From Litoreibacter roseus (lineage in GTDB: Bacteria; Pseudomonadota; Alphaproteobacteria; Rhodobacterales; Rhodobacteraceae): DNA of 64,000 bases. Positions 1 through 64,000 of the stretch are shown one piece after another. The DNA lies in the NCBI RefSeq assembly GCF_009811795.1, contig NZ_BLJE01000001.1, positions 558,001-622,000 on the forward strand, read 5' to 3'. Position 1 is the stretch's first letter. Each line of letters opens with the position of its first letter. A model generated the notes under the pieces. It made no database searches. It was given only the letters and a program-made list of their open reading frames with translations, and was not told the DNA's origin. A program made the position numbers and the translations under genes.

Positions 1-235
1 GACGCCGGACGGCTCCTTCATCATAGACCGCACAGAGATTGACGGTCTCTATATGGACTGCGGCTGGTGCTATGGCGGGTTCAAGGCTGTTCCGGCATCT
101 GGCTGGTGCATGGCGCATTTGATGGCCGAGGATCGGTCCCACGAGGTCGCCCAACGCCATACATTTGATCGCTTCCGAACCGGCGGCGGGCTCATGGATG
201 AAGAGGGCACAGGCTCTCAGCACAACTTGCACTAG
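1..235 (+). CDS. soxB: Sarcosine oxidase beta subunit, C-terminal end (partial)
   Basis: The gene enters from the left edge (reading frame from base 2) and ends at a TAG at 233-235, leaving about 77 codons. The residues CGWCYGGFKAVPASG and the following AHLMAED / RFRTGGLMDE-like stretch match the C-terminal end of the FAD-binding beta subunit of heterotetrameric sarcosine oxidase, which demethylates sarcosine to glycine with transfer of the one-carbon unit to tetrahydrofolate in the cytoplasm. The assignment is fixed by its neighbours: soxD, soxA and soxG follow at once in the same direction, the standard soxBDAG order. The catalytic and FAD-binding parts lie outside the window. Confidence 0.9.
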   Translation, partial: TPDGSFIIDRTEIDGLYMDCGWCYGGFKAVPASGWCMAHLMAEDRSHEVAQRHTFDRFRTGGGLMDEEGTGSQHNLH

Positions 236-244
236 GGACGGACG

Positions 245-514
245 ATGCGACTGACATGCCCCATTTGCGGCGACCGAGATCGGCGGGAATTCTACTATCT
301 CGGCGCTGCAGATTATTTGGATCGACCTGTCGAGGGCGAAGCTGAGGCAACGCATCGCTACCTTCACCTGCGGGACAACCCAGCGGGCGTAACCCGGGAT
401 CTTTGGCAACATGAGGCTGGATGCGCAGCATGGCTTGTCGTTGAGCGCAATGTTACGACGCATGAGATCTTGCAGGTGAGCTTGGCCAAGGATGAGATCC
501 GCGATGCGCGTTGA
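245..514 (+). CDS. soxD: Sarcosine oxidase delta subunit
   Basis: An 89-residue protein, normal length for SoxD, the small zinc-binding subunit of heterotetrameric sarcosine oxidase. The N-terminus carries the CPxCG zinc-binding pair (MRLTCPICGDRD), followed by the EFYYLG segment typical of the family. It starts 9 bases after the soxB stop, and its last codons overlap the start of soxA, so the subunits are probably translationally coupled. It has no catalytic role of its own; it completes the complex that oxidises sarcosine to glycine, hydrogen peroxide and 5,10-methylene-tetrahydrofolate. Confidence 0.93.
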   Translation: MRLTCPICGDRDRREFYYLGAADYLDRPVEGEAEATHRYLHLRDNPAGVTRDLWQHEAGCAAWLVVERNVTTHEILQVSLAKDEIRDAR

Positions 515-3434
515 CGGCAAAGGGCTAGTCCATCGAGACCAATCGGTCAGCTTCAAATTTGACGGTCAGACCTACAAAGGACTTGCCGGTGACACCTTGG
601 CATCTGCCCTTATGGCGAACGGTGTCAGGTTGATCGGGCGGTCTTTCAAATACCATCGTCCGCGTGGGATAATGTCGGACGGCCCGCAGGACCCCAACGG
701 TCTGGTTGAGCTTCACAGAGGCGATCAGATCACGCCCAACGTGCGCATGACCCAGCAAGAAATCCACGCTGGTATCGACGCCCGATCCCAAAACCACTGG
801 GGCAACCTGACATGGGATGTGCTCGAACTGAACGATCTGATGGCCCCGTTTCTGGGCGCAGGTTTCTACTACAAGACGTTCATGTGGCCGAAGGCATTTT
901 GGGAGAAGCTTTACGAACCCATCATCCGGCGGGCAGCGGGCCTTGGATCGTTGTCGATGGCGCACAACTCTGATGACTACGAAAAGGCGTTCGCGTTCTG
1001 CGATGTGCTTGTCATCGGGTCCGGACCTGCGGGGATTATGGCGGCTTTGACTGCAGCCCGGTCTGGGGCAGACGTGATCCTGTGTGAAGAGGATTTCCGG
1101 TTCGGCGGCAGGCTGAACTTTGAAAGCTATGACATCGATGGCCAACCAGGCGCTGCATGGGCCGCCGCCCGGGTAGAAGAACTCAGCGAGATGGAAAACG
1201 TCCGGCTGATGCGGCGAACAACTGTTACCGGGGCTTATGACGGTGGAACCTACGCCGCGCTCGAACGTGTGGCGCAGCACGTGAGCGACCCGAAGGGCGC
1301 CCCGCTGGAGACGTTCTGGCGTATCGTCGCGAAGGGCGCCGTTTATGCAGCCGGTGCGATGGAGCGCCCCATCGCCTTTCGCAATAACGACCGTCCCGGC
1401 ATCATGATGGCCTCTGCCATCCGTGGCTATCTCAACCGGTACGGGGTTGCGCCCGGCAAGCGCATCACCTTGTTTGGGAACAATGATGACGCCTTTCGGT
1501 CTGCGTTGGATCTGCAAGCTGCAGGGCTCGAGGTGGCGGCTTATATTGACAGCCGTCCGGATGCTGAAATCAAAGGAGATTTCCCGATCTACAAGGGTGC
1601 CCGGATTACCGGCGCGCGTGGGCGGATGCGGGTCGACGGTGTGACGCTGCGCACCGCCCAAGATCAGGAGGTCTGGCTGACGACCGATTGTGTCGGCATG
1701 TCGGGGGGATGGAACCCGACGGTTCATCTGACGTGCCACATGAATGGACGTCCCCAATGGAACGAGCAACTTGTCGCCTTCATCCCGACGCCGGGTTCCG
1801 TACCGGGGATGGAGGTTGCCGGGGCCGCAGGCGGAACCTTCTCAACCAAAGGTTGCCTCAAGTCGGGCATCTTCCGCGCAAAGACAGTGCTCGACGCGAT
1901 TGGGATTTCCGCCAAAACGACACCGGCGCCTGAGGCAGAAGACAGCGCGACGAAGATCTCACCACTCTGGGTCGTTCCGGGAAAAGGGCGGGCGTGGATC
2001 GACTTTCAAAACGACGTCACCGCGAAGGACGTGGCATTGGCCGCTCAGGAAAACTTCAAATCTGTCGAACATATGAAACGCTACACAACCCAAGGGATGG
2101 CGCCGGATCAGGGCAAGAATTCAAACATCAATGCGCTCGCGGTGCTGGCCGACGTCACGGGGCGTTCCATTCCCGAGACAGGAACTACAACGTACCGACC
2201 ACCATACACGCCGGTGTCGATCGCGGCGATGGGCGCGTATGCGCAGGGCCACGGCTTTGCACCGCAACGCCTGACCACATCGCACGTGGCAAGTGTCAAG
2301 GCCGGGGCGCCGATGATTGAAGCGGGTCTTTGGTATCGCCCCAGTTACTTCCCAAAGGCGGGCGAGGTCACGTGGCGCCAGTCCTGTGACCGGGAGGTTG
2401 AGATGGTCCGCAACCATGTGGGCGTCTGCGACGTCTCGACCTTGGGCAAGATAGATATTCAGGGTCCGGACGCCGGTGCATTTCTGGACTTTGTCTACAT
2501 CAACACGTTTTCAACGCTGAAGGTTGGTCGGGTTCGCTACGGTGTGATGTTGCGCGAAGACGGTCACGTGATGGATGACGGGACGACCGCGCGTCTGGGG
2601 GAGCATCATTTTGTGATGACCACCACGACCGCCGCGGCGGGACAAGTCATGCGCCATCTGGAGTTTGTCCATCAGTGCCTTTGCCCGGATATGGACGTTC
2701 GCTTCATTTCCACCACCGAGCAATGGGCGCAATTCGCGGTAGCTGGTCCAAAATCTCGTGACCTGTTGAACGGACTTTTGGATGCGCCCATCGACAATGA
2801 CAGCTTTCCCTTCATGGGGTGCGGCGACGTCAGCGTAGGCGAAATTACGGCGCGGCTCTTCCGGATTTCGTTCTCGGGAGAGCACGCTTACGAGATCGCG
2901 GTGCCAAGTCGCTACGGTGCGGCACTTTTTGATGCGCTGTGCACGGCGGCCAAAGAACAAGGCGGCGGCCCCTATGGCATGGAGGCGCTGAACGTCTTGC
3001 GAATAGAAAAAGGCTTTATCACCCACGCTGAAATTCATGGGCGGGTGACAGCCTTTGATATCGGGATGGAGCGGATGATCTCGGGCAAGAAAGATTGCAT
3101 CGGTAAAACTGCCGCTCAGCGTCCCGGCCTCTTGGGGGATACGCGTGAGCAACTGGTCGGTCTGAAACCTGCGGGCGCAGTCAAGAAAATGAACGCGGGC
3201 GCGTTTCTCTTTTCGCCAAATGATGAGCCGACCCGGACAGCCCAGCAGGGCTACTCGACGTCCGTAGGATTTTCTCCGACCCGTGGCATGCTGGCTTTGG
3301 GCTTCTTGCGCAATGGGCGCGCGCGCCATGGCGAGACGCTGAAACTGGTAGACCATTTGCGCGACCTCGAAACACTGGTCGAGGTCTGCGACCCTGTCTT
3401 CCTTGACCCGGAAGGGACCAGAGCCCGTGGTTGA
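504..3434 (+). CDS. soxA: Sarcosine oxidase alpha subunit
   Basis: About 976 residues, the usual size of SoxA. The N-terminal ~100 residues form the ferredoxin-like domain without iron-sulphur cysteines; a dinucleotide-binding fold follows with VIGSGPAG at about residue 172; the C-terminal part from about residue 600 is the GcvT-like folate-binding domain that converts the imine intermediate with tetrahydrofolate to methylene-THF. I chose the ATG at 504 (MRVDGKGLVHRDQ), which overlaps the soxD stop by 11 bases; an in-frame ATG at 492 is possible but would deepen the overlap. It lies in the soxBDAG operon, which suggests use of glycine betaine or methylated amines as a carbon or nitrogen source. 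Confidence 0.95.
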   Translation: MRVDGKGLVHRDQSVSFKFDGQTYKGLAGDTLASALMANGVRLIGRSFKYHRPRGIMSDGPQDPNGLVELHRGDQITPNVRMTQQEIHAGIDARSQNHWGNLTWDVLELNDLMAPFLGAGFYYKTFMWPKAFWEKLYEPIIRRAAGLGSLSMAHNSDDYEKAFAFCDVLVIGSGPAGIMAALTAARSGADVILCEEDFRFGGRLNFESYDIDGQPGAAWAAARVEELSEMENVRLMRRTTVTGAYDGGTYAALERVAQHVSDPKGAPLETFWRIVAKGAVYAAGAMERPIAFRNNDRPGIMMASAIRGYLNRYGVAPGKRITLFGNNDDAFRSALDLQAAGLEVAAYIDSRPDAEIKGDFPIYKGARITGARGRMRVDGVTLRTAQDQEVWLTTDCVGMSGGWNPTVHLTCHMNGRPQWNEQLVAFIPTPGSVPGMEVAGAAGGTFSTKGCLKSGIFRAKTVLDAIGISAKTTPAPEAEDSATKISPLWVVPGKGRAWIDFQNDVTAKDVALAAQENFKSVEHMKRYTTQGMAPDQGKNSNINALAVLADVTGRSIPETGTTTYRPPYTPVSIAAMGAYAQGHGFAPQRLTTSHVASVKAGAPMIEAGLWYRPSYFPKAGEVTWRQSCDREVEMVRNHVGVCDVSTLGKIDIQGPDAGAFLDFVYINTFSTLKVGRVRYGVMLREDGHVMDDGTTARLGEHHFVMTTTTAAAGQVMRHLEFVHQCLCPDMDVRFISTTEQWAQFAVAGPKSRDLLNGLLDAPIDNDSFPFMGCGDVSVGEITARLFRISFSGEHAYEIAVPSRYGAALFDALCTAAKEQGGGPYGMEALNVLRIEKGFITHAEIHGRVTAFDIGMERMISGKKDCIGKTAAQRPGLLGDTREQLVGLKPAGAVKKMNAGAFLFSPNDEPTRTAQQGYSTSVGFSPTRGMLALGFLRNGRARHGETLKLVDHLRDLETLVEVCDPVFLDPEGTRARG

Positions 3435-3960
3435 ACTTGTTGCTCGAACGCCCTGCGAAGGGCTGCTGCCGTATGAGGCGGGTGAGGCTGAACTGAGCGA
3501 AATCATTCCGAAGCGCATTACGTCGCTTGCCCCGTTCGAAGACAGTACGCTGTTGAAGCCGTTGAAAACCGCTCTTGGGGTTGAGCTTCCAGCGCCGGGT
3601 CAGAGCGTTAAAGCAAAAGACGGCCGGATCGTATGGACCGGGCAAAACCAGTTCTTCGTTTTGGATGCCGAAGTGCCAGCGCTGGACGCGGCGGTGACGG
3701 ACCAATCGGACGCATGGGCGATGGTCGCATTAGGCGGCGCTGCCGCCATCGATGTTATGGCACGGATTTGTCCGCTCGACTGCGCGCACATGACCGCAAG
3801 CCAAGTTGCAAGATCGCTCATTGGTCACATGCCAGCCATCATCATTCGGACCAAGACGGGGTTCGAGATCATGGTGTTTCGCGCGTTTGCAAAGACGCTG
3901 GTGAATGAAGTGTCCCATGTGATGGACGCTGTCGCTGCACGCGGCGCTCTGTCCACCTAG
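3427..3960 (+). CDS. soxG: Sarcosine oxidase gamma subunit
   Basis: A 177-residue SoxG. I chose the GTG at 3427 because a GGAAGGG ribosome site (3410-3416) lies about ten bases upstream and the product then starts MVELVARTPCEGLLP, the usual SoxG N-terminus; a TTG at 3403 in the same frame has no such site. The start overlaps the soxA stop by 8 bases. SoxG is the last subunit of the heterotetrameric enzyme and is needed for assembly; it has no catalytic motif. No terminator was seen in the 32 bases before dnaG, so read-through into dnaG is possible. Confidence 0.9.
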   Translation: MVELVARTPCEGLLPYEAGEAELSEIIPKRITSLAPFEDSTLLKPLKTALGVELPAPGQSVKAKDGRIVWTGQNQFFVLDAEVPALDAAVTDQSDAWAMVALGGAAAIDVMARICPLDCAHMTASQVARSLIGHMPAIIIRTKTGFEIMVFRAFAKTLVNEVSHVMDAVAARGALST

Positions 3961-3992
3961 ACTCTGGGAGTGCGCGGACCGATATTGCAGGG

Positions 3993-5927
3993 ATGAGTCT
4001 GCCACCCGGATTTCTTGATGAACTGCGGTCCCGCTCCTCCATCGCGCAAGTGGTGGGGCGCAAAGTCACGTGGGACACGCGTAAATCAAATCAGGGCAAA
4101 GGTGACATGTGGGCGCCGTGCCCTTTTCACCAAGAGAAGACCGCCAGCTTTCACGTCGATGACCGGAAGGGCTATTACTATTGCTTCGGCTGCCACGCCA
4201 AAGGCGATGCGCTCGGTTTTATAAAAGAGACCGAGAACGTCAGCTTCATGGAGGCCGTCGAAATCCTTGCGCGCGAAGTTGGGATGCAGATGCCGGCCCG
4301 CGATCCGCAGGCGCAGAAGAAAGCGGACCGCCGGACCGAACTGGCCGAGGTGATGGAGCAGGCCGTCCAGTTCTACAAACTTCAGCTCAAGACGTCTGCC
4401 GCCACCGAGGCGCGCGACTATCTCGCCAAGCGGGGGCTGAGCGAGGTAGTGCAAGAACGATTCGAGATTGGCTTCGCCCCTGATGCACGGCAGGGGATCT
4501 GGGCCCACTTGACCGGAAAAAGCGTCAAGCCAGATTTGATCATCGATGCCGGGCTCTGTGCAAAACCCAATGACGGCAAGCAGCCATATGACCGGTTCCG
4601 CGATCGGATCATGTTCCCCATCCGCGATCCGCGCGGCAGATGCATCGGTTTTGGTGGCCGTGCAATGCAAAAAGAAGCACGCGCGAAGTACCTGAACTCC
4701 CCCGAGACCGAGCTCTTTGATAAGGGACGCAGCCTTTACAACCACGGTCCCGCGCGTGAGGCCGCCGGGAAGGGCCAGCCGCTGGTCGTCGCCGAAGGTT
4801 ACATGGATGTCATCGCGCTGGCGACAGCAGGGTTTGGTGCAACCGTTGCGCCTCTGGGCACTGCGATCACTGAAACGCAGCTGCAGCTTTTGTGGCGGAT
4901 ATCGCCGGAGCCGGTTATTGCGCTGGATGGCGATGTTGCGGGCTTGCGTGCCGCTCAGCGGTTGATTGATTTGGCGATGCCGATGCTGGGGGCGGGGCAA
5001 TCCCTGCGGTTTTGCGTGCTGCCAGAGGGTCAGGACCCCGACGATCTGATCCGCGCGCAAGGGCCAGAGGCGATGCGCAATCTGGTTGAGGGGTCAAAGC
5101 CTCTCGTCCATTTGCTTTGGCAACGCGAAACCGATGGCAAAGTCTTCGACAGCCCGGAACGTCGCGCGGCCCTCGACCAATCCTTACGCGCGGCGTTGGG
5201 GAAAATTCAGGATGTCGGTCTGCGCAACCACTACGCGATGGAAATCAAGCGTCTACGCGCAGAACTCTTTGCGGCCGCAGCCCCCAAACGCCAACGTAAG
5301 TCTTGGAACCCTGGGGGCCAGTTTCCGACCAAAGGCGTTGCACTTGCGTCGACGAAGAACTCGCTTCTCGCGCAATCCACGGATGTTGAAGAGCGGGTTC
5401 GTGAGGCGGTCATTCTGGCGATACTGATTTCTCACCCGGATCTACTACCTGATTTTTTGGGTGATCTTGAGACTTTGGATTTGCACGGTGCCGACCATCG
5501 CGCCCTGCTGTCAGCGCTTCTGCGACATCCCGACGAGACCGACCGCGACAGATTGCGCAACATTTTAGAAGCCGAAGTGGATAAAAGGGCTATTGAAAAA
5601 TTGTTCAGTCTTAGCCATGTGCAGGTAGTAACTGCTGCACGTCCGCAGACAGACAGGAGTTTCTGCATAAGAGCCCTATCTGACGAACTTGCAAAATTGC
5701 AAGCAAGGCGTTTGGAAATAGAAGGCATCGACGAGGCAACGAGTGAGATATCCGGGCTTCCGGATGAAGGGCTGACTTGGCGACTTAGCCAAGCGAGGGG
5801 CGACCTTTTAGACGCTGAACGTCGAGGGTCAGAACAAGAAGATACAGATGAACTTGACCGTGGCGCAACGGCGGCTGATCTACAACGTCTCATCGATGGT
5901 GAGGTTTGGGTAAAGAAAAGAAGGTAA
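3993..5927 (+). CDS. dnaG: DNA primase
   Basis: 644 residues, full length for DnaG, which makes RNA primers at the replication fork. The CHC2 zinc finger is present near residues 40-65 (CPFH ... CFGCH). The TOPRIM catalytic centre follows with VVAEGYMDV at about residue 268 and ALDGDVAG at about residue 310, supplying the metal-binding acidic residues. The C-terminal helicase-binding domain is less conserved, as is usual. The gene is followed by rpoD in the same direction, the macromolecular-synthesis arrangement common in Proteobacteria, but the rpsU partner found in enterics is absent; the sarcosine oxidase operon is upstream instead. Confidence 0.97.
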   Translation: MSLPPGFLDELRSRSSIAQVVGRKVTWDTRKSNQGKGDMWAPCPFHQEKTASFHVDDRKGYYYCFGCHAKGDALGFIKETENVSFMEAVEILAREVGMQMPARDPQAQKKADRRTELAEVMEQAVQFYKLQLKTSAATEARDYLAKRGLSEVVQERFEIGFAPDARQGIWAHLTGKSVKPDLIIDAGLCAKPNDGKQPYDRFRDRIMFPIRDPRGRCIGFGGRAMQKEARAKYLNSPETELFDKGRSLYNHGPAREAAGKGQPLVVAEGYMDVIALATAGFGATVAPLGTAITETQLQLLWRISPEPVIALDGDVAGLRAAQRLIDLAMPMLGAGQSLRFCVLPEGQDPDDLIRAQGPEAMRNLVEGSKPLVHLLWQRETDGKVFDSPERRAALDQSLRAALGKIQDVGLRNHYAMEIKRLRAELFAAAAPKRQRKSWNPGGQFPTKGVALASTKNSLLAQSTDVEERVREAVILAILISHPDLLPDFLGDLETLDLHGADHRALLSALLRHPDETDRDRLRNILEAEVDKRAIEKLFSLSHVQVVTAARPQTDRSFCIRALSDELAKLQARRLEIEGIDEATSEISGLPDEGLTWRLSQARGDLLDAERRGSEQEDTDELDRGATAADLQRLIDGEVWVKKRR

Positions 5928-5935
5928 ACAGACGT

Positions 5936-5987
5936 GCGAATCACTGCGATTCGCGATAATGATTCGGAATCGGACTGACGCCGATTC
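5936..5987 (+). promoter_or_regulatory. Repeated GATTC/GAATC dyads between dnaG and rpoD
   Basis: Two stem-loops with related arms lie in the 78-base gap. The first is GCGAATC (5936-5942) with GATTCGC (5948-5954). The second is GAATCGG (5967-5973) with CCGATTC (5981-5987). A short GATTC-g-GAATC dyad at 5961-5971 overlaps the second, so the arms can pair in alternative ways. The AAGGAG ribosome site of rpoD follows directly. It could serve transcript processing, attenuation or stability between dnaG and rpoD; the function is inferred. Confidence 0.5.
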
Positions 5988-6005
5988 GCGTTTAAGGAGC
6001 ATTAC

Positions 6006-7988
6006 ATGGCCCCCAAAGACACAGACGATCAGAAGCAAGACCGGGAAGACGCCGAAAACGGCTTGGATATGAGCCAAGCTGCGGTGAAGAAAATGATCGC
6101 AGAGGCCCGAACGCGTGGCTACATCACCTACGATCAACTCAATCAGGTTTTGCCTCCTGATCAGGTGTCGTCTGAACAGATCGAAGACGTGATGTCGATG
6201 CTGTCTGAAATGGGCATTAATATCATTGAGGAGGAAGAAGCCGAGGAAGAAGACACCTCCTCTAAGGCGCTCGCCGAGACGTCTCAGTCGAAAGAAGTCG
6301 TGCTTGCATCCTCAACGACGGAGACACTTGACCGGACGGATGATCCGGTCCGGATGTATCTGCGCGAAATGGGCTCGGTGGAACTGCTGTCCCGTGAAGG
6401 CGAGATCGCAATCGCCAAGCGTATCGAAGCCGGCCGCAACACGATGATCGCGGGGCTCTGTGAGAGCCCACTGACCTTTCAGGCGATTACGATCTGGCGC
6501 GACGAACTTCTGAGCGAAGATATCCTTTTGCGCGACGTGATTGATCTGGAAACCACATTCGGCAACTCTCTCGATGAAGACGGGGAGGAGGGCGAGGAAT
6601 CTGTCACGGCCGCCGCCACGACGGAAACTGCGGAGAAGAAAGAAGAGACACAAGAACTCGACGCTGACGGCAACCCTATCGCGACCGACGACGAAGACGA
6701 TGAGGATGAGCAAGCCAATATGAGCCTTGCGGCCATGGAAGCCGCCTTGAAGCCGCGGGTGCTTGAAACGCTTGACCTGATCGCGGATGACTACACGAAG
6801 CTTGCGGACATGCAGGACCTTCGGATTTCGGCGGCCCTCAACCACGACGAGAGCTTCTCGAAGAAAGAAGAGACCGCCTACCAGGAATTGCGGACAGAGA
6901 TCGTGGTGTTGGTTAACTCGCTGCACCTTCACAACAACCGGATTGAGGCGCTGATCGACCAGCTCTACGGCATCAACCGTCGGATCATGTCCATCGACAG
7001 CTCTATGGTGAAACTTGCGGATCAGGCGCGGATCAACCGTAGGGAGTTCATTGACGAATACCGCGGTTATGAGCTTGATCCCGGCTGGGTTGACCGCATT
7101 TCCGAAAAAAGCGGTCGTGGCTGGACGGCTTTGATAGAAAAGTCCCGTGAAAAGGTGGAAGATCTGCGGGCCGAGATGGCTCAGGTGGGTCAGTATGTCG
7201 GCGTAGACATCACGGAATTCCGCCGCATCGTTCAGCAAGTTCAAAAGGGCGAAAAAGAAGCACGGGGCGCCAAGAAGGAAATGGTCGAGGCCAACCTGCG
7301 CCTCGTGATTTCTATCGCGAAAAAATACACCAATCGCGGGCTTCAGTTTCTCGACCTCATTCAGGAAGGTAATATCGGCCTGATGAAAGCGGTCGATAAG
7401 TTCGAATATCGGCGCGGCTACAAATTTTCGACCTATGCGACGTGGTGGATCCGGCAAGCGATCACACGCTCCATTGCCGACCAGGCGCGCACGATCCGTA
7501 TTCCGGTGCATATGATCGAGACGATCAACAAACTGGTGCGCACGGGCAGACAGATGCTGCACGAAATCGGGCGCGAGCCGACGCCGGAAGAACTGGCAGA
7601 AAAGCTCCAGATGCCTCTCGAAAAAGTGCGCAAGGTGATGAAGATCGCCAAAGAGCCCATTTCGCTTGAGACGCCCATCGGGGATGAAGAAGACAGCCAA
7701 CTTGGGGATTTCATCGAGGATAAGAACGCCGTTCTGCCGCTCGATAGCGCGATCCAAGAAAACCTCAAGGAAACCACAACGCGCGTTTTGTCCTCGCTGA
7801 CACCGCGCGAGGAACGGGTTTTGCGGATGCGTTTCGGGATTGGCATGAATACCGACCACACGCTTGAAGAGGTGGGTCAACAGTTCAGTGTGACGCGTGA
7901 GCGGATCCGTCAGATCGAAGCAAAGGCGCTTCGCAAGTTGAAGCATCCCAGCCGGTCACGGAAGCTTCGGTCTTTCCTCGATCAATAG
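6006..7988 (+). CDS. rpoD: RNA polymerase sigma factor RpoD (sigma-70)
   Basis: 660 residues, the primary sigma factor. Region 1.1 is at the N-terminus ([29 protein letters not shown]), followed by region 1.2 ([22 protein letters not shown]), a long acidic non-conserved insert (about residues 180-245), region 2 with [17 protein letters not shown] and [20 protein letters not shown] (about 425-485), region 3 ([13 protein letters not shown]) and region 4 ending with the -35-reading helix [20 protein letters not shown]. The start has a strong AAGGAG site 7 bases upstream. It is downstream of dnaG and followed by a hairpin terminator. Confidence 0.98.
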
Positions 7989-7989
7989 A

Positions 7990-8025
7990 ACTTTGGGCGT
8001 ACGCGGATTTGCGTGCGCCCAAAGT
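7990..8025 (+). terminator. Hairpin terminator after rpoD
   Basis: A 15-base inverted repeat (ACTTTGGGCGTACGC, 7990-8004, against GCGTGCGCCCAAAGT, 8011-8025) with one G-T pair and a 6-base loop sits 2 bases after the rpoD stop. There is no clear T-run after it, so it may act as an mRNA 3' stabiliser as well as a terminator. Confidence 0.65.
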
Positions 8026-8109
8026 CTCTTGCCGAGAGTTTCTTACGAGCAAATCGGATTGGTGCCGTGGGATCAGTTAATCGCACTGTATAACCGTCGC
8101 GGGCTGCAG

Positions 8110-8970
8110 TTATGCGCTGGCTCTCGACTTCTCCGTGGGACCGTCGTCAAGCGTCGCGTAAATCGCATCGATATGGCCAAGCCCTTCGCTGGCGAGCTCA
8201 ATGTTCTTGGCCGACCCCGAGAGTGTCAGGTCGATACCATCGCGCGCGGCCTTCAAGTTCTCAAGAAGGTCTTGCACCACTATAATTTCTTCATCCAGTA
8301 CATGGCTGCTGTTGACGGCATCGGTCTTAACAGTCGTCGTCGCCTCGCCTAGATCTGACATGTTTTGCATCATCTCGGTGAGACTCACGTCAAGGTTTTC
8401 AATGAAGGTCTGGTTCTTACTGCGAATTTTTCCCATGCTCTGAACGCGCTGTTCAAGGTCTGTCACAGATGCCGCAATCGAAGCCGCCTGTTCCCGCGCA
8501 AGGTTCGCCAAACCACGCATCTCCTGCGCCACAATCGCAAAGCCTTTGCCTGCCTCACCGGCCCTTGCTGCCTCGACCGACGCATTCAGCGACAACAGGC
8601 GTACCGATACTGCGATGGTATCTACAGCGCCGCTTGTCGTTTTCACATCCTCAAGCCGGGCTCGCATGTCTTCCATTTCATCCCGGATCTGATCCAGTCT
8701 GCTGCGGGCCTCTGCTGACCTCAATTGGTGGTCCCTGAAAGTTTGGGTGATCTTCAGGTTCAGGTCAGAGACTGTCGCGGAATGATCCACCATCCCCTTC
8801 AACGTTCCCGTGACCCTCGCCAACCGCCCCGTCACTTGTTGGGAGACCTCTGCCACCCGCTCGTAGTTCGCCTTGCGCTCTGTCACGATCCGGTTAACGC
8901 TTCGCGCATTCTGCTGGACCGTCTGAAAGATGTGCCGGATCGCCGCAATGCGCGTTGGATGGATCGTCAT
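8110..8970 (-). CDS. Soluble methyl-accepting-type signalling protein
   Basis: 286 residues from the chosen ATG (MTIHPTRIAAIRHIF); an upstream in-frame start exists but adds an unrelated 17 residues. The only recognisable domain is a chemoreceptor signalling coiled coil: the hairpin-tip region reads LLSLNASVEAARAGEAGKGFAIVAQEMRGLA at about residues 140-170, close to the CheA/CheW-binding consensus, with long heptad helices on both sides. No transmembrane segment, ligand domain or HAMP domain is present, so it should be cytoplasmic. No che gene lies nearby. It is convergent with rpoD and divergent from nrdR. Its partner kinase and input are unknown. Confidence 0.7.
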   Translation of the reverse strand: MTIHPTRIAAIRHIFQTVQQNARSVNRIVTERKANYERVAEVSQQVTGRLARVTGTLKGMVDHSATVSDLNLKITQTFRDHQLRSAEARSRLDQIRDEMEDMRARLEDVKTTSGAVDTIAVSVRLLSLNASVEAARAGEAGKGFAIVAQEMRGLANLAREQAASIAASVTDLEQRVQSMGKIRSKNQTFIENLDVSLTEMMQNMSDLGEATTTVKTDAVNSSHVLDEEIIVVQDLLENLKAARDGIDLTLSGSAKNIELASEGLGHIDAIYATLDDGPTEKSRASA

Positions 8971-9171
8971 GCTCGGAAAATCCTTTGGAAACCGGGCGCA
9001 TCCTAGTAGCGAAAACCTCAATATCTTCTTAAAAGGTCGCTGTTGAAGGCGTTCTCAAACCGCAATTTTTAGGGCCGCAAATATCCCTCTACACAAACTG
9101 TGGGTGGCTCCCTATAGTGTGTGTGGACATTGGGGACCAACACCCAAGAGACCACATATAGGGGTAATGTG

Positions 9172-9639
9172 ATGCGCTGTCCTTTTTGCGGAAACGTCGA
9201 CACTCAGGTGAAAGATTCCCGGCCTGCCGAGGATCATGTCGCTATTCGCAGGCGCCGATTCTGTCCGGCATGCGGCGGTCGGTTTACCACTTATGAACGC
9301 GTGCAATTGCGTGACCTCGTGGTGATCAAATCGTCCGGCAAACGCGAAGATTTTGATCGGGACAAGTTGGAACGGTCAATTAGGATCGCGTTGCAGAAGC
9401 GTCCGGTCGAACCGGAGCGCGTGGATCAGATGATTTCAGGCATTGTGCGGCGTCTTGAAAGCATGGGCGAAACAGATATCCAATCTCCGGTCATCGGTGA
9501 GATCGTGATGGAGGCGCTCGCGCGTATTGACACGGTGGCCTATGTACGCTTCGCCAGTGTTTACAAGAATTTTCAGGCGGCGGACGATTTCGAAGATTTC
9601 GTCTCCGAACTGCGCCCGCCCTCTCAAAAAGACGAGTAA
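9172..9639 (+). CDS. nrdR: Transcriptional repressor NrdR
   Basis: 155 residues, normal for NrdR, the (d)ATP-sensing repressor of ribonucleotide reductase genes. The start at 9172 gives [18 protein letters not shown], the classic N-terminus; the reading frame is open further upstream but that part is not conserved. A zinc ribbon (CPFC ... CPAC) occupies residues 1-37 and an ATP-cone domain ([22 protein letters not shown]) follows. It is 6 bases upstream of ribD, an order widespread in bacteria, and is probably cotranscribed with it. I looked for an obvious NrdR box directly upstream and did not find a convincing one. Confidence 0.96.
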
Positions 9640-9645
9640 CCCGAT

Positions 9646-10743
9646 ATGGCTGGCAGCGACATGCGCTGGATGGCGCTTGCGCTGCATTTGGGTCGGCGCG
9701 GGTTAGGACTGACATGGCCCAATCCGTCTGTTGGATGCGTGCTCGTCAAAGACGATAGGGTTGTTGGTCGCGGCACCACGGCCCCCGGTGGAAGGCCCCA
9801 TGCAGAACGGGTCGCGTTGAAGCAGGCAGGCGCCGCTGCGAACGGCGCCACCGCCTATGTCAGTCTTGAGCCGTGTGCCCATCACGGCAAGACATCACCC
9901 TGCGCGCAAGCGCTGATCGATGCCAATGTTGCGCGCGTCGTGTATCCCATTGCTGATCCGGATGATCGCGTGTCAGGGAAAGGGCAGGACATGCTGACTG
10001 CTGCCGGTATTGACGTAACCGCAGGGATCATGGCGCAGGAGGCCGAGATCGCTCACCAGGGTTTCCTGACGCGGGTGCGCACCGGGCGACCTTTTCTGAC
10101 CCTCAAGCTCGCAAGCTCATTTGATGGCCGCATCGCGACGGCGAGCGGGGAGAGCCAGTGGATCACTGGTCCGCACGCGCGGCGCGAGGTGCATGCAATG
10201 CGCGCGCGTCATGATGCGGTGCTGGTCGGCGGCGGAACTGCACGGCTTGATTTACCGTCTTTGACCGTCCGCGGGGTGGGGCGGTGGAACACCCCGGTGA
10301 GGGTTGTGGTCAGTGCCGGGTTAAGCCTACCGAAAACCGGTCCCCTTGCTGAGAATACTGCGGCTGCCCCGCTTTGGCTCATCCACGGTCCTTCTGCATC
10401 CCAAGAGGATCGCACCTTCTGGGGGACCAAGGGCGCTGATCTGATAGAGGTCGAGGAAAAACCTGACGGGATCAATCTGAACCACGCCCTAAGCAAGCTC
10501 GCTGAACGTGGACTGACCCGAGTTTTTTGCGAGGGTGGCGGCACACTCGCGGCGGGTTTGCTGGCTGAGGGATGCGTTGACGAGCTGGTGGGCTTTGAGG
10601 CCGGGCTGGTTCTGGGGGCCGATGGATATCCATCCGTTGCGGTAACGGGTGTGACTGATCTGGGCGCAGCGCCCCGTTTTGAATTATACGACACAAGACA
10701 GGTCGGTCCTGATCTTCTCAGTCGCTGGCGTCGGGTCAAATGA
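9646..10743 (+). CDS. ribD: Bifunctional pyrimidine deaminase/reductase RibD
   Basis: 365 residues. The N-terminal deaminase domain has the zinc-binding motif in two parts, PHAERVALKQ near residue 50 and PCAHHGKTSPC near residue 77. The C-terminal domain is the NADPH-dependent reductase (LTLKLASSFDGRIATASGESQWITG, about residue 150). It catalyses deamination and ribose side-chain reduction of the pyrimidine intermediate in riboflavin synthesis. It is coupled to nrdR, but unlike the usual order is separated from ribE (18174) by about 7.4 kb of polysaccharide genes. No FMN riboswitch is visible before it. Confidence 0.95.
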   Translation: MAGSDMRWMALALHLGRRGLGLTWPNPSVGCVLVKDDRVVGRGTTAPGGRPHAERVALKQAGAAANGATAYVSLEPCAHHGKTSPCAQALIDANVARVVYPIADPDDRVSGKGQDMLTAAGIDVTAGIMAQEAEIAHQGFLTRVRTGRPFLTLKLASSFDGRIATASGESQWITGPHARREVHAMRARHDAVLVGGGTARLDLPSLTVRGVGRWNTPVRVVVSAGLSLPKTGPLAENTAAAPLWLIHGPSASQEDRTFWGTKGADLIEVEEKPDGINLNHALSKLAERGLTRVFCEGGGTLAAGLLAEGCVDELVGFEAGLVLGADGYPSVAVTGVTDLGAAPRFELYDTRQVGPDLLSRWRRVK

Positions 10744-10886
10744 CGTTCTGACTAACCTCGCCCCTTATATGTTTCAAAAACTGGCTTAGAAGCTTCGATT
10801 TCTCACGGCGTAGTGTTCTCTTGTCCGTTAGAAACCCTTTATGTGCGTATGCGCACTTAAATCACAAAAAATACAGTAAACGTGCG

Positions 10887-10915
10887 TTGATTGCTATCAG
10901 GCTTGGTCGCATATT
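10887..10915 (+). promoter_or_regulatory. Putative sigma-70 promoter for the small secreted protein
   Basis: TTGATT (10887-10892), a 17-base spacer and CATATT (10910-10915) lie about 57 bases upstream of the ATG at 10972. The gap between ribD and this gene (10744-10971) also holds a small dyad, GTGCG-TATG-CGCAC at 10843-10856. Pattern match only. Confidence 0.4.
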
Positions 10916-10971
10916 CATTTCATCAAACGGGCAAAACAGCCCAACACACAAACGCACCAAAGGAACAGACA

Positions 10972-11325
10972 ATGAAAACCTTCATAGCAACCGCCGCAAT
11001 CGCCGTTTCCCTCAGCGCCCCCGCCTTTGCGCAAGTCACTGATGCACAATCATATTTCGCACAGTTCAACGACAGCGCAGCCGAACAGATCGTTCGAGCA
11101 CCTGCTCAGATCCCAACCCGAGGTGTTGGACCGGACTTCGTCGCAGCAACTGAAAGACTGGAACATGAGGACAGCATCGACGGCCGCTACTTCTTCGGCG
11201 GAAACGTAGAAACGAACACGTCAGGTAAAGCGCAGATCGCCGCATCTCTGGGCGTTGACGCAGACAATTATTCGCTGGCCGAGCTCATTAACCTTCGCAA
11301 CAGCCTGGAGGATGACGACTCTTAA
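10972..11325 (+). CDS. Small secreted protein of unknown function
   Basis: 117 residues starting at 10972 after an AGGAAC ribosome site; the reading frame is open upstream, but this ATG begins a clear Sec signal peptide (MKTFIATAAIAVSLSAPAFA, cleavage before QVTDAQ). The mature part is about 97 residues, acidic, with no cysteine, ending in a conserved-looking GVDADNYSLAELINLRNSLEDDD segment. I recognise no enzymatic family. It is a single-gene unit with its own putative promoter and a strong terminator. Probably periplasmic or secreted. Confidence 0.7.
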   Translation: MKTFIATAAIAVSLSAPAFAQVTDAQSYFAQFNDSAAEQIVRAPAQIPTRGVGPDFVAATERLEHEDSIDGRYFFGGNVETNTSGKAQIAASLGVDADNYSLAELINLRNSLEDDDS

Positions 11326-11370
11326 AGGCCCCTCGACTCCCTCCCCCCGCAGGCGTTTCCCCCGCGCCTG

Positions 11371-11407
11371 AAAAGCGGGCCCTTCCATCGGAGGGGCTCG
11401 CTTTTTT
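11371..11407. terminator. Bidirectional rho-independent terminator
   Basis: AAAAGCGGGCCCTTCC (11371-11386) pairs with GGAGGGGCTCGCTTTT, with a 3-base loop and a run of six T on the plus strand (11402-11407) and A's on the other side. It ends the small secreted protein gene and overlaps the stop codon of the convergent epimerase gene by two bases, so it can serve both strands. Confidence 0.8.
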
Positions 11408-12431
11408 AGGTCTGGTAGTAGTCGCGATACCAAGCCACGAACGCGTCGACCCCGTCCTGAAGCGACGTTTGCGGACTATATTCTGTCAAGCGGTTCAACA
11501 GCGTCCCATCGGCCCATGTCGCAGGGACATCGCCCGGTTGCATCTCCATGAACTTTTTCACAGCGGGTTTGCCGATGCTGGTTTCAATCGCCGCAATGAA
11601 ATCCATCAGTCGGACCGGACTGTTGTTACCGATGTTGACCACCCGCCACGGTGCAACAGGAGACAGGCTGTCATTTTCGATGGCAGCGTCTGACGTGTGA
11701 TCCGGCACCGCATCCATCAGCAGTCTTATCCCTCGGACCAGATCGTCAATATAGGTGAAGTCGCGTTGCATGTCGCCGTGGTTGTAAACCTCGATTGGCG
11801 CGCCTTCAAAAATAGCCCGGGTGAATTTGAAATAGGCCATGTCAGGGCGGCCCCATGGCCCATACACCGTAAAAAAACGGAACATTGTGATCGGAAGGTC
11901 ATAGAGATGCGCATAGGAGTGCGACATTGCCTCATTGGCCTTCTTCGTCGCCGCATAAAAGCTCATCTGGTGATCGACACGATGGGTCTCTTGATAGGGC
12001 ATTTCCGTATTTGCGCCGTAGACAGAGGATGTCGAGGCCATCAGGATATGTTTCGGCGGGTTGGCGCGAGCAGCTTCAAGCAGGTTGAATACCCCAATCA
12101 AATTGGCGTCGAGATAGGCGCGTGGGTTGTCTATGGACCAACGAACGCCCGCCTGACCGGCCAAATGAACGACCACATCGGGCTGTGATTCTTCGAACAG
12201 CCTCTGAAAGACGCCGTCGGTTTCCATCAGTGCTTCAACTGGGCGAAAATTTGGCGATTGTGACAACATCTGATGACGACGTTTTTTAAGGGCGACGTCA
12301 TAGTAGTCCGACATCCCATCTAACCCGACAACATCGAAACCGTCGGAAAGCAGCTGATTTACAAGGTGGTAGCCGATGAAACCCGCGGAGCCGGTCACAA
12401 GCGCAGTCGGTCGGCCGTTTGCCAAACTCAT
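11406..12431 (-). CDS. NAD-dependent sugar-nucleotide epimerase (UDP-glucuronate 4-epimerase-like)
   Basis: 341 residues from the ATG at 12431 (MSLANGRPTALVTGSAGFIGYHLV). It is an extended short-chain dehydrogenase: the glycine-rich NAD site is TGSAGFIGYH at about residue 12, a Ser-rich strand MASTSSVYGAN follows, and the catalytic YxxxK is YAATKKANE at about residue 150. The segments MPYQETHRVDHQMSFYAATKKANEAM and FRFFTVYGPWGRPDMA are typical of the UDP-glucuronate 4-epimerase / LpsL group, which makes UDP-galacturonate for surface polysaccharides. Its position next to kps genes fits that role. Exact substrate cannot be read from sequence. Confidence 0.85.
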   Translation of the reverse strand: MSLANGRPTALVTGSAGFIGYHLVNQLLSDGFDVVGLDGMSDYYDVALKKRRHQMLSQSPNFRPVEALMETDGVFQRLFEESQPDVVVHLAGQAGVRWSIDNPRAYLDANLIGVFNLLEAARANPPKHILMASTSSVYGANTEMPYQETHRVDHQMSFYAATKKANEAMSHSYAHLYDLPITMFRFFTVYGPWGRPDMAYFKFTRAIFEGAPIEVYNHGDMQRDFTYIDDLVRGIRLLMDAVPDHTSDAAIENDSLSPVAPWRVVNIGNNSPVRLMDFIAAIETSIGKPAVKKFMEMQPGDVPATWADGTLLNRLTEYSPQTSLQDGVDAFVAWYRDYYQT

Positions 12432-12632
12432 CAAACATTTTCCTTTTCCAGACGTCGCCTGTTCGGTGACGAATTCCGGCGCCGAGGTCAATATAACGAC
12501 GCAATCCTTGGCTATTTTAAGGTCAAGGTAACCTGATCAGAGGTTTATTTGAGCAGTGTTTGGCCGTTGGACGCAGGTGGACGTTTAGGCGGAGTGACCA
12601 CAGGCGGCAAGACTTGGTAAGGTAGAGACAAG

Positions 12633-13436
12633 ATGAGTTTTTTGAAATCCATGATGGGGCGGAAAGTGCCCGTAGAAATGCTGGAGCTCGAAATGGGCCA
12701 GCCCGAGCCTGATGGCGCCCTGTTTGTCACCGGCGACATTCATGGACGTATCGATTTGCTCGAGGATATACTGGGTCAGATAGACAAGGTGATCGGTGAG
12801 CAGCGCTATCCCGATCCGAAACTCATTTTTCTGGGCGATGCGATAGATCGGGGTCCTGACAGTCAGGCCGTACTGCGTCGCTTGCACGCGCTCAGCGCGG
12901 AATTTCCGGACAATTTCATCTGCTTGATGGGAAATCATGAACAGATGCTTCTCGATTTTCTGGAAGATCCAAGTGCGCGCTACTCCCGCTGGCTGCGGAA
13001 CGGTGGACTTGCCACTTGCCAGAGCTTTGGTCTTGACGTGAGCGCGCCGAATATTGGTGGCGATGTGGCGGAAGAATTGGCCGTTGATCTGGAAGACGTG
13101 ATGGGCAAGGCCCTTATCGATTGGCTGCGCGCGCGCCCGACAAAGTACATCAGCGGCAATGTTGCGATGGTCCATGCTGCCGTTGATCCGTCTAAGGATA
13201 TAGAGATGCAAGCGGATCGTGTGTTGATCTGGGGGCATCCTGACTTTCTGTCGAGGTCTCGCTCCGACGGCATATGGGTGGTCCACGGACACACCACCGT
13301 CGAGCAGCCGTCTTGCCAAGATCGCCGGGTTTCAATTGACACCGGTGCCTACGACTCCGGCGTTTTGACCTCTGCCATCATGTTCCCGGGCGAAGATGTG
13401 AGTTTCCTGACGACGTCAGTATCTCAGTCCCACTAA
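12633..13436 (+). CDS. Serine/threonine-type metallophosphatase
   Basis: 267 residues of the calcineurin-like metallophosphoesterase family. The metal-binding motifs are all present: VTGDIHGR (residue ~33), FLGDAIDRGPDS (~68), LMGNHEQM (~104) and later VMVHAAVD and VVHGHTTVE histidines. This is the PrpA/PrpB-like protein phosphatase or diadenosine-tetraphosphatase-like group; the natural substrate is not evident. It sits among capsule genes, divergent from the epimerase, and its stop overlaps the end of convergent kpsC by 4 bases. A role in regulating polysaccharide export is a guess based only on position. Confidence 0.85.
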   Translation: MSFLKSMMGRKVPVEMLELEMGQPEPDGALFVTGDIHGRIDLLEDILGQIDKVIGEQRYPDPKLIFLGDAIDRGPDSQAVLRRLHALSAEFPDNFICLMGNHEQMLLDFLEDPSARYSRWLRNGGLATCQSFGLDVSAPNIGGDVAEELAVDLEDVMGKALIDWLRARPTKYISGNVAMVHAAVDPSKDIEMQADRVLIWGHPDFLSRSRSDGIWVVHGHTTVEQPSCQDRRVSIDTGAYDSGVLTSAIMFPGEDVSFLTTSVSQSH

Positions 13437-15478
13437 CGCCGCCAGAGTGGCGCGTGGCTGGCAAACAGCCCTTGAAGCTTTGACAGTGCGCGGTTGCGAA
13501 ATCCTGCGCTCGGCAGAATCCCGGATGCCAGACGCGCGACAATGACTTCTGCCGGTGCGGGCTGTCGCGTCACGGGATCGAAATAGCGTGGATAATCCAA
13601 CAGCGCCGCATGGACCAATTGATCCAAGCTGGGTCGCGCGGCGCGCCTGGTGGGCATGGCCATCTTATCTGTCGTTAGTCCCCAACCAGCGTAGAACGGG
13701 ACACCATAGCAAACCACGGGAATGCCCCGAAGCAGGGCCTCAAACCCCATTAGCGAGGTCATGGTGGCAACAATGTCGGCTTGCTCCAGCAGGGCGACGG
13801 CATCGGCATTCGATGTGACCAGATCGGCGGCACTGCTATCGGTGAGCGTGCCTGCTCTCAGGCCAGCCTCGACATCAGGGTGAGGTTTGAAAACAAGAAA
13901 AGCGTCTGGATATTCGGCGCGAACGACCTCAATCAGGTCTTGATTGGTCGATACAGTTTCCGCGCCCAGCAGGACAGAGGCGTCATCTTCGACCTGACCC
14001 GGCACCAAGATCACTGTTTTATCAGTATCGAACGATGGGACCTCGCCGCCCAGATTGTACTTCGTTAGCGCCTGCTGAACGATGCTGTGTCGTAAGAGCT
14101 CAGCCCGCCGAATTGCACCCTTCGGCAATTGGACGGACGCCGCAATGAAGTCTTCAAGGGCACTGGGGGCAGCCGGGTCATAGTAGATGCCCTCGGGATC
14201 GGCGACCAGGGACAGCGGCGCCACGAGCTCAGCGCCCAAGCCGCGCGAGCGCAGAAATCCATCTTCCACCCGGACAAGTGGGCGACCTGAACCAACCGAA
14301 ATCGCGGACATATCCGGCGTGGCACGGTTTGCCCAAGTCAAGAGTGGGGCGGTCCCGCTTGGGGATTGCTTGTATCTGACCGGGGCCCCGGCTCGACCAA
14401 AAAAGTCTTGAATGGCGCGGCGCTTCCAGAGGCGTATCCCCGCCGCCTCATATCCCTGCCGATCTTCTCGGCATGCGCGGGCCTGCGCAGCAAGCGTTGC
14501 AATTACATCCTCAATCTCGCAGAGGCGGTCGCGGTACGGATCGTACCATTTTGAATAGAGCATCATCGCGCCTGCAAAAAGCTGAGCTCGGGTTAGGCTT
14601 CGCTGCCGTCGGTCTATGGGATTTCGATCATCGGTAAGACCCCATCCCGCGTAGAAGGGCTGACCAAATACAATTGGCCTGTGGCCCGCCAGGACCGCCT
14701 CAAATCCCATCGTCGAGCTGACGGTGTAGACGGCGATCGCGCCTTCCAGCAGGGCATAACTTGGGACGGCATCGGAAAGACGGAGTATGTCAGGGCCAAG
14801 GGAGGCCCCGTCAAAATGGCCTGCCCGGGCCCCATGCGCTGTTTCTGGATGGCTCTTTACAATAATACGCGCACCGGGATGTTCTTCCTGAGCGAATGCG
14901 AGCATTTCCCGAAAGCTATTGGCGTCCGCATTGCCATGGGTGATTGCAGCGTCCCCTTTTGTCTGGTCCAGCACCAGAACGTAGCCGGGTGCGGGCAGGT
15001 CGATCGTGGGGTCGAAATCGCTGTACTTTGAAATCTGATGATAACGCAGAAGATCCATTGCATTGCGTGCGCGGTCCAGCACGGCAGTGTCGTCAAACGG
15101 CGCGGTCGCCAGCAATGTTTCCAGATCGGATGGTCCGCCGCTGTCAAAGTAGGGGCGTTGAGTGTCGATGGTCAGACCAATTGGTGGTTCTGCCCCGATG
15201 CGACCCGGTTTTACGGACCGCAGAAACGCATCCTCGATATGGACCAGCCGGGAATTTGTCCGGTCGGCAACTGCGGTGCCCCTGCCAGATGTCGGACTTT
15301 TGCCCCAGACTGCCACCAGATCGTCGGGGCCGGGTTTTCCCAGCTTCAGATCATATCCTGAAAGGGTGAGTATGCGGCGCACCTGCTTCTGCGTGAAGAA
15401 CCCACCGTTGAAATAGAAAAGCCGCGGGCGAGGGGGCTCGTCCGCGGCTTGGGGTGTTGGTCTCTGCGCCCGTGTCAC
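13433..15478 (-). CDS. kpsC: Capsule polysaccharide biosynthesis protein KpsC
   Basis: 681 residues, full length for KpsC. The protein is a tandem duplication of a Kdo-transferase-type domain: the pattern YFNGGFFTQKQV / IEDAFLRSVKPG / LVLDQTKGDAAI / IVFGQPFYAGWGLTDD in the N-terminal half is repeated in the second half as VRVEDGFLRSRGLG / ILVPGQVEDDASV / FVFKPHPDVEAG-like / VVCYGVPFYAGWGLTTD. KpsC, with KpsS, builds the beta-Kdo linker on a lipid from which group 2-type capsules are extended, at the cytoplasmic face of the inner membrane. It follows the lipoprotein gene by one base in one operon with kpsS upstream. Confidence 0.93.
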   Translation of the reverse strand: MTRAQRPTPQAADEPPRPRLFYFNGGFFTQKQVRRILTLSGYDLKLGKPGPDDLVAVWGKSPTSGRGTAVADRTNSRLVHIEDAFLRSVKPGRIGAEPPIGLTIDTQRPYFDSGGPSDLETLLATAPFDDTAVLDRARNAMDLLRYHQISKYSDFDPTIDLPAPGYVLVLDQTKGDAAITHGNADANSFREMLAFAQEEHPGARIIVKSHPETAHGARAGHFDGASLGPDILRLSDAVPSYALLEGAIAVYTVSSTMGFEAVLAGHRPIVFGQPFYAGWGLTDDRNPIDRRQRSLTRAQLFAGAMMLYSKWYDPYRDRLCEIEDVIATLAAQARACREDRQGYEAAGIRLWKRRAIQDFFGRAGAPVRYKQSPSGTAPLLTWANRATPDMSAISVGSGRPLVRVEDGFLRSRGLGAELVAPLSLVADPEGIYYDPAAPSALEDFIAASVQLPKGAIRRAELLRHSIVQQALTKYNLGGEVPSFDTDKTVILVPGQVEDDASVLLGAETVSTNQDLIEVVRAEYPDAFLVFKPHPDVEAGLRAGTLTDSSAADLVTSNADAVALLEQADIVATMTSLMGFEALLRGIPVVCYGVPFYAGWGLTTDKMAMPTRRAARPSLDQLVHAALLDYPRYFDPVTRQPAPAEVIVARLASGILPSAGFRNRALSKLQGLFASHAPLWRR

Positions 15479-15479
15479 G

Positions 15480-16616
15480 TCATTGGGTGCCGGTCGCGGC
15501 AGTCAAGGCATTCGCTGATTGGAGCGAGCCCGTCAGAGCGCTGATTGTTTTGTTCCATGTGACAAACGGCGCTTCGGTGACGTAGATCGTGTCTCCATCG
15601 CGGATCGAGAAGTCACGGGCATCGAACACGCCAGTGGGTCGTGTCAGATCGAGAATGTAGGCGAGCCGTTGCGTGCCGTTGATATCGTTTCGTCCCAAAA
15701 CGTTCTGGGCGATGTTTTCCGGCTCGTCCCGGAAAATAAAAATGCCAGTTGGATCGGCGATATTGGTGCTGAGGCCACCGACCTGCGCCAAAGCTTCAAT
15801 GGCCGAAAGCATCTGTGTTTCGAATTCGACCCGTGCCTGACCGCCTGTCGCACCGAGGACCGTAAAGGCGCGGCTGTCCTGCTCGACAAGGATCCGATCA
15901 TTCCCACGTAAGGCGACGTCAAACTCAGGATGGGTGAACAGATCTTCGAACCAGACCGTGCTGCGATGGCCGCCCCGTAGAAGGGTGATGAGTGCGACCT
16001 CCGTCGGGATGGCAACGCCACCGGCTTGTGCAAGCATCGCCGACAAGGTGCGGGTGGGGCGCTCAATCGGGAAGACGCCCTGCTGGCTGACACCGCCCAC
16101 GACGGTCACAGTTGAGCCGTCACCGGCCAAACGCCGGACGAGAACCTGCGGGTCGGGGGTCTGACTTTCCAGCTTTCCTGTGATGACACGGCGCAACCCT
16201 TCCGGCGTATTGCCGCTGGCCTTCATCCGGCCCGCGTAAGGTACGAAGATGAAGCCGTCGCCATCAACCTGAACTTCGGTCAGATCGGTCGCACTTGCAC
16301 CCGCTTGCGCCAGAAGCCCGTCATCTACATTTTCCCAGATGGTCAATCCAAGGACGTCACCCGGGCGGATGATATCGGATCCGACCACGCCTGCGCTCAG
16401 AAAGCCGTCCGTAAAGCCGAGTGCTGGTTGTTTGCTTGCTTCGCGAGCGACCCTTTGATCCACGGTCACGATGTAGGCGTTGCCTTCTTGTTCAACGGAG
16501 CCTGAGAAAATTTCGGCTTTGCGGGGCCCGGATCTGGGCAGACCGCAGGACGCGACCATCAAAGCTACGAGGAAAAATAACGCAACGCGGGCGCTGCGTG
16601 GTCGCAAGTGTTTCAC
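15480..16616 (-). CDS. Polysaccharide export lipoprotein (Wza/KpsD-type)
   Basis: 378 residues starting with a lipoprotein signal: MKHLRPRSARVALFFLVALM then VASC, with Cys24 as the acylated residue. The mature part has the poly-export domain (DIIRPGDVLGLTIWENVDDG, about residue 80) followed by SLBB-type repeats (VTVVGGVSQQGVFPI; FTVLGATGGQARVEF). It is likely the outer-membrane channel for capsule secretion. It lies between kpsS and kpsC on the same strand, with one base to kpsC. The periplasmic/inner-membrane partners (kpsE, kpsM, kpsT) are not in this window. Confidence 0.9.
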   Translation of the reverse strand: MKHLRPRSARVALFFLVALMVASCGLPRSGPRKAEIFSGSVEQEGNAYIVTVDQRVAREASKQPALGFTDGFLSAGVVGSDIIRPGDVLGLTIWENVDDGLLAQAGASATDLTEVQVDGDGFIFVPYAGRMKASGNTPEGLRRVITGKLESQTPDPQVLVRRLAGDGSTVTVVGGVSQQGVFPIERPTRTLSAMLAQAGGVAIPTEVALITLLRGGHRSTVWFEDLFTHPEFDVALRGNDRILVEQDSRAFTVLGATGGQARVEFETQMLSAIEALAQVGGLSTNIADPTGIFIFRDEPENIAQNVLGRNDINGTQRLAYILDLTRPTGVFDARDFSIRDGDTIYVTEAPFVTWNKTISALTGSLQSANALTAATGTQ

Positions 16617-16697
16617 TGCCAGGGCTCCTTGACTGGAAAATGCCTCAGTTTTTTTCTGACACCCTACGCAATTCGGTCCGAATTGGAAGAGTCCCGC

Positions 16698-17984
16698 CTA
16701 TCCCACCACATGTAACTGTTGCCGGGGCGTCGCAGTGCCTGTTGTTAGGGCGTCATAAGGATCTTCGATCACCAGCATCATATCCACGACTTGCCGTAGC
16801 AGCCGACGCCTTGACCGGCTTGCGTAATAGCCACCGGTTACTTGCGAGGTCTCAAGCAAATAGTGCCGGTAGTCACGATAGGCCGCCCCATCAGGTCGCT
16901 GGGGATTGGCGAAGAAATCCGGCAGCGTCTGACTGGAGGTAAAGCTGCGTTTTTTGTAAACGGCATCCCCGAAGGCTTTCAGGGGAAGGCCCCGCCAAAG
17001 CACCTGTTGTGCGGCTGTGGAATTGACCGTTACCGCGCTCGATGCGAAATTCAGAAGACGCGCCAGCTTTCCGCCACGCACGTAGTGGACCCGTTTGCTG
17101 ATGCCGTGGTGTTTGGCAAGGGACCGGATGATCTGACGGATCGGCACGCGGCCATCCTCTAGCGGGTGTGCTTTGAAGACCAGATGATGGTGACCCGGTG
17201 CGCCGTCCGCAAAGCCTTTCACCACCAGCTCAAGGAACTCTCCCAAGGTGGAAAAAGGCGAGTGATTTTGGAAGCTTGCATCGTGTTCCAACTGCAGCAG
17301 GCACAGATGATATGGAAAGCCGCCCGAACTGATTTTTGTGGTAGCTAGAGCGCGCTCTGTGGCGGTGAAAGGCAATAGGATCAGGCGTTTAAGATAGAGA
17401 AGAAATTCTTTCGGAACACTCAGCGCTCTATGTGGTCTGAAATTCGGGTAGCCTTGGTTAAAGAGCAGGACGAAGAAGTGATATGCCATACCGTAGAATA
17501 TGTGCTGGCGCATGTCGCCCCAGCGGGCAGGGGCATCTGGAACGTCCAAATCAAGCCCTTCTAAGGCCGCGCGCATTTGGTCCACGGTCATACTCATGAG
17601 GCGCGAATGTCCGTTGCTGCCATCGCGTTCATAGGTGATCCAGTAGGGCCGCAAGTAGCCTTCTTCAAAGACATGGATCCGTAGACCACGTTCTTTGGCC
17701 AACGCGATCGCCTGCACGTGAATTTCTCGTGTATCGCCGTAAAGCACGACATCGGTGATCCGCTTGTCTGTCAGAATCTCACCGACGGCGCTTGGCCAGG
17801 TTTCCGCAGTGCCGGTGAACGGAATGTAGGTCTTGCGGTCGAACCAGAAAGCCTCGTCACCCTTGTTGAAGCCGATGCGCCAGACGTTCGAACCCGCCTC
17901 GCGCAGCATTTGCGACAGGCGATAGAAAAAAGGCCCGTGGGGGCCCTGCAGAAACAGGAAAGTTTTGCCGCGGCCTGACACCAT
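16698..17984 (-). CDS. kpsS: Capsule polysaccharide biosynthesis protein KpsS
   Basis: 428 residues from the ATG at 17984, which gives MVSGRGKTFLFLQGPHGPFFYRL, the conserved N-terminus of KpsS; the frame remains open for 46 more codons upstream, but that part is not conserved. Further family signatures are VLYGDTREIHVQAI, VFEEGYLRPYWITYE (~residue 130), FKAHPLEDGR (~290) and VNSTAAQQVLWRGLP (~345). KpsS adds the first beta-Kdo to phosphatidylglycerol in assembly of the capsule linker; KpsC extends it. It heads the kpsS - lipoprotein - kpsC operon and is divergent from ribE across a 189-base gap. Confidence 0.92.
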   Translation of the reverse strand: MVSGRGKTFLFLQGPHGPFFYRLSQMLREAGSNVWRIGFNKGDEAFWFDRKTYIPFTGTAETWPSAVGEILTDKRITDVVLYGDTREIHVQAIALAKERGLRIHVFEEGYLRPYWITYERDGSNGHSRLMSMTVDQMRAALEGLDLDVPDAPARWGDMRQHIFYGMAYHFFVLLFNQGYPNFRPHRALSVPKEFLLYLKRLILLPFTATERALATTKISSGGFPYHLCLLQLEHDASFQNHSPFSTLGEFLELVVKGFADGAPGHHHLVFKAHPLEDGRVPIRQIIRSLAKHHGISKRVHYVRGGKLARLLNFASSAVTVNSTAAQQVLWRGLPLKAFGDAVYKKRSFTSSQTLPDFFANPQRPDGAAYRDYRHYLLETSQVTGGYYASRSRRRLLRQVVDMMLVIEDPYDALTTGTATPRQQLHVVG

Positions 17985-18173
17985 GGGCCAGAGATCCTCT
18001 CGAAGCTCGGATTCATGCTTAATTGCATCTCTACATGTTAAATCCCCGTTAAATAGGGCACGGGCGTGGTCTTGGTTAATTCCATTGCAGGTGTTGTGGC
18101 GCGGCGTCAGGGGAACTTGCACGCGTTTTTCACTCGCGCTACGCAGAAACCGCAGACACGAAGGAGCGGCGGA

Positions 18174-18773
18174 ATGTTTACGGGGATCATCACGGATGTC
18201 GGAACCCTCAAGGCGTTGGATCAGCGCGGCGATTTGCGAGCGCGCATTGGTTGCCGGTACGACCCGGCGGGTATTGATCTGGGTGCATCCATCGCCTGTG
18301 ACGGCGTTTGTCTGACAGTGGTCGATAAGGGCCAGGATGACACACCTTGGTTCGATGTGGATATCTCGGGCGAAACCGTTTCAAAAACCAACATCGCGAA
18401 CTGGGCGGTTGGACGCGGCGTAAACCTTGAGCGGGCCCTCCGCGTTGGCGACGAACTCGGCGGGCATATCGTGTCGGGTCATGTGGACGGTGTTGCCCAC
18501 GTCACAAATGTCGCGGAAGACGGTGACAGTACGCGGGTGACCTTCGAGGCACCCGGCGCGTTGGCCCGGTTCATTGCACCAAAGGGGTCAGTTGCCCTGA
18601 ACGGCACATCACTGACCGTCAACGAGGTCGATGGCGCCTCCTTCGGCATCAATTTCATTCCGCACACGAAGACATCGACGACATGGGGAACGGTTAAGGC
18701 TGGCGATCGCATCAACTTGGAGATCGACACGCTGGCCCGTTACGTTGCCCGGCTGAACGAGGTCGCCGCATGA
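18174..18773 (+). CDS. ribE: Riboflavin synthase alpha chain
   Basis: 199 residues from the ATG at 18174, preceded by AAGGAGCGG; this start gives MFTGIITDVGTL, the invariant N-terminus. The enzyme dismutates two molecules of 6,7-dimethyl-8-ribityllumazine into riboflavin and a pyrimidine. Two homologous lumazine-binding halves are visible: the second starts near residue 100 (GGHIVSGHVDGVAHV, then APKGSVALNGTSLTVNEV). The stop overlaps the next gene by 4 bases. It begins the ribE - unknown - ribB - ribH - nusB operon. ribD is far upstream beyond the kps block. Confidence 0.96.
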   Translation: MFTGIITDVGTLKALDQRGDLRARIGCRYDPAGIDLGASIACDGVCLTVVDKGQDDTPWFDVDISGETVSKTNIANWAVGRGVNLERALRVGDELGGHIVSGHVDGVAHVTNVAEDGDSTRVTFEAPGALARFIAPKGSVALNGTSLTVNEVDGASFGINFIPHTKTSTTWGTVKAGDRINLEIDTLARYVARLNEVAA

Positions 18774-19342
18774 CGATGCTGGGTCACAACAACGGTCCGA
18801 CCATGGAAGGCGGCCGAAGCTGGCGCAAGCACAGTTGGACCAAGGCCCGCGCGGCTCTTTTGCCGACACTACCGATCGAGGTTGTGCGCTTGCGTGTGCG
18901 CCGCGCGAAAGAGCTTGGCCTGCCCTACAAGACCTATGCGTCCGTGCGTGCCAGCACCGGGCGAGACGTGGTGGGATTTCTATTCTCATCCAATGCGCTT
19001 GGCGCGCATGCGGGATCTATATCAGTGCCACGCGGTGCGAAATTAAGGGATCTGCAAAATGTCGCCATTGCCGGTTTGGCTCTTCCCCCGCTATCGCCCG
19101 ACGCGCTCGCCTCCCTGATTGCGGCTGAAACGGGTATTCAGCCGGTCTGTGGCAGCCCGCCAAAGCTATCAGATGGGTGGTCGTCTGCGCGGACAAAGAT
19201 TCACCTGCCGCTCAAGGTGATGAAGCTGCCGCGCGACGGCGTGCTCGTGATTGGAGAGACCGATCTAGAGCGGGAATGGTCCGATATTGGCCAACTTGCG
19301 GGCTACCTCAAAGCTGAGACATACTTTGCAACCGCCTCTTAA
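18770..19342 (+). CDS. Conserved protein of unknown function inside the rib operon
   Basis: 190 residues, start ATG overlapping the ribE stop (ATGA), so translation is likely coupled. I do not recognise a functional family. The N-terminal part is basic (SWRKHSWTKARAALLPTLP), followed by EVVRLRVRRAKELGLPYKTYASVRASTGRDVVGFLFSSNALG, which could be a helical nucleic-acid- or protein-binding segment, and a second part with a buried GVLVIGETDLEREWSDI strand-helix. There is no signal peptide or membrane segment. Position between ribE and ribB hints at a flavin-related or purely operonic role; neither is shown by the sequence. Confidence 0.75.
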   Translation: MTMLGHNNGPTMEGGRSWRKHSWTKARAALLPTLPIEVVRLRVRRAKELGLPYKTYASVRASTGRDVVGFLFSSNALGAHAGSISVPRGAKLRDLQNVAIAGLALPPLSPDALASLIAAETGIQPVCGSPPKLSDGWSSARTKIHLPLKVMKLPRDGVLVIGETDLEREWSDIGQLAGYLKAETYFATAS

Positions 19343-19431
19343 AGTGGTTGCGACGTCACGATAGCGCCGCACCCCCTTTCCAACACAGCGTGCAGGGGCT
19401 ATCTGCCCGGAAGAACAGGAAAGATCCAAGT

Positions 19432-20529
19432 ATGAGCGACGTCGATTATTCAGATGCCATATCCTCGGTCGATGAGATCATCGACGACGCCCGAAATGGC
19501 CGGATGTTCATTCTGGTGGATCACGAGGACCGGGAAAACGAGGGCGATCTGGTTATTCCTGCGCAGATGGCGACACCGGAAGCGATCAATTTCATGGCGA
19601 CGCACGGGCGCGGATTGATCTGCCTGACGCTACCAGGCGAACGGATCGACGCTTTGGGTCTGCCCCTGATGGCATCCTATAATTCGTCCCGCCACGAAAC
19701 CGCCTTCACGATTTCCATCGAGGCGCGGGAAGGTGTGACAACCGGTATCTCGGCCCATGACCGGGCGCGGACCGTCGCGGTTGCCATTGATCAGTCCAAG
19801 AGCGCGGCTGATATTGCGACGCCGGGCCATATATTTCCCCTGCGCGCGCGCGATGGTGGGGTTTTGGTCCGGGCCGGTCACACGGAAGCAGCAGTTGATG
19901 TGGCGCGCTTGGCGGGCCTTAACCCATCCGGCGTGATCTGCGAGATCATGAACGAAGACGGGACCATGGCCCGGTTGCCCGATCTGGTCGCCTTCGCACA
20001 GTTGCACAATCTCAAGATCGGTACGATCAGCGATCTGATTGGATATCGGCGCCGTCACGACAATCTCGTGAAAGAAGCCTCTCAGAAAGCAGTGTCTTCC
20101 GTTTACGGTGGCGACTGGATGATGCGGGTTTTCACCGACGAGACACAGGGCGCGGAACATATCGTTCTGACGAAAGGCGACCTTAACCAGCCGGGGCCGG
20201 TTCTGACCCGGATGCATGCGCTTAACCCGTTGGAAGATGTGCTGGGCATTGGCGGCGGTGGGCCGGAGCTGCCAGCGGCGATGAAAGCCATCGGGGAAGA
20301 GGGGCGCGGAATTGTTGTCCTTCTCCGCGATACCACGATGAAACTGGTCATGGCCGGGGAAGCTTCACCCCAGACATTGCGCCAATACGGTCTGGGTGCG
20401 CAAATCCTCGCGGCCCTCGGGCTGAGCGAACTTGAGCTGTTGACCAATTCGCCCTCACCCAAGGTTGTCGGGCTTGAGGCATACGGCCTGCGCATCACGG
20501 GCACACGGCCCATTCCGAAGGACAGCTGA
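19432..20529 (+). CDS. ribB: DHBP synthase with a degenerate GTP cyclohydrolase II-like domain (RibBX type)
   Basis: 365 residues from the ATG at 19432 (MSDVDYSDA); the open frame upstream is not conserved. The N-terminal ~210 residues are an intact 3,4-dihydroxy-2-butanone-4-phosphate synthase with VDHEDRENEGDLVIP, GRGLICL, SRHETAFTISI and VRAGHTEAAVDVARLAG. The C-terminal ~155 residues resemble GTP cyclohydrolase II in layout but contain no cysteine at all, so the C-x2-G-x8-C-x-C zinc site is missing and this half should not hydrolyse GTP. Such fusions are known in Proteobacteria as RibBX. A separate active RibA must then be encoded elsewhere. It is followed after 2 bases by ribH. Confidence 0.9.
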   Translation: MSDVDYSDAISSVDEIIDDARNGRMFILVDHEDRENEGDLVIPAQMATPEAINFMATHGRGLICLTLPGERIDALGLPLMASYNSSRHETAFTISIEAREGVTTGISAHDRARTVAVAIDQSKSAADIATPGHIFPLRARDGGVLVRAGHTEAAVDVARLAGLNPSGVICEIMNEDGTMARLPDLVAFAQLHNLKIGTISDLIGYRRRHDNLVKEASQKAVSSVYGGDWMMRVFTDETQGAEHIVLTKGDLNQPGPVLTRMHALNPLEDVLGIGGGGPELPAAMKAIGEEGRGIVVLLRDTTMKLVMAGEASPQTLRQYGLGAQILAALGLSELELLTNSPSPKVVGLEAYGLRITGTRPIPKDS

Positions 20530-20531
20530 TC

Positions 20532-21071
20532 ATGGCAACTGCAGAAACGCACCACGTACTCGATACGCCGACCTTTGACGAACCAACGAAGCTGCTGATC
20601 GTTGTATCACCCTATTACAAGGATATCGCGGACAACCTCGTGTCAGGTGCACAGGCCGAATGCGAAAAGGCAGGCGCGACATGCGAGGTAGTCGAAGTGC
20701 CCGGCGCTTTGGAAATTCCCCCGGCGATCCGCATCGCTCATCGTCAGTCAAACTTTGATGGGTTTGTTGCTTTGGGCTGCATCATTCGGGGCGAAACCAC
20801 ACACTATGAAACGGTCTGCAACGACAGTTCGCGGGGCCTGATGCTGCTGGGGCTGCAAGGTGCAAATATCGGCAATGGCATCCTGACCGTCGAAAACCGA
20901 GAGCAAGCCGAGGTGCGGGCCGATGCCGATGGCCAGAACAAAGGGGGCGGTGCCGCCGCGGCGGCCTTGCACCTGATCGCACTACAGCGCAAATACGGTC
21001 AGAAATCCAAGGGCGTTGGCTTCAAACCGCGCCCCACACTTGATGACGACGAAAGTTTTCAAATCGCATGA
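20532..21071 (+). CDS. ribH: 6,7-dimethyl-8-ribityllumazine synthase
   Basis: 179 residues, slightly longer than most because of an N-terminal extension (MATAETHHVLDTPTFDEPTK). Lumazine synthase condenses the pyrimidine product of RibD with the butanone phosphate from RibB. Core motifs are VEVPGALEIPPAI, ALGCIIRGETTHYETVC and IGNGILTVENREQAEVRAD; the catalytic histidine is in the GETTHYE segment. It starts 2 bases after ribB, and its stop overlaps the nusB ATG by 4 bases, giving a tight rib operon. Confidence 0.96.
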   Translation: MATAETHHVLDTPTFDEPTKLLIVVSPYYKDIADNLVSGAQAECEKAGATCEVVEVPGALEIPPAIRIAHRQSNFDGFVALGCIIRGETTHYETVCNDSSRGLMLLGLQGANIGNGILTVENREQAEVRADADGQNKGGGAAAAALHLIALQRKYGQKSKGVGFKPRPTLDDDESFQIA

Positions 21072-21544
21072 CAGCCACCACTCCGTCCGGCAATCAAAAA
21101 CGTCAGATGAAATCGGCGGCCCGGCTTTACGCGGTGCAGGCCCTGTTTCAGATGGAACATTCTGATCAGACGGTTGACGCCGTGCGGGAAGAGTTCGAAA
21201 CCCACCGGTTCGGCGCCACTTACGAGGGCGATGAAATGGCGGAAGGGGACATCGACACGTTCCGCGGCCTTCTTGAGCGCGTCGTAGACAGCCAATCGGC
21301 GATTGATCAGATGACAGATCGGGCGTTGGTGGCGAAATGGCCGATCAACCGGATCGATCCCACGTTGCGCGCGCTGTTTCGGGCTGCGGGTGCCGAACTT
21401 TTGCAAGCCAAAACACCGCCAAAGGTCGTGATCGTCGAATTCGTCGACGTGGCCAAGGCGTTTTTTCCTGATGGGCGGGAGCCGAAATTTGTGAATGCCG
21501 TCCTGGACCACATGGCACGAGAGGCCCGTCCGGAGGCGTTCTGA
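21068..21544 (+). CDS. nusB: Transcription antitermination factor NusB
   Basis: 158 residues. The N-terminal RSAARLYAVQALFQMEHS helix is the RNA-binding arginine-rich part of NusB; the C-terminal helical bundle includes ALFRAAGAELL and VVIVEFVDVAKAFFPDGREPKFVNAVLDHMARE. NusB with S10 loads on boxA of rRNA operons to prevent premature termination. Coupling to ribH by a 4-base overlap is a widely conserved arrangement. No clear terminator was found in the 75 bases that follow. Confidence 0.96.
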   Translation: MTATTPSGNQKRQMKSAARLYAVQALFQMEHSDQTVDAVREEFETHRFGATYEGDEMAEGDIDTFRGLLERVVDSQSAIDQMTDRALVAKWPINRIDPTLRALFRAAGAELLQAKTPPKVVIVEFVDVAKAFFPDGREPKFVNAVLDHMAREARPEAF

Positions 21545-21619
21545 AGGCTGCTTCGCAGTGTGCGCAGGTCAGAAAAGTACTATATATTCTGGAATAGATA
21601 ACTGATCAGAGGTTCCAAG

Positions 21620-21904
21620 ATGCCCGATCATATCAAATTTATGCTCCGCCATGCAGGATTTGGCGCATGCGCCGCGCTCGGATTTGTCGGGCTGCTTCTT
21701 TATTTTAACGTTGGAAATCTGTGGTATCTGGTGAGCCATTCCGCCGGTGGATTTCTCGCACTTGCCGTGATGACAGTCTTTTTCATCATCACCTTCGGAA
21801 GCGTTCAAATAGGCATTGCGATCATGGGCTTGGCCGACCCTGAACAAAAAGATCCGCCTCGCGGAAAACTTCAGCCAGTGCGCGTGCCAGCCAAGTCAAG
21901 ATAA
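21620..21904 (+). CDS. Small two-helix membrane protein of unknown function
   Basis: 94 residues. Two hydrophobic segments are visible, about residues 14-33 (FGACAALGFVGLLLYFNVGNLW) and 44-70 (GGFLALAVMTVFFIITFGSVQIGIAIMG), followed by a polar, proline-rich tail (DPEQKDPPRGKLQPVRVPAKSR). The ATG follows a GAGG site. No family with known function is recognised. It lies downstream of nusB and directly before a structured, non-coding stretch; its last codons may overlap the promoter of that RNA. Confidence 0.65.
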   Translation: MPDHIKFMLRHAGFGACAALGFVGLLLYFNVGNLWYLVSHSAGGFLALAVMTVFFIITFGSVQIGIAIMGLADPEQKDPPRGKLQPVRVPAKSR

Positions 21905-21922
21905 GCGACGGAACCACCAACA

Positions 21923-22092
21923 ACCGTGGGGGAGCTTATTCCCGCAGACCTGTATGTACAGGTGGGTGCCAGGTAACCGAACCAGGGTCCGGACAGAGCC
22001 AGCTCCCGCGGAATTGCTTAAGGCCACCGGAATGTAGTCCCCATTTACGTGAAGGGCAGAACCGTCCGAACTGACTTAGGCGTCACCACGGT
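21923..22092 (+). ncRNA. Candidate structured small RNA (6S RNA considered)
   Basis: A gap of 262 bases between two genes is GC-rich and full of self-complementarity. ACCGTGG (21923-21929) can close on CCACGGT (22086-22092), about 170 nt apart. Inside, GGGGA (21929-21933) pairs with TCCCC (22038-22042), ATTCC (21938-21942) with GGAAT (22029-22033), and a small hairpin ACCTGT-ATGT-ACAGGT lies near 21949-21964. There is no convincing ORF. The length and a partly rod-like fold would suit 6S RNA, but alternative branched folds are equally possible and I cannot assign a family. Strand is taken from the neighbouring genes. Confidence 0.45.
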
Positions 22093-22140
22093 CTAAAACA
22101 AGGCACGGAACGCCGCATCCGGTCTTCAGACTTGCATTTT

Positions 22141-22155
22141 GTTTACGGTTTGTTC
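22141..22155 (+). promoter_or_regulatory. LexA (SOS) box before mmcB
   Basis: GTTT-ACGGTTT-GTTC is one mismatch from the alphaproteobacterial LexA operator GTTC-N7-GTTC and ends 11 bases before the mmcB ATG at 22167. mmcB is a known LexA-regulated gene in Caulobacter, which supports the reading. Confidence 0.7.
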
Positions 22156-22166
22156 ACATTGAGCGT

Positions 22167-22631
22167 ATGCCAGAGGATCTTTCGCCAAATGCATCGCTTC
22201 AACCGGGCCAATTGCTGGCTCGCGGTGTTTGCCGCCATCTGGTTGGCCATGGCTTTGCTTGTGTCGAGGAATTCGTCCCGGATCGCGGATTGCGCGTAGA
22301 TGTGATCGCACTTGGTCCAAAAGGAGAGGTTTGGATCGTGGAGTGTAAATCCTCCCGTGCGGATTTTCAGGGGGACCAGAAATGGCAAGGCTATCTGGAC
22401 TGGTGCGACAGGTATTTCTGGGCCGTCGACGAGAGCTTTCCGACAGAACTGCTGCCTGACGAAACAGGTCTTGTCATTGCAGATGCCTATGATGCCGAGA
22501 TTATACGTATGGCACCCGAGGACAAACTCGCGGCACCCAGGCGGAAGGTGCTGACCCAGAAATTGGCCCGAACCGCCGCACTGCGTCTGCAAGGATGGCG
22601 TGATCCGGATTTCGCGGCCCCGTGGGGCTGA
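22167..22631 (+). CDS. mmcB: MmcB-family DNA repair protein (putative endonuclease)
   Basis: 154 residues. The core reads GLRVDVIALGPKGEVWIVECKSSRADFQGDQKWQGYLDWCDRYFWAV, a PD-(D/E)xK-like nuclease fold: D in VDVIAL followed by E-x-K in VECKSS. This matches MmcB, associated with mitomycin C and UV damage repair in alphaproteobacteria. The start ATG at 22167 lies just downstream of a near-consensus LexA box, fitting SOS induction. It is a single gene on this strand, convergent with the small gene at 22642. Biochemical activity is inferred from the fold. Confidence 0.85.
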   Translation: MPEDLSPNASLQPGQLLARGVCRHLVGHGFACVEEFVPDRGLRVDVIALGPKGEVWIVECKSSRADFQGDQKWQGYLDWCDRYFWAVDESFPTELLPDETGLVIADAYDAEIIRMAPEDKLAAPRRKVLTQKLARTAALRLQGWRDPDFAAPWG

Positions 22632-22641
22632 CCACTGGGCG

Positions 22642-22842
22642 CTAGCTTTTCATGACCCGCGCACGGGCTGCAGCTGCCCGCAGTTCCTCGGCAATCTCAT
22701 CGGCTTCGTCCGGGTCGAAATCCAGCGGCAAGTCCACCCCGTCTGCCTCTATATAAAGACGCACCATGCCCAGGGTCGTCGGCCCAATCTGCAAATTCGC
22801 CGCGATCTCGCTTTCCTTGTTGATGCCCGATGATTTGGCCAT
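22642..22842 (-). CDS. Small conserved protein (DUF6324-like)
   Basis: 66 residues. The sequence NKESEIAANLQIGPTTLGMVRLYIEADGVDLPLDFDPDEADEIAEELRAAA resembles a short protein family that I recall from Rhodobacterales as DUF6324; the name is from memory and not checked. It is soluble, acidic, with a beta-strand-rich start and an acidic C-terminal helix. It converges on mmcB with a 10-base gap. Function unknown. Confidence 0.65.
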   Translation of the reverse strand: MAKSSGINKESEIAANLQIGPTTLGMVRLYIEADGVDLPLDFDPDEADEIAEELRAAAARARVMKS

Positions 22843-22996
22843 GAGCCGTCCTCCGATCCGTCGTCCGACCTGTCTTACCGGGAAAGGAAAGAGGGGGGAA
22901 GAGCGGGTGAAGGGAGGGGATGCTTCTGTTGGAACTCAGGAGCCATTCGCGGCTGGCTGCCAATGACCGACTTCCGTTCTCTCTAAAACAAGCCGT

Positions 22997-24103
22997 TTAT
23001 TGCAGTCCCAGTTCGTAAAGCGTTGAGTGCAGCAACTGCGGGCGCTCGCCAAAGCGGACAACGACCATGTCGCTGTCGGGCAAAAGGTACAGCATCTGAC
23101 CTCCGCGTCCCATGAAATAGGTAAAAGGACCCGCCAGCGCTTCGCCGTCGCGATCCAGAACATCATGCCTTAAATGCCATCCGTAGGCACCTTCGCGCCG
23201 CTGTGAAATGGTGAGGTCAGGCCGAATGAAGTCTTGCCACAAATCCTCAGGTAAGAACGGATCCTCAGGCTTTCCGTTGTCCAGAAGAAAGCGTCCAACG
23301 CGAATCCAGTCTTCAGCTCTAGCAAAAAGGCAGCAATAGGCCGCGACCCCCTCTGCCTTTGAATAGGTCTGCCAATCCGCACCTGCAGCCCCGGCTGGTC
23401 GCCAAATCAGATCTGAAAGAAGTTCATGCAGAGGTTGATCATAGGCGTTTTCCAGGACTGCACCCAAAAGCGCAGTGTTTATGCTTTGGTAGGCGAATTG
23501 GCCTTTTGCCAAGTGGTCAACATTGAGGTCCGGCAGGACGGTCTCGGTGCCATAGACGTGCAGCCGGGCCAATGGGCCAAAAGGCGAAAATCCTGCATCG
23601 TCCACCGACTTTGGCGGCTCGCCAGCATAAAGCAGACCCGAAGTCATGGTCAGGGCATCGAGAACGCTAGCATCCGGTGCCTCTGGGCCCAGGTAAAGCG
23701 CCAGAGGATCATCTAAAGATACAATACGTCCATCCGCCAACGCGCGGACAACAAGAGCGCCCACGAGGCTTTTGACAAGCGAAAATGAATTGAAGCGATC
23801 TGTGGGTCCAAAACCTTCGCCATAGCTTTCGAAAACCCGTGTGCCACCTTGGTCGACGAGCAACGCACGGCCAGCTGCAGCGTCGAAGCGCGTTTGTGCC
23901 GCTTTGGGAATAGCCGGAGCATTGATCGTATCTTCAACCACTATTCCATCCACATGGGCATAGCGCCTTGCCCCGGTCCAAATCTCGGCTGGAAAACCCT
24001 CCCACAGCAGAACGGGGACTTGCGGGGCAACAGAGAAAACACCGGCGATCATGGCCACAGCTGCGACGAGAGTGCCCCAGCTTCGCCAGAACGACATATT
24101 CAT
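22997..24103 (-). CDS. Exported beta-lactamase-family serine hydrolase
   Basis: 368 residues. A hydrophobic N-terminal segment (MNMSFWRSWGTLVAAVAMIAGVFSV) suggests a signal peptide or membrane anchor. The class C beta-lactamase/DD-peptidase fold is indicated by the nucleophile motif FNSFSLVKSLVGALV (SLVK, SxxK; about residue 107), followed by DDPLALYL and LTMTSGLLY. The second motif, usually YxN, reads YQS in FAYQSINTALLG, which is atypical. The C-terminus has YFMGRGGQMLYLLPDSDMVVVRFG. Likely a periplasmic esterase or peptidase; beta-lactam resistance cannot be inferred. Confidence 0.8.
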   Translation of the reverse strand: MNMSFWRSWGTLVAAVAMIAGVFSVAPQVPVLLWEGFPAEIWTGARRYAHVDGIVVEDTINAPAIPKAAQTRFDAAAGRALLVDQGGTRVFESYGEGFGPTDRFNSFSLVKSLVGALVVRALADGRIVSLDDPLALYLGPEAPDASVLDALTMTSGLLYAGEPPKSVDDAGFSPFGPLARLHVYGTETVLPDLNVDHLAKGQFAYQSINTALLGAVLENAYDQPLHELLSDLIWRPAGAAGADWQTYSKAEGVAAYCCLFARAEDWIRVGRFLLDNGKPEDPFLPEDLWQDFIRPDLTISQRREGAYGWHLRHDVLDRDGEALAGPFTYFMGRGGQMLYLLPDSDMVVVRFGERPQLLHSTLYELGLQ

Positions 24104-24313
24104 TTTTTGCGCCTTTCCTTTTCGCTAGGCTTGTCTGTTTCTTGGGCTAATGCCACCGTTTAGTTGTGCAGTTTATGAGCAGTTCCTCAGGATCGCAGAC
24201 ACTGACCGGGCCGCAGAAATTTGGAAGGATAGCCTCGAACCGGATCGCCGCTACGCTTGTGTAATAGGCGCTTCAAGCTTCCCACCCGGCCGAAATTCCC
24301 CCACACTCTGTCC

Positions 24314-24802
24314 ATGAGCGACGATACGATCATCCTGCGTCCGTACATGCCGAACGATGCTGAATGGCTGGCGGCGCGGCATGGGGCGCTCTACGCGCAG
24401 CAAGAGGGTTTTGATGATACGTTCGCACTGCTCGTGGCTCAAATCTTGACAGATTTCGCCGAGACCCACGACCCGAAGGTCGAGCGGGGATGGGTCGCCC
24501 AACGGGGAACCGAGCGATTGGGCAGCATCTTCTGTGTCAGGCTGGATAAAAAAACCGCGAAACTCAGGCTTTTCCTGCTTGAACCGGCGGCGCGAGGGCA
24601 GGGGTTGGGGCAGCATCTGCTTGAGACCTGTTTGGATTTTGCGCGGGACGTCGGCTACGATCGGTTGACGCTTTGGACCCATCAAAGCCACCACGCAGCC
24701 TGTGCGCTCTATCGGAAGAACGGCTTTGCTTGCATCGAAGAAAAACCTGTCCATTCCTTCGGTCGGGATCTGGTCGAACAGACGTGGACGATCTCGCTTT
24801 AG
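24314..24802 (+). CDS. GNAT-family N-acetyltransferase
   Basis: 162 residues from the ATG at 24314 (MSDDTIILRPYMPNDAEWL). The acetyl-CoA-binding motif A is LLEPAARGQGLGQHLLETCLDFARDVG (R/Q-x-x-G-x-G/A, about residue 92) followed by motif B with HHAACALYRKNGFACIEE. The substrate is not evident; the family includes antibiotic, small-molecule and protein acetyltransferases. It lies 43 bases upstream of tRNA-His. An alternative earlier start in the same frame would add unconserved residues. Confidence 0.85.
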   Translation: MSDDTIILRPYMPNDAEWLAARHGALYAQQEGFDDTFALLVAQILTDFAETHDPKVERGWVAQRGTERLGSIFCVRLDKKTAKLRLFLLEPAARGQGLGQHLLETCLDFARDVGYDRLTLWTHQSHHAACALYRKNGFACIEEKPVHSFGRDLVEQTWTISL

Positions 24803-24845
24803 AGGTCTTGCAATCACGGCCCTGCATGGGTAAATCGAAGGCCGT

Positions 24846-24922
24846 GCCGCCTTAGCTCAGTTGGTTAGAGCGCTTGATTGTGGATCAAGAGGTCCCTGGT
24901 TCGAGACCAGGAGGTGGTACCA
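24846..24922 (+). tRNA. tRNA-His (GTG anticodon)
   Basis: A full cloverleaf with the anticodon GTG in the loop TTGTGGA, T-arm CCTGG-TTCGAGA-CCAGG and encoded CCA (24920-24922). The acceptor is GCCGCCT against AGGTGGT, with G1-U72 and G4-U69 wobble pairs. The discriminator is A73 and the base before G1 is T, so there is no encoded G-1; this matches the unusual alphaproteobacterial tRNA-His class. The 3' end is 3 bases from the stop of the DUF6476-like gene on the other strand. Confidence 0.95.
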
Positions 24923-24925
24923 CCC

Positions 24926-25234
24926 TCACTCGATCTCTATCGTCTGGCGCAAGTCACCGGTTTCAATATCGAAAATCAGGATTTGATCATCCTCTGTGAC
25001 AACCGCATACCACGTGCGCCCACGGGTAAAAGATTGGGCCGTCACGCCATTGGGCAGGGTAATCGCGTCTGGCAAAGCCAAAGTGGCGGGCTGCAGGCGG
25101 ATGACAAACAGGGCAATCAGGACTAGAAGCCCTAAGATCATAACTGCGGTCAGGGTCGTCACCAAACGCCGCAGGAAACGCAGATTGGCGGGTTCCTCCG
25201 TCGGGATATCATCAAGGCCGGGGCCATCATTCAT
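24926..25234 (-). CDS. Single-pass membrane protein (DUF6476-like)
   Basis: 102 residues from the ATG at 25234. A polar N-terminus (MNDGPGLDDIPTEEPANLRFLRRL) precedes one transmembrane helix at about residues 24-46 (VTTLTAVMILGLLVLIALFVI); the rest is a small periplasmic domain with TRGRTWYAVVTEDDQILIFDIETGDLRQTIEIE, which looks like a single beta-propeller-type blade. The family name DUF6476 is recalled, not checked. Its ATG overlaps the ATG of divergent rluD (25233). The reading frame is open upstream, but that part mirrors rluD. Confidence 0.7.
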   Translation of the reverse strand: MNDGPGLDDIPTEEPANLRFLRRLVTTLTAVMILGLLVLIALFVIRLQPATLALPDAITLPNGVTAQSFTRGRTWYAVVTEDDQILIFDIETGDLRQTIEIE

Positions 25235-26261
25235 GTCGTCACACTCCCGCATCATTGAGGTGGAGATTGCAGAAAATCCGCCTGCGCGGCTTGATAAGGC
25301 ATTGGCGCTCAACGTGCCAGTCGAGGCAGCGCTGAGCCGGTCACGCCTGTCGCGGCTGATCGCAGAAGGGGCCGTGTCCCTTGAAGGTCGGGTGGAGACG
25401 GATGGCAAGGCGAAAGTATCCGAAGGCCAGCGGTGGCACATCGCCGTGGCCCCTGCGGCGGAGTACGACACTCAACCGGAAGATATACCGCTAGATGTCA
25501 TATACGAGGACGCATCTCTGATCGTGGTCAACAAGCCTGTCGGTATGGTTGTCCACCCTGCACCGGGCACGCCCTCTGGCACGCTCGTGAACGCGCTCTT
25601 GCACCATTGCGCGGACAGCCTGTCTGGCGTCGGGGGGGAGAAGCGACCGGGCATTGTACACCGGATCGACAAGGACACTTCAGGCCTGCTGGTCGTCGCA
25701 AAGTCCGATCTCGCCCACCATGCCCTTGCCAAGCAGTTTGAGAAACATACGGCGCAGCGCAAATACATCGCCTTGGCGTACGGAGTTCCGGACGCCGCTG
25801 ATCCCAGATTGGCAGGTTTGGCGGGCGTCGGATTTGAACCAGGAAATATCCTGCGCATCACGGCCAATCTGGCACGGCACAGGACGGACCGGCAGAAACA
25901 GGCGGTCGTCAAGAATGCAGGTCGTCACGCCGTGACCCGCGCCCGCGTGATCGAGCGGTTTGGCGCCCCGGCGGTTGTGTCGCTGCTGGAATGTTGGCTT
26001 GAAACTGGCCGGACACATCAGATCCGGGTTCATCTGACGTATGCGGGCCACGGGCTTGTCGGGGATCCGGTCTACGGGGGAAGTCGCAAGCTGCCAAAGA
26101 CCGCCTTGAGTGACGCGGCTCAGGCTGCCTTGATAGGATTCAACAGACAGGCGCTCCATGCGGCGACACTGGGTTTCACACACCCGGAAAGCGGTGAATT
26201 CATGGAATTTGAGGCCCCGATTCCGCATGATCTCGAACAGTTGATGAACCTTTTGCGCTAG
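25233..26261 (+). CDS. rluD: 23S rRNA pseudouridine synthase RluD-like
   Basis: 342 residues from the ATG at 25233. An N-terminal S4 RNA-binding domain (PPARLDKALALNVPVEAALSRSRLSRLIAEGAVSLEG) is followed by the RluA-family catalytic domain with the signature GIVHRIDKDTSGLLVVAKS (catalytic Asp in HRIDKDTSG) and TGRTHQIRVHLTYAGHGLVGDPVYGG. It isomerises uridines in helix 69 of 23S rRNA if the orthology to RluD holds; S4 plus length support RluD over RluC. rpoH follows after 160 bases, a pairing seen in other Rhodobacterales. Confidence 0.92.
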   Translation: MSSHSRIIEVEIAENPPARLDKALALNVPVEAALSRSRLSRLIAEGAVSLEGRVETDGKAKVSEGQRWHIAVAPAAEYDTQPEDIPLDVIYEDASLIVVNKPVGMVVHPAPGTPSGTLVNALLHHCADSLSGVGGEKRPGIVHRIDKDTSGLLVVAKSDLAHHALAKQFEKHTAQRKYIALAYGVPDAADPRLAGLAGVGFEPGNILRITANLARHRTDRQKQAVVKNAGRHAVTRARVIERFGAPAVVSLLECWLETGRTHQIRVHLTYAGHGLVGDPVYGGSRKLPKTALSDAAQAALIGFNRQALHAATLGFTHPESGEFMEFEAPIPHDLEQLMNLLR

Positions 26262-26302
26262 GAAGCGTTAGGAAATTAACGTGATTATGCCCGCCGCATT
26301 TA

Positions 26303-26323
26303 CGCAAATGTCCAACATTTGCG
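26303..26323 (+). promoter_or_regulatory. Perfect dyad between rluD and rpoH
   Basis: CGCAAATGT (26303-26311), a 3-base loop and ACATTTGCG (26315-26323) form a perfect 9-base-pair dyad, about 100 bases upstream of rpoH. A second small dyad, GCACA-N5-TGTGC, follows at 26339-26353. A possible promoter, TTGCAG ... TATGTT with 17-base spacing, lies further down, near 26365-26393. The dyad could be the rluD terminator (no T-run) or an operator for rpoH. Confidence 0.45.
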
Positions 26324-26421
26324 CTGTTTGAGCGGTCTGCACACTATCTGTGCGGCCTCAAATCTTGCAGCTGAACCGATCAGTTTATATGTTGTAACAA
26401 ACGTTATTGGAGGGGAGCTAC

Positions 26422-27318
26422 ATGGCAACCTATACAAATCTGCCTGCACCAAGCCCTGAACAAGGCTTGAATCGCTATATGCAGGAAATCCGCAAGTTTC
26501 CGATGCTTGAGCCGGAAGAAGAGTACATGCTGGCAAAAGCATGGGTCGAAAACGAAGATACCGAATCCGCGCACAAGCTGGTGACATCACACCTGCGTTT
26601 GGCAGCAAAGATCGCAATGGGATACCGTGGCTACGGTCTTCCGCAAGCCGAGGTAATTTCCGAGGCGAATGTTGGTTTGATGCAGGCGGTCAAGAAATTC
26701 GACCCTGAAAAGGGCTTCCGTCTGGCGACCTATGCGATGTGGTGGATCCGCGCATCCATTCAGGAATATGTGTTGCGGTCATGGTCGATGGTGAAGCTGG
26801 GCACGACCAGTGCGCAAAAGAAGCTGTTCTTCAACCTGCGGAAGGCCAAGAACCGGATCGGTGCGTTGGAAGACGGTGATTTGCGTCCGGAGCACGTCCA
26901 ACGCATTGCGAACGATCTGAACGTTACTGAGGATGAAGTCATCTCAATGAACCGTCGCATGTCCGGCGGGGATGCATCATTGAACGCGGTGATCTCGGCA
27001 GACGGCGAGGGCGCCACCCAGTGGCAGGACTGGCTGGAGGACGAAGACGCTGATCAGGCCGCAGATTATGAAGCAAAGGACGAGCTGGAAGCACGCCGGG
27101 AGCTTCTCAGCGAAGCGATGGACGTGCTGAATGATCGCGAAAAGGACATTCTTGTCCAACGTCGCCTGAAGGACCAAGTCGTAACGCTTGAGGAACTGTC
27201 GGGTCAGTATGACGTCAGCCGGGAGCGTATTCGGCAAATCGAGGTGCGTGCGTTTGAGAAACTTCAGTCTCGCATGCAGGAGCTTGCGAAAGCTAAGGAC
27301 ATGCTGACTACCGCATAG
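26422..27318 (+). CDS. rpoH: Heat-shock sigma factor RpoH (sigma-32)
   Basis: 298 residues from the ATG at 26422 with GGAGGGG upstream. Region 2 contains ANVGLMQAVKKFDPEKGFRLATYAMWWIRASIQEYVLRSW; the RpoH box (QKKLFFNLRKAK) that distinguishes sigma-32 from other group 3 factors is at about residue 133. Region 4 is [45 protein letters not shown]. It directs RNA polymerase to heat-shock and, in Rhodobacter, singlet-oxygen stress promoters. It resembles the canonical RpoHI type. A terminator follows, then an IS30 element. Confidence 0.95.
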   Translation: MATYTNLPAPSPEQGLNRYMQEIRKFPMLEPEEEYMLAKAWVENEDTESAHKLVTSHLRLAAKIAMGYRGYGLPQAEVISEANVGLMQAVKKFDPEKGFRLATYAMWWIRASIQEYVLRSWSMVKLGTTSAQKKLFFNLRKAKNRIGALEDGDLRPEHVQRIANDLNVTEDEVISMNRRMSGGDASLNAVISADGEGATQWQDWLEDEDADQAADYEAKDELEARRELLSEAMDVLNDREKDILVQRRLKDQVVTLEELSGQYDVSRERIRQIEVRAFEKLQSRMQELAKAKDMLTTA

Positions 27319-27341
27319 ACCTAACCCAAGATTTAACAAAG

Positions 27342-27368
27342 AGACCTGCCTTACGGCGGGTCTTTTTT
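27342..27368 (+). terminator. Rho-independent terminator after rpoH
   Basis: AGACCTGCC (27342-27350), loop TTAC, GGCGGGTCT (27355-27363), then a run of T to 27368. The stem is 9 base pairs with one G-T pair. It lies 23 bases after the rpoH stop. Confidence 0.88.
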
Positions 27369-27412
27369 ATTCCGCTTTGCCAAAGTGTGCTATCGGGCGT
27401 CCGCTTTGCGGG

Positions 27413-28639
27413 TGTGGGTTCAATTGATCGCCGCAACACAGGCTTCAAATTTCTCGGCTGGGGTCTGGTATTGCAAGGTCTTTCGTGGCCGTTCATTGAG
27501 TTGGCGGGCCACGGCGCTGAGTTTGGCTTGACTATAGGCCGACATATCGATGCCGCGCGGGAAGTACTGGCGCAGAAGCCGGTTGGTGTTTTCGTTGCTG
27601 CCACGTTGCCATGGGCTTTGCGGATCACAGAAGAAGACGTCGATCTTGGTGGCCATGGTGAACCTCGCATGGCCGGTCATCTCCGAGCCACGATCCCAAG
27701 TCAGCGACCGATAGAGCTCTTTGGGGAGTTTTCGCGCCTGCTTGATCAGGGCGGTGATGACGCTCTGCGTATCCTTGTTGGCAACCTTCGCCAGCATCAC
27801 AAACCGGGAATGACGCTCAACCAGCGTGGCGATATAGCTGTTGTTGGCTCCGACGATCAGATCGCCTTCCCAATGACCCGGCACCGCGCGGTCCTCAATC
27901 TCGGGCGGTCGTTCACTGATCGGCACCGCATCCTTGATCTTTCGTAGTTTCAAACCCTTTTGCGTTGCATGGCGGGACCTGCGGATGGCGCGCGGGATAC
28001 GCAGGCATTGCTGAAGCTCCTTCTTAAGAACACCCCGCGTCTGCACATAAAGGCTGCGATAGATCGTTTCGTGCGACACGCGCTCTTGCTCTTGGTCGGG
28101 GTGCCAGCGCCTAAGCCATCCCGCAATTTGCTGAGGCGACCACTTCGACCGCAGCTTTCGGGCAATGAACCGGCACAAGGGTTCGTTGAACGAGAGCTTA
28201 CAGGCTTTGGGCCGCCTTGCGCAGTCCCACGCGCGCTGATCCGACAGTGCCGCGCGATAGGTCTTACACCCGCCGTTCCTGCGAACTTCCCGGCTGATGG
28301 TCGAGGGGGCACGTTTGAGGTCGCGTGCAATAGACCGCAAGGAACGATCCACGGCCAATCCGCGGGAGATTTCTTCGCGCTCCTCAAGGCTCAATACCAG
28401 ATGAGACCGGGTGCGCGCAGGCGGGCGAATGCCACCCGTCAAAGCCAGATGCGGAAAGATCGACGACGAAGCCCGATTAAACCTGCGGCCAATGGAACTC
28501 AGCGACTCGCCACGTTGCCACCGATCCCACATCTCGGATTTCTGCTTGTCCGTGTAGAACGTCCTCGTCCGATACTTCATCTTCAACACTCCATCTTTCT
28601 CAAAAGATTAAAGTGTTGCGACCACCCGTTGAATCCTCA
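27413..28639 (-). mobile_element. Complete IS30-family insertion sequence
   Basis: A 1227-base element with one transposase gene. The ends are imperfect 27-base inverted repeats: the left begins TGTGGGTTCAA (27413) and the right, read inward, TGAGGATTCAA (from 28639); both continue with 9 variable bases and then GCAACAC. It is flanked by GGG on both sides (27410-27412 and 28640-28642), fitting the 2-3-base target duplication of the family. It inserted in the spacer between rpoH and the RidA-like gene and breaks no recognisable gene. All parts look intact, so it may be active. Confidence 0.85.
27420..28580 (-). CDS. IS30-family transposase
   Basis: 386 residues from the ATG at 28580 (MKYRTRTFYTDKQKSEMWDRWQRGESL), chosen because a GGAG site lies 8 bases upstream; a GTG three codons earlier is possible. 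Two N-terminal helix-turn-helix segments are present (about residues 12-45, and LRSIARDLKRAPSTISREVRRNGG near 85-108). The DDE catalytic triad is visible: D in GHWEGDLIVG, D in LTWDRGSEMTGHA, and E in NENTNRLLRQYFPRG. The stop codon lies within the left inverted repeat. The gene looks intact, with no frameshift. Confidence 0.93.
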   Translation of the reverse strand: MKYRTRTFYTDKQKSEMWDRWQRGESLSSIGRRFNRASSSIFPHLALTGGIRPPARTRSHLVLSLEEREEISRGLAVDRSLRSIARDLKRAPSTISREVRRNGGCKTYRAALSDQRAWDCARRPKACKLSFNEPLCRFIARKLRSKWSPQQIAGWLRRWHPDQEQERVSHETIYRSLYVQTRGVLKKELQQCLRIPRAIRRSRHATQKGLKLRKIKDAVPISERPPEIEDRAVPGHWEGDLIVGANNSYIATLVERHSRFVMLAKVANKDTQSVITALIKQARKLPKELYRSLTWDRGSEMTGHARFTMATKIDVFFCDPQSPWQRGSNENTNRLLRQYFPRGIDMSAYSQAKLSAVARQLNERPRKTLQYQTPAEKFEACVAAIN

Positions 28640-28710
28640 GGGACGGAGCTGCCGTTGGGAAAATTAGCGATGTCGGTTTATCGTGAAACGAAACCGAGGA
28701 GATCCGACGC

Positions 28711-29103
28711 ATGATCGAAAGAACAAATCCCACTACCCTGAGCGCTTCAGTTGACTACGGCTATTCTCAACTAACAGCGATCTCGGCTACATCGAAGATT
28801 GTTTTCGTGTCAGGTCAGCTAGGTGATTTCGCGGACGGGCAAAAGGCAGAAGGCTTTGAGAAACAGGTTGGAAGGTCTTTTGAGAACTTGCGATTAGCTT
28901 TGGAGGCTGTCGGCAGTGGCCCAGAAAAGGTCGTAAAGGTGACGATCTTAGTTGTGGGCCATACCGAGGATCGCCTAGCCATAGTTTCTGAGCATCGTCG
29001 CAGATTTTTCGGTGACGCCCGACCCGCCAGCACGCTTATTCCAGTCCAAAGGCTTGCAGGCGATTGGATGGAGTTCGAAATCGACGCCGTCGCAGTGGTG
29101 TGA
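28711..29103 (+). CDS. RidA-family protein
   Basis: 130 residues with the RidA/YjgF/UK114 fold: IVFVSGQLGDFADGQKAEGFEKQVGRSFENLRLALEAVGSGPEKVVKVTILVVG, and near the end GDARPASTLIPVQRLAGDWMEFEIDAVAVV, in which the Arg of RPAST (R105 by RidA-like numbering) is the residue that binds the imine/enamine substrate. GAGGAG is 9 bases upstream of the ATG. Canonical RidA hydrolyses reactive 2-aminoacrylate; this subgroup may act on other substrates. The IS30 element lies directly upstream and may have removed it from its original promoter. Confidence 0.85.
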   Translation: MIERTNPTTLSASVDYGYSQLTAISATSKIVFVSGQLGDFADGQKAEGFEKQVGRSFENLRLALEAVGSGPEKVVKVTILVVGHTEDRLAIVSEHRRRFFGDARPASTLIPVQRLAGDWMEFEIDAVAVV

Positions 29104-29191
29104 TCTACACAAGGGGCTCATTGCGGTCATCGGACATTTTTCGTCAGACGAAATGAAGCTGTGACTGCTTCAAATGACGGCTAAGCGGACA

Positions 29192-29228
29192 AAGCGGACC
29201 TGTGCCGCCGGGCCGCAAAGGTCCGCTT
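29192..29228. terminator. Stem-loop between convergent genes
   Basis: AAGCGGACC (29192-29200) and GGTCCGCTT (29220-29228) form a perfect 9-base-pair stem around a 19-base G+C-rich loop. It lies between the convergent RidA-like and cyclic-nucleotide-binding genes and could terminate either transcript, though there is no long T-run on either side. Confidence 0.4.
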
Positions 29229-29306
29229 TCAACAGTTCGTTGGGTGAACGGTCCTTTCGTTATGAGGGACAACGACCTTGGCTGGATCGCCTGCACGTCG
29301 ATTTGG

Positions 29307-29765
29307 TTAGTGAGGTTGTGTTGAGGCCCAAAGCAGTTCGGCCCCGCCATGGATGCCGCGTAACATGTGACGCGCGACTGTTGGCTCGGTACGCAGGAGG
29401 GGCAGCATGACCGAAGCCGGGACGAACATCATGTGGCTCGGCGTGTCTGCCCAAACATCTGCGGGTGCTATGGCATCGATGGCGGGGACACCGCCATGCC
29501 AAGACCCGGGTCTGTCATCCACCCAGACAACGGGGGTCTCCACGCCGGGCAAATGCCGGTGCATCGTCCAACTGCCCTCCAGCAGGAAGGTGAATCCGTG
29601 CGGTGGGCGATCCCGATCCAGAGCTTTCTCGCCTGTCTGGGCGGTCATCAATCTGCTGGCTGTGATCAGCGTATCAAAGGCCTGCTCTGAAAGTTGCGCG
29701 AAGATGGGGAGCGCTCTGGCCGCACGTTGGGCCTCATCCGGCCAAGAGATGGTCTTTATACTCAT
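29307..29765 (-). CDS. Stand-alone cyclic nucleotide-binding domain protein
   Basis: 152 residues. The central part (FTFLLEGSWTMHRHLPGVETPVVWVDDRPGSWHGGVPAIDAIAPADVWADTPSHMMFVP) has the jelly-roll pattern of Crp/Fnr sensor domains, with an N-terminal helix (FAQLSEQAFDTLITASRLM) typical of them. No helix-turn-helix follows; the protein ends after the C-helix. The phosphate-binding cassette Arg is not conserved in an obvious way, so the ligand may differ from cAMP. Its ATG overlaps the stop of the cyclase gene by 4 bases, making it the last gene of the exported-enzyme operon. Function unknown. Confidence 0.65.
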   Translation of the reverse strand: MSIKTISWPDEAQRAARALPIFAQLSEQAFDTLITASRLMTAQTGEKALDRDRPPHGFTFLLEGSWTMHRHLPGVETPVVWVDDRPGSWHGGVPAIDAIAPADVWADTPSHMMFVPASVMLPLLRTEPTVARHMLRGIHGGAELLWASTQPH

Positions 29766-30709
29766 CGCATGGCCACCGGGTTGATCCAGGAACTGGATGC
29801 GCCGACAAAGGGCAGGGGCGCCGCGATGAACGCAAACTCTGACCAGCCACCGACCACCAGTCGTTCGGTGGCGATGTTTTCCAGGATGTGCACGCCGTTT
29901 TGGGCCAGCAGGATCTGGTGCACTGGATAGAGAATGCCCGGCTTTTCATGGGGCACGGCCTCCATCGAGCCACTGTCGCCCCCGACGGCGACCACGCCGC
30001 GCTCAACCAGCCAACGCGCCGCATCCATGCCGGGGCCGGGCTGGCCGGAGAGGAACAGCTCTCGCTCGCCTTCATCCAGTAGGGTGCGGTGGCCGGTGTG
30101 GAAGATCACGACGTCGCCGGACCGGATGTCGTTGATGCCCTGCCGTGCCATTGCCGCCTGAATGTCCTCGACCGTGATGACGTAACCGATCTCGAGCCGA
30201 TCGACACCTTTCAGCCCGGGAATGTCGAGGAGGAGGCCTCTTGTGATGATCGGTGGCGTGTTTTCAACCCCGAGGCGGGCGAGACCTGCGGGATCTTGAA
30301 TGTCTACGCCACGATTGCCGTTGAAGAAGACGCCATCCACGCCAAAATGCGCGAGCCCGTCAATCTGCGTACCGGTGTTCACCGGGCCAAAGATGATGTC
30401 TTCGTTGTTGGAATAGTTGGTGCCGCCATTCGTGCCGACAATCACCTCGAACCGACGCCAACCATAAGCAGGTGTGTCGCGGTCGAGCGGGATGCCGAGG
30501 CTGAGGACCTCGCCGGTTTGCACCAGCGACAGGGCAGAGAGCACGGTATCCTGTGTCAGCAGGTTGGCTGCGCCTCTTTGATCGTCTGCGCCATAGGGGC
30601 TGCTGAGCGTTTCAGGATCGACGACCCAGCGTTCGTCCTGGGTCTGCGCCAAGGCTGTGCCGCCGGTGATGGCCATCAGAAGTGCTGTTGTTGTAAGAAA
30701 GCGTTTCAT
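29762..30709 (-). CDS. Exported cyclase-family metal-dependent hydrolase
   Basis: 315 residues from the ATG at 30709, which gives a clear Sec signal peptide (MKRFLTTTALLMAITGGTALA, cleavage near AQTQ). The mature protein belongs to the cyclase / kynurenine-formamidase-like family: the metal-binding motif appears as VNTGTQIDGLAHFG (HxGTxxDxxxH pattern with Asn replacing the first His), followed by TRGLLLDIPG and DVVIFHTGHRTL. Such enzymes hydrolyse amides, lactones or cyclic diones. The presence of a signal peptide is unusual for this mostly cytoplasmic family. It lies between the VOC and CNB genes of the operon. Confidence 0.82.
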   Translation of the reverse strand: MKRFLTTTALLMAITGGTALAQTQDERWVVDPETLSSPYGADDQRGAANLLTQDTVLSALSLVQTGEVLSLGIPLDRDTPAYGWRRFEVIVGTNGGTNYSNNEDIIFGPVNTGTQIDGLAHFGVDGVFFNGNRGVDIQDPAGLARLGVENTPPIITRGLLLDIPGLKGVDRLEIGYVITVEDIQAAMARQGINDIRSGDVVIFHTGHRTLLDEGERELFLSGQPGPGMDAARWLVERGVVAVGGDSGSMEAVPHEKPGILYPVHQILLAQNGVHILENIATERLVVGGWSEFAFIAAPLPFVGASSSWINPVAMR

Positions 30710-30728
30710 AGGTTCATTCCTTTTTGAG

Positions 30729-31247
30729 TCATTTGGATGAAAGGGGTGCATAAAGTTCGACAAAGCGCCCGCTGGGGTCGCGAATGAGAACGATCTCGAC
30801 GCCATAGTCGGCGCGTGTCACGCGGTAGTCCGGTGTCACGCCATGGGTGGCGAGGTGGGCCAGCACCGGCTCAAGGTCAGCGACCATGAAGCCGACATGC
30901 TTGTAGCCTGCTGTGCTGTAGTCGGCGGCGATGTCTTCCGGCGCACCCGGATCAACCGGGCTGCCGCCGCCGACAAGCTCAATGTGAAATCCACCCGATA
31001 TGTGCAGGAAGGCAATCTCGATCTCGGGGTCGAGCGCTGGAACGGCTGAACGCCGCACCTCTCGCGCACCGAAGAGGTCGGTCCACCATGTGACAGCCTC
31101 CTCAAGATCGGCGACGCGCATCGCCACGTGATTGCCGCGGTATTGCAAACCAATGGCCGTCTCGGCGGGGGTTGCGGGAGGTGTTTCGGCTCGGACAGGT
31201 CCGGCTAGCGCCGTGGCTGCCATCAAAGCAAGAATCAAGCGTCTCAT
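30729..31247 (-). CDS. Exported VOC-family (glyoxalase/dioxygenase-like) protein
   Basis: 172 residues with a Sec signal peptide (MRRLILALMAATALAGPVRA). The mature part is a vicinal-oxygen-chelate domain: NHVAMRVADLEEAVTWWTDLFGAREV at the start, HIELVGGGSP in the middle, KHVGFMVADLEPVLAHLATHGV and finally VLIRDPSGRFVELYAPL. The metal ligands would be the His of NHVAM, the Glu of IELVG, the His of KHVGF and the Glu of FVELY. It overlaps the SnoaL-like gene by 4 bases. It may be an isomerase, lyase or dioxygenase; substrate unknown. Confidence 0.82.
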   Translation of the reverse strand: MRRLILALMAATALAGPVRAETPPATPAETAIGLQYRGNHVAMRVADLEEAVTWWTDLFGAREVRRSAVPALDPEIEIAFLHISGGFHIELVGGGSPVDPGAPEDIAADYSTAGYKHVGFMVADLEPVLAHLATHGVTPDYRVTRADYGVEIVLIRDPSGRFVELYAPLSSK

Positions 31248-31822
31248 TGGCTGATCCCCGCTGCTTTTTCAAAGACATACCAATTGCCTTCATTCCAGGT
31301 GATATGCTGGATCATCTTGCGGATTTTCCAGCCATGCTCGGTGCGGACCAGCCAGTTGTCGTAGTAGCCAACCATGGTCTGCACTGCGCCCCCGCAGGTG
31401 TTGGGCAGGTGATGGGAGGCATTCAGCAAAGAACGAACGTAGGCCTCATCCCCGTCAATCTCGATGATCAACGGCATGGCGATATGCTGTGTGCCTTCGA
31501 GATTGGCAAAGAAGGGCTGCACAGCCGATACCCAATCATCCGCCTGCATCGTCACCAGCCCGTCGCCAATGGAGGCAGAGAAATCCATCTCGATTTCATC
31601 GGTGAAGACCGAGCGGTGTAGGACCCAATCCTGCATGTCGAAGGCGAGGCCGTAATTGACGATGACCTGTCCGATTTCCTCTCGGTCAACCAGCATCTGC
31701 AGCTGCGCCTCTGGGGACGGATAGGCTGGTGTTGGACCAGTAATCGCGGTGGCCAGCGCAATCGCACCTGCCAGTGCGGACAGTTTGATTGCATCAGGCT
31801 TGACGTGTTTCGCTTTGAACAT
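31244..31822 (-). CDS. Exported SnoaL-like (NTF2-fold) protein
   Basis: 192 residues from the ATG at 31822, preceded by AAGGAGATTT. The N-terminus (KLSALAGAIALATAITGPTPAYP) is a probable Sec signal. The rest has the SnoaL-like polyketide-cyclase/dehydratase pattern: DREEIGQVIVNYGLAFDMQDWVLHRSVFTDEIEMDFS, then HIAMPLIIEIDGDEAYVRSLLNASHH, and WLVRTEHGWKIRKMIQHITWNEGN. Catalytic candidates are the Tyr/Asp of VNYGLAFD and the His residues of HIAMP and SHH. Members include steroid isomerases and dehydratases. It is in the middle of the minus-strand operon. Confidence 0.78.
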   Translation of the reverse strand: MFKAKHVKPDAIKLSALAGAIALATAITGPTPAYPSPEAQLQMLVDREEIGQVIVNYGLAFDMQDWVLHRSVFTDEIEMDFSASIGDGLVTMQADDWVSAVQPFFANLEGTQHIAMPLIIEIDGDEAYVRSLLNASHHLPNTCGGAVQTMVGYYDNWLVRTEHGWKIRKMIQHITWNEGNWYVFEKAAGISQ

Positions 31823-31883
31823 GAGAAATCTCCTTGAAAGGGGGCCTGCCCCAGCTTCCAGCCGGGGCAGGTGGGTATCGCGG

Positions 31884-32744
31884 CTAGCGCGTGGCAAAAG
31901 CCCCGTTGATCCAGATGGTTTGGCCATTCACCCACCGTCCTTCGGGCGAGGCGAGGAACCGCACGAGCGGGACGACGTCTTCGATCGTACCAAGTCGATT
32001 TTCCACGGACCGGCCTTCGAGATAGGCCACCGATTGAGGTGTCTCAGCGGCATGGAAAAACGGCGTATCGATTGGGCCAGGAGCAACGGTGTTCACGGTG
32101 ATTCCGCGGCCCTTATGCTCTTGCGCAAGCATCCGCGTGTATTCCTCGACAGGTGCTTTGGTCGCGGCATAGAGCGCATATTGCGGCGCTTGCGCGGCCA
32201 GCAACGTGGTGCCGATATTGATGATCCGACCTCCGTCGTGGAGGCGCGCGGACGCTTCGCGCAACGACCAGAACAGTGCACGATTGTTGACGTTATCGAG
32301 TTCTTCGAACTCGGTATCCGTCACCTCGGCAAAGGGCTTTTTGAGCACTTTGCCCGCATTATTGACGACCACGTCGACGCCGCCGAATTCAGTCTCTGCC
32401 AAATCGTACATGCGACGCACGTTCTCGGACTGGCCCAGATCGCCCGCGGTCAGAACCGCACGTAAGCCGGTCTCGCGCACCAATCGTGCCGTCTCTTCGG
32501 CCTGATTGCGGGTCTCTTCACGGTAGTAATGCACAACGACGTCAGCACCCATTTCGCCAAGGGCGACGGCAAAGGCGCGACCCATGTTGTTGCGTGCGCC
32601 GGAGACAATGGCTGCTTTGCCTGCAAGAGGTTTGGCAGTTGCAGTTGCCGCGCGCACCGATGCGGCGGTCAGACCGGCGGCGGCGATGCCACCCGCGCCA
32701 AGGCCCAGCATTGCGTTGCGGCGGGAGATCGAGTTGGTAGACAT
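31884..32744 (-). CDS. Tat-exported SDR-family oxidoreductase
   Basis: 286 residues. The N-terminus MSTNSISRRNAMLGLGAGGIAAAGLTAASVRAATA is a twin-arginine signal (SRR motif, hydrophobic core, cleavage near VRA). The mature part is a classical short-chain dehydrogenase: cofactor loop SGARNNMGRAFA (an altered GxxxGxG), VVVNNAGKVLKKPF, and catalytic YAATK (about residue 192); the usual catalytic Ser segment reads NIGTTLLAAQ, so a Thr may take that role. A Tat-exported SDR would have to carry its nicotinamide cofactor through folded. Second gene of the operon. Confidence 0.83.
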   Translation of the reverse strand: MSTNSISRRNAMLGLGAGGIAAAGLTAASVRAATATAKPLAGKAAIVSGARNNMGRAFAVALGEMGADVVVHYYREETRNQAEETARLVRETGLRAVLTAGDLGQSENVRRMYDLAETEFGGVDVVVNNAGKVLKKPFAEVTDTEFEELDNVNNRALFWSLREASARLHDGGRIINIGTTLLAAQAPQYALYAATKAPVEEYTRMLAQEHKGRGITVNTVAPGPIDTPFFHAAETPQSVAYLEGRSVENRLGTIEDVVPLVRFLASPEGRWVNGQTIWINGAFATR

Positions 32745-32790
32745 AATAACTTCCTTTTCGGTTTCGTGTTGAGTTGAGGGTGATGAGTGG

Positions 32791-33639
32791 TCAGACGGCG
32801 GCCTGGGAAAAGACCGTCGATGCCGACAGAGTCTTCCAGCGGTCGATATCGCCTTTGATTTGATCGAGTTTCTTCGACATCACGCCAACGGCGTCTTGCC
32901 CAAGGGCGAGGTGCAACGGCGGGTCCTCGGCTTCGACGATCTGCAATATGGCCTGCGCGGCCTTTTCCGGATTGTTGGGCTGTTTGCCGTCGAGTCCGCC
33001 GATGAACCCCCGGAACTTGCCTGCGGGCGTCTCGGCGTATTCAACCATTTCCGCGTCCGTGAACCGTAACGAGCCTGCCGCAAACTTGGTACGGAAAATG
33101 CCCAGTGTCAGGATCGTGGTCCGAATGCCAAAGCTCGCCACTTCCTGCGCCAGGGCCTCGCTCATGACATCCGCGGCGGCTTTGGCGGCAGAGTAAACGC
33201 CGAGCCCCGGGAAGCCAGTAAAGCCGCCAACGGCCGAGAATGTGAGAATGTGACCCGATTTCTGCTTGCGGAGCACCGGCAGTGCCGCCTGAATCACATT
33301 AAACTGTCCGAAGAAGTTCAGGTCGAAGATCGAGCGCGCTTCGGCTTCGCTGGTTTCCTCGACAGCGCCCACAGTACCTGCGCCCGCATTGTTCGCGATA
33401 ACATCGATACGGCCAAAAGTGGCCACCGTGTCACTGACAGCCTGTTCAACACTGTCGCGGTCGGTCACATCGGCGATCAGCGCCTTGGCCCGACCTGGAG
33501 CCAGCGCCTCGAACGCGGCGATCTGATCAGTGTTGCGAAGCGTCCCCGCCACGCTTTCTCCTGCGGCCAAAACTGTTTCTGCGAGCGCGCGGCCAATGCC
33601 GCTGGATACGCCGGTGATGAAGAAAACCTTGTTGGTCAT
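32791..33639 (-). CDS. SDR-family oxidoreductase
   Basis: 282 residues, a classical short-chain dehydrogenase without export signal. Cofactor motif FITGVSSGIGRALAETV at residue 7, NNAGAG near 85, catalytic Ser in ILTFSAVGG and Tyr-Lys in YSAAKAAADVM (about residue 152). The sequence is of the type found with aldehyde or steroid/retinol-like alcohol substrates, but the substrate is not evident. It is the first gene of the minus-strand operon and is divergent from the LysR-type regulator, with the putative operator in the 118-base gap. Confidence 0.87.
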   Translation of the reverse strand: MTNKVFFITGVSSGIGRALAETVLAAGESVAGTLRNTDQIAAFEALAPGRAKALIADVTDRDSVEQAVSDTVATFGRIDVIANNAGAGTVGAVEETSEAEARSIFDLNFFGQFNVIQAALPVLRKQKSGHILTFSAVGGFTGFPGLGVYSAAKAAADVMSEALAQEVASFGIRTTILTLGIFRTKFAAGSLRFTDAEMVEYAETPAGKFRGFIGGLDGKQPNNPEKAAQAILQIVEAEDPPLHLALGQDAVGVMSKKLDQIKGDIDRWKTLSASTVFSQAAV

Positions 33640-33724
33640 TTGTTTAACTCCGTTGATGCGCGGAGCGGCTGCCCCGTCTGATGCATTGGAACATAAAGGT
33701 TGCGGAAAAAACGGATATCTATTG

Positions 33725-33757
33725 AGATGGCATCTTTAAGATGCGATTATTGCATCT
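33725..33757 (+). promoter_or_regulatory. Repeated GCATCT dyads between SDR operon and LysR gene
   Basis: AGATG-G-CATCT (33725-33735) overlaps GCATCT-TTA-AGATGC (33730-33744), and a further GCATCT stands at 33752-33757, directly before the LysR ATG. The evenly repeated half-site in a divergent promoter region is the expected layout for a LysR-type operator that also represses its own gene. Confidence 0.65.
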
Positions 33758-34666
33758 ATGAAATCGAATCTCGACGACTTGCACCTCTTCTGCCGAATTG
33801 TGGAAACCGGAGCCCTGCGCGCTGCCGCCGCCGAAATTGGGACGGACCCATCCAACGTTTCACGGCGCCTGTCGGGTCTTGAGGAACGATTGGGAGTCCA
33901 GCTGATTGCACGATCACGGGCGCGATCGACTACGACGGATGCTGGTCGAACATATTACGACCAGCTCAAGCCGTTGCTCGAAAGGATGGAGGCGCTGGAG
34001 GACGATGTTTCCGGAGCCGCGAACGACCCACGCGGTACATTGCGCATATCCGCTCCAATCGATTTCGGCACTCAGTACATTGGCCCGTGGTTGCGCGAAC
34101 TGGCGTCACAATCGCCACGCCTATCGGTCGATTTGATTGTGAGTGACAGCTATGTGGATTTTGAGGGCGAGGGGTTGGATATCGCAATCCGGATCGGGCA
34201 GCTTTCAGACAGCGCCCTGATGGCACGGCGCATCGGGGCGATGCCACTAGCCGTCGTTGGCGCCCCGAAATACCTTAAAGAGCGCGGTACGCCCCAGACA
34301 CCAGATGATCTGACCGCGCATGACTTCATTCTCTACTCCGGGCTCAGGGCAGGAGCCAAGCTTTTGCTGACGCATAGGGATGGGATCGAAAAGCAAGTTG
34401 TGACGCCTTCGCGATTCAGTGTGAACAACCTTGGCGGCGTGGGCCGCATAGTCTTGGCGGGTGGCGGACTTCATGCTGGACCCACATGGTTTTTTTCCGA
34501 AGCGTTGGACAGCGGTGACCTCATCAATGTTCTGCCAGACTGGGCACCACCCACCTATCCAGTCTATGCGCTTTACGCACCGGGTGCCTACGTGCCGGCC
34601 AAGATCCGTCGGTTCATAGACCTTGCGGCAATCCGCATGCGCAGCACCAACGGAATCATCGCTTAG
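33758..34666 (+). CDS. LysR-family transcriptional regulator
   Basis: 302 residues. The N-terminal winged helix-turn-helix is LDDLHLFCRIVETGALRAAAAEIGTDPSNVSRRLSGLEERLGVQLIAR (residues 4-51), followed by the linker helix and the periplasmic-binding-like effector domain (TLRISAPIDFGTQYIGPWLRELA, then EGLDIAIRIGQLSDSALMARRIG). It reads away from the SDR-led operon, the usual arrangement for a LysR activator controlling its neighbours. The effector is unknown; presumably the substrate or an intermediate of the exported pathway. Confidence 0.92.
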   Translation: MKSNLDDLHLFCRIVETGALRAAAAEIGTDPSNVSRRLSGLEERLGVQLIARSRARSTTTDAGRTYYDQLKPLLERMEALEDDVSGAANDPRGTLRISAPIDFGTQYIGPWLRELASQSPRLSVDLIVSDSYVDFEGEGLDIAIRIGQLSDSALMARRIGAMPLAVVGAPKYLKERGTPQTPDDLTAHDFILYSGLRAGAKLLLTHRDGIEKQVVTPSRFSVNNLGGVGRIVLAGGGLHAGPTWFFSEALDSGDLINVLPDWAPPTYPVYALYAPGAYVPAKIRRFIDLAAIRMRSTNGIIA

Positions 34667-35010
34667 CCGTATAGATGTATGCTCTTATCGCTCGAGCATG
34701 GTGTGTAAGATGCCGACCTATAGAGGTAATCTGATGGTAAAATCTGCTTTCAAATGTAAGACAGCGAGAGAAAGAACTACCATTTCTTAATCCGAAAAGC
34801 TACCATTCGTTCACATTGCAGCATCAGTCATTTTGGGCTCCCAGCAGCCGCTCCCCGGAGATGATTGTGGGGCTAAAGTACTGCGAAATCTATCCCAGCA
34901 AGGGTGTCGCTTCCCTTGGAAGTCCACACAGGACCGCTTCATGATGGGGTCGTAAGGAGAGGTGATCACGAGGCGCGCTATTTCACGGACAGCAGGCCCG
35001 TGGAAAAAGA
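34667..35010. other. Intergenic stretch without recognised gene
   Basis: About 340 bases between the LysR gene and the terminator of the VPLPA-CTERM gene. I see no convincing ORF, RNA or repeat. One small dyad (ATGCTC-N9-GAGCAT, 34679-34699) lies just after the LysR stop and may end that transcript, though no T-run follows. The stretch is more AT-rich in its first 150 bases than its neighbours. Confidence 0.5.
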
Positions 35011-35040
35011 AAAAGACCCCACGCGGTGGCGCAGGGTCTT
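35011..35040 (-). terminator. Rho-independent terminator of the VPLPA-CTERM gene
   Basis: Read on the minus strand, AAGACCC (35040-35034) pairs with GGGTCTT (35019-35013), and a T-rich run follows (complement of 35003-35015). It starts 21 bases after the stop codon at 35061. Confidence 0.8.
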
Positions 35041-35060
35041 CGAAGTTTTCGAAAGAAAGT

Positions 35061-35651
35061 TTACTTCTTGGCTGAGCGGCGACGTGCGATGCCAAAGCCA
35101 GCCAAGGCAGTTGCAAGCAGCAGACCACCCGCAGGCAGTGGAACCACCTCGATGGAGTCGATGCCAGTTGCGGTGACGCTGAAGTCTGCACCAACGCCCT
35201 GTGTGTTCAGCGATACGACGAAGAACGAGTAGACGCCGGTATCTGTCGCCGTGAACGTGAAGCGTGGATCGCCCCATGGGCCGTTGAACGCATCTTGTTC
35301 CGTGTCGTCTTCACGGTCGATGAATGTCAGGCCAGCAAGTGGTGTGACGGTCCCGTAGTTCCCGCTGCGCGTTCCGAAATCGCTTCCAGTGACGTCGCCA
35401 AGGTAAAGCTCAGCAGCCAGATCAGGCCGGCGCTCTTCACGGTTGATGTCGATGTCGATTGTCTGACCGGCGGTGGCATAGAACGTGAACCAGTTGGCAT
35501 CGTTCAGAAGACCGCTGTCGTCTTCAATGTTAACGGTTGCGTTGACGGTTCCGTCGCCAAGCAAGCCCGTCGGGCTGATAGTAGCAGCAGAAGCAAAACC
35601 CGCCCCGAACAGGACAGGCGCAACTGCGAGGGCGGCAAGTAGTTTATTCAC
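35061..35651 (-). CDS. VPLPA-CTERM surface protein (exosortase-type substrate)
   Basis: 196 residues from a GTG at 35651, preferred because GGAGAG lies 6 bases upstream and the product then begins with a clean signal peptide (MNKLLAALAVAPVLFGAGFASA); an ATG 11 codons upstream also fits the frame. The mature domain is a beta-rich, acidic module (DDSGLLNDANWFTFYATAGQTIDIDINRE; FTFTATDTGVYSFFVVS) like bacterial pre-peptidase C-terminal domains. The C-terminus has VVPLPAGGLLLATALAGFGIARRRSAKK: a VPLPA motif, a hydrophobic helix and an Arg cluster, the tripartite exosortase sorting signal. No exosortase is in this window. Confidence 0.85.
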   Translation of the reverse strand: MNKLLAALAVAPVLFGAGFASAATISPTGLLGDGTVNATVNIEDDSGLLNDANWFTFYATAGQTIDIDINREERRPDLAAELYLGDVTGSDFGTRSGNYGTVTPLAGLTFIDREDDTEQDAFNGPWGDPRFTFTATDTGVYSFFVVSLNTQGVGADFSVTATGIDSIEVVPLPAGGLLLATALAGFGIARRRSAKK

Positions 35652-35807
35652 CAGACTCTCCAAAATTACAAACGTCGCCCCCAACCTTGATGCAGTTAAT
35701 CAAAGGTAAAGGTGGCACTTGCGTGACGGACCCGTGACGCGGACTGGGCCTTACGCTTTCAACGCGGCGAAAATGGAAAAAGTCTGTTTCCGAACTGCGG
35801 TGTGATC

Positions 35808-37640
35808 TCAGTCCTCCATCGCCTCCAATTCGTCGATCATGCCGGAAATCATGCTAAGCCCCTTGTCCCAGAATTTCGGATCGGAGGCGTCCAGTCCAAA
35901 CGGTGCCAAAAGCTCCTTGTGGTGCTTTGAGCCACCCGCTCGCAACATTTCGAAATACTTTTTCTGGAAGTCGTCGCCGCCTTCTTCGTAGACCGCATAT
36001 AGCGCATTCACGAGCCCGTCGCCGAATGCGTAGGCATAAACGTAGAAGGGCGAATGGACGAAGTGGGGGATGTAGGCCCAGAACGTCTCGTAGCCGTCCA
36101 TGAACTCAAATGCCGGGCCAAGGCTCTCGCCCTGCACGCTCATCCAGAGCGCGTTGATGTCGTCCGGCGTCAACTCGCCATTGCCACGAGCCTCGTGCAG
36201 CTTGCATTCGAAATCGTAAAACGCGATCTGGCGCACGACCGTGTTGATCATGTCCTCAACCTTGCCCGCCAGCAGAACCTTGCGCTGAGCGTCTGTCTCA
36301 GCGCCATCCAGCATCTTACGGAAGGTCAGCATCTCGCCGAACACGCTGGCCGTCTCGGCAAGGGTCAACGGGGTGGAACTGAGCAGTTCACCTTGGCCTG
36401 CTGCAAGAACCTGATGGACGCCGTGGCCCAGTTCATGGGCCAGTGTCATCACATCGCGGGGTTTGCCCAGATAGTTGAGCATTACATAGGGATGGACGTC
36501 ACTGACTGTTGGATGCGCAAATGCACCGGGCGCCTTACCGGGTTTCACCGCCGCATCAATCCAGCCCTTGTCGAAGAACGGTTGGGCAATCTCCGCCATT
36601 TCGGGGGAGAAGTCGGAATACGCATCTAAAACGGTCTTCTGTGCGCTGCTCCAGTCCACCACTGTCGGGTCTTCCATAGGCAGGGGCGCATTACGGTCCC
36701 AGACCTGCAGCTTGTCCAGCCCAAGCCATTTGCGCTTCAACTCATAGTACCGGTGGCTCAGTTTGGGGTAAGCGGCCACGACTGCGTTGCGCAGGGCCTC
36801 CACCACTTCTGGTTCCACGTGGTTGGACAGATGGCGGCCTGTTTGCGGCGTCGGCATCCCGCGCCAGCGGTCTTCAATCTCTTTCTCTTTCGCGAGCGTG
36901 TTGTGAACGCGGGAGAAAAGCTTCACGTTCTCACCGAAAACATCCGCCAGCGCCCGCGCGCCTGCTTCCCGCTTTTCGCGGTCGGCGTCCGTCAGCAGGT
37001 TCAAGGTGCCTTCGATGTTTAGCGTCTCGCCGTCTACGTCAAATTCCAGACCGGCGATCGTTTCGTCAAACAGTCTGTTCCACGCCGCAGATCCTACGGT
37101 GGACTGGTCGTGCAGAAACTTCTCCAACTCATCGGACAGCTGATAGGGCTTCATCGCGCGCAGCCGCTCGAAAATTGGCTTGTAGCGCGCCAGATCCCCG
37201 TTCTCCGCAAACAGCGCGTCCAGCGCCCCGTCGTCGATCCGGTTGATCTCAAGTGAGAAAAACACGAGCGGCGTCGTGAAGGTGGTGATCTTGTCCTGAT
37301 GATCAGCCATGAACTTGGCGCGGTCAGCGTCGGTCGTGTTCTGATAGTAGCGCAGGCCCGCGAACGACATGATCCGACCCGCGATTAGGTCGATCTTCTC
37401 ATAGCGCAACACGCAGTCCAGCATTCCGGACGCATCCAAATTCGCCAGCTTGCCTTCATAGTCCGTCGCGAAATCCGCGCAGGCTTTCTCCAACCAGTCC
37501 ATGTCACGCTTGAGTTCTTTGGCATCGGGCGCGGTATAGAGATCGCTCAGGTCCCATTCCGGCAGGTCACCAAACGCGCCGCCGCCCTCCTGAGCATCAC
37601 GAAGCAAGGTCGGCAAGGTCGGGCGGAAGGGGTGATGCAT
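35808..37640 (-). CDS. pepF: Oligoendopeptidase F (M3 family)
   Basis: 610 residues, the normal length. The M3 zinc site is MTLAHELGHGVHQVLAAGQG near residue 400 (HExxH), with the third ligand Glu in LAETASVFGEMLTFRK about 30 residues later. The C-terminus includes HFVHSPFYVYAYAFGDGLVNALYAVY, typical of the PepF/M3 subfamily. It is a cytoplasmic metallopeptidase degrading oligopeptides. It has no signal peptide. The gene stands alone on its strand, with the MAPEG gene upstream. Confidence 0.95.
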   Translation of the reverse strand: MHHPFRPTLPTLLRDAQEGGGAFGDLPEWDLSDLYTAPDAKELKRDMDWLEKACADFATDYEGKLANLDASGMLDCVLRYEKIDLIAGRIMSFAGLRYYQNTTDADRAKFMADHQDKITTFTTPLVFFSLEINRIDDGALDALFAENGDLARYKPIFERLRAMKPYQLSDELEKFLHDQSTVGSAAWNRLFDETIAGLEFDVDGETLNIEGTLNLLTDADREKREAGARALADVFGENVKLFSRVHNTLAKEKEIEDRWRGMPTPQTGRHLSNHVEPEVVEALRNAVVAAYPKLSHRYYELKRKWLGLDKLQVWDRNAPLPMEDPTVVDWSSAQKTVLDAYSDFSPEMAEIAQPFFDKGWIDAAVKPGKAPGAFAHPTVSDVHPYVMLNYLGKPRDVMTLAHELGHGVHQVLAAGQGELLSSTPLTLAETASVFGEMLTFRKMLDGAETDAQRKVLLAGKVEDMINTVVRQIAFYDFECKLHEARGNGELTPDDINALWMSVQGESLGPAFEFMDGYETFWAYIPHFVHSPFYVYAYAFGDGLVNALYAVYEEGGDDFQKKYFEMLRAGGSKHHKELLAPFGLDASDPKFWDKGLSMISGMIDELEAMED

Positions 37641-37731
37641 TGGAATGTCCTTTTGAACTGGTTTTACAGAAGGTAAGGCCCCCTGCGGGGAGCCTCAAGC
37701 GCCGCCGTAAAAATAGCAGACAAAACAGCGG

Positions 37732-38118
37732 TCAAAAAAGCGCGTGGGCCAGATTTCCGAAGGCCAGAAAGATCAACAGTCCGAACGTCGTCGCCATGGT
37801 GATCTGACGTTTGCCGACTGGCTCCGGCACCTGAGACATCCAGTAGGCATGACCCATACGCGACGCCAAGATCAACGCGCCGAATATGTGAAGCACCCAT
37901 GCTGGGGTGCCCTGAAGCTCCGCGCAGAGCAGCAGCAGGATTAAAATCGGCGCGTATTCTGAGCAGTTGCCATGGGCCCGTATCCGTTGCCTTAGATCAG
38001 CATCTTCACCATCGCCATAGATTGCTTTGGCGGCCATTCGGCCTTTCACGACCCGCATCGTCAGCGCGACGTATAGAAGCGCCGTAAGCGCCAGATAGAT
38101 GGGTGTCACGCTGATCAT
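37732..38118 (-). CDS. MAPEG-family membrane protein
   Basis: 128 residues with four hydrophobic segments, as in MAPEG proteins (microsomal glutathione transferase-like). The family signature appears in LRQRIRAHGNCSEYAPILILLLLCAE, where RxHxNxxE contributes to glutathione binding in eukaryotic members. Bacterial members of this group often have no proven enzyme activity. It is upstream of pepF on the same strand with a 91-base gap holding a small GC-rich hairpin near 37676-37695. Confidence 0.83.
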   Translation of the reverse strand: MISVTPIYLALTALLYVALTMRVVKGRMAAKAIYGDGEDADLRQRIRAHGNCSEYAPILILLLLCAELQGTPAWVLHIFGALILASRMGHAYWMSQVPEPVGKRQITMATTFGLLIFLAFGNLAHALF

Positions 38119-38168
38119 CTGGTCCTGTCCTTTTCTGCAAGGGGGTGGCTACGTGCCCACCGTTCGGA

Positions 38169-41100
38169 TCATTCCAGTTCAATCAGCAGGTCCTTGGCAT
38201 CGATCTGCCCGCCAGGCGTCACATGAACTGCCTTGATCCTGGCGTCCCGCTCTGCGTGAATCCCGGTTTCCATCTTCATCGCTTCGATGGTCAACAGCAG
38301 ATCGCCGCTTTTCACCTTGCTGCCCGCCTGCGCAGCGACCGTCGCCACCACGCCTGGCATCGGCGCGCCGATATGATCAGCGTTGCCGACCTCGGCCTTG
38401 GGGCGTTTCGCAGAGACAGCCGCGACCTTGCGGTCAGGCACGCGAATGACCCGCGGCTGGCCGTTCAACTCGAAGAAGATCTTGGCTTCGCCGTCGTCAT
38501 TCGTCTCGCCACGGGCCTGCATCCGGATCTCAAGGGTTTTGCCAGGCGCGATCTCGACGCTGATCTCCTCTCCGGCGTCCATGCCGTAGAAGAAGGTTCG
38601 AGTCGGCAGGGTCCGAACCGGACCGTACACCCGATGGCGCCCCATATAGTCGAGGAAGACCTTCGGATACATCAGGTATCCGTTCAGATCTTCATCATCA
38701 ATTGCCATCCCTTCCAACTGCTCAGAGAGGCTGGCGCGGGTGGCTTCCAGATCGACCGGCTCCATTTCCGCGCCGGGGCGCTTTGTGAACGGTTTTTCGC
38801 CCTTCAGGATCTTCTTCTGGATCGCCTTTGGCCAGCCGCCGGGCGGTTGCCCAAGATTGCCACGCATCATGTCGATGACGCTTTCGGGGAAGGCCACGTC
38901 GGTCTTGGGGTCTTCCACCTGTTGCCGGGTCAAACCTTGGCTCACCATCATAAGTGCCATATCCCCCACGACCTTCGACGACGGCGTCACCTTCACGATG
39001 TCGCCGAACATCTGGTTCACATCCGCATAAGTCTGGGCAACTTCGTGCCAGCGATCCTCAAGGCCGACCGAGCGCGCCTGCGCCTTCAGATTTGTGAACT
39101 GACCGCCGGGCATTTCGTGCAGATAGACCTCCGAGGCGGGGGCCTGCATACCGCTTTCGAAGGCCGCATATTGTCCGCGCACCGCTTCCCAATAGTCGCT
39201 GATCTGGCGTACGGTTTTGATGTCGAGCCCCGTATCGCGGTCCGTATGGGCCAACGCCTCGACCACCGACCCCAACGTCGCCTGAGAGGTATTCCCGCTC
39301 AGCGCATCCATGGCACAATCCACCGCGTCCACGCCCGCCTCGGACGCCGCCAGAATGGTGGCAATCGCAACGCCTGCGGTGTCGTGTGTGTGAAAGTGGA
39401 TCGGCAGCCCCACTTCTTCTTTCAGCGCTTTGATCAGCTGACGTGCTGCTGCAGGTTTCAGCAGGCCGGCCATGTCTTTCAAACCCAAGACATGCGCGCC
39501 CGCCGCCTTCAGATCCTTGCCCATGGCAACATAGTATTTCAGATCGTATTTCGCACGATCGGGGTTCAGGATGTCGCCTGTGTAGCAGATCGTGCCTTCG
39601 CAAACCTTGTTGGCCTCTTGCACGGCATCCATGGCGACGCGCATATTTTCCACCCAGTTTAGGCTGTCAAAAACGCGGAAGACGTCGACGCCGGTCTCGG
39701 CAGCCTGCCGGACAAATTCCTGCACCACATTGTCAGGGTAGTTCGTATAGCCAACCCCATTCGAGGCGCGCAGCAACATCTGCGTCATCACATTGGGCAT
39801 GGCCTTTCGCAGATCGCGGAGCCGCTGCCACGGGCATTCCTGCAGGAACCTGTAGGCCACGTCGAATGTGGCGCCCCCCCAGCATTCCATCGAAAAAAGC
39901 CCGGGCATATTGGCTGCATAGGTCGGCGCAACACGTATCATGTCGATGGACCGCATCCGGGTGGCCAAAAGCGACTGGTGTCCGTCGCGCATGGTGGTAT
40001 CGGTGATCAGCAATTGCTTCTGCGCGCTCATCCAATCGGCAGCCGCTTGCGGCCCATCCTCTTCAAGGATGTTTCGTGTGCCGCGCGGCGGCTCACCTTT
40101 CGGGGCGGGCGCTTTCGGGATTCGCCACTCGCTGGGCATAGGGCGGCCCTCGGTCTCGGGGTGTCCGTTTACGGTGATGTCGGCGATATAAGTCAGGATC
40201 TTGGTCGCACGGTCCTGCCTACTCTTGAAATCAAACAGCTCCGGCGTGTCGTCGATGAACTTGGTCGAATATTCATAGTTCAGAAATGTCGGGTGCTTCA
40301 GCAGGTTCTCGACAAAGGCGATGTTGGTCGACACGCCCCGAATCCGAAACTCACGCAGGGCGCGGTCCATCCGCTTGATTGCCGCTTCGGGCGTCGGCGC
40401 CCATGCAGTGACCTTTGTCAAAAGCGAGTCGTAATATCGCGTGATAACGGCGCCGGAATAGGCCGTACCACCATCCAGGCGTATGCCCATGCCCGTGGCG
40501 GAGCGATAGGTGGTAATCCGGCCATAATCCGGAATGAAATTGTTTTGCGGGTCTTCTGTGGTCACGCGACATTGCAAGGCATGGCCATCCAGTTGGATAT
40601 CGTACTGGCTTGCGCATCCCGTCGCCTCGACCAGAGACTTGCCTTCAGAGATCAGAATCTGCGCCCGGACGATGTCGATGCCCGTGACCTCTTCCGTCAC
40701 GGTGTGTTCGACCTGCACGCGCGGATTGACCTCGATGAAGTAGAACTCGCCCGAGTCCATATCCATCAGAAATTCGACCGTGCCCGCGCATTCGTAATTC
40801 ACATGTTCGCAGATTTTCTTGCCCAACGCGCAGATCTGTTCGCGCTGGGTGCCGCTCAGATAGGGGGCCGGAGCGCGCTCGACCACCTTTTGGTTGCGCC
40901 GCTGGACCGAGCAATCCCGTTCCCACAGGTGGTAAATCTGGCCATGATGGTCGCCGAGGATCTGAACTTCCACATGGCGGGCTCGGGTGATCATCTTTTC
41001 CAGATAACCTTCGCCGTTGCCAAAGGCCGCTTCTGCCTCCCGGCGGCCTTCAAGCACCTTTTCTTCCAGCTCATCCTCGCCGAAGATCGGTCGCATTCCA

Positions 41101-41606
41101 CGACCGCCGCCGCCCCAGGACGCCTTCAGCATCAGCGGGTAACCGATTTCCGCCGCTTCTTTCTTGATCTTGGCCATGTCGTCGCCAAGAACTTCAGTGG
41201 CGGGGATGACGGGCACGCCGGCCTCGATGGCGACCTTCCGAGCCGAGGCCTTGTCGCCAAGGGCGCGCATGGTATCGGCCTTGGGGCCGATGAAGGTGAT
41301 GTTGTTAGCCGCGCAGGCATCCACGAAATCAGGGTTTTCGGACAACAAGCCATAACCCGGATGGATCGCATCGGCACCGGACATTTTCGCCACGCGAATA
41401 ATCTCTTCAATGCTCAGATACGCTGCGACAGGTCCCAGACCTTCGCCGATCCGGTAGGCCTCGTCCGCCTTGAAGCGATGCAGACCCAGCTTGTCCTCTT
41501 CGGCATAGACCGCGACCGTCTTCTTTCCCATCTCATTTGCCGCCCGCATGATACGGATCGCAATCTCACCGCGGTTCGCAATCAAGATTTTCTGGAAGTC
41601 GGCCAT
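38169..41606 (-). CDS. pyc: Pyruvate carboxylase
   Basis: 1145 residues, full length for single-chain pyruvate carboxylase, which makes oxaloacetate from pyruvate and bicarbonate for anaplerosis. Domains in order: biotin carboxylase (KILIANRGEIAIRIMRAA; ATP-grasp KASWGGGGRGMR near residue 160; FIEVNPRVQVEHTVTE near 290), carboxyltransferase (DTTMRDGHQSLLATRMR near 545; HFHTHDTAG near 745), and the C-terminal biotinyl domain with the lysine in IEAMKMETGI (about residue 1110). It lies downstream of the lactate dehydrogenase gene on the same strand, a metabolically sensible pairing: lactate to pyruvate to oxaloacetate. Confidence 0.97.
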   Translation of the reverse strand: MADFQKILIANRGEIAIRIMRAANEMGKKTVAVYAEEDKLGLHRFKADEAYRIGEGLGPVAAYLSIEEIIRVAKMSGADAIHPGYGLLSENPDFVDACAANNITFIGPKADTMRALGDKASARKVAIEAGVPVIPATEVLGDDMAKIKKEAAEIGYPLMLKASWGGGGRGMRPIFGEDELEEKVLEGRREAEAAFGNGEGYLEKMITRARHVEVQILGDHHGQIYHLWERDCSVQRRNQKVVERAPAPYLSGTQREQICALGKKICEHVNYECAGTVEFLMDMDSGEFYFIEVNPRVQVEHTVTEEVTGIDIVRAQILISEGKSLVEATGCASQYDIQLDGHALQCRVTTEDPQNNFIPDYGRITTYRSATGMGIRLDGGTAYSGAVITRYYDSLLTKVTAWAPTPEAAIKRMDRALREFRIRGVSTNIAFVENLLKHPTFLNYEYSTKFIDDTPELFDFKSRQDRATKILTYIADITVNGHPETEGRPMPSEWRIPKAPAPKGEPPRGTRNILEEDGPQAAADWMSAQKQLLITDTTMRDGHQSLLATRMRSIDMIRVAPTYAANMPGLFSMECWGGATFDVAYRFLQECPWQRLRDLRKAMPNVMTQMLLRASNGVGYTNYPDNVVQEFVRQAAETGVDVFRVFDSLNWVENMRVAMDAVQEANKVCEGTICYTGDILNPDRAKYDLKYYVAMGKDLKAAGAHVLGLKDMAGLLKPAAARQLIKALKEEVGLPIHFHTHDTAGVAIATILAASEAGVDAVDCAMDALSGNTSQATLGSVVEALAHTDRDTGLDIKTVRQISDYWEAVRGQYAAFESGMQAPASEVYLHEMPGGQFTNLKAQARSVGLEDRWHEVAQTYADVNQMFGDIVKVTPSSKVVGDMALMMVSQGLTRQQVEDPKTDVAFPESVIDMMRGNLGQPPGGWPKAIQKKILKGEKPFTKRPGAEMEPVDLEATRASLSEQLEGMAIDDEDLNGYLMYPKVFLDYMGRHRVYGPVRTLPTRTFFYGMDAGEEISVEIAPGKTLEIRMQARGETNDDGEAKIFFELNGQPRVIRVPDRKVAAVSAKRPKAEVGNADHIGAPMPGVVATVAAQAGSKVKSGDLLLTIEAMKMETGIHAERDARIKAVHVTPGGQIDAKDLLIELE

Positions 41607-41671
41607 CGCACATGCCCCTCTTATTTTGCAGTCGCAGCATCTCTAAGGAGTTAACGCCGCTACGTAAACAC

Positions 41672-42817
41672 TCACAACTGGGTAGCGCGCAGTCGTTCTG
41701 GGACATCGGTCAGCGTACGGGTGCCCATCTGGCCCATATTGGCCTGCATATCCTTGATCAGGATATCCGCCAGATGGGCAGGACCAGCCTCGCCCAATGC
41801 ACCGAGGGCATAGTGCCATGCCCGGCCCATCATGACGAAATCCGCCCCAAGCGCGAGGGCGCGCAGAATGTCGAGTCCGCTTTCAATGCCGCTGTCGAAA
41901 ATCACCGGTAGGCTGGTTGCCGCTCGAATAACAGGAAGCGCCTCGATCGTAGCGGGGGAGGCATCAAACTGGCGACCTGCGTGGTTCGAGACCCAGATGG
42001 CATCGACGCCTTCGTCCTCGAGCTTCGCCGCGTCCTCGGCCTGCAGCACGCCCTTGACCAGAAGCGGCCCGTCCCACGCCTCGCGCAGGACTTTCACGTA
42101 GTCCCAATCTGGCGACGTACGCAGAATATATCCCACATGCTGGTTCGACGGCAGAGAGCCTTGATGGTTCGAATAGCTGTCCATCAGCTTCATACGCGGC
42201 ATTCCGGTCTGCCGGATGCCATTGAGCCAAACGGGACAGCGGGCCGCCTGTGCAATAAGACGTCCGGTCAATTTGGGTGGCTGAGTCAGACCGCCCCGCG
42301 TCTGACGCTCTCTGCGCGAGGCGACCGGCACATCCACAGTCAGGATCAGCGCCGTGAACCCCGCCGCCTTGGCCCGCGCCAGCATATCCGCGCGAATGTC
42401 CGGATCACGCGGCGGATACATCTGAAACCACGCGTGGTCCCCCAGATGCGGCGCGACGTCCTCGGGTGTTTGTGTGGCGACGGTGCTCAGCCCATAGGGA
42501 ATGCCCAGTGTCGCGGCGGCCTTGGCCAGTGTCTGTTCGGCACCGGGCCAGATCAGTCCTGACATGCCCACAGGCGCGATCCCGAAGGGCAAGGGCATGT
42601 CATGGCCGAACAGCGTTGTCCTGAGGCTCGGTTCGAATTCTCCATGCAGAACCGACGGGTTCAACAGCACTTCATCCAGCTTGCTGCGATTGCGCGCCAG
42701 CGTCGCCTCGTTGCCCGTGGCGCTGTCCAGATATTCCCAGACGAAATGGGGGATGCGACGTTTCGCGCGGGTTTTCAGATCGGAGATCGCGGGGTATCGG
42801 CTGTGCAGGTCCATCAT
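41672..42817 (-). CDS. lldD: FMN-dependent L-lactate dehydrogenase / alpha-hydroxy-acid oxidase
   Basis: 381 residues of the FMN-dependent alpha-hydroxy-acid dehydrogenase family. FMN-site segments PFGIAPVGMSGLIWPGAE and LSTVATQTPEDVA are present; the catalytic histidine motif reads VSNHAGRQFDASP (SNHGGRQ in most members; one Gly to Ala change) at about residue 276, followed by IFDSGIESGLDILRALALGADFVMMGRAW. It oxidises L-lactate or a similar 2-hydroxy acid and passes electrons to the quinone pool or oxygen. The ATG at 42817 lies 45 bases from a perfect SOS box that more probably serves divergent uvrD. Confidence 0.88.
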   Translation of the reverse strand: MMDLHSRYPAISDLKTRAKRRIPHFVWEYLDSATGNEATLARNRSKLDEVLLNPSVLHGEFEPSLRTTLFGHDMPLPFGIAPVGMSGLIWPGAEQTLAKAAATLGIPYGLSTVATQTPEDVAPHLGDHAWFQMYPPRDPDIRADMLARAKAAGFTALILTVDVPVASRRERQTRGGLTQPPKLTGRLIAQAARCPVWLNGIRQTGMPRMKLMDSYSNHQGSLPSNQHVGYILRTSPDWDYVKVLREAWDGPLLVKGVLQAEDAAKLEDEGVDAIWVSNHAGRQFDASPATIEALPVIRAATSLPVIFDSGIESGLDILRALALGADFVMMGRAWHYALGALGEAGPAHLADILIKDMQANMGQMGTRTLTDVPERLRATQL

Positions 42818-42861
42818 TTCCTTGTCAGGACAATCGCTTGTGATGTCCAGTCCGGCAAATG

Positions 42862-42876
42862 GAACGAAATGCGAAC
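42862..42876 (+). promoter_or_regulatory. LexA (SOS) box before uvrD
   Basis: GAACGAAATGCGAAC is a perfect match to the alphaproteobacterial LexA operator GAAC-N7-GAAC. A second, weaker overlapping copy (GAAC-AAGTCTT-TAAC, 42873-42887) extends it. It lies in the 99-base divergent gap between lldD and uvrD, about 40 bases before the uvrD ATG. Confidence 0.8.
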
Positions 42877-42916
42877 AAGTCTTTAACTTGCAGACCTATC
42901 GCGCTATCTTTTCGCC

Positions 42917-45301
42917 ATGAGCACTTTTGATGATGCAGATGCCTTTGAGGCCGCCGTGACGCCCTTGTCCCAACGCGCGATGAGCGCGCGCGCTGCGCCG
43001 TATCTTGACGATCTCAATCCGGCCCAACGCGAAGCGGTCGAGACGCTGGACGGTCCTGTCCTGATGTTAGCGGGTGCAGGCACCGGGAAAACCAAGGCCC
43101 TGACCACGCGCATCGCGCATTTGCTGACCACTGGCCGCGCGCGCTCGAACGAAATTCTGGCGGTGACCTTTACGAACAAGGCTGCGCGCGAGATGAAAAA
43201 CCGCGTCGGTCGTCTGCTGGGCGAGGCGGTCGAAGGTGTTCCGTGGCTGGGCACTTTTCATGCCATCGGCGTCAAGCTTCTGCGCCGCCATGCGGAGCTG
43301 GTCGGCCTGAAGTCGAACTTTACCATTCTGGACACAGACGACCAACTGCGCCTGCTCAAGCAGTTGATCGCGGCAGAAAACATCGACGAGAAACGGTGGC
43401 CGCCCCGGATGCTTTCGGGGCTCATCGACGGTTGGAAAAACCGCGCTTATACGCCGGAAAGTCTGCCAGCGTCCGAAGCGGGTGCATTCAATCACCGTGG
43501 CGGCGAATTGTACGCTCAGTATCAGGACCGCCTGAAAACCCTGAATGCCGTGGACTTCGGCGATCTACTCCTGCACATGGTCACGATCTTTCAGCAGAAT
43601 GACGACGTGCTGGCGCAATACCAGCGATGGTTCAAATACATCCTCGTGGACGAATATCAGGACACAAACGTTGCCCAATACATGTGGCTGCGCCTCTTGG
43701 CGTCCGGTCACAAGAACATTTGCTGCGTAGGCGATGACGATCAGTCGATCTATGGCTGGCGCGGGGCAGAGGTGGGCAACATCCTGCGGTTCGAGAAGGA
43801 TTTCGAAGGCGCGAAAGTCGTACGTCTGGAACAGAATTACCGCTCCACCGAACATATTCTGGGGGCGGCATCGGGCGTGATCGAGGCCAATAAGGGCCGC
43901 TTGGGCAAGACGCTGTTCACCGAAGCCAAGGGTGGCGAGAAGGTCCGCCTCATCGGTCACTGGGATGGTGAGGAAGAAGCCCGCTGGATCGGTGAAGAGA
44001 TCGAAGCGATGCAATCCGGTACGCGCGGGATGCATCCGTTCTCGCTCAACCAGATGGCCATTCTGGTGCGCGCCTCCCATCAGATGCGCGCCTTCGAGGA
44101 CAGATTCCTGACCATCGGTCTGCCTTACCGCGTCATCGGCGGGCCCCGGTTTTACGAACGTCTCGAGATCCGCGATGCGATGGCCTACTTCCGGCTGGTC
44201 GTATCGTCTGACGATGATCTGGCCTTTGAGCGCATTGTGAATACGCCCAAACGGGGACTAGGCGACAAAGCACAGCAGAAAATCCAGATGATGGCGCGGA
44301 CCAATGGCGTGTCTCTCTTTGAGGGGGCCAAGCTTCTGCTGGCCGCGAAGGGATTGACGGGCAAGGGCGCGGCAGAACTTCAGAAGCTGGTTGATGGCTT
44401 GGATCGCTGGGGCCGCATTCAACGCGGGACCGAGATGAGCCATATCGAACTGGCCGAAATGGTACTAGAGGAGTCCGGCTACACCGAGATGTGGCAGAAC
44501 GACAAGACGCCCGAGGCGCCGGGGCGGTTGGATAACCTTAAGGAACTGATCAAAGCGTTGGAGCAGTTTGAAAACCTGCAAGGTTTCCTCGAACACATCG
44601 CGCTGGTGATGGACAATGATAGCGAGGATGCGGCTGAGAAAGTCAGTGTCATGACCCTGCACGCCGCCAAGGGGTTGGAGTTTCCCGCGGTCTTTCTACC
44701 GGGCTGGGAGGACGGCTTGTTCCCGTCCCAACGCTCCATGGATGAAAGCGGCCTCAAGGGGCTCGAGGAAGAGCGCAGGCTGGCCTATGTGGGCATCACC
44801 CGCGCGGAGGAGGTCTGCACGATTTCCTTCGCGGGCAACAGGCGGGTCTACGGACAGTGGCAGTCGTCCATGCCGTCGCGTTTCATTGACGAATTGCCTG
44901 AAGAGCATGTTGAGGTTTTGACGCCCCCCGGTCTTTACGGCCATCAGGGTGGCAACGCGGCCACCGCATCCCCTGTCATGGCCGCCTTGGGCGAAAGCGA
45001 TCTGCAGGAAAAGGCCGCAAACGCAAATGTCTACAACTCACCTGGCTGGCGGCGTCTTCAGGAGCGTCAGACCAGACGCGGCATGAGCCAACCCCGCGAA
45101 AGCGCCAATATCGTGATTGATGCGCAGGCCATCTCGGCCTTTACCGTGGGAGACCGCGTGTTCCATCAGAAGTTCGGCTACGGCGAAGTGGCCGCCATCG
45201 AGGGCGACAAACTGGACGTGGCCTTCGACAAGGCCGGAACCAAGAAGGTCGTTTCCAAGTTTATCGTAGCAGCGGAGAGTGCGGGCGACGTACCCTTCTG
45301 A
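42917..45301 (+). CDS. uvrD: ATP-dependent DNA helicase UvrD/PcrA
   Basis: 794 residues of superfamily 1A. Motif I is MLAGAGTGKTKALTTRI (about residue 53), motif Ia LAVTFTNKAAREMKNRV, motif II LVDEYQDTN, motif III CVGDDDQSIYGWRGAE, motif IV VVRLEQNYRST, motif V VSVMTLHAAKGLEFPAVFLPGWEDGLFPS and motif VI EERRLAYVGITRAE. The C-terminal Tudor-like PcrA/UvrD domain is seen in VGDRVFHQKFGYGEVAAIEGDKLDVAFDKAGTKKVVSKFI. It acts in nucleotide excision and mismatch repair and clears recombinase filaments. A perfect LexA box is directly upstream, so SOS induction is expected. Confidence 0.96.
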   Translation: MSTFDDADAFEAAVTPLSQRAMSARAAPYLDDLNPAQREAVETLDGPVLMLAGAGTGKTKALTTRIAHLLTTGRARSNEILAVTFTNKAAREMKNRVGRLLGEAVEGVPWLGTFHAIGVKLLRRHAELVGLKSNFTILDTDDQLRLLKQLIAAENIDEKRWPPRMLSGLIDGWKNRAYTPESLPASEAGAFNHRGGELYAQYQDRLKTLNAVDFGDLLLHMVTIFQQNDDVLAQYQRWFKYILVDEYQDTNVAQYMWLRLLASGHKNICCVGDDDQSIYGWRGAEVGNILRFEKDFEGAKVVRLEQNYRSTEHILGAASGVIEANKGRLGKTLFTEAKGGEKVRLIGHWDGEEEARWIGEEIEAMQSGTRGMHPFSLNQMAILVRASHQMRAFEDRFLTIGLPYRVIGGPRFYERLEIRDAMAYFRLVVSSDDDLAFERIVNTPKRGLGDKAQQKIQMMARTNGVSLFEGAKLLLAAKGLTGKGAAELQKLVDGLDRWGRIQRGTEMSHIELAEMVLEESGYTEMWQNDKTPEAPGRLDNLKELIKALEQFENLQGFLEHIALVMDNDSEDAAEKVSVMTLHAAKGLEFPAVFLPGWEDGLFPSQRSMDESGLKGLEEERRLAYVGITRAEEVCTISFAGNRRVYGQWQSSMPSRFIDELPEEHVEVLTPPGLYGHQGGNAATASPVMAALGESDLQEKAANANVYNSPGWRRLQERQTRRGMSQPRESANIVIDAQAISAFTVGDRVFHQKFGYGEVAAIEGDKLDVAFDKAGTKKVVSKFIVAAESAGDVPF

Positions 45302-45324
45302 CCGCGCGGTTTTGGGGGTGAGAC

Positions 45325-45963
45325 ATGTCTGGTAAACTCGAGCACGCACGCACACTTCACCCCTCGCTCCTGAAATTCTGTGGCTATCTGGCTATTTTCG
45401 GGGCCATCGCACTGGTGGTGGGTAACATCTGGGGCAGCCTCGTGGTGCCCGATCATGACTGGGTCGCCGATACGGTCTCTGACTTGGCGGCGGGCGAATA
45501 CGAAATCATTCAGGACTTTGCGCTTTATCTTTATGCGGCGGGCCTTCTTGGTTTGGCGCTGGCGGGTGCGCATTTCCACGCGGGCAAGCGCTGGTGGTCT
45601 GCAGGCATCCTGTCCCTCGCCATCCTTGCCGCGCTGGTCGTCGTCATCGGCGCACGCAACGAGTATGGCGACGGCGACAACGAGGGCGTCGTTATTCATA
45701 TCTACCTCGTCTACGGGCTGGGGGTCTTCTTCCTGATCGCCCCCCTCAGTCTGGCCCGAGGTCTTGCCAAACGGTCCACTCGGGACGCCATGATCTCCCG
45801 CGGGTGCGCCATCGCGTGGGGCATCGCCGCGCCGATTTTCTTCTTTTTGCCGACGGAATTCGACGGCCTCTGGGAGCGCGGGCTTGGCGTCATCACGGTG
45901 ATTTGGGTCATCATGATGGGCCTCCATTTCCTAAGGGCCGCGCAGGATTTGGCAGAGAGCTAA
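45325..45963 (+). CDS. DUF998-type integral membrane protein
   Basis: 212 residues with six predicted membrane segments: the first at about residues 17-40 (LKFCGYLAIFGAIALVVGNIWGSLV), then around 65-82, 92-109, 125-145, 158-175 and 183-200. Charged residues DHDWVADTVSDLAAGEYE after the first helix and the Asp/Glu-rich loop GARNEYGDGDNEG are characteristic of DUF998-like proteins. Function unknown. It starts 23 bases after the uvrD stop and may be cotranscribed. Confidence 0.72.
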   Translation: MSGKLEHARTLHPSLLKFCGYLAIFGAIALVVGNIWGSLVVPDHDWVADTVSDLAAGEYEIIQDFALYLYAAGLLGLALAGAHFHAGKRWWSAGILSLAILAALVVVIGARNEYGDGDNEGVVIHIYLVYGLGVFFLIAPLSLARGLAKRSTRDAMISRGCAIAWGIAAPIFFFLPTEFDGLWERGLGVITVIWVIMMGLHFLRAAQDLAES

Positions 45964-46124
45964 GATCCCAGATCTACGCGGATCAGCAGCCGGGAATAAT
46001 TCTTATTGCCACTTGCGGTGATCGTGTAAGTGCCGCCGCGTGGTCCGGTATAGCAACGGGAGGTGTAGGTTCGGCGGGGCGTGTAGGTTTCGCGGTTTGG
46101 ACGGGTTGAAGCGCGAGATCTCAT
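45960..46124 (-). CDS. Small basic protein with PBCV-type basic adaptor-like motif
   Basis: 54 codons from an ATG whose ATGA overlaps the stop of the LysE gene. The product MRSRASTRPNRETYTPRR ... continues with CYTGPRGGTYTITASGNKNYS, which resembles the PRGGxYxxxxSGxKxY pattern of the 'PBCV-specific basic adaptor' domain found at the ends of some bacterial proteins. The frame is open further upstream but there it merely mirrors the LysE gene. It could be a real coupled mini-gene or the remnant of a longer protein. Function unknown. Confidence 0.4.
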   Translation of the reverse strand: MRSRASTRPNRETYTPRRTYTSRCYTGPRGGTYTITASGNKNYSRLLIRVDLGS

Positions 46125-46720
46125 CCGTTCGGCCAGATCACCGGATAAAGTGACGCCACCAGAAGAACAGCCATCAGCCAGTTGAAGGCGCGCAGGCGGG
46201 CAGGGTTTGTCAGAACGCGGCGCATTTGCTGGCCAAGAATTGTCCAACTGCTGACCGACGGCAAATTGATAGCCCCGAAGATCACGGCGACCATACCGAT
46301 GGCAAACAGCGTCTGTTCGGGGGCGTAGACGCTGACGGCGGTCAGGGCCATGGCCCAGGCCTTCGGGTTCACCCATTGGAAGGCGGCCGCCTGCAGGAAT
46401 GTCATGGGTGTGCCGCCGGCCTCGCCCTCTTTGGGCGGTGCGGCATTGGCGATCTTCCACGCCAGATACAAGAGATACGCCACGCTGAAGACCTTCAACA
46501 CGGTGTGGCTGACGGGATAGCGGTCGAAAATCTGCACCAGACCGACGCCCACAAGAACGACCATCAGCACGAAGCCCAGCCCCACACCAAGCATATGCGG
46601 GATCGTCCGTCGGAACCCGAAATTGGCACCCGACGCCATCAGCATCAGATTGTTGGGCCCAGGCGTGATCGACGACACGAAGGCAAACAGGGCAAGGGCG
46701 GAGAGGATGTCATAACTCAT
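46121..46720 (-). CDS. LysE-family amino-acid exporter
   Basis: 199 residues with about six membrane helices. The family signature is at the N-terminus: LALFAFVSSITPGPNNLMLMASGANFGFRRTIPHMLGVGLGF. Further on come AYLLYLAWKIANAAP and QAAAFQWVNPKAWAMALTAVS, typical of LysE/RhtB translocators that export amino acids or related solutes. It is divergent from an Lrp-type regulator with a 73-base gap, the common exporter-regulator arrangement (compare lysE-lysG or other Lrp-controlled exporters), so export is probably induced by an amino acid sensed by that regulator. Confidence 0.9.
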   Translation of the reverse strand: MSYDILSALALFAFVSSITPGPNNLMLMASGANFGFRRTIPHMLGVGLGFVLMVVLVGVGLVQIFDRYPVSHTVLKVFSVAYLLYLAWKIANAAPPKEGEAGGTPMTFLQAAAFQWVNPKAWAMALTAVSVYAPEQTLFAIGMVAVIFGAINLPSVSSWTILGQQMRRVLTNPARLRAFNWLMAVLLVASLYPVIWPNG

Positions 46721-46793
46721 ACCGCAACGTTAGGCTGGTCCAGACCGATTTTGGTTGCGTCTTGATGGGCCTCACGGCAAAATTGCGCAATTG

Positions 46794-47246
46794 ATGACGA
46801 AATTTGATCAGATAAACGAGAGAATATTGCAAGCTCTGTCCGAAGATGGACGTATGAGTAACATTGATTTGGCCGAAAAGGTGGGCCTGTCGCCCTCCGC
46901 CTGTCTCAGACGCGTGCAAGATCTTGAGCGAACCGGTGTGATCCGGGGATACCGGGCCGTGCTGGACCGCGCCAAGCTGGGCGCGGGCTTCGTGGCCTAT
47001 ATCGGCGTCGGCCTGTCGGATCACTCAAAGGCCAGCCAAGAGGCCTTCGAGCGCTCGATCTCCCGCTCGTCCCATGTGCGCGAGTGCCATAACATCACCG
47101 GCACAATTGAATACCTCTTACGCGTCGAATGTATCGACATCGCTGACTACAAGCATTTCCACACCGAAATTCTGGGGGTCCTGCCTCAGGTGAACTCCAT
47201 CACCTCCTACGTCGTCATGGGATCGCCCAAAGACGAACGCGCTTAA
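46794..47246 (+). CDS. Lrp/AsnC-family transcriptional regulator
   Basis: 150 residues from the ATG at 46794. The N-terminal helix-turn-helix is LDxxNERILQALSEDGRMSNIDLAEKVGLSPSACLRRVQDLERTGVIRGYRAVLD-like (here FDQINERILQALSEDGR...), and the C-terminal RAM domain includes CHNITGTIEYLLRVECIDIADYKHFHTEIL for amino-acid binding and oligomerisation. It is divergent from the LysE exporter gene, its likely target. An upstream in-frame start would add 13 unconserved residues. Confidence 0.92.
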   Translation: MTKFDQINERILQALSEDGRMSNIDLAEKVGLSPSACLRRVQDLERTGVIRGYRAVLDRAKLGAGFVAYIGVGLSDHSKASQEAFERSISRSSHVRECHNITGTIEYLLRVECIDIADYKHFHTEILGVLPQVNSITSYVVMGSPKDERA

Positions 47247-47260
47247 AAGGGTCGACGCAT

Positions 47261-47434
47261 AAAAAAACGGCGGTACCAGGGAGGAGGCGGTACCGCCGTT
47301 CGCAGTCACGAGATACCCAGGGAGGAGGAAGGGCAGCCCGTATTCGGTTGTTTCGTGGCGACGATCCCGAGGGAGGATCGAGATCGTCGCCGGAGACATA
47401 ATGGGATCCAAGGGAGGAGGCAGATCACATTATG
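47261..47434 (-). ncRNA. CcsR/cuckoo-type small RNA cluster (four CCUCCUCCC-type loop hairpins)
   Basis: Four hairpins follow the DUF1127 stop codon, each with a CCUCC-type loop on the minus strand. (1) 47397-47434: stem CATAATG/CATTATG plus GATC/GATC, loop with CCTCCTCCC. (2) 47357-47391: 10-base stem GGCGACGATC/GATCGTCGCC, loop with CCTCCC. (3) about 47312-47344: weaker stem GATAC/GTATT, loop with CCTCCTCCC. (4) 47261-47300: perfect 12-base stem AACGGCGGTACC/GGTACCGCCGTT, loop with CCTCCTCCC, then seven T's, making it the terminator. This is the layout described for CcsR1-4 downstream of RSP_6037 (CcaF1) in Rhodobacter sphaeroides, processed from one transcript and active in stress response. 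Confidence 0.88.
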
Positions 47435-47442
47435 CTAACTGG

Positions 47443-47652
47443 TCAGCTATAGGCCGCCTCGTAGGCGATGCGGCGCAGGATCGAACGGCTCAGGCCGAGG
47501 TCATTCAACTCACGGTCTGTCAGGGCCGACAGCTCGTTGAGCGTCTGGCGATAAAGACGGTACTGCGCATAGCGCTGCTTCAATTCCGCGACGAACCCGC
47601 CAAGATGTGCGGCGGAGCCTGCGCGCGACTGGGATTGGGTTGTGAACGACAT
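47443..47652 (-). CDS. ccaF1: DUF1127 small protein (CcaF1-like)
   Basis: 69 residues from the ATG at 47652, with AAAGGAAAAA just upstream. The C-terminal half holds the DUF1127 motif: YRLYRQTLNELSALTDRELNDLGLSRSILRRIAYEAAYS. The N-terminal half is Ser/Gln-rich (MSFTTQSQSRAGSAAHLGGF). In R. sphaeroides the equivalent protein CcaF1 (71 residues) binds RNA and influences maturation of the sRNAs encoded in its own 3' region; the four hairpins 8 bases downstream here match that arrangement. Stress-sigma (RpoH-type) control is known for that relative; I could not identify the promoter with confidence. Confidence 0.88.
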   Translation of the reverse strand: MSFTTQSQSRAGSAAHLGGFVAELKQRYAQYRLYRQTLNELSALTDRELNDLGLSRSILRRIAYEAAYS

Positions 47653-47956
47653 TCTTTTTCCTTTAAACTTTGCCTGTAAGAGCTTTGGCCCGCACGGCCT
47701 GCTCTCGTTTCTTGTCTCAATATTTAGGGAATTGCTGCGCCGCCACAATAGCGCAAGTTTCAATGCTGCTATGCAGCAAATGCATGGCTTAACTATCTGT
47801 AAACATTGCGTTACCTAGCGGAAGATTGGCCAGAATTCGCGCAAAATTTAGCTGAAATCCTGTTCACGCCGCCCACAATATAGCCGTTTCATGTATCAAG
47901 CCTTGCACCTGCGCGCGGGGCGTCTCATTTAGATCACAGGTCAAGGGGGAAATGGC

Positions 47957-49027
47957 ATGTCGGTCACGCGCGAAAATGTGCTCAACGCACTGTCCACTAT
48001 CGGGCTGCCCAGCGGCGGGGACCTTGTTTCGCTCGATATGATCCGCGCTGTCTCGATTCAGAACGACTCCGTCAGCTTTGTCATCGAAGCCCCTGCAGAT
48101 GATGCCCCACGCATGGAACCTGTCCGCGCCGCCGCCGTGAGGATGGTCGAGGCCCTCGACGGCGTCAGCCAAGTGTCTGCTGTTCTGACCGCCCACCGCC
48201 CCGCAGATGCAAAACCCGCGGCGCCTTCCCTCAAAGTGGGACGGCATCCCACCCCGCAGGCGGGTCCGACAAAACCTGCAGGCGTTGACCGCATTGTTGC
48301 GATCGCGTCTGGCAAGGGCGGTGTCGGCAAGTCCACACTGTCTTCTAACCTCGCCATCGCGCTGGCGCGGCAGGGGCGGCGGGTTGGCCTGCTTGATGCC
48401 GATATTCACGGCCCCTCTCAACCGCGCATGATGGGGGTGTCTGGAAAGCCCGCATCCCCGGACGGCAAAACGATCCTGCCCCTGCACGGCCACGGCGTCA
48501 CTGTTATGTCCATTGGTCTGATGATGGACCCCGACAAGGCGGTCGTCTGGCGGGGTCCTATGTTAATGGGTGCCTTACAGCAGATGCTGGGGCAGGTGGC
48601 ATGGGGCGATCTGGACATTCTTTTGGTTGATCTGCCACCGGGCACCGGGGATGTGCAGCTCACACTTTGTCAGAAAACCCAGATGACCGGCGCCATTGTC
48701 GTATCGACCCCTCAGGATGTGGCACTTCTGGATGCGCGCAAGGCACTTGATATGTTCGACACCCTAAATACCCCGGTTCTGGGGCTGGTGGAGAATATGT
48801 CTATGTATGTCTGCCCTGATTGCGGGCGAGAGGCACATATCTTTGGCCACGGCGGTGTGCGGGATGAGGCCAAGCGCCTGAACCTGCCGTTTTTGGGGGA
48901 GATCCCGCTTGATCTGGATATCCGACTGGCGGGCGATGCAGGCACGCCCGTTGCTTTGACCGACGGTCCGGTTGCAGATGCCTACAAAGCTCTGGCCAAA
49001 CGTTTGATCGACGACGGCTTGGCTTAA
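47957..49027 (+). CDS. mrp: Mrp/NBP35-type iron-sulphur carrier ATPase
   Basis: 356 residues. An N-terminal MIP18/DUF59 domain ([31 protein letters not shown]) precedes the deviant Walker A site [25 protein letters not shown] (about residue 115). The later [17 protein letters not shown] and the CxxC pair in [15 protein letters not shown] (about residue 280), which binds a bridging 4Fe-4S cluster in the dimer, complete the Mrp/ApbC signature. It delivers iron-sulphur clusters to apo-proteins in the cytoplasm. It is divergent from the ccaF1-CcsR locus and followed by a hairpin terminator. Confidence 0.94.
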
Positions 49028-49032
49028 AGCTG

Positions 49033-49058
49033 GATTCGCGATCCACGAATCACTTTTT
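49033..49058 (+). terminator. Rho-independent terminator after mrp
   Basis: GATTCG (49033-49038), 7-base loop, CGAATC (49046-49051), then TTTTT (49054-49058). It begins 6 bases after the mrp stop. Confidence 0.65.
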
Positions 49059-49219
49059 CCTGACAGATCTGTGCAAAGAGAGGTGGATTTCGTCGGTTTC
49101 CAAAGTTTTTTGGAAAAATATTGCACTTTATCCCACCCCCATTACGGCACCTCATGTAGTAGGCAGCGCATATCGAAGGCGCAATCTGTAGATGCTACGA
49201 AGCTCTAAACACCCTTGGG

Positions 49220-49546
49220 TTGCATCAGATTCCATCGTTACCCATAGAAAACCCATAAAGTGGGATTGATTTCCAAACGGCTTCCGGTAAGTTGGTTTCC
49301 AAGATGAGCAGAGCATAACAAGGGGCAATAAGAACCCCATAAGGCGACCGAAAAGGTTTCATACAGGCACCCTGTTTCATCAAACATCGTTCGGTCCTGC
49401 GCGAGCAGACATCCCCCCAGGTGGCGCGGACCGAACACCTCCCCTAGTGGGACGAGGGCGGCGGATTGGGCAGTGGCAGCAGCTCAATCCGCCGTTTCCA
49501 TTTCAAGCAGACATCTGGGCGGGACGGGACAAGGGCGCGCGGCAAC
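49220..49546 (+). ncRNA. Structured mraZ leader, candidate UpsM-type small RNA
   Basis: The 519-base gap between mrp and mraZ has no ORF I can support. It carries a possible promoter (TTGCAT, 17-base spacer, CATAGA; 49220-49248) and a strong stem-loop at 49389-49436: GTTCGGTCC pairs with GGACCGAAC, extended by GCGC/GCGC around a C-rich loop. In Rhodobacter sphaeroides the dcw cluster has an extended 5' leader that yields the ~200-nt sRNA UpsM ending near a terminator-like hairpin. Promoter-to-hairpin distance here is about 180 nt, so an equivalent RNA is likely; sequence homology was not tested. Another dyad, TTTCCAA/TTGGAAA, lies upstream at 49097-49116. Confidence 0.5.
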
Positions 49547-50068
49547 GTGGCACGGACGTTTAGAGGCGACAGCATCCATAAGGTGGATGCGAAGGGCAGG
49601 GTGTCTATCCCGGCCAGCTTCCGTCGTGCATTGGAGGAAGGCGATCCCGACTGGACCGAAGGCCTGTCCCCTAAGTTCGTTCTGGTGTTCGGCGGCAAGC
49701 AACAGAAATTCCTCGAAGTGTACACGAAAGAAGCGGCGGCAGAGGTCGATGACCGGATCCGCAAGCTTCCGCGCGGCACACCACAACGCCGCGTGCTGGA
49801 AAACCTCTTTGGCGCTCAGGCGGTGGAACTGTCCATCGACGACGCGGGCCGTATGATCCTGTCGCCGTCCTTGCGCGAAAAGATCGGCATCGACGACCAA
49901 GCCAACTTTATCGGCGCAACAGACACATTCCAGATTTGGGCGCCCGACGACCGTCAGGATCAGGTCGAGGACCTCGATGACTGGATCAGCGCACAGGGCG
50001 ACGATTTCGATCCGCTCACGCTGTTGCAGCTGGCGGACGCGCCGAACCCTGTGTCCCGGCAGGAGTAG
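49547..50068 (+). CDS. mraZ: Division/cell wall cluster transcriptional repressor MraZ
   Basis: 173 residues from a GTG at 49547, which gives [29 protein letters not shown], the conserved start; in-frame ATGs upstream would add unconserved residues. Two AbrB-like SpoVT repeats are visible: [14 protein letters not shown] near residue 14 and [18 protein letters not shown] near residue 99. MraZ binds repeats upstream of its own gene and represses the dcw cluster. It is the first gene of that cluster here and is separated from rsmH by 4 bases. Confidence 0.92.
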
Positions 50069-50072
50069 GTCG

Positions 50073-51071
50073 ATGATCGCTGCCGCGTCTGATCATCCAG
50101 AAGGGGCCGCACCGCATCTGCCCGTTCTCATTGATGCAATTCTCGAGCGCGTCGAGTGCACGGGCACTTGGCTTGATGGCACATTCGGCGCCGGTGGCTA
50201 CGCCCGCGCGCTGCTGGATGCGGGGGCCACGTCTGTTATTGGTATTGACCGCGATCCACTGGCCTTCGAGATGGCGGCACCTTGGGCCGATACATATGAC
50301 CGACTTACGCTTATTCCCGGCGTATTCTCGCAACTGGACATCTTGGCGGGCGATCACGGCCCCCTGAGCGGCGTCGTGCTGGATCTGGGTGTTTCCTCCA
50401 TGCAGCTTGACCGGGCCGAGCGCGGCTTTTCCTTCCTGCGCGACGGGCCGCTCGACATGCGTATGGGGCAGGATGGGCCGTCTGCGGCGGATCTGATCAA
50501 CACGGCTTCCGAGGATGTGCTGGCCGATATTCTGTTCCAATACGGGGAAGAGCGCGCCTCCCGCCGGATCGCCAAGGCCATCATCGCGGCTCGGCCCCTG
50601 TCCACCACGGGTCAGCTTGTGACGGCCATCGAAGGCGTTCTGCCAAAAGGCAAGCCGGGACAGAGCCATCAGGCCACCCGCAGTTTTCAGGCCATTCGCA
50701 TCGCGATCAATGACGAGCTGGGCGAGGTGATCGGCGGGCTGGAAGCCGCAGAACGCGCCTTGGCCCCCGGCGGGTATCTCGCCGTCGTTACCTTTCATTC
50801 TCTGGAAGACCGAGTGGTGAAGAAGTTTTTTGCGTCGCGCGCAGGCCGCAGCGGCGGCGGCAACCGGTATGCGCCCGAAACAAAGACAGAGGCCGCAACC
50901 TTCGAACCCGTCACCAAGCGTGCGGTCGTGGCGGACGCGGACGAATTGGCCCGAAACCCCCGATCGCGCTCGGCCAAACTGCGCATCGGTCGCAGAACAC
51001 AGGCACCCGCGCGTGCGCCGGACCGGGCCGGACTGGGGCTGCCGAAACTTGTCGGAAGGAGTGTCTTGTAA
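50073..51071 (+). CDS. rsmH: 16S rRNA (cytosine-1402-N4)-methyltransferase RsmH
   Basis: 332 residues from the ATG at 50073 ([27 protein letters not shown]), with AGGAG 8 bases upstream. The SAM site is [18 protein letters not shown] (about residue 30), with later [31 protein letters not shown] and [22 protein letters not shown] near residue 240, all RsmH hallmarks. It methylates C1402 in the decoding centre. The stop TAA overlaps the ftsL ATG by one base. Confidence 0.96.
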
Positions 51072-51439
51072 TGCGTGGTCTTTTTTATGCGATGGCCGCT
51101 TTGGCCGTGATGGGGCTGGCGTACTGGGCCTACAATGAAAACTACAAAACCCAGGACGCCCTGCGCGAAGCCGCCCAACTCCAGCGCCAGATCGGCGACC
51201 AGCGCCAGACGCTTGCGATCCTGACGGCCGAATGGGCGTATCTCAACCGCCCCGAACGCCTGCGCGAACTGGCGGACATGAACTTTGCAAGACTACGCCT
51301 TCTGCCGATCACGCCGGAGCAGTTCGTGCCAGTCACCCAAGTGCCCTATCCGGTGCCTGTGTTCGACCTCAACGAGATCATCAACGCCATTGAGGTCAGC
51401 GGCGACGCAGATCCTGCCACAGAGGAGCCAGCCCAATGA
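51071..51439 (+). CDS. ftsL: Cell division protein FtsL-like
   Basis: 122 residues. A short cytoplasmic start is followed by one transmembrane helix (residues 3-20, LFYAMAALAVMGLAYWAY) and a periplasmic coiled coil (TQDALREAAQLQRQIGDQRQTLAILTAEWAYLNRPERLRELADMNFARLRLLPITPEQF), the bitopic architecture of FtsL. Primary sequence is poorly conserved in this family; the assignment rests on topology plus position between rsmH and ftsI, with 4-base overlap to ftsI. It acts in the FtsQLB divisome subcomplex. Confidence 0.88.
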   Translation: MRGLFYAMAALAVMGLAYWAYNENYKTQDALREAAQLQRQIGDQRQTLAILTAEWAYLNRPERLRELADMNFARLRLLPITPEQFVPVTQVPYPVPVFDLNEIINAIEVSGDADPATEEPAQ

Positions 51440-53220
51440 TCCGCACCCCGCTTCGCCCTCTGGCTCAAATTCTCGAAGCCCGGTCCGCCGGGCAGAACCC
51501 TGACCGGATCGAGCGTGAAAACATCCGCCTGCGCCACGAGCAGATGCGCGACAAGCTGCGCCAGCGGGCCGAAACCCGGCTTCTGGTTCTGGGCGTGCTC
51601 TTTCTGGTGGGCTTCACGCTTATCGGCACGCGGATGACCGTTCTGGCGTCGTCTGACCCGGTGGAACCGCAGGCCTCCGCCAGTGCCGCGCGCATCGTGG
51701 CGCAGCGGGCCAACATTGTGGACCGCCAAGGCCGCGTTCTGGCGACCAATCTGGCGACAAATTCCTTCTACGCGCAGCCCCCCCTGATGGTCGACCCAAC
51801 GCGAGCGGCCAGCGAACTGATAAAGATCTTCCCCGACCTCGATGAAAAGGACCTGCTGGAGAAATTCACAGGTCCCCGTAAATTCCTCTGGATAAAGAAA
51901 AAACTCAGCCCAGAGCAGGTGCAGGCGGTGCACGATATCGGCGAGCCGGGGCTTTTGTTCGGTCCGCGGGAAATGCGGCTCTACCCCAACGGACGGCTTG
52001 CAGCCCATATTCTGGGCGGTGCGAGTTTCGGGCGTGAAGGCGTCCATTCGGCCGAGGTGATCGGTACAGCGGGCGTTGAGAAGGCGTTTGACGATTATCT
52101 GCGCGATCCCGCTCTGGACGGTGCGCCGCTGCAACTCAGCATCGACCTGTCCATTCAGGCCGCCGCGCGCCGGGTGCTCATGGGTGGCATGAAACTGATG
52201 AACGCCAAGGGCGCCACTGCGATTCTGATGGATGTCAAAACGGGCGAGTTGATCTCCATGACCTCGTTGCCCGATTTCGACCCGAACAGACGACCAAAAC
52301 CCCTGATCAAGGGCGATCCCTCAGACAGCCCGCTGTTCAACCGGGCGGTGCAGGGCGTGTACGAACTGGGCTCCACCTTCAAGATATTCGCCGCCGCGCA
52401 AGCTCTGGAGCTGGGGCTTGTGAACCCGGCGACCATGATCGAGACCAAAGGACCCATGCGGTGGGGACGCCATCGCATTCGCGATTTCCACGATTACGGT
52501 CCCGAGTTGAGTGTCACGGATGTCATCGTCAAGTCCTCCAACATCGGCACGGCCCACATGGCGATCAACATCGGCACCGCCCGTCAGAAGGAGTTTCTGG
52601 CGCAGCTTGGCTTCACCACGCCAACCCCGGTCGAACTGGTCGAAGCACCCGGCGCGAAGCCCCTGCTGCCGCCGAAATGGTCCGATATCTCGACGATGAC
52701 GATCAGCTACGGCCATGGTCTGGCCGCCAGCCCGCTGCATCTTGCTGCGGCCTACGCCACGATTGTAAACGGCGGCACCAAGGTCACCCCGACGCTCGTC
52801 AAGCAAATCGGCGAGCCGCCTCTTGGGCCACGCATCATCTCTGAACGCACGTCACTTCAGGCCCGTCAGATGCTCCGCGCCGTGGTGACCTCGGGCACCG
52901 CCTCCTTTGGCGAGGTGACCGGCTACAAGGTCGGTGGCAAGACAGGGACGGCAGACAAACCCAAACCGCAGGGCGGCTATCATAAGGACAAGGTCATCGC
53001 GACTTTTGCGTCGGCCTTTCCGATGGATGATCCGCAATATGTCCTGATCGTCACCCTTGATGAGCCGTCCGAGAACTCGGGCACGGAACCGCGCCGCACG
53101 GCTGGCTGGACAGCCGTTCCCGTGGCTGCTGAAATGATCCGCCGGGTCGCGCCCCTTTTGGGCTTGCGCCCGGCGTTGGACCCGGGCGATTTAGTGGGCG
53201 TGTCGCACACACGACTGTAG
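51436..53220 (+). CDS. ftsI: Peptidoglycan transpeptidase FtsI (PBP3)
   Basis: 594 residues. A membrane anchor near residues 45-68 (RLLVLGVLFLVGFTLIGTRMTVLA) is followed by the dimerisation domain (ARIVAQRANIVDRQGRVLATNL) and the transpeptidase domain with all three active-site motifs: STFK in YELGSTFKIFAAA (nucleophile Ser, about residue 312), SSN in IVKSSNIGTAH, and KTG in VGGKTGTADKP. It cross-links septal peptidoglycan in the periplasm and is the partner of FtsW, encoded further down the cluster. Confidence 0.96.
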   Translation: MIRTPLRPLAQILEARSAGQNPDRIERENIRLRHEQMRDKLRQRAETRLLVLGVLFLVGFTLIGTRMTVLASSDPVEPQASASAARIVAQRANIVDRQGRVLATNLATNSFYAQPPLMVDPTRAASELIKIFPDLDEKDLLEKFTGPRKFLWIKKKLSPEQVQAVHDIGEPGLLFGPREMRLYPNGRLAAHILGGASFGREGVHSAEVIGTAGVEKAFDDYLRDPALDGAPLQLSIDLSIQAAARRVLMGGMKLMNAKGATAILMDVKTGELISMTSLPDFDPNRRPKPLIKGDPSDSPLFNRAVQGVYELGSTFKIFAAAQALELGLVNPATMIETKGPMRWGRHRIRDFHDYGPELSVTDVIVKSSNIGTAHMAINIGTARQKEFLAQLGFTTPTPVELVEAPGAKPLLPPKWSDISTMTISYGHGLAASPLHLAAAYATIVNGGTKVTPTLVKQIGEPPLGPRIISERTSLQARQMLRAVVTSGTASFGEVTGYKVGGKTGTADKPKPQGGYHKDKVIATFASAFPMDDPQYVLIVTLDEPSENSGTEPRRTAGWTAVPVAAEMIRRVAPLLGLRPALDPGDLVGVSHTRL

Positions 53221-53233
53221 CTTGGGGGCAGAT

Positions 53234-54718
53234 ATGGCGCAGCAGAGGCGGAGAAGTCTCGCAGATCTGGGATTGACCGCGCAGGGCGGGCGCGATGTGA
53301 CCATCACCGGGCTGTCTTTCGACAGTCGCGAAGTAAAACCCAGCCATCTCTTTGCGGCGCTTCCCGGTACCAAGTTTCACGGCGCCGATTTTATCAAATA
53401 TGCGATCCGGATGGATGCCGCCGCGATCCTCACCGACCCTGTCGGAGCCGAGATCGCCGCCGACGTGCTGGACGATAGCGACGTAGCCTTGGTGATCACC
53501 GAAGACCCACGACAGGCGCTGGCCTATGCTGCAGCGCTCTGGTTCGGCGCGCAGCCCGCGCACATGGTGGCCGTAACTGGCACGAACGGGAAAACGTCCG
53601 TGGCCTCGTTCACCCGGCAGATCTGGCTGGAGCTTGCGCTGGAGGGGGTCAACATCGGCACAACAGGCGTCGAAGGTGCCTGGACCGCGCCGATGACCCA
53701 CACCACACCCGAGCCGATAACCCTGCACCGGATGCTGGCAAAAATGGCCAGCGAAGGCGTCACCCACGCCGCGATGGAGGCATCGTCCCACGGCCTTTCC
53801 CAACGGCGGCTTGATGGCGTTCGGCTCTTGGCGGCGGCGTTCACCAATTTCACACAAGACCATCTGGATTATCACGACACGTTCGAAGCCTATTTCGACG
53901 CAAAGGCGCGGCTGTTCTCCCGCGTTCTGTCCCCGGATGGCGTAGCCGTTATCAACATGGACGACTCGCGCGGTCCCGACATGGCGGCGGTCGCGAAACG
54001 CCGGGGGCATAAACTGTTGCGCGTGGGGCATGATGACAAATGTGAGCTTCGCCTGATCGGACAGCGCTTCGATGCCACGGGTCAAGACATCCGGTTTGCC
54101 CACGGGGACGAGATGCATCAGGCCCGGTTGAACCTCATTGGCGGGTTCCAGGCCTCCAACGTGCTGGTTGCGGCCGGGCTTGCCATCGGGGCGGGATGTA
54201 TTCCCGGCGAGGTCTTTGAAACGCTTCCGATGCTTCAAACGGTCCGGGGCCGGATGCAGAAGGCGGCCACCCGTGAAAACGGCGCGACGGTCTTTGTCGA
54301 CTACGCCCATACCCCGGACGCCTTGGTGACCGCACTGCAGGCGATGCGCCCACATGTCATGGGGCGCTTGATCGTGGTGTTTGGTGCCGGTGGTGATCGT
54401 GACACGGGCAAACGTCCCCTCATGGGGGCGGCTGCGCGGGACCACGCGGACGTGGTATTTGTCACCGATGACAATCCCCGCAGCGAAGACCCCGCCGCGA
54501 TCCGCGCCGCGGTGATGGAGGCGGTGCCCGATGCCACCGAAGTGGGCGACCGGGCCGAAGCCATTTTGCGCGGCGTCGATGCCCTCGGTCCCGGCGACAC
54601 GCTTCTAATCGCTGGCAAGGGCCACGAAACGGGCCAGGCCGTTGGCGACGATATTCTGCCCTTTGACGATGTGGAGCAGGCCAGTGTCGCGGTTGCTGCG
54701 CTGGATGGGCGGCTTTGA
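53234..54718 (+). CDS. murE: UDP-MurNAc-tripeptide synthetase MurE (meso-diaminopimelate-adding)
   Basis: 494 residues from the ATG at 53234 with GGGGGCAG upstream; a TTG 4 codons earlier lacks support. ATP site AVTGTNGKTSVASFTRQIW near residue 112, central NFTQDHLDYHDTFEAYFDAKARLF, and the specificity motif DDNPRSEDP near residue 417, which marks meso-diaminopimelate rather than lysine addition. It adds the third residue of the peptidoglycan stem peptide in the cytoplasm. Its TGA overlaps the murF ATG by one base. Confidence 0.96.
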   Translation: MAQQRRRSLADLGLTAQGGRDVTITGLSFDSREVKPSHLFAALPGTKFHGADFIKYAIRMDAAAILTDPVGAEIAADVLDDSDVALVITEDPRQALAYAAALWFGAQPAHMVAVTGTNGKTSVASFTRQIWLELALEGVNIGTTGVEGAWTAPMTHTTPEPITLHRMLAKMASEGVTHAAMEASSHGLSQRRLDGVRLLAAAFTNFTQDHLDYHDTFEAYFDAKARLFSRVLSPDGVAVINMDDSRGPDMAAVAKRRGHKLLRVGHDDKCELRLIGQRFDATGQDIRFAHGDEMHQARLNLIGGFQASNVLVAAGLAIGAGCIPGEVFETLPMLQTVRGRMQKAATRENGATVFVDYAHTPDALVTALQAMRPHVMGRLIVVFGAGGDRDTGKRPLMGAAARDHADVVFVTDDNPRSEDPAAIRAAVMEAVPDATEVGDRAEAILRGVDALGPGDTLLIAGKGHETGQAVGDDILPFDDVEQASVAVAALDGRL

Positions 54719-56151
54719 TGGCGCTCTGGACCGCGTCCGAGGCTGCGGCGGCCACCCATGGTCGCGCCACAACGGACTGGACCGCCGAGGGCGTGTCCAT
54801 CGACACCCGCACGCTGGCGCCGGGCGATCTGTTTGTCGCCTTAAAAGACGTGCGCGACGGCCATGACTTCGTCGCTCAAGCGCTGGAAAACGGTGCCGCG
54901 GCAGCGTTGGTGTCCCGTGTGCCGGAAGGGGTGTCCGAAGATGCCCCGCTTCTGATCGTTGAGGATGTTCTGACCGCGTTGGAACAGATGGGCCGCGCCT
55001 CCCGCGCCCGGACACAGGCTAAAGTAATCGGCGTCACGGGCTCGGTTGGTAAAACCTCCACCAAGGAAATGCTGCGCGCCTGCCTTCAGGTGCAAGGCAA
55101 GACCCATGCGGCAGAGAAGAGCTACAATAATCACTGGGGTGTTCCCCTGACCCTTGCCCGGATGCCGCAGGACAGCCAGTTCGCGGTGATCGAGATCGGG
55201 ATGAACCACCCCGGAGAAATCGCGCCGCTGTCCCAACTGGCCCGCCCGGATGTCGCGATCATCACCATCGTCGCCCCCGCCCACCTGGAGGCGTTCAATT
55301 CGGTCGAGGAAATCGCCGAGGAAAAGGCGTCGATCTTTGCTGGGCTCACACCAGACGGCATGGCCATCGTGAACGGTGATCTGGACCTGACGCCCATTCT
55401 GACCGCCCGCGCGCCGGGGACGTGCCTGACCTTCGGCCAGTCTGACACCTGCGACTGGATGCTGCTGGACGCCACGCCCGGACCGCTTACGACAGTGTGC
55501 CGCGCCCGGTTTGAAGGGCAGAGCTATCTGTTCAAGATCGGCGCGCCGGGCAGGCATTTTGCAATGAACGGTCTTGCTGCGCTCGCTGGTGTGGCGGCGG
55601 TGGACGGCGACATCGCGCAAGCCATCTTGGCACTGGGCAACTGGCAGCCCCCGGCGGGGCGCGGGCTGCGGTGTTTCATCGCGCTGGACGACATGGATGA
55701 CCAGATCGGCATCGACCTGATTGACGACGCCTACAACGCCAATCCCGCCTCCATTGGCGCGGCGCTGGATATGCTGTCAGTTGCGGCACCTTCTGCCCCC
55801 CACGGCCGCCGCGTTGCAATTCTTGGGGACATGAAGGAGTTGGGGCCGACCGAGATCGAGCTTCACAGGGCGCTGGCCCGCCACCCGGCGATGGATCGGC
55901 TGGATGTCGTGCATTGCGTCGGGCCGCTGATGCGGCATCTGAGCGAGGCCTTGCCCGCTGAAAAACGGGGCCTCTGGGCCGAGACATCGGCGGAACTGGC
56001 CAGCCGCCCAACAAAGCTGACCCATGCGGGCGATGTCGCGATGGTCAAAGGCTCTTTGTCGATGAAGATGGCAGCAATCGTTGACGCGATCAGCAAATTG
56101 GGGGAAGCGGTTCCAAAAGAAGACCGCGAGAACAAGATGGGACAGCAGTAG
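54718..56151 (+). CDS. murF: UDP-MurNAc-tripeptide:D-Ala-D-Ala ligase MurF
   Basis: 477 residues from the ATG at 54718. ATP site [20 protein letters not shown] near residue 105, then [16 protein letters not shown] and [39 protein letters not shown], and [18 protein letters not shown], typical of MurF. It adds D-Ala-D-Ala to complete the UDP-MurNAc-pentapeptide that MraY then transfers to the membrane. mraY begins 2 bases downstream. Confidence 0.95.
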
Positions 56152-56153
56152 AT

Positions 56154-57239
56154 ATGCTATATTGGCTAACGATTTTTTCAGACGGTGGCGATTTTTATAA
56201 CCTTTTCAGATATATAACCTTTCGGGCCGGGGGCGCGTTCTTCACCGCGCTGATCTTCGGTTTTTTGTTCGGCAAGCCGCTCATCAATCTCTTGCGGCGG
56301 AAGCAGACCCACGGACAGCCTATTCGCGATGATGGTCCGGAAAGCCATCTGCTGACCAAGCAGGGCACGCCCACTATGGGCGGTGTGCTCATTCTGGGGG
56401 CCCTGATCCTGTCCACGCTGCTTTGGGCGCGGCTCGACAACGGCTTTGTCTGGGTTGTGCTTCTGGTCACCATGGGCTTCGGCGCCATCGGGTTTGTCGA
56501 TGATTATGCCAAGGTCAGCAAGAACACCCATGCGGGTGTGCCCGGCAAGGTGCGCTTGGCTGTCGGGTTTGCCATTGCTGCGGTGGCGGGGTTCGTTGCG
56601 ACCCAACTTCATCCGGTCGAATTGACCAATCAACTGGCCCTGCCGGTGTTCAAAGACACACTGATCAACCTCAGCTTTATGTTCATCCCGTTTGCGATGG
56701 TCGTGATCGTAGGAGCCGCGAACTCGGTCAACCTGACAGACGGTCTGGACGGGCTGGCCATCATGCCCGTCATGATCGCCGCCGCTGCCCTTGGTGTGAT
56801 TGCCTACGCCGTGGGCCGGGTCGATTTCACCGAATATCTGGACGTGCATTATGTGCCCGGCACCGGGGAGCTTCTGATTTTCACCGCCGGTCTGATCGGG
56901 GGGGGCCTCGGGTTTCTCTGGTACAACGCCCCGCCCGCCGCGGTCTTCATGGGCGACACCGGTTCACTGGCCTTGGGCGGCGCGCTTGGCGCCATCGCGG
57001 TGCTGACCAAACACGAGCTTGTGCTGGCGATCATCGGTGGGCTTTTCATCGCCGAGACCCTCAGCGTGATCATTCAGGTACTCTACTTCAAACGCACGGG
57101 AAAACGCGTTTTCCTGATGGCCCCGATCCATCACCACTTTGAGAAAAAGGGCTGGGCCGAGCCGCAGATCGTTATCCGCTTCTGGATCATCTCGCTCATC
57201 CTTGCGATGATCGGGCTGGCCACCCTGAAGGTTCGGTAA
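56154..57239 (+). CDS. mraY: Phospho-MurNAc-pentapeptide transferase MraY
   Basis: 361 residues with about ten membrane helices. Signature segments are [32 protein letters not shown] (catalytic Asp pair, about residue 117), [17 protein letters not shown] (about residue 190) and [24 protein letters not shown] near residue 320. It forms lipid I by transferring phospho-MurNAc-pentapeptide to undecaprenyl phosphate at the inner face of the membrane. murD follows after 2 bases. Confidence 0.97.
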
Positions 57240-57241
57240 GG

Positions 57242-58642
57242 ATGATCCCGGCTCAGGGATATGTCGACCAGAAGGTCGGAGTTCTGGGCCTTGGTCGGTC
57301 CGGTCTCGCCACGGCGCGCGCACTCAACGCGGGCGGCGCACGCCCTTTAGTCTGGGACGACGGCGCAGATGCCCGCGACGCGGCAGAGGCGGATGGATTC
57401 GAGGTCTTGGATCTGAGCAAGACCGTGAACCTTGAGGATATGGTCTCCCTGATCGTTTCACCGGGCATTCCCCACCTCTACCCCAAACCACATCCGGCGG
57501 TTGCGGCTGCGTGGGCTGCGGGCGTGCCTGTGGACAATGACATCGGGCTCTTTTTCCGGTCCTTTGCGACGCAGGACTGGGAAAGCTTCGACCAGATGCC
57601 CAAGGTCATCGCGGTGACCGGCTCCAACGGCAAATCCACCACATCCGCCTTGATCCATCACATTCTGACCGAGGTGAAGAAGCCCACCCAACTGGCCGGA
57701 AACATCGGACGCGGCGTTCTGGACATCGAGCCTGCGATCGAGGGCGAGGTTGTCGTGCTCGAGCTCAGTTCCTACCAGATCGATCTGGCCCGCGCCCTGA
57801 CCCCTGATGTTGCGGTCTTCACAAATCTGACCCCGGATCATCTGGACCGGCACGCGGGCCTCGGCGGGTATTTCGCGGCCAAGCGCAGGCTGTTCGCCGA
57901 AGGCGGGCCGGACCGCGCCATCATCGGTGTGGATGAACCCGAGGGCGCGTATCTGGCCAATCAAACCAACGGCGGAAACGGTGACGACCGGGTGATCCGG
58001 ATCTCCAGCGGCCAAAAGCTGAGCGGACCGGGCTGGTCTGTGTTTGCGCGCAAGGGGTATCTCAGCGAATGGCGCAAGGGCCGTCAGGTGGCCTCTATTG
58101 ACCTGCGTGCCATCGCCGGGTTGCCGGGGGCGCACAACCATCAAAACGCCTGTGCCGCTTACGCCGCTTGTCGGACCGTCGGGTTGGCCCCGCGCGTTAT
58201 TGAACAGGCGTTTCACAGCTTCGCCGGATTGCCCCATCGCAGCCAATTGGTGGCCGAACGGGGTGGCGTCCGGTTCGTCAATGACAGCAAGGCCACCAAT
58301 GTGGACAGCGCGGCCAAGGCTCTGCAGGCCTTCAAGCGCATCCGTTGGATCTGCGGCGGGCTTGAGAAAGAGGGCGGGTTGGATGCGCTTCTGCCCCACA
58401 CGGACGATGTTCTCAAAGCCTATGTCATTGGGCGGGAGGCGCGGAATTTCGCGCTGAAACTGGGCGGTGTGGCCCATCAAGTTTGCGACACGATGGAGGC
58501 CGCTGTGACCGCCGCCGCCCAAGACGCCAAGGCGGGTGACACGGTGCTGCTGGCACCGGCTGCGGCCAGCTTCGATCAATACGACAGCTTCGAGCGGCGC
58601 GGCGACGATTTCATGCGCTGCGTCAAAGCGCTGGACGACTAA
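57242..58642 (+). CDS. murD: UDP-MurNAc-L-Ala:D-Glu ligase MurD
   Basis: 466 residues. N-terminal Rossmann-like UDP-binding domain with [20 protein letters not shown] site [21 protein letters not shown] near residue 125, [14 protein letters not shown] and [26 protein letters not shown], then [33 protein letters not shown] near residue 330. It adds D-glutamate to UDP-MurNAc-L-Ala. The next dcw gene would be ftsW, but two regulatory genes intervene; the stop overlaps the convergent TPR gene by 4 bases. Confidence 0.96.
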
Positions 58643-60351
58643 CCCTCGGGGATCTGAACCTCCACGCCTGCGTCTGCAAGGACCTCCAGAACGGCCGAGG
58701 TCGTCTCAGGCTCTGCCAGCAAAGCGCGCAGCCCGCCCAGCGGATCGCCCCCATTGGCGACGGCATAGGCCTGAACGTCGGCGCGAAACTTTTCGACACG
58801 GCCCGCGTCGCCCTGCAATTGAGCTGCGAGCAGTTCAAGCACGGGCCGGTAAGGGGCTTTGGTGCGTGTTGCTGTGATCGCCGCGCGGGCCACTTTCAGG
58901 GGATCCCGCGTCAGCACACCATCGAAAAACGCCGGGAAATGATAAAGCGGCAGCCGCGTCTTGCTGTGCAGTTGCGCCAGCCGCGCACTTTCCACAGCGC
59001 GGGTCCAATCGCCCTGCTTCATATAGGCCAGCCCCAACGACCCCAGGGCTTGCGCGTTCGATGGGTTCAGCGCGATGGCCTGACGCAAGGATCGGATCGC
59101 GGCGCCGATCTCACCCCGAAAGAACTCCGCCCCGCCGATCACCACATGGGCCATGTCATAGCCCGGATCCATTGCGACGGCATTGCTGGCCAGCGCGTGC
59201 GCCTCGTCAAGCGAATAGGTCTCCACCAGCCGGTCCGTGTCGATCAGGCGCAGCTGCGGGATGGATTGAAGCGCCAGAAACGCCCGCGCCGTGGCCAGTG
59301 CCGCATCGTTTGGGTTCGCGCGAAGCCGTGCATCGATGCAATCATGGGCGACGTTGAACAGATCGGGCGTGCGTTTCTCGTAAAATTCCTCGTAGAGCAC
59401 GATGCACCGGTACGACGGCAAATGCTGCGCCTCGGGCAACCCAACAGCAAGATTGACGTCCGTCATCTCGGCGAACTCATGCTTTTCGATGGCGCCTGAC
59501 GGCCCACCCACACGTCCACTGATCTCGGCGGAGATCCCCGCCATCAGATCGTAGTAATCCAAGGCCCCGGCCAGCCGCCGAAACCGTTGCCGCAGCACAG
59601 TGCGGTAGGTCTTCAGATCGACAAGGGACAGCAGAATATCGACCTCGTTGCTGAGCGACATGATCTTGCCTGTCAGCGCGAACTCCGCGTCGCCGAAATA
59701 ATGCGCGGTCTCGGGGGAGACGACCTGCTCGTTGGACAATGACACCCGCATCGTTCGGAACCGCTGCAGATCGGCTGCCACCTGACGCTGAAAGCCGCGC
59801 TCGAAAACATCGTTTCCCGGATCGTCTGTCGTGTTTTCGAAAGGTAGGACCGTCACCAGCGGATAGTTCTGAACACTGGTATTCCTGACGGACTGGTCCG
59901 TGCGCAGAAAGAAAAACGCGGCCACACCGATGCCGACGAGAACGACAAGCGATAGCGCGATCAGCCGGGTCGGAAATGCGCGCGGCTCTGGCTCGAGCGC
60001 TGTCACCTCGGCCTCACCGAAAAGCGCGGGCCGGTAACCGCCTTGGGGCAGGGCAAGACGCTCCGTCGCGTCGGGCGCTTCAGCATCGTAGTACTTCGCA
60101 AGCAGATCCCGCAATCTGCGCATCTGTACCCGAACCACGGGGTCTTTTGAGGGATCAAACCCCGCATCCCGGGACAGCACATCCTGTGCAATGACAGTTT
60201 CGTTCAATCCGTCCCGGCGCCCGGCCAGCGTTTCGTCGATCAGATATTGCAAAAGGTCCCGGCTGCGCGCGGATCTTTTGAAGGTGGAACTGCTCAGAAC
60301 GCGCTCCGCCTCCGACGCAAGACGCGTATACTCGTTTTCAACACCACCCAT
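58639..60351 (-). CDS. Winged-helix/transmembrane/TPR regulatory protein
   Basis: 570 residues. The N-terminal ~105 residues ([60 protein letters not shown] ... [11 protein letters not shown]) look like the predicted winged-helix DNA-binding domain of OmpR/CadC-like type. One membrane helix follows at about residues 130-150 ([20 protein letters not shown]). The large periplasmic part contains a TolB-like segment ([36 protein letters not shown]) and TPR repeats near residues 360-460 ([31 protein letters not shown]). It suggests a one-component, membrane-spanning regulator. It cuts into the dcw cluster between murD and ftsW, in opposite orientation. Confidence 0.72.
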
Positions 60352-60381
60352 GCAGCAACCGCCCCCGCGTTGCGCAGATAA

Positions 60382-60407
60382 AACGCATGTAACATGTTAC
60401 ACGCGTT
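60382..60407. promoter_or_regulatory. 26-bp dyad operator candidate upstream of the TPR regulator
   Basis: The perfect palindrome TGTAACATGTTACA (60388-60401) is extended by AACGC and GCGTT on each side (60382-60386 and 60403-60407), one mismatch in between. A separate half-site GCATGTAAC recurs at 60483-60491, nearer the divergent LuxR-type gene. The layout suits a dimeric regulator acting on both promoters. Confidence 0.6.
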
Positions 60408-60573
60408 CAACGCCCTAAAATCTAAGGAATAATTGCTGCTTCCGCGGCGTAAATCAACCGTTCATCCTGCCGCATCCGCCCCGCATGTAACGGGCTGAGG
60501 ATCGATTCAAAGCGCTTTGTATGACATTAAAACGGCACAACACGGAGTTTTGTAAGATAGGTGAAGCGTCATC

Positions 60574-60867
60574 ATGGAAACGATTTCTTTAAATACATTT
60601 ACGCCATCGCATTCTAACTTTGTCCCGGTCATGGCCCCCGGCATTACGCCGCCCGATGATCTCAAGCCAAGCCTGACCCGGCGCGAGACCGAGGTGCTGA
60701 CATGGGTCGCTTGCGGCAAAAGCAACGGCTGCATCGCCGACATTTTGGGTATTTCCTACCACACCGTCGACACCCATATCAGACGTATCATGCTGAAGTT
60801 TGACGTGGTCAGTCGCACCACTGCCGCCGTCAAGGCTGCACAACTCGGGATGCTGCCCGCCGTCTGA
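60574..60867 (+). CDS. LuxR-type helix-turn-helix protein
   Basis: 97 residues. The C-terminal ~60 residues are a GerE/LuxR helix-turn-helix: LTRRETEVLTWVACGKSNGCIADILGISYHTVDTHIRRIMLKFDVVSRTTAAVKAAQLGML. The N-terminal ~35 residues (METISLNTFTPSHSNFVPVMAPG) are too short for a receiver or autoinducer domain, so it is a stand-alone DNA-binding protein. It is divergent from the winged-helix/TPR gene and ends before a hairpin at 60876. It lies inside the dcw cluster; a role in cell-wall control is possible but unproven. Confidence 0.82.
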   Translation: METISLNTFTPSHSNFVPVMAPGITPPDDLKPSLTRRETEVLTWVACGKSNGCIADILGISYHTVDTHIRRIMLKFDVVSRTTAAVKAAQLGMLPAV

Positions 60868-60875
60868 TCCCTGCA

Positions 60876-60897
60876 AACCCCCGCAAATTTGGGGGTT
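60876..60897 (+). terminator. Hairpin after the LuxR-type gene
   Basis: AACCCCC (60876-60882) and GGGGGTT (60891-60897) form a 7-base stem with an 8-base A/T-rich loop, 9 bases after the stop. No T-run follows, so it may be a weak terminator that lets some transcription reach ftsW. Confidence 0.5.
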
Positions 60898-60994
60898 CGC
60901 CGCAACTAGTCCTAGATCGTCGCGCTGTTTCGGGATAGCATTCGCCCACAGACCCGAAAAATCGGGCAGATGAGGCAGTATTGGCGGTATTCTC

Positions 60995-62161
60995 ATGACT
61001 GAGATGGTGTATGGCAGCGTGGCTGCGCGCCCCGGGGAACCTATTCTTCCCAAATGGTGGCGCACGGTGGATCGCTGGTCTTTGACGTGTGTGTTTGCGC
61101 TCTTCGGAATCGGGCTGTTGCTAGGGCTGGCCGCGTCGCCACCTTTGGCGGCCAAAAACGGGTTGGAGCCTTTCCACTACGTCTCCAAACAGGCGTTTTT
61201 TGGATGCGTCTCGCTCAGCATCATGGTCATCGTCTCCATGCTGTCCGTGGATCTGGTGCGCAGGCTCGCCGTGATGTTCTTTGCGGTCACCTTCGTGGCC
61301 TTAGTGCTGCTTCCGGTCTTTGGGACGGATTTCGGCAAAGGGGCCACGCGCTGGTACTCCCTTGGCTTTGCCTCTCTGCAACCCTCCGAATTCCTCAAGC
61401 CGGTTTTCATCGTGCTGTCGGCGTGGCTGATCTCAGCCAGCCAGGAAATCAACGGTCCACGCGGACGGTCGATGTCCTTTGTCCTGACCTGCATCGTCGT
61501 GGCGTTTTTGGCGCTGCAACCGGATTTTGGGCAGGCCTGTTTGGTGCTGTTCGGCTGGGTCGTCGTCTATTTTGTGGCAGGCGCGCCGATCATCGTCTTG
61601 CTTGTCGTCGCCGCCATCGTCGTTTTTGCGGGCATGACCGCCTATGGCATGTCCGATCACTTCGCCCGCCGCATTGACGGGTTTCTGTCCGCAGAGGTAG
61701 ACCCAACCACGCAGCTTGGCTACGCGACGAACGCCATTCGCGAAGGCGGATTTTTCGGTGTCGGCGTGGGCGAGGGGTCGGTCAAATGGTCCCTGCCGGA
61801 CGCACATACGGATTTTATCATCGCTGTCGCGGCCGAAGAATACGGACTGGTCATGGTGATGACGATCATTGCGCTCTATGCGATTTTCACCGTGCGCGCC
61901 CTGCATCGCCTGACCAAGGAACGGGACCCGTTTACCCGCCTTGCAGGTACCGGGCTGGCCGCAATGTTTGCCATGCAGGCCACGATCAACATGGGCGTCG
62001 CCGTCCGATTGCTGCCCGCCAAGGGTATGACGCTGCCGTTCGTCTCCAACGGCGGGTCCTCCCTGATCGCAGGCGGCATAGCTTTGGGCATGCTGCTGGC
62101 GTTCACCCGCCGCAGACCGCAGGGCGAGATCAGTGACATCCTCATCAATCGGAGGGCGTGA
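60995..62161 (+). CDS. ftsW: Septal peptidoglycan glycosyltransferase FtsW
   Basis: 388 residues, a SEDS-family protein with about ten membrane helices. Characteristic segments: [32 protein letters not shown] (about residue 110), [24 protein letters not shown] (about 170), [33 protein letters not shown] (about 255) and [30 protein letters not shown] near residue 340. It polymerises lipid II at the septum with FtsI. The frame ends in an overlap with murG's upstream GTG; the true murG start is 3 bases after the ftsW stop. Confidence 0.96.
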
Positions 62162-62163
62162 GC

Positions 62164-63258
62164 ATGACCAAGCCGCTTCTCGTTATCGCCGCCGGGGGAA
62201 CCGGGGGCCATATGTTCCCGGCGCAGGCCCTTGCGGAAGCGATGCTCGCCATGGGGTGGCGGGTTACCCTGACAACTGATGCGCGCGGTGCCCGCTATGT
62301 GGGCAACTTCCCGGACGCGGTGAAGATCGAAGAGGTGAACGCCGCCACCTTCGCGCGCGGCGGTATCGCTCAGAAAATCACAGCACCGTTCAAGCTGCTG
62401 GGCGGCGTGGCCTCTGCGCTGATGGCCTTCCAGAAAGACAAGCCCGCCGTTGTTGTTGGTTTCGGCGGGTATCCGTCCTTCCCGGCAATCGCTGCGGCAA
62501 GACTTCTCAACCTGCCGCGCATGATCCACGAACAAAACGGCGTTCTGGGTCGCGTGAACCAACTGTTCGCCAAACGGGTCAACGCCGTCGCATGCGGGAC
62601 GTGGCCCACCGAACTGCCAGACGGCGTGGAGGGTGTCTTCACCGGAAACCCTGTCCGCAACGCCGTTCTGGAACGCGAAGCCGCGCCGTATATACCGCCC
62701 GGCGACTACCCGATGAGCCTTGTGGTGATCGGCGGTTCCCAAGGCGCACGGATCTTGTCGCAAGTGGTGCCGGAGGCGATCACCAAGCTGCCCGAGGATC
62801 TGAAATCCAGATTGCGCGTCGCCCATCAGGCCCGCGATGAAGACGCCGAAATGGCCGAGAGCGTTTATGCCGAGGGCGGCATTCAGGCCGAGGTCGCACC
62901 GTTCTTCGATGACATCCCCAACCGCTTCAGTGAGGCGCAACTGGTCATTTCGCGTTCCGGTGCTTCGACCGTGGCGGATCTGTCGGTGATCGGCCGCCCG
63001 TCCATTCTGGTACCCTTCGCCGCCGCCGTCCGGGACGAGCAGACCGCCAATGCGCGCGGTCTGGTCGACGCAGGCGCGGCCATCTTGATCCCCGAAAGCC
63101 GCTTCACGCCCGAGGCGGTCGCCGAGCAGATCTCCACGATTCTGTCGGCCCCCGACGGCGCGATGAAGATGGCCCACGCGGCCATTTCCGCCGGCAAGCC
63201 AGACGCCACGGAAAATCTGGTGAACCTTGTTGAAACCCTAGCAAAGACCCGGTCATGA
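62164..63258 (+). CDS. murG: UDP-GlcNAc:lipid I transferase MurG
   Basis: 364 residues from the ATG at 62164; a GTG two codons upstream overlaps ftsW. The N-terminal GGTGGH loop reads [23 protein letters not shown] (residue ~9), the second glycine-rich loop is [19 protein letters not shown], and the UDP-GlcNAc-binding part includes [17 protein letters not shown] and [48 protein letters not shown]. It converts lipid I to lipid II at the inner membrane. The stop overlaps murC by 4 bases. Confidence 0.97.
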
Positions 63259-64000
63259 ACGCAGCAGCCACAAAACTCCCCCTCGAGCTTGGCGCCATCC
63301 ACTTCGTCGGAATCGGCGGCATCGGCATGTCCGGCATCGCCGAGGTGCTGCTCAATCACGGCTACACCGTTCAAGGCTCGGACCTGAAAACAACCAAGAT
63401 CACCGACCGCCTGAAAGACCTTGGCGCCACGATCTACGAAGGCCAGACAGCCGACAATCTGGAAAATGCCGAGGTCGTCGTGATCTCCAGCGCCATCAAA
63501 CCGGGCAATCCCGAACTTGACGCCGCCCGCCAGATGGGCCTGCCGGTCGTGCGCCGGGCTGAGATGCTGGCCGAGCTCATGCGCCTGAAATCCAACATCG
63601 CCGTGGCAGGCACCCACGGGAAAACCACCACCACCACCATGGTCGCGGCCCTTCTGGACGCGGGCGGCATCGACCCCACCGTGATCAACGGCGGCATCAT
63701 CCACGCCTACGGCTCGAACGCGCGGGTGGGACAGGGCGAATGGATGGTGGTCGAGGCGGACGAGAGCGACGGCACCTTCAATCGGCTGCCCGCCACCATC
63801 GGCATCGTCACCAACATTGACCCCGAACATATGGAGCACTGGGGCGATTTCGACACGCTCCGCAAAGGCTTCCTCGATTTCGTCTCCAACATTCCGTTCT
63901 ACGGCCTGGCCGTCTGTTGCACCGACCACCCCGAGGTTCAGGCGCTGGTGGGCAAGATCACCGACCGCCGCGTTGTGACTTTCGGCTTCAATGCCCAGGC
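63255..64000 (+). CDS. murC: UDP-MurNAc:L-alanine ligase MurC (partial, runs off the window)
   Basis: The first ~248 codons are present from an ATG that overlaps the murG stop (ATGA). The N-terminal nucleotide-binding motif is [23 protein letters not shown], the ATP site is [24 protein letters not shown] near residue 115, and [33 protein letters not shown] near residue 165 is typical of MurC. It adds L-Ala to UDP-MurNAc, the first step of stem-peptide synthesis. The remaining C-terminal half lies beyond the right edge. Confidence 0.96.

Follow-up and report, generated by a model that had tools for sequence, protein, structure and literature searches.

A DUF1127 gene followed by a hairpin array

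On the minus strand of the window (the whole stretch of 64,000 nucleotides of Litoreibacter roseus DNA that was analyzed), a small DUF1127 gene lies between a conserved upstream block and four tandem hairpins. The features are given below from the promoter side downward.

47770 to 47786, minus strand: second dyad, CATGCA-N5-TGCATA, overlapping site 1 and kept in PhaR-less genomes too
47764 to 47778, minus strand: PhaR-type operator, site 1, TGCTGCATAGCAGCA, which contains CTGCNNNGCAG at 47766-47776 (alignment and motif match)
47733 to 47747, minus strand: degenerate PhaR-type operator, site 2, TGTGGCGGCGCAGCA, with 2 mismatches (alignment)
47720 to 47729, minus strand: conserved CCCTAAATAT, presumed -10 region (from the alignment)
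47650 to 47664, minus strand: ribosome-binding region and start codon, AAAGGAAAAAGAATG (read from the sequence and the upstream alignment)
47443 to 47652, minus strand: DUF1127 (CcaF1-like) gene of 69 residues, stop included (Pfam PF06568, 50.6 bits, E = 1.6e-13)
47396 to 47435, minus strand: hairpin H1, loop GCCUCCUCCCUU, 13 pairs with one internal mismatch (folding)
47357 to 47391, minus strand: core of hairpin H2, 14 pairs and a short 7-nt loop, the strongest stem (folding)
47307 to 47342, minus strand: hairpin H3, loop UUCCUCCUCCCU, 11 pairs with a mismatch, a weak stem (folding)
47265 to 47301, minus strand: hairpin H4, loop CCUCCUCCC, 14 pairs, the terminator stem (folding; covariation in 21 genomes)
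47261 to 47267, minus strand: T7 tract of an intrinsic terminator (read from the sequence)

The first-pass annotation had described a DUF1127 mini-gene and then four CCUCC-loop hairpins, the second with a shortened loop, the third with a poor stem, and the fourth with a 12-bp stem followed by seven T's. This picture was borne out by the Pfam match and by folding, in which all four hairpins place the motif in the loop. The H2 loop is indeed UCCUCCC, and the 12 Watson-Crick pairs of H4 are extended by a G-U pair at either end, part of the T7 tract pairing within the stem. Shuffled flanks reached the observed energy in none of 500 cases for H2 and H4 and in 3 of 500 for H1, while the poor stem of H3 was equaled in 54 of 500. 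The 3' untranslated region (188 nt) folds with a z score of -8.06, and none of 200 shuffles was equally stable. A generic terminator scan did not list the H4 terminator, probably because it was limited to loops of 3 to 8.

Three of the hairpins (H1, H3, and H4) carry CCTCCTCCC. This motif has 23 sites genome-wide, as does its reversed control, and is therefore not enriched by itself; what counts is the clustering of three copies in 142 nt, each within a loop, which is the nonrandom feature.

A convergent gene for an Lrp/AsnC-type regulator (46755-47246, plus strand) ends 14 bases short of the T run at 47261, and H4 may terminate both the array and this gene. Upstream of the DUF1127 gene, and divergent from it, lies a gene for an Mrp/ApbC-type ATPase (47957-49027, plus strand). 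Relatives of the DUF1127 protein are present in 21 of 21 genus genomes, the L. roseus genome included, and the latter holds three more DUF1127 genes over the Pfam cutoff (L018, L019, and L020).

Relationship to the CcsR and ar14 RNAs

We are nearly certain that the locus belongs, as an ordinary representative, to the CIN1, or “cuckoo,” type (CcaF1-CcsR-like) of DUF1127-hairpin loci. It shares three features with that group: tandem hairpins with CCUCC loops, directly preceded on their strand by a short DUF1127 gene, and a Rho-independent 3' terminator. The group is further characterized by an RpoHI/RpoHII promoter, a cotranscript processed by RNase E, and dependence on Hfq/CcaF1. The closest known system is CcaF1-CcsR1-4 (the RSP_6037 locus) of Rhodobacter sphaeroides, in which a small DUF1127 gene is likewise followed by same-strand CCUCC-loop hairpins and a Rho-independent terminator. 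Passages of the literature on that organism describe how ccaF1 is cotranscribed with the CcsR RNAs and how RNase E processes the transcript (PMC10253847, PMC8625941), and a figure legend in PMC10253847 gives the promoter as RpoHI/RpoHII dependent. A terminator is described as closing the transcript; the general association of DUF1127 genes with CcsR-like RNAs is termed “CIN1” (for both, PMC10253847, PMC8625941, PMC7866481, and PMC8307010). The window locus differs in having only four hairpins, or about two CcsR units, with the H2 loop shortened, and in scoring below the Rfam cutoff (41.7 versus 65.3 bits).

The Rfam model RF02791 (CcsR1) covers 83 positions and two hairpins, with a gathering score of 65.3 bits. 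At the gathering threshold, the Rfam search gave no match at the locus, and the match surfaced only in an E-value search, where RF02791 aligns to H3 plus H4 (47262-47345) with 41.7 bits (E = 9.1e-9, under the gathering score); at H1 plus H2 (47353-47435), it gives a nonsignificant 17.2 bits (E = 0.16). Filing the locus under RF02791 itself was rejected on this score. Because the model spans two hairpins, the four hairpins look like about two CcsR-sized units. Thus, the match to CcaF1-CcsR proposed in the first-pass annotation holds for the type of locus, as seen from its wide occurrence and the covariation of the last stem, but not for the equation of the four hairpins with CcsR1-4. Across the family, the CcsR1 model matches 242 of 295 genomes at an E value of ≤0.001 and reaches its gathering score in 10 of 295.

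A search with a covariance model of the CcsR family, which had been suggested as a check, thus fails at the Rfam cutoff and succeeds with a model built from the genus. This model, R1, was made from 17 of 20 genus relatives, with three close duplicates omitted and the window excluded, and it finds the window locus at 47261-47343 (minus strand) with 58.3 bits (E = 5.6e-12) and H1 plus H2 with 19.2 bits (E = 0.006). The automatic consensus structure of R1 pairs H4 alone, so its score is largely sequence based, and we claim covariation for the terminal hairpin only.

For H4, the covariation expected in relatives was found. The alignment comprises 15 distinct sequences from 21 genomes, with the window copy among them; 98.3% of its cells are paired, and both partners have changed in 9 of 12 pairs, values that none of 500 shuffles reached; slid-register controls gave at most 68.2% paired cells and 4 pairs. 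One of the five covariation measures, the number of further pair types, was not above shuffles (12 versus 13.8). The number of CCTCC runs after the DUF1127 gene is four in 13 of the 21 genus genomes, five in 5, six in 2, and eight in 1, and folding of these arrays yields 3 to 9 hairpins per genome. The units are not strictly paired, since 5 of the 21 genus members have five runs. Two family loci (L098 and L101) have very long arrays, in which up to 16 motif matches were called hairpins, although overlapping motifs may count twice; similar units recur there at regular spacing, which suggests tandem amplification.

Could the hairpins be merely a stabilizer of the 3' untranslated region plus a terminator, with no trans-acting small RNAs (sRNAs) produced? 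All of them do sit in the 3' untranslated region, and H4 is a good terminator. However, all 21 genus genomes keep CCTCC runs, in numbers from 4 to 8, substitutions in the last stem occur in pairs, and processed sRNAs are documented in passages on the R. sphaeroides relative. We therefore regard this explanation as very improbable and retain the CIN1 assignment.

In rhizobia, the sRNA ar14/NfeR1 (Rfam RF02344) has the identical CCUCCUCCC loop motif and also adjoins a DUF1127 gene in Sinorhizobium. It differs in being encoded upstream of that gene and in having three hairpins, according to a passage in PMC10746234, and rhizobial DUF1127 loci are mostly without a downstream array. The RF02344 model scores 45.3 bits at the window (E = 4.6e-7), below its gathering score of 58.8.

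A conserved operator that is absent where PhaR is absent

The arrangement of gene plus hairpins is already known; what is new here is the promoter with its PhaR-type operator. Alignment of the upstream regions of the 21 genus loci revealed a strongly conserved block, which in the window consists of TTAAGCCATGCA, TGCTGCATAGCAGCA (47764-47778), 16 bases, TGTGGCGGCGCAGCA (47733-47747), and CCCTAAATAT. Site 2 lies 31 bp from site 1 and overlaps a -35-like TTG; this TTG and CCCTAAATAT are conserved in the genus, and many other loci of the family have CCCATNTT. Outside the genus, most family loci also contain the block, typically with ATTGTGCA-N2-TGCAGCA as the second element and often with CCCATNTT behind it. 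In 56 nongenus rows, some of them rhizobial, the best match to site 1 has 0, 1, 2, 3, and 4 mismatches in 7, 27, 15, 6, and 1 cases, respectively, and the half-sites of site 2 are usually four bases apart outside the genus, not three. A sigma-70 scan found no promoter.

The sequence CTGCNNNGCAG is given as the published PhaR site of R. sphaeroides in a passage of PMC12542648, which also describes S. meliloti phaP promoters with two PhaR-site copies flanking the -35 element. A match alone proves nothing, as the window holds two (47766-47776 and one other) against about 1.7 expected by chance. The perfect 15-mer occurs three times in the L. roseus genome: in this promoter, within a DUF1194 gene, and in the interval from phaC to phaP-phaR (the phasin call, at 24.8 bits, is just below Pfam's 24.9). 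In the 21 genus genomes, perfect TGCTGCNNNGCAGCA occurs 48 times versus 3 for the reversed control. Of these TGCTGCN3GCAGCA sites, 14 are at the DUF1127 promoter, 11 (in 9 genomes) are between phaC and phaP, and 23 are elsewhere, the last comprising L129 and 22 others, 19 of which lie inside some ORF of at least 80 codons. Between phaC and phaP, 7 of the 9 genomes have paired CTGCN3GCAG copies 27 to 29 bp apart.

The family includes 395 near-complete genomes, 9 of them without a PhaR domain. Five of these nine, from three genera, keep a DUF1127 gene and then CCTCC runs, counted by sequence (only two runs in G369). The other four gave no row: G110 has no DUF1127 match, G300 has a DUF1127 match with no CCTCC after it and no site (best match, 5 mismatches), and the weak DUF1127 matches of G156 and G327 (E = 9e-5 and 4e-6, respectively) were missed by the residue pattern used. 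L113, L116, L121, L122, and L127, for which no DUF1127 gene plus array was found, were dropped before the PhaR count, and two incomplete genomes without a PhaR match (G011 and G186), both of which retain the site, were counted apart.

We scored the best 15-mer match within 390 upstream bases, the L. roseus genome being among 44 that carry PhaR. In these 44 genomes, the best match has no mismatch in 20, one in 19, two in 4, and four in 1, whereas in the five PhaR-less genomes it has 4, 4, 4, 4, and 5, the level of shuffled sequences. With up to 2 mismatches allowed, the site is thus present in 43 of 44 PhaR-carrying genomes (the exception, G278, carries PhaR without site 1) versus 0 of 5 PhaR-less ones, and in 16 of 920 shuffled upstream regions. 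The Fisher P value for this co-occurrence is 3.1e-6, which ignores kinship and overstates independence, as the PhaR-less set is five genomes of three genera. By plain count, the site 2 element is found in 46 of 46 loci (the 44 PhaR-carrying genomes plus the two incomplete ones) versus 0 of 5 PhaR-less genomes.

The second dyad behaves differently. Its general form, YATGCR-N5-YGCATR, occurs in 43 of the 46 loci, in all 5 PhaR-less genomes, and in 0 of 2,300 mononucleotide shuffles. Because the PhaR-less genomes lack sites 1 and 2 yet keep this dyad, two constraints overlap at site 1 in these sequences, one of which tracks PhaR while the other does not. The comparison thus brings to light a second conserved operator beside the PhaR-type site. 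The overlap may also account for a difference in spacers: purine-N-pyrimidine spacers predominate at phaC-phaP (16 of 17 CTGCN3GCAG copies), whereas site 1 has ATA or ATG in all 21 genus loci.

The retention of the dyad bears on two other readings of the block. (i) The PhaR/operator coincidence might reflect general divergence of the PhaR-less lineages rather than loss of the operator's binding protein, as could happen in a set of five genomes from three genera. We consider this doubtful, since the neighboring dyad is kept in all five while the PhaR half-sites are gone; TTGTG also stands, by eye, at the -35-like position in four of the five. (ii) The locus might be a plain CIN1/CcsR locus without PhaR, its upstream block being a stress-sigma (RpoHI/RpoHII) promoter plus another regulator's site. 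The RpoHI/RpoHII promoter reported for ccaF1-CcsR in PMC10253847, the PhaR-independent dyad, and the fixed ATR spacer of site 1 all agree with this reading and give it some weight, but we judge it unlikely on balance: PhaR-less genomes retain the dyad but have neither the outer letters of the half-sites nor the site 2 GCAGCA, the identical 15-mer recurs at phaC-phaP, and a Sinorhizobium DUF1127 gene is PhaR regulated (see below).

Two DUF1127 paralogs without an array (L096 and L097) have two CTGCN3GCAG-like sites upstream, about 19 bp apart.

A putative link between stored PHB and the small RNAs

That the operator appears and disappears with PhaR suggests that stored PHB controls these small RNAs. 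The locus as a whole is probably best explained as a CIN1/cuckoo-type stress-RNA operon in which the PHB sensor PhaR also acts on the promoter. From comparison of genomes, we further lean toward the broader proposal that across Rhodobacteraceae, and in some rhizobia via a related DUF1127 gene, this PHB-granule sensor controls the locus of DUF1127 and anti-Shine-Dalgarno RNA, so that carbon storage, beyond heat and oxidative stress, would set the RNA dose through an operator overlapping a second conserved dyad. PhaR bound near the -35 region, at the two CTGCNNNGCAG-type sites, would repress transcription while no PHB is stored, and PHB granules would titrate PhaR and release the repression. A second regulator or promoter function would use the overlapping CATGCA-N5-TGCATA dyad. 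If real, the operator gives these RNAs a metabolic input and would help explain how one locus mixes stress defense with carbon metabolism. The available descriptions of CcaF1-CcsR1-4 in R. sphaeroides do not include PhaR control, and a search of the open-access literature, with most subscription papers outside it, found no link between PhaR and DUF1127/CcsR; as whole words, PhaR and DUF1127 occur together in one paper, PMC9230146, in passages that have no connection with each other.

Independent evidence comes from the S. meliloti PhaR study (PMC12542648), which lists SMc02051, a strongly regulated, PhaR-repressed small hypothetical protein left as “unknown.” Its fold change entries are 1.51 and 4.63 (phbC phaR versus phbC), its predicted PhaR sites lie 122 and 76 bp before the ATG, and a table lists its promoter as NE with respect to PhaR binding; the term DUF1127 is absent from the main text. 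In S. meliloti Ak57 (CP090106.1), both listed 21-mers precede, at the same distances of 122 and 76 bp, an annotated DUF1127 gene that adjoins two ar14 sRNAs and tig. In two older papers, SMc02051 adjoins the sRNA candidate C14/smrC14, and one account gives tig as its other neighbor. Because the 21-mer distances and the ar14/C14 and tig neighbors agree, SMc02051 is almost certainly this DUF1127 gene beside the CCUCCUCCC sRNAs, which provides a handle on the protein. Not all rhizobia have the PhaR site: of 12 rhizobial loci, 6 differ from the SMc02051 21-mer by 1 or 2 mismatches, 1 by 5, and 5 by 7 or 8.

Another S. meliloti sRNA, MmgR, is presumably an RNA unrelated to the window array. It is PhaR(AniA) repressed, its promoter holds a PhaR site, and it is linked to PHB (PMC12542648), but the descriptions of it at hand mention no DUF1127 gene or CCUCC array.

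As to how the RNAs would act, one transcript would carry the small DUF1127 RNA-binding protein and the hairpins of the 3' untranslated region, whose CCUCC loops would mimic the anti-Shine-Dalgarno sequence. Nucleolytic processing would free sRNAs, about two of CcsR size here, and these would base-pair with G-rich ribosome-binding sites and so silence the mRNAs. By analogy with NfeR1, whose CCUCCUCCC loops are described in a passage of PMC10746234 as silencing ntrB at the translation start, the window loops should mask such sites. The target prediction proposed in the first-pass annotation was run as a search for GGAGGAGG-N3-9-ATG in the L. roseus genome, which gave 13 sites versus 3 for the reversed control. 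Only 4 of the 13 open a frame of at least 250 codons (L165, L169, L173, and L174). This surplus shows Shine-Dalgarno-like enrichment and singles out no targets, and hence we claim none.

Two further RNA genes were found in the window: a 6S RNA at 21907-22065 (minus strand; 47.3 bits versus a cutoff of 46.4) and a tRNA at 24846-24919 (plus strand).
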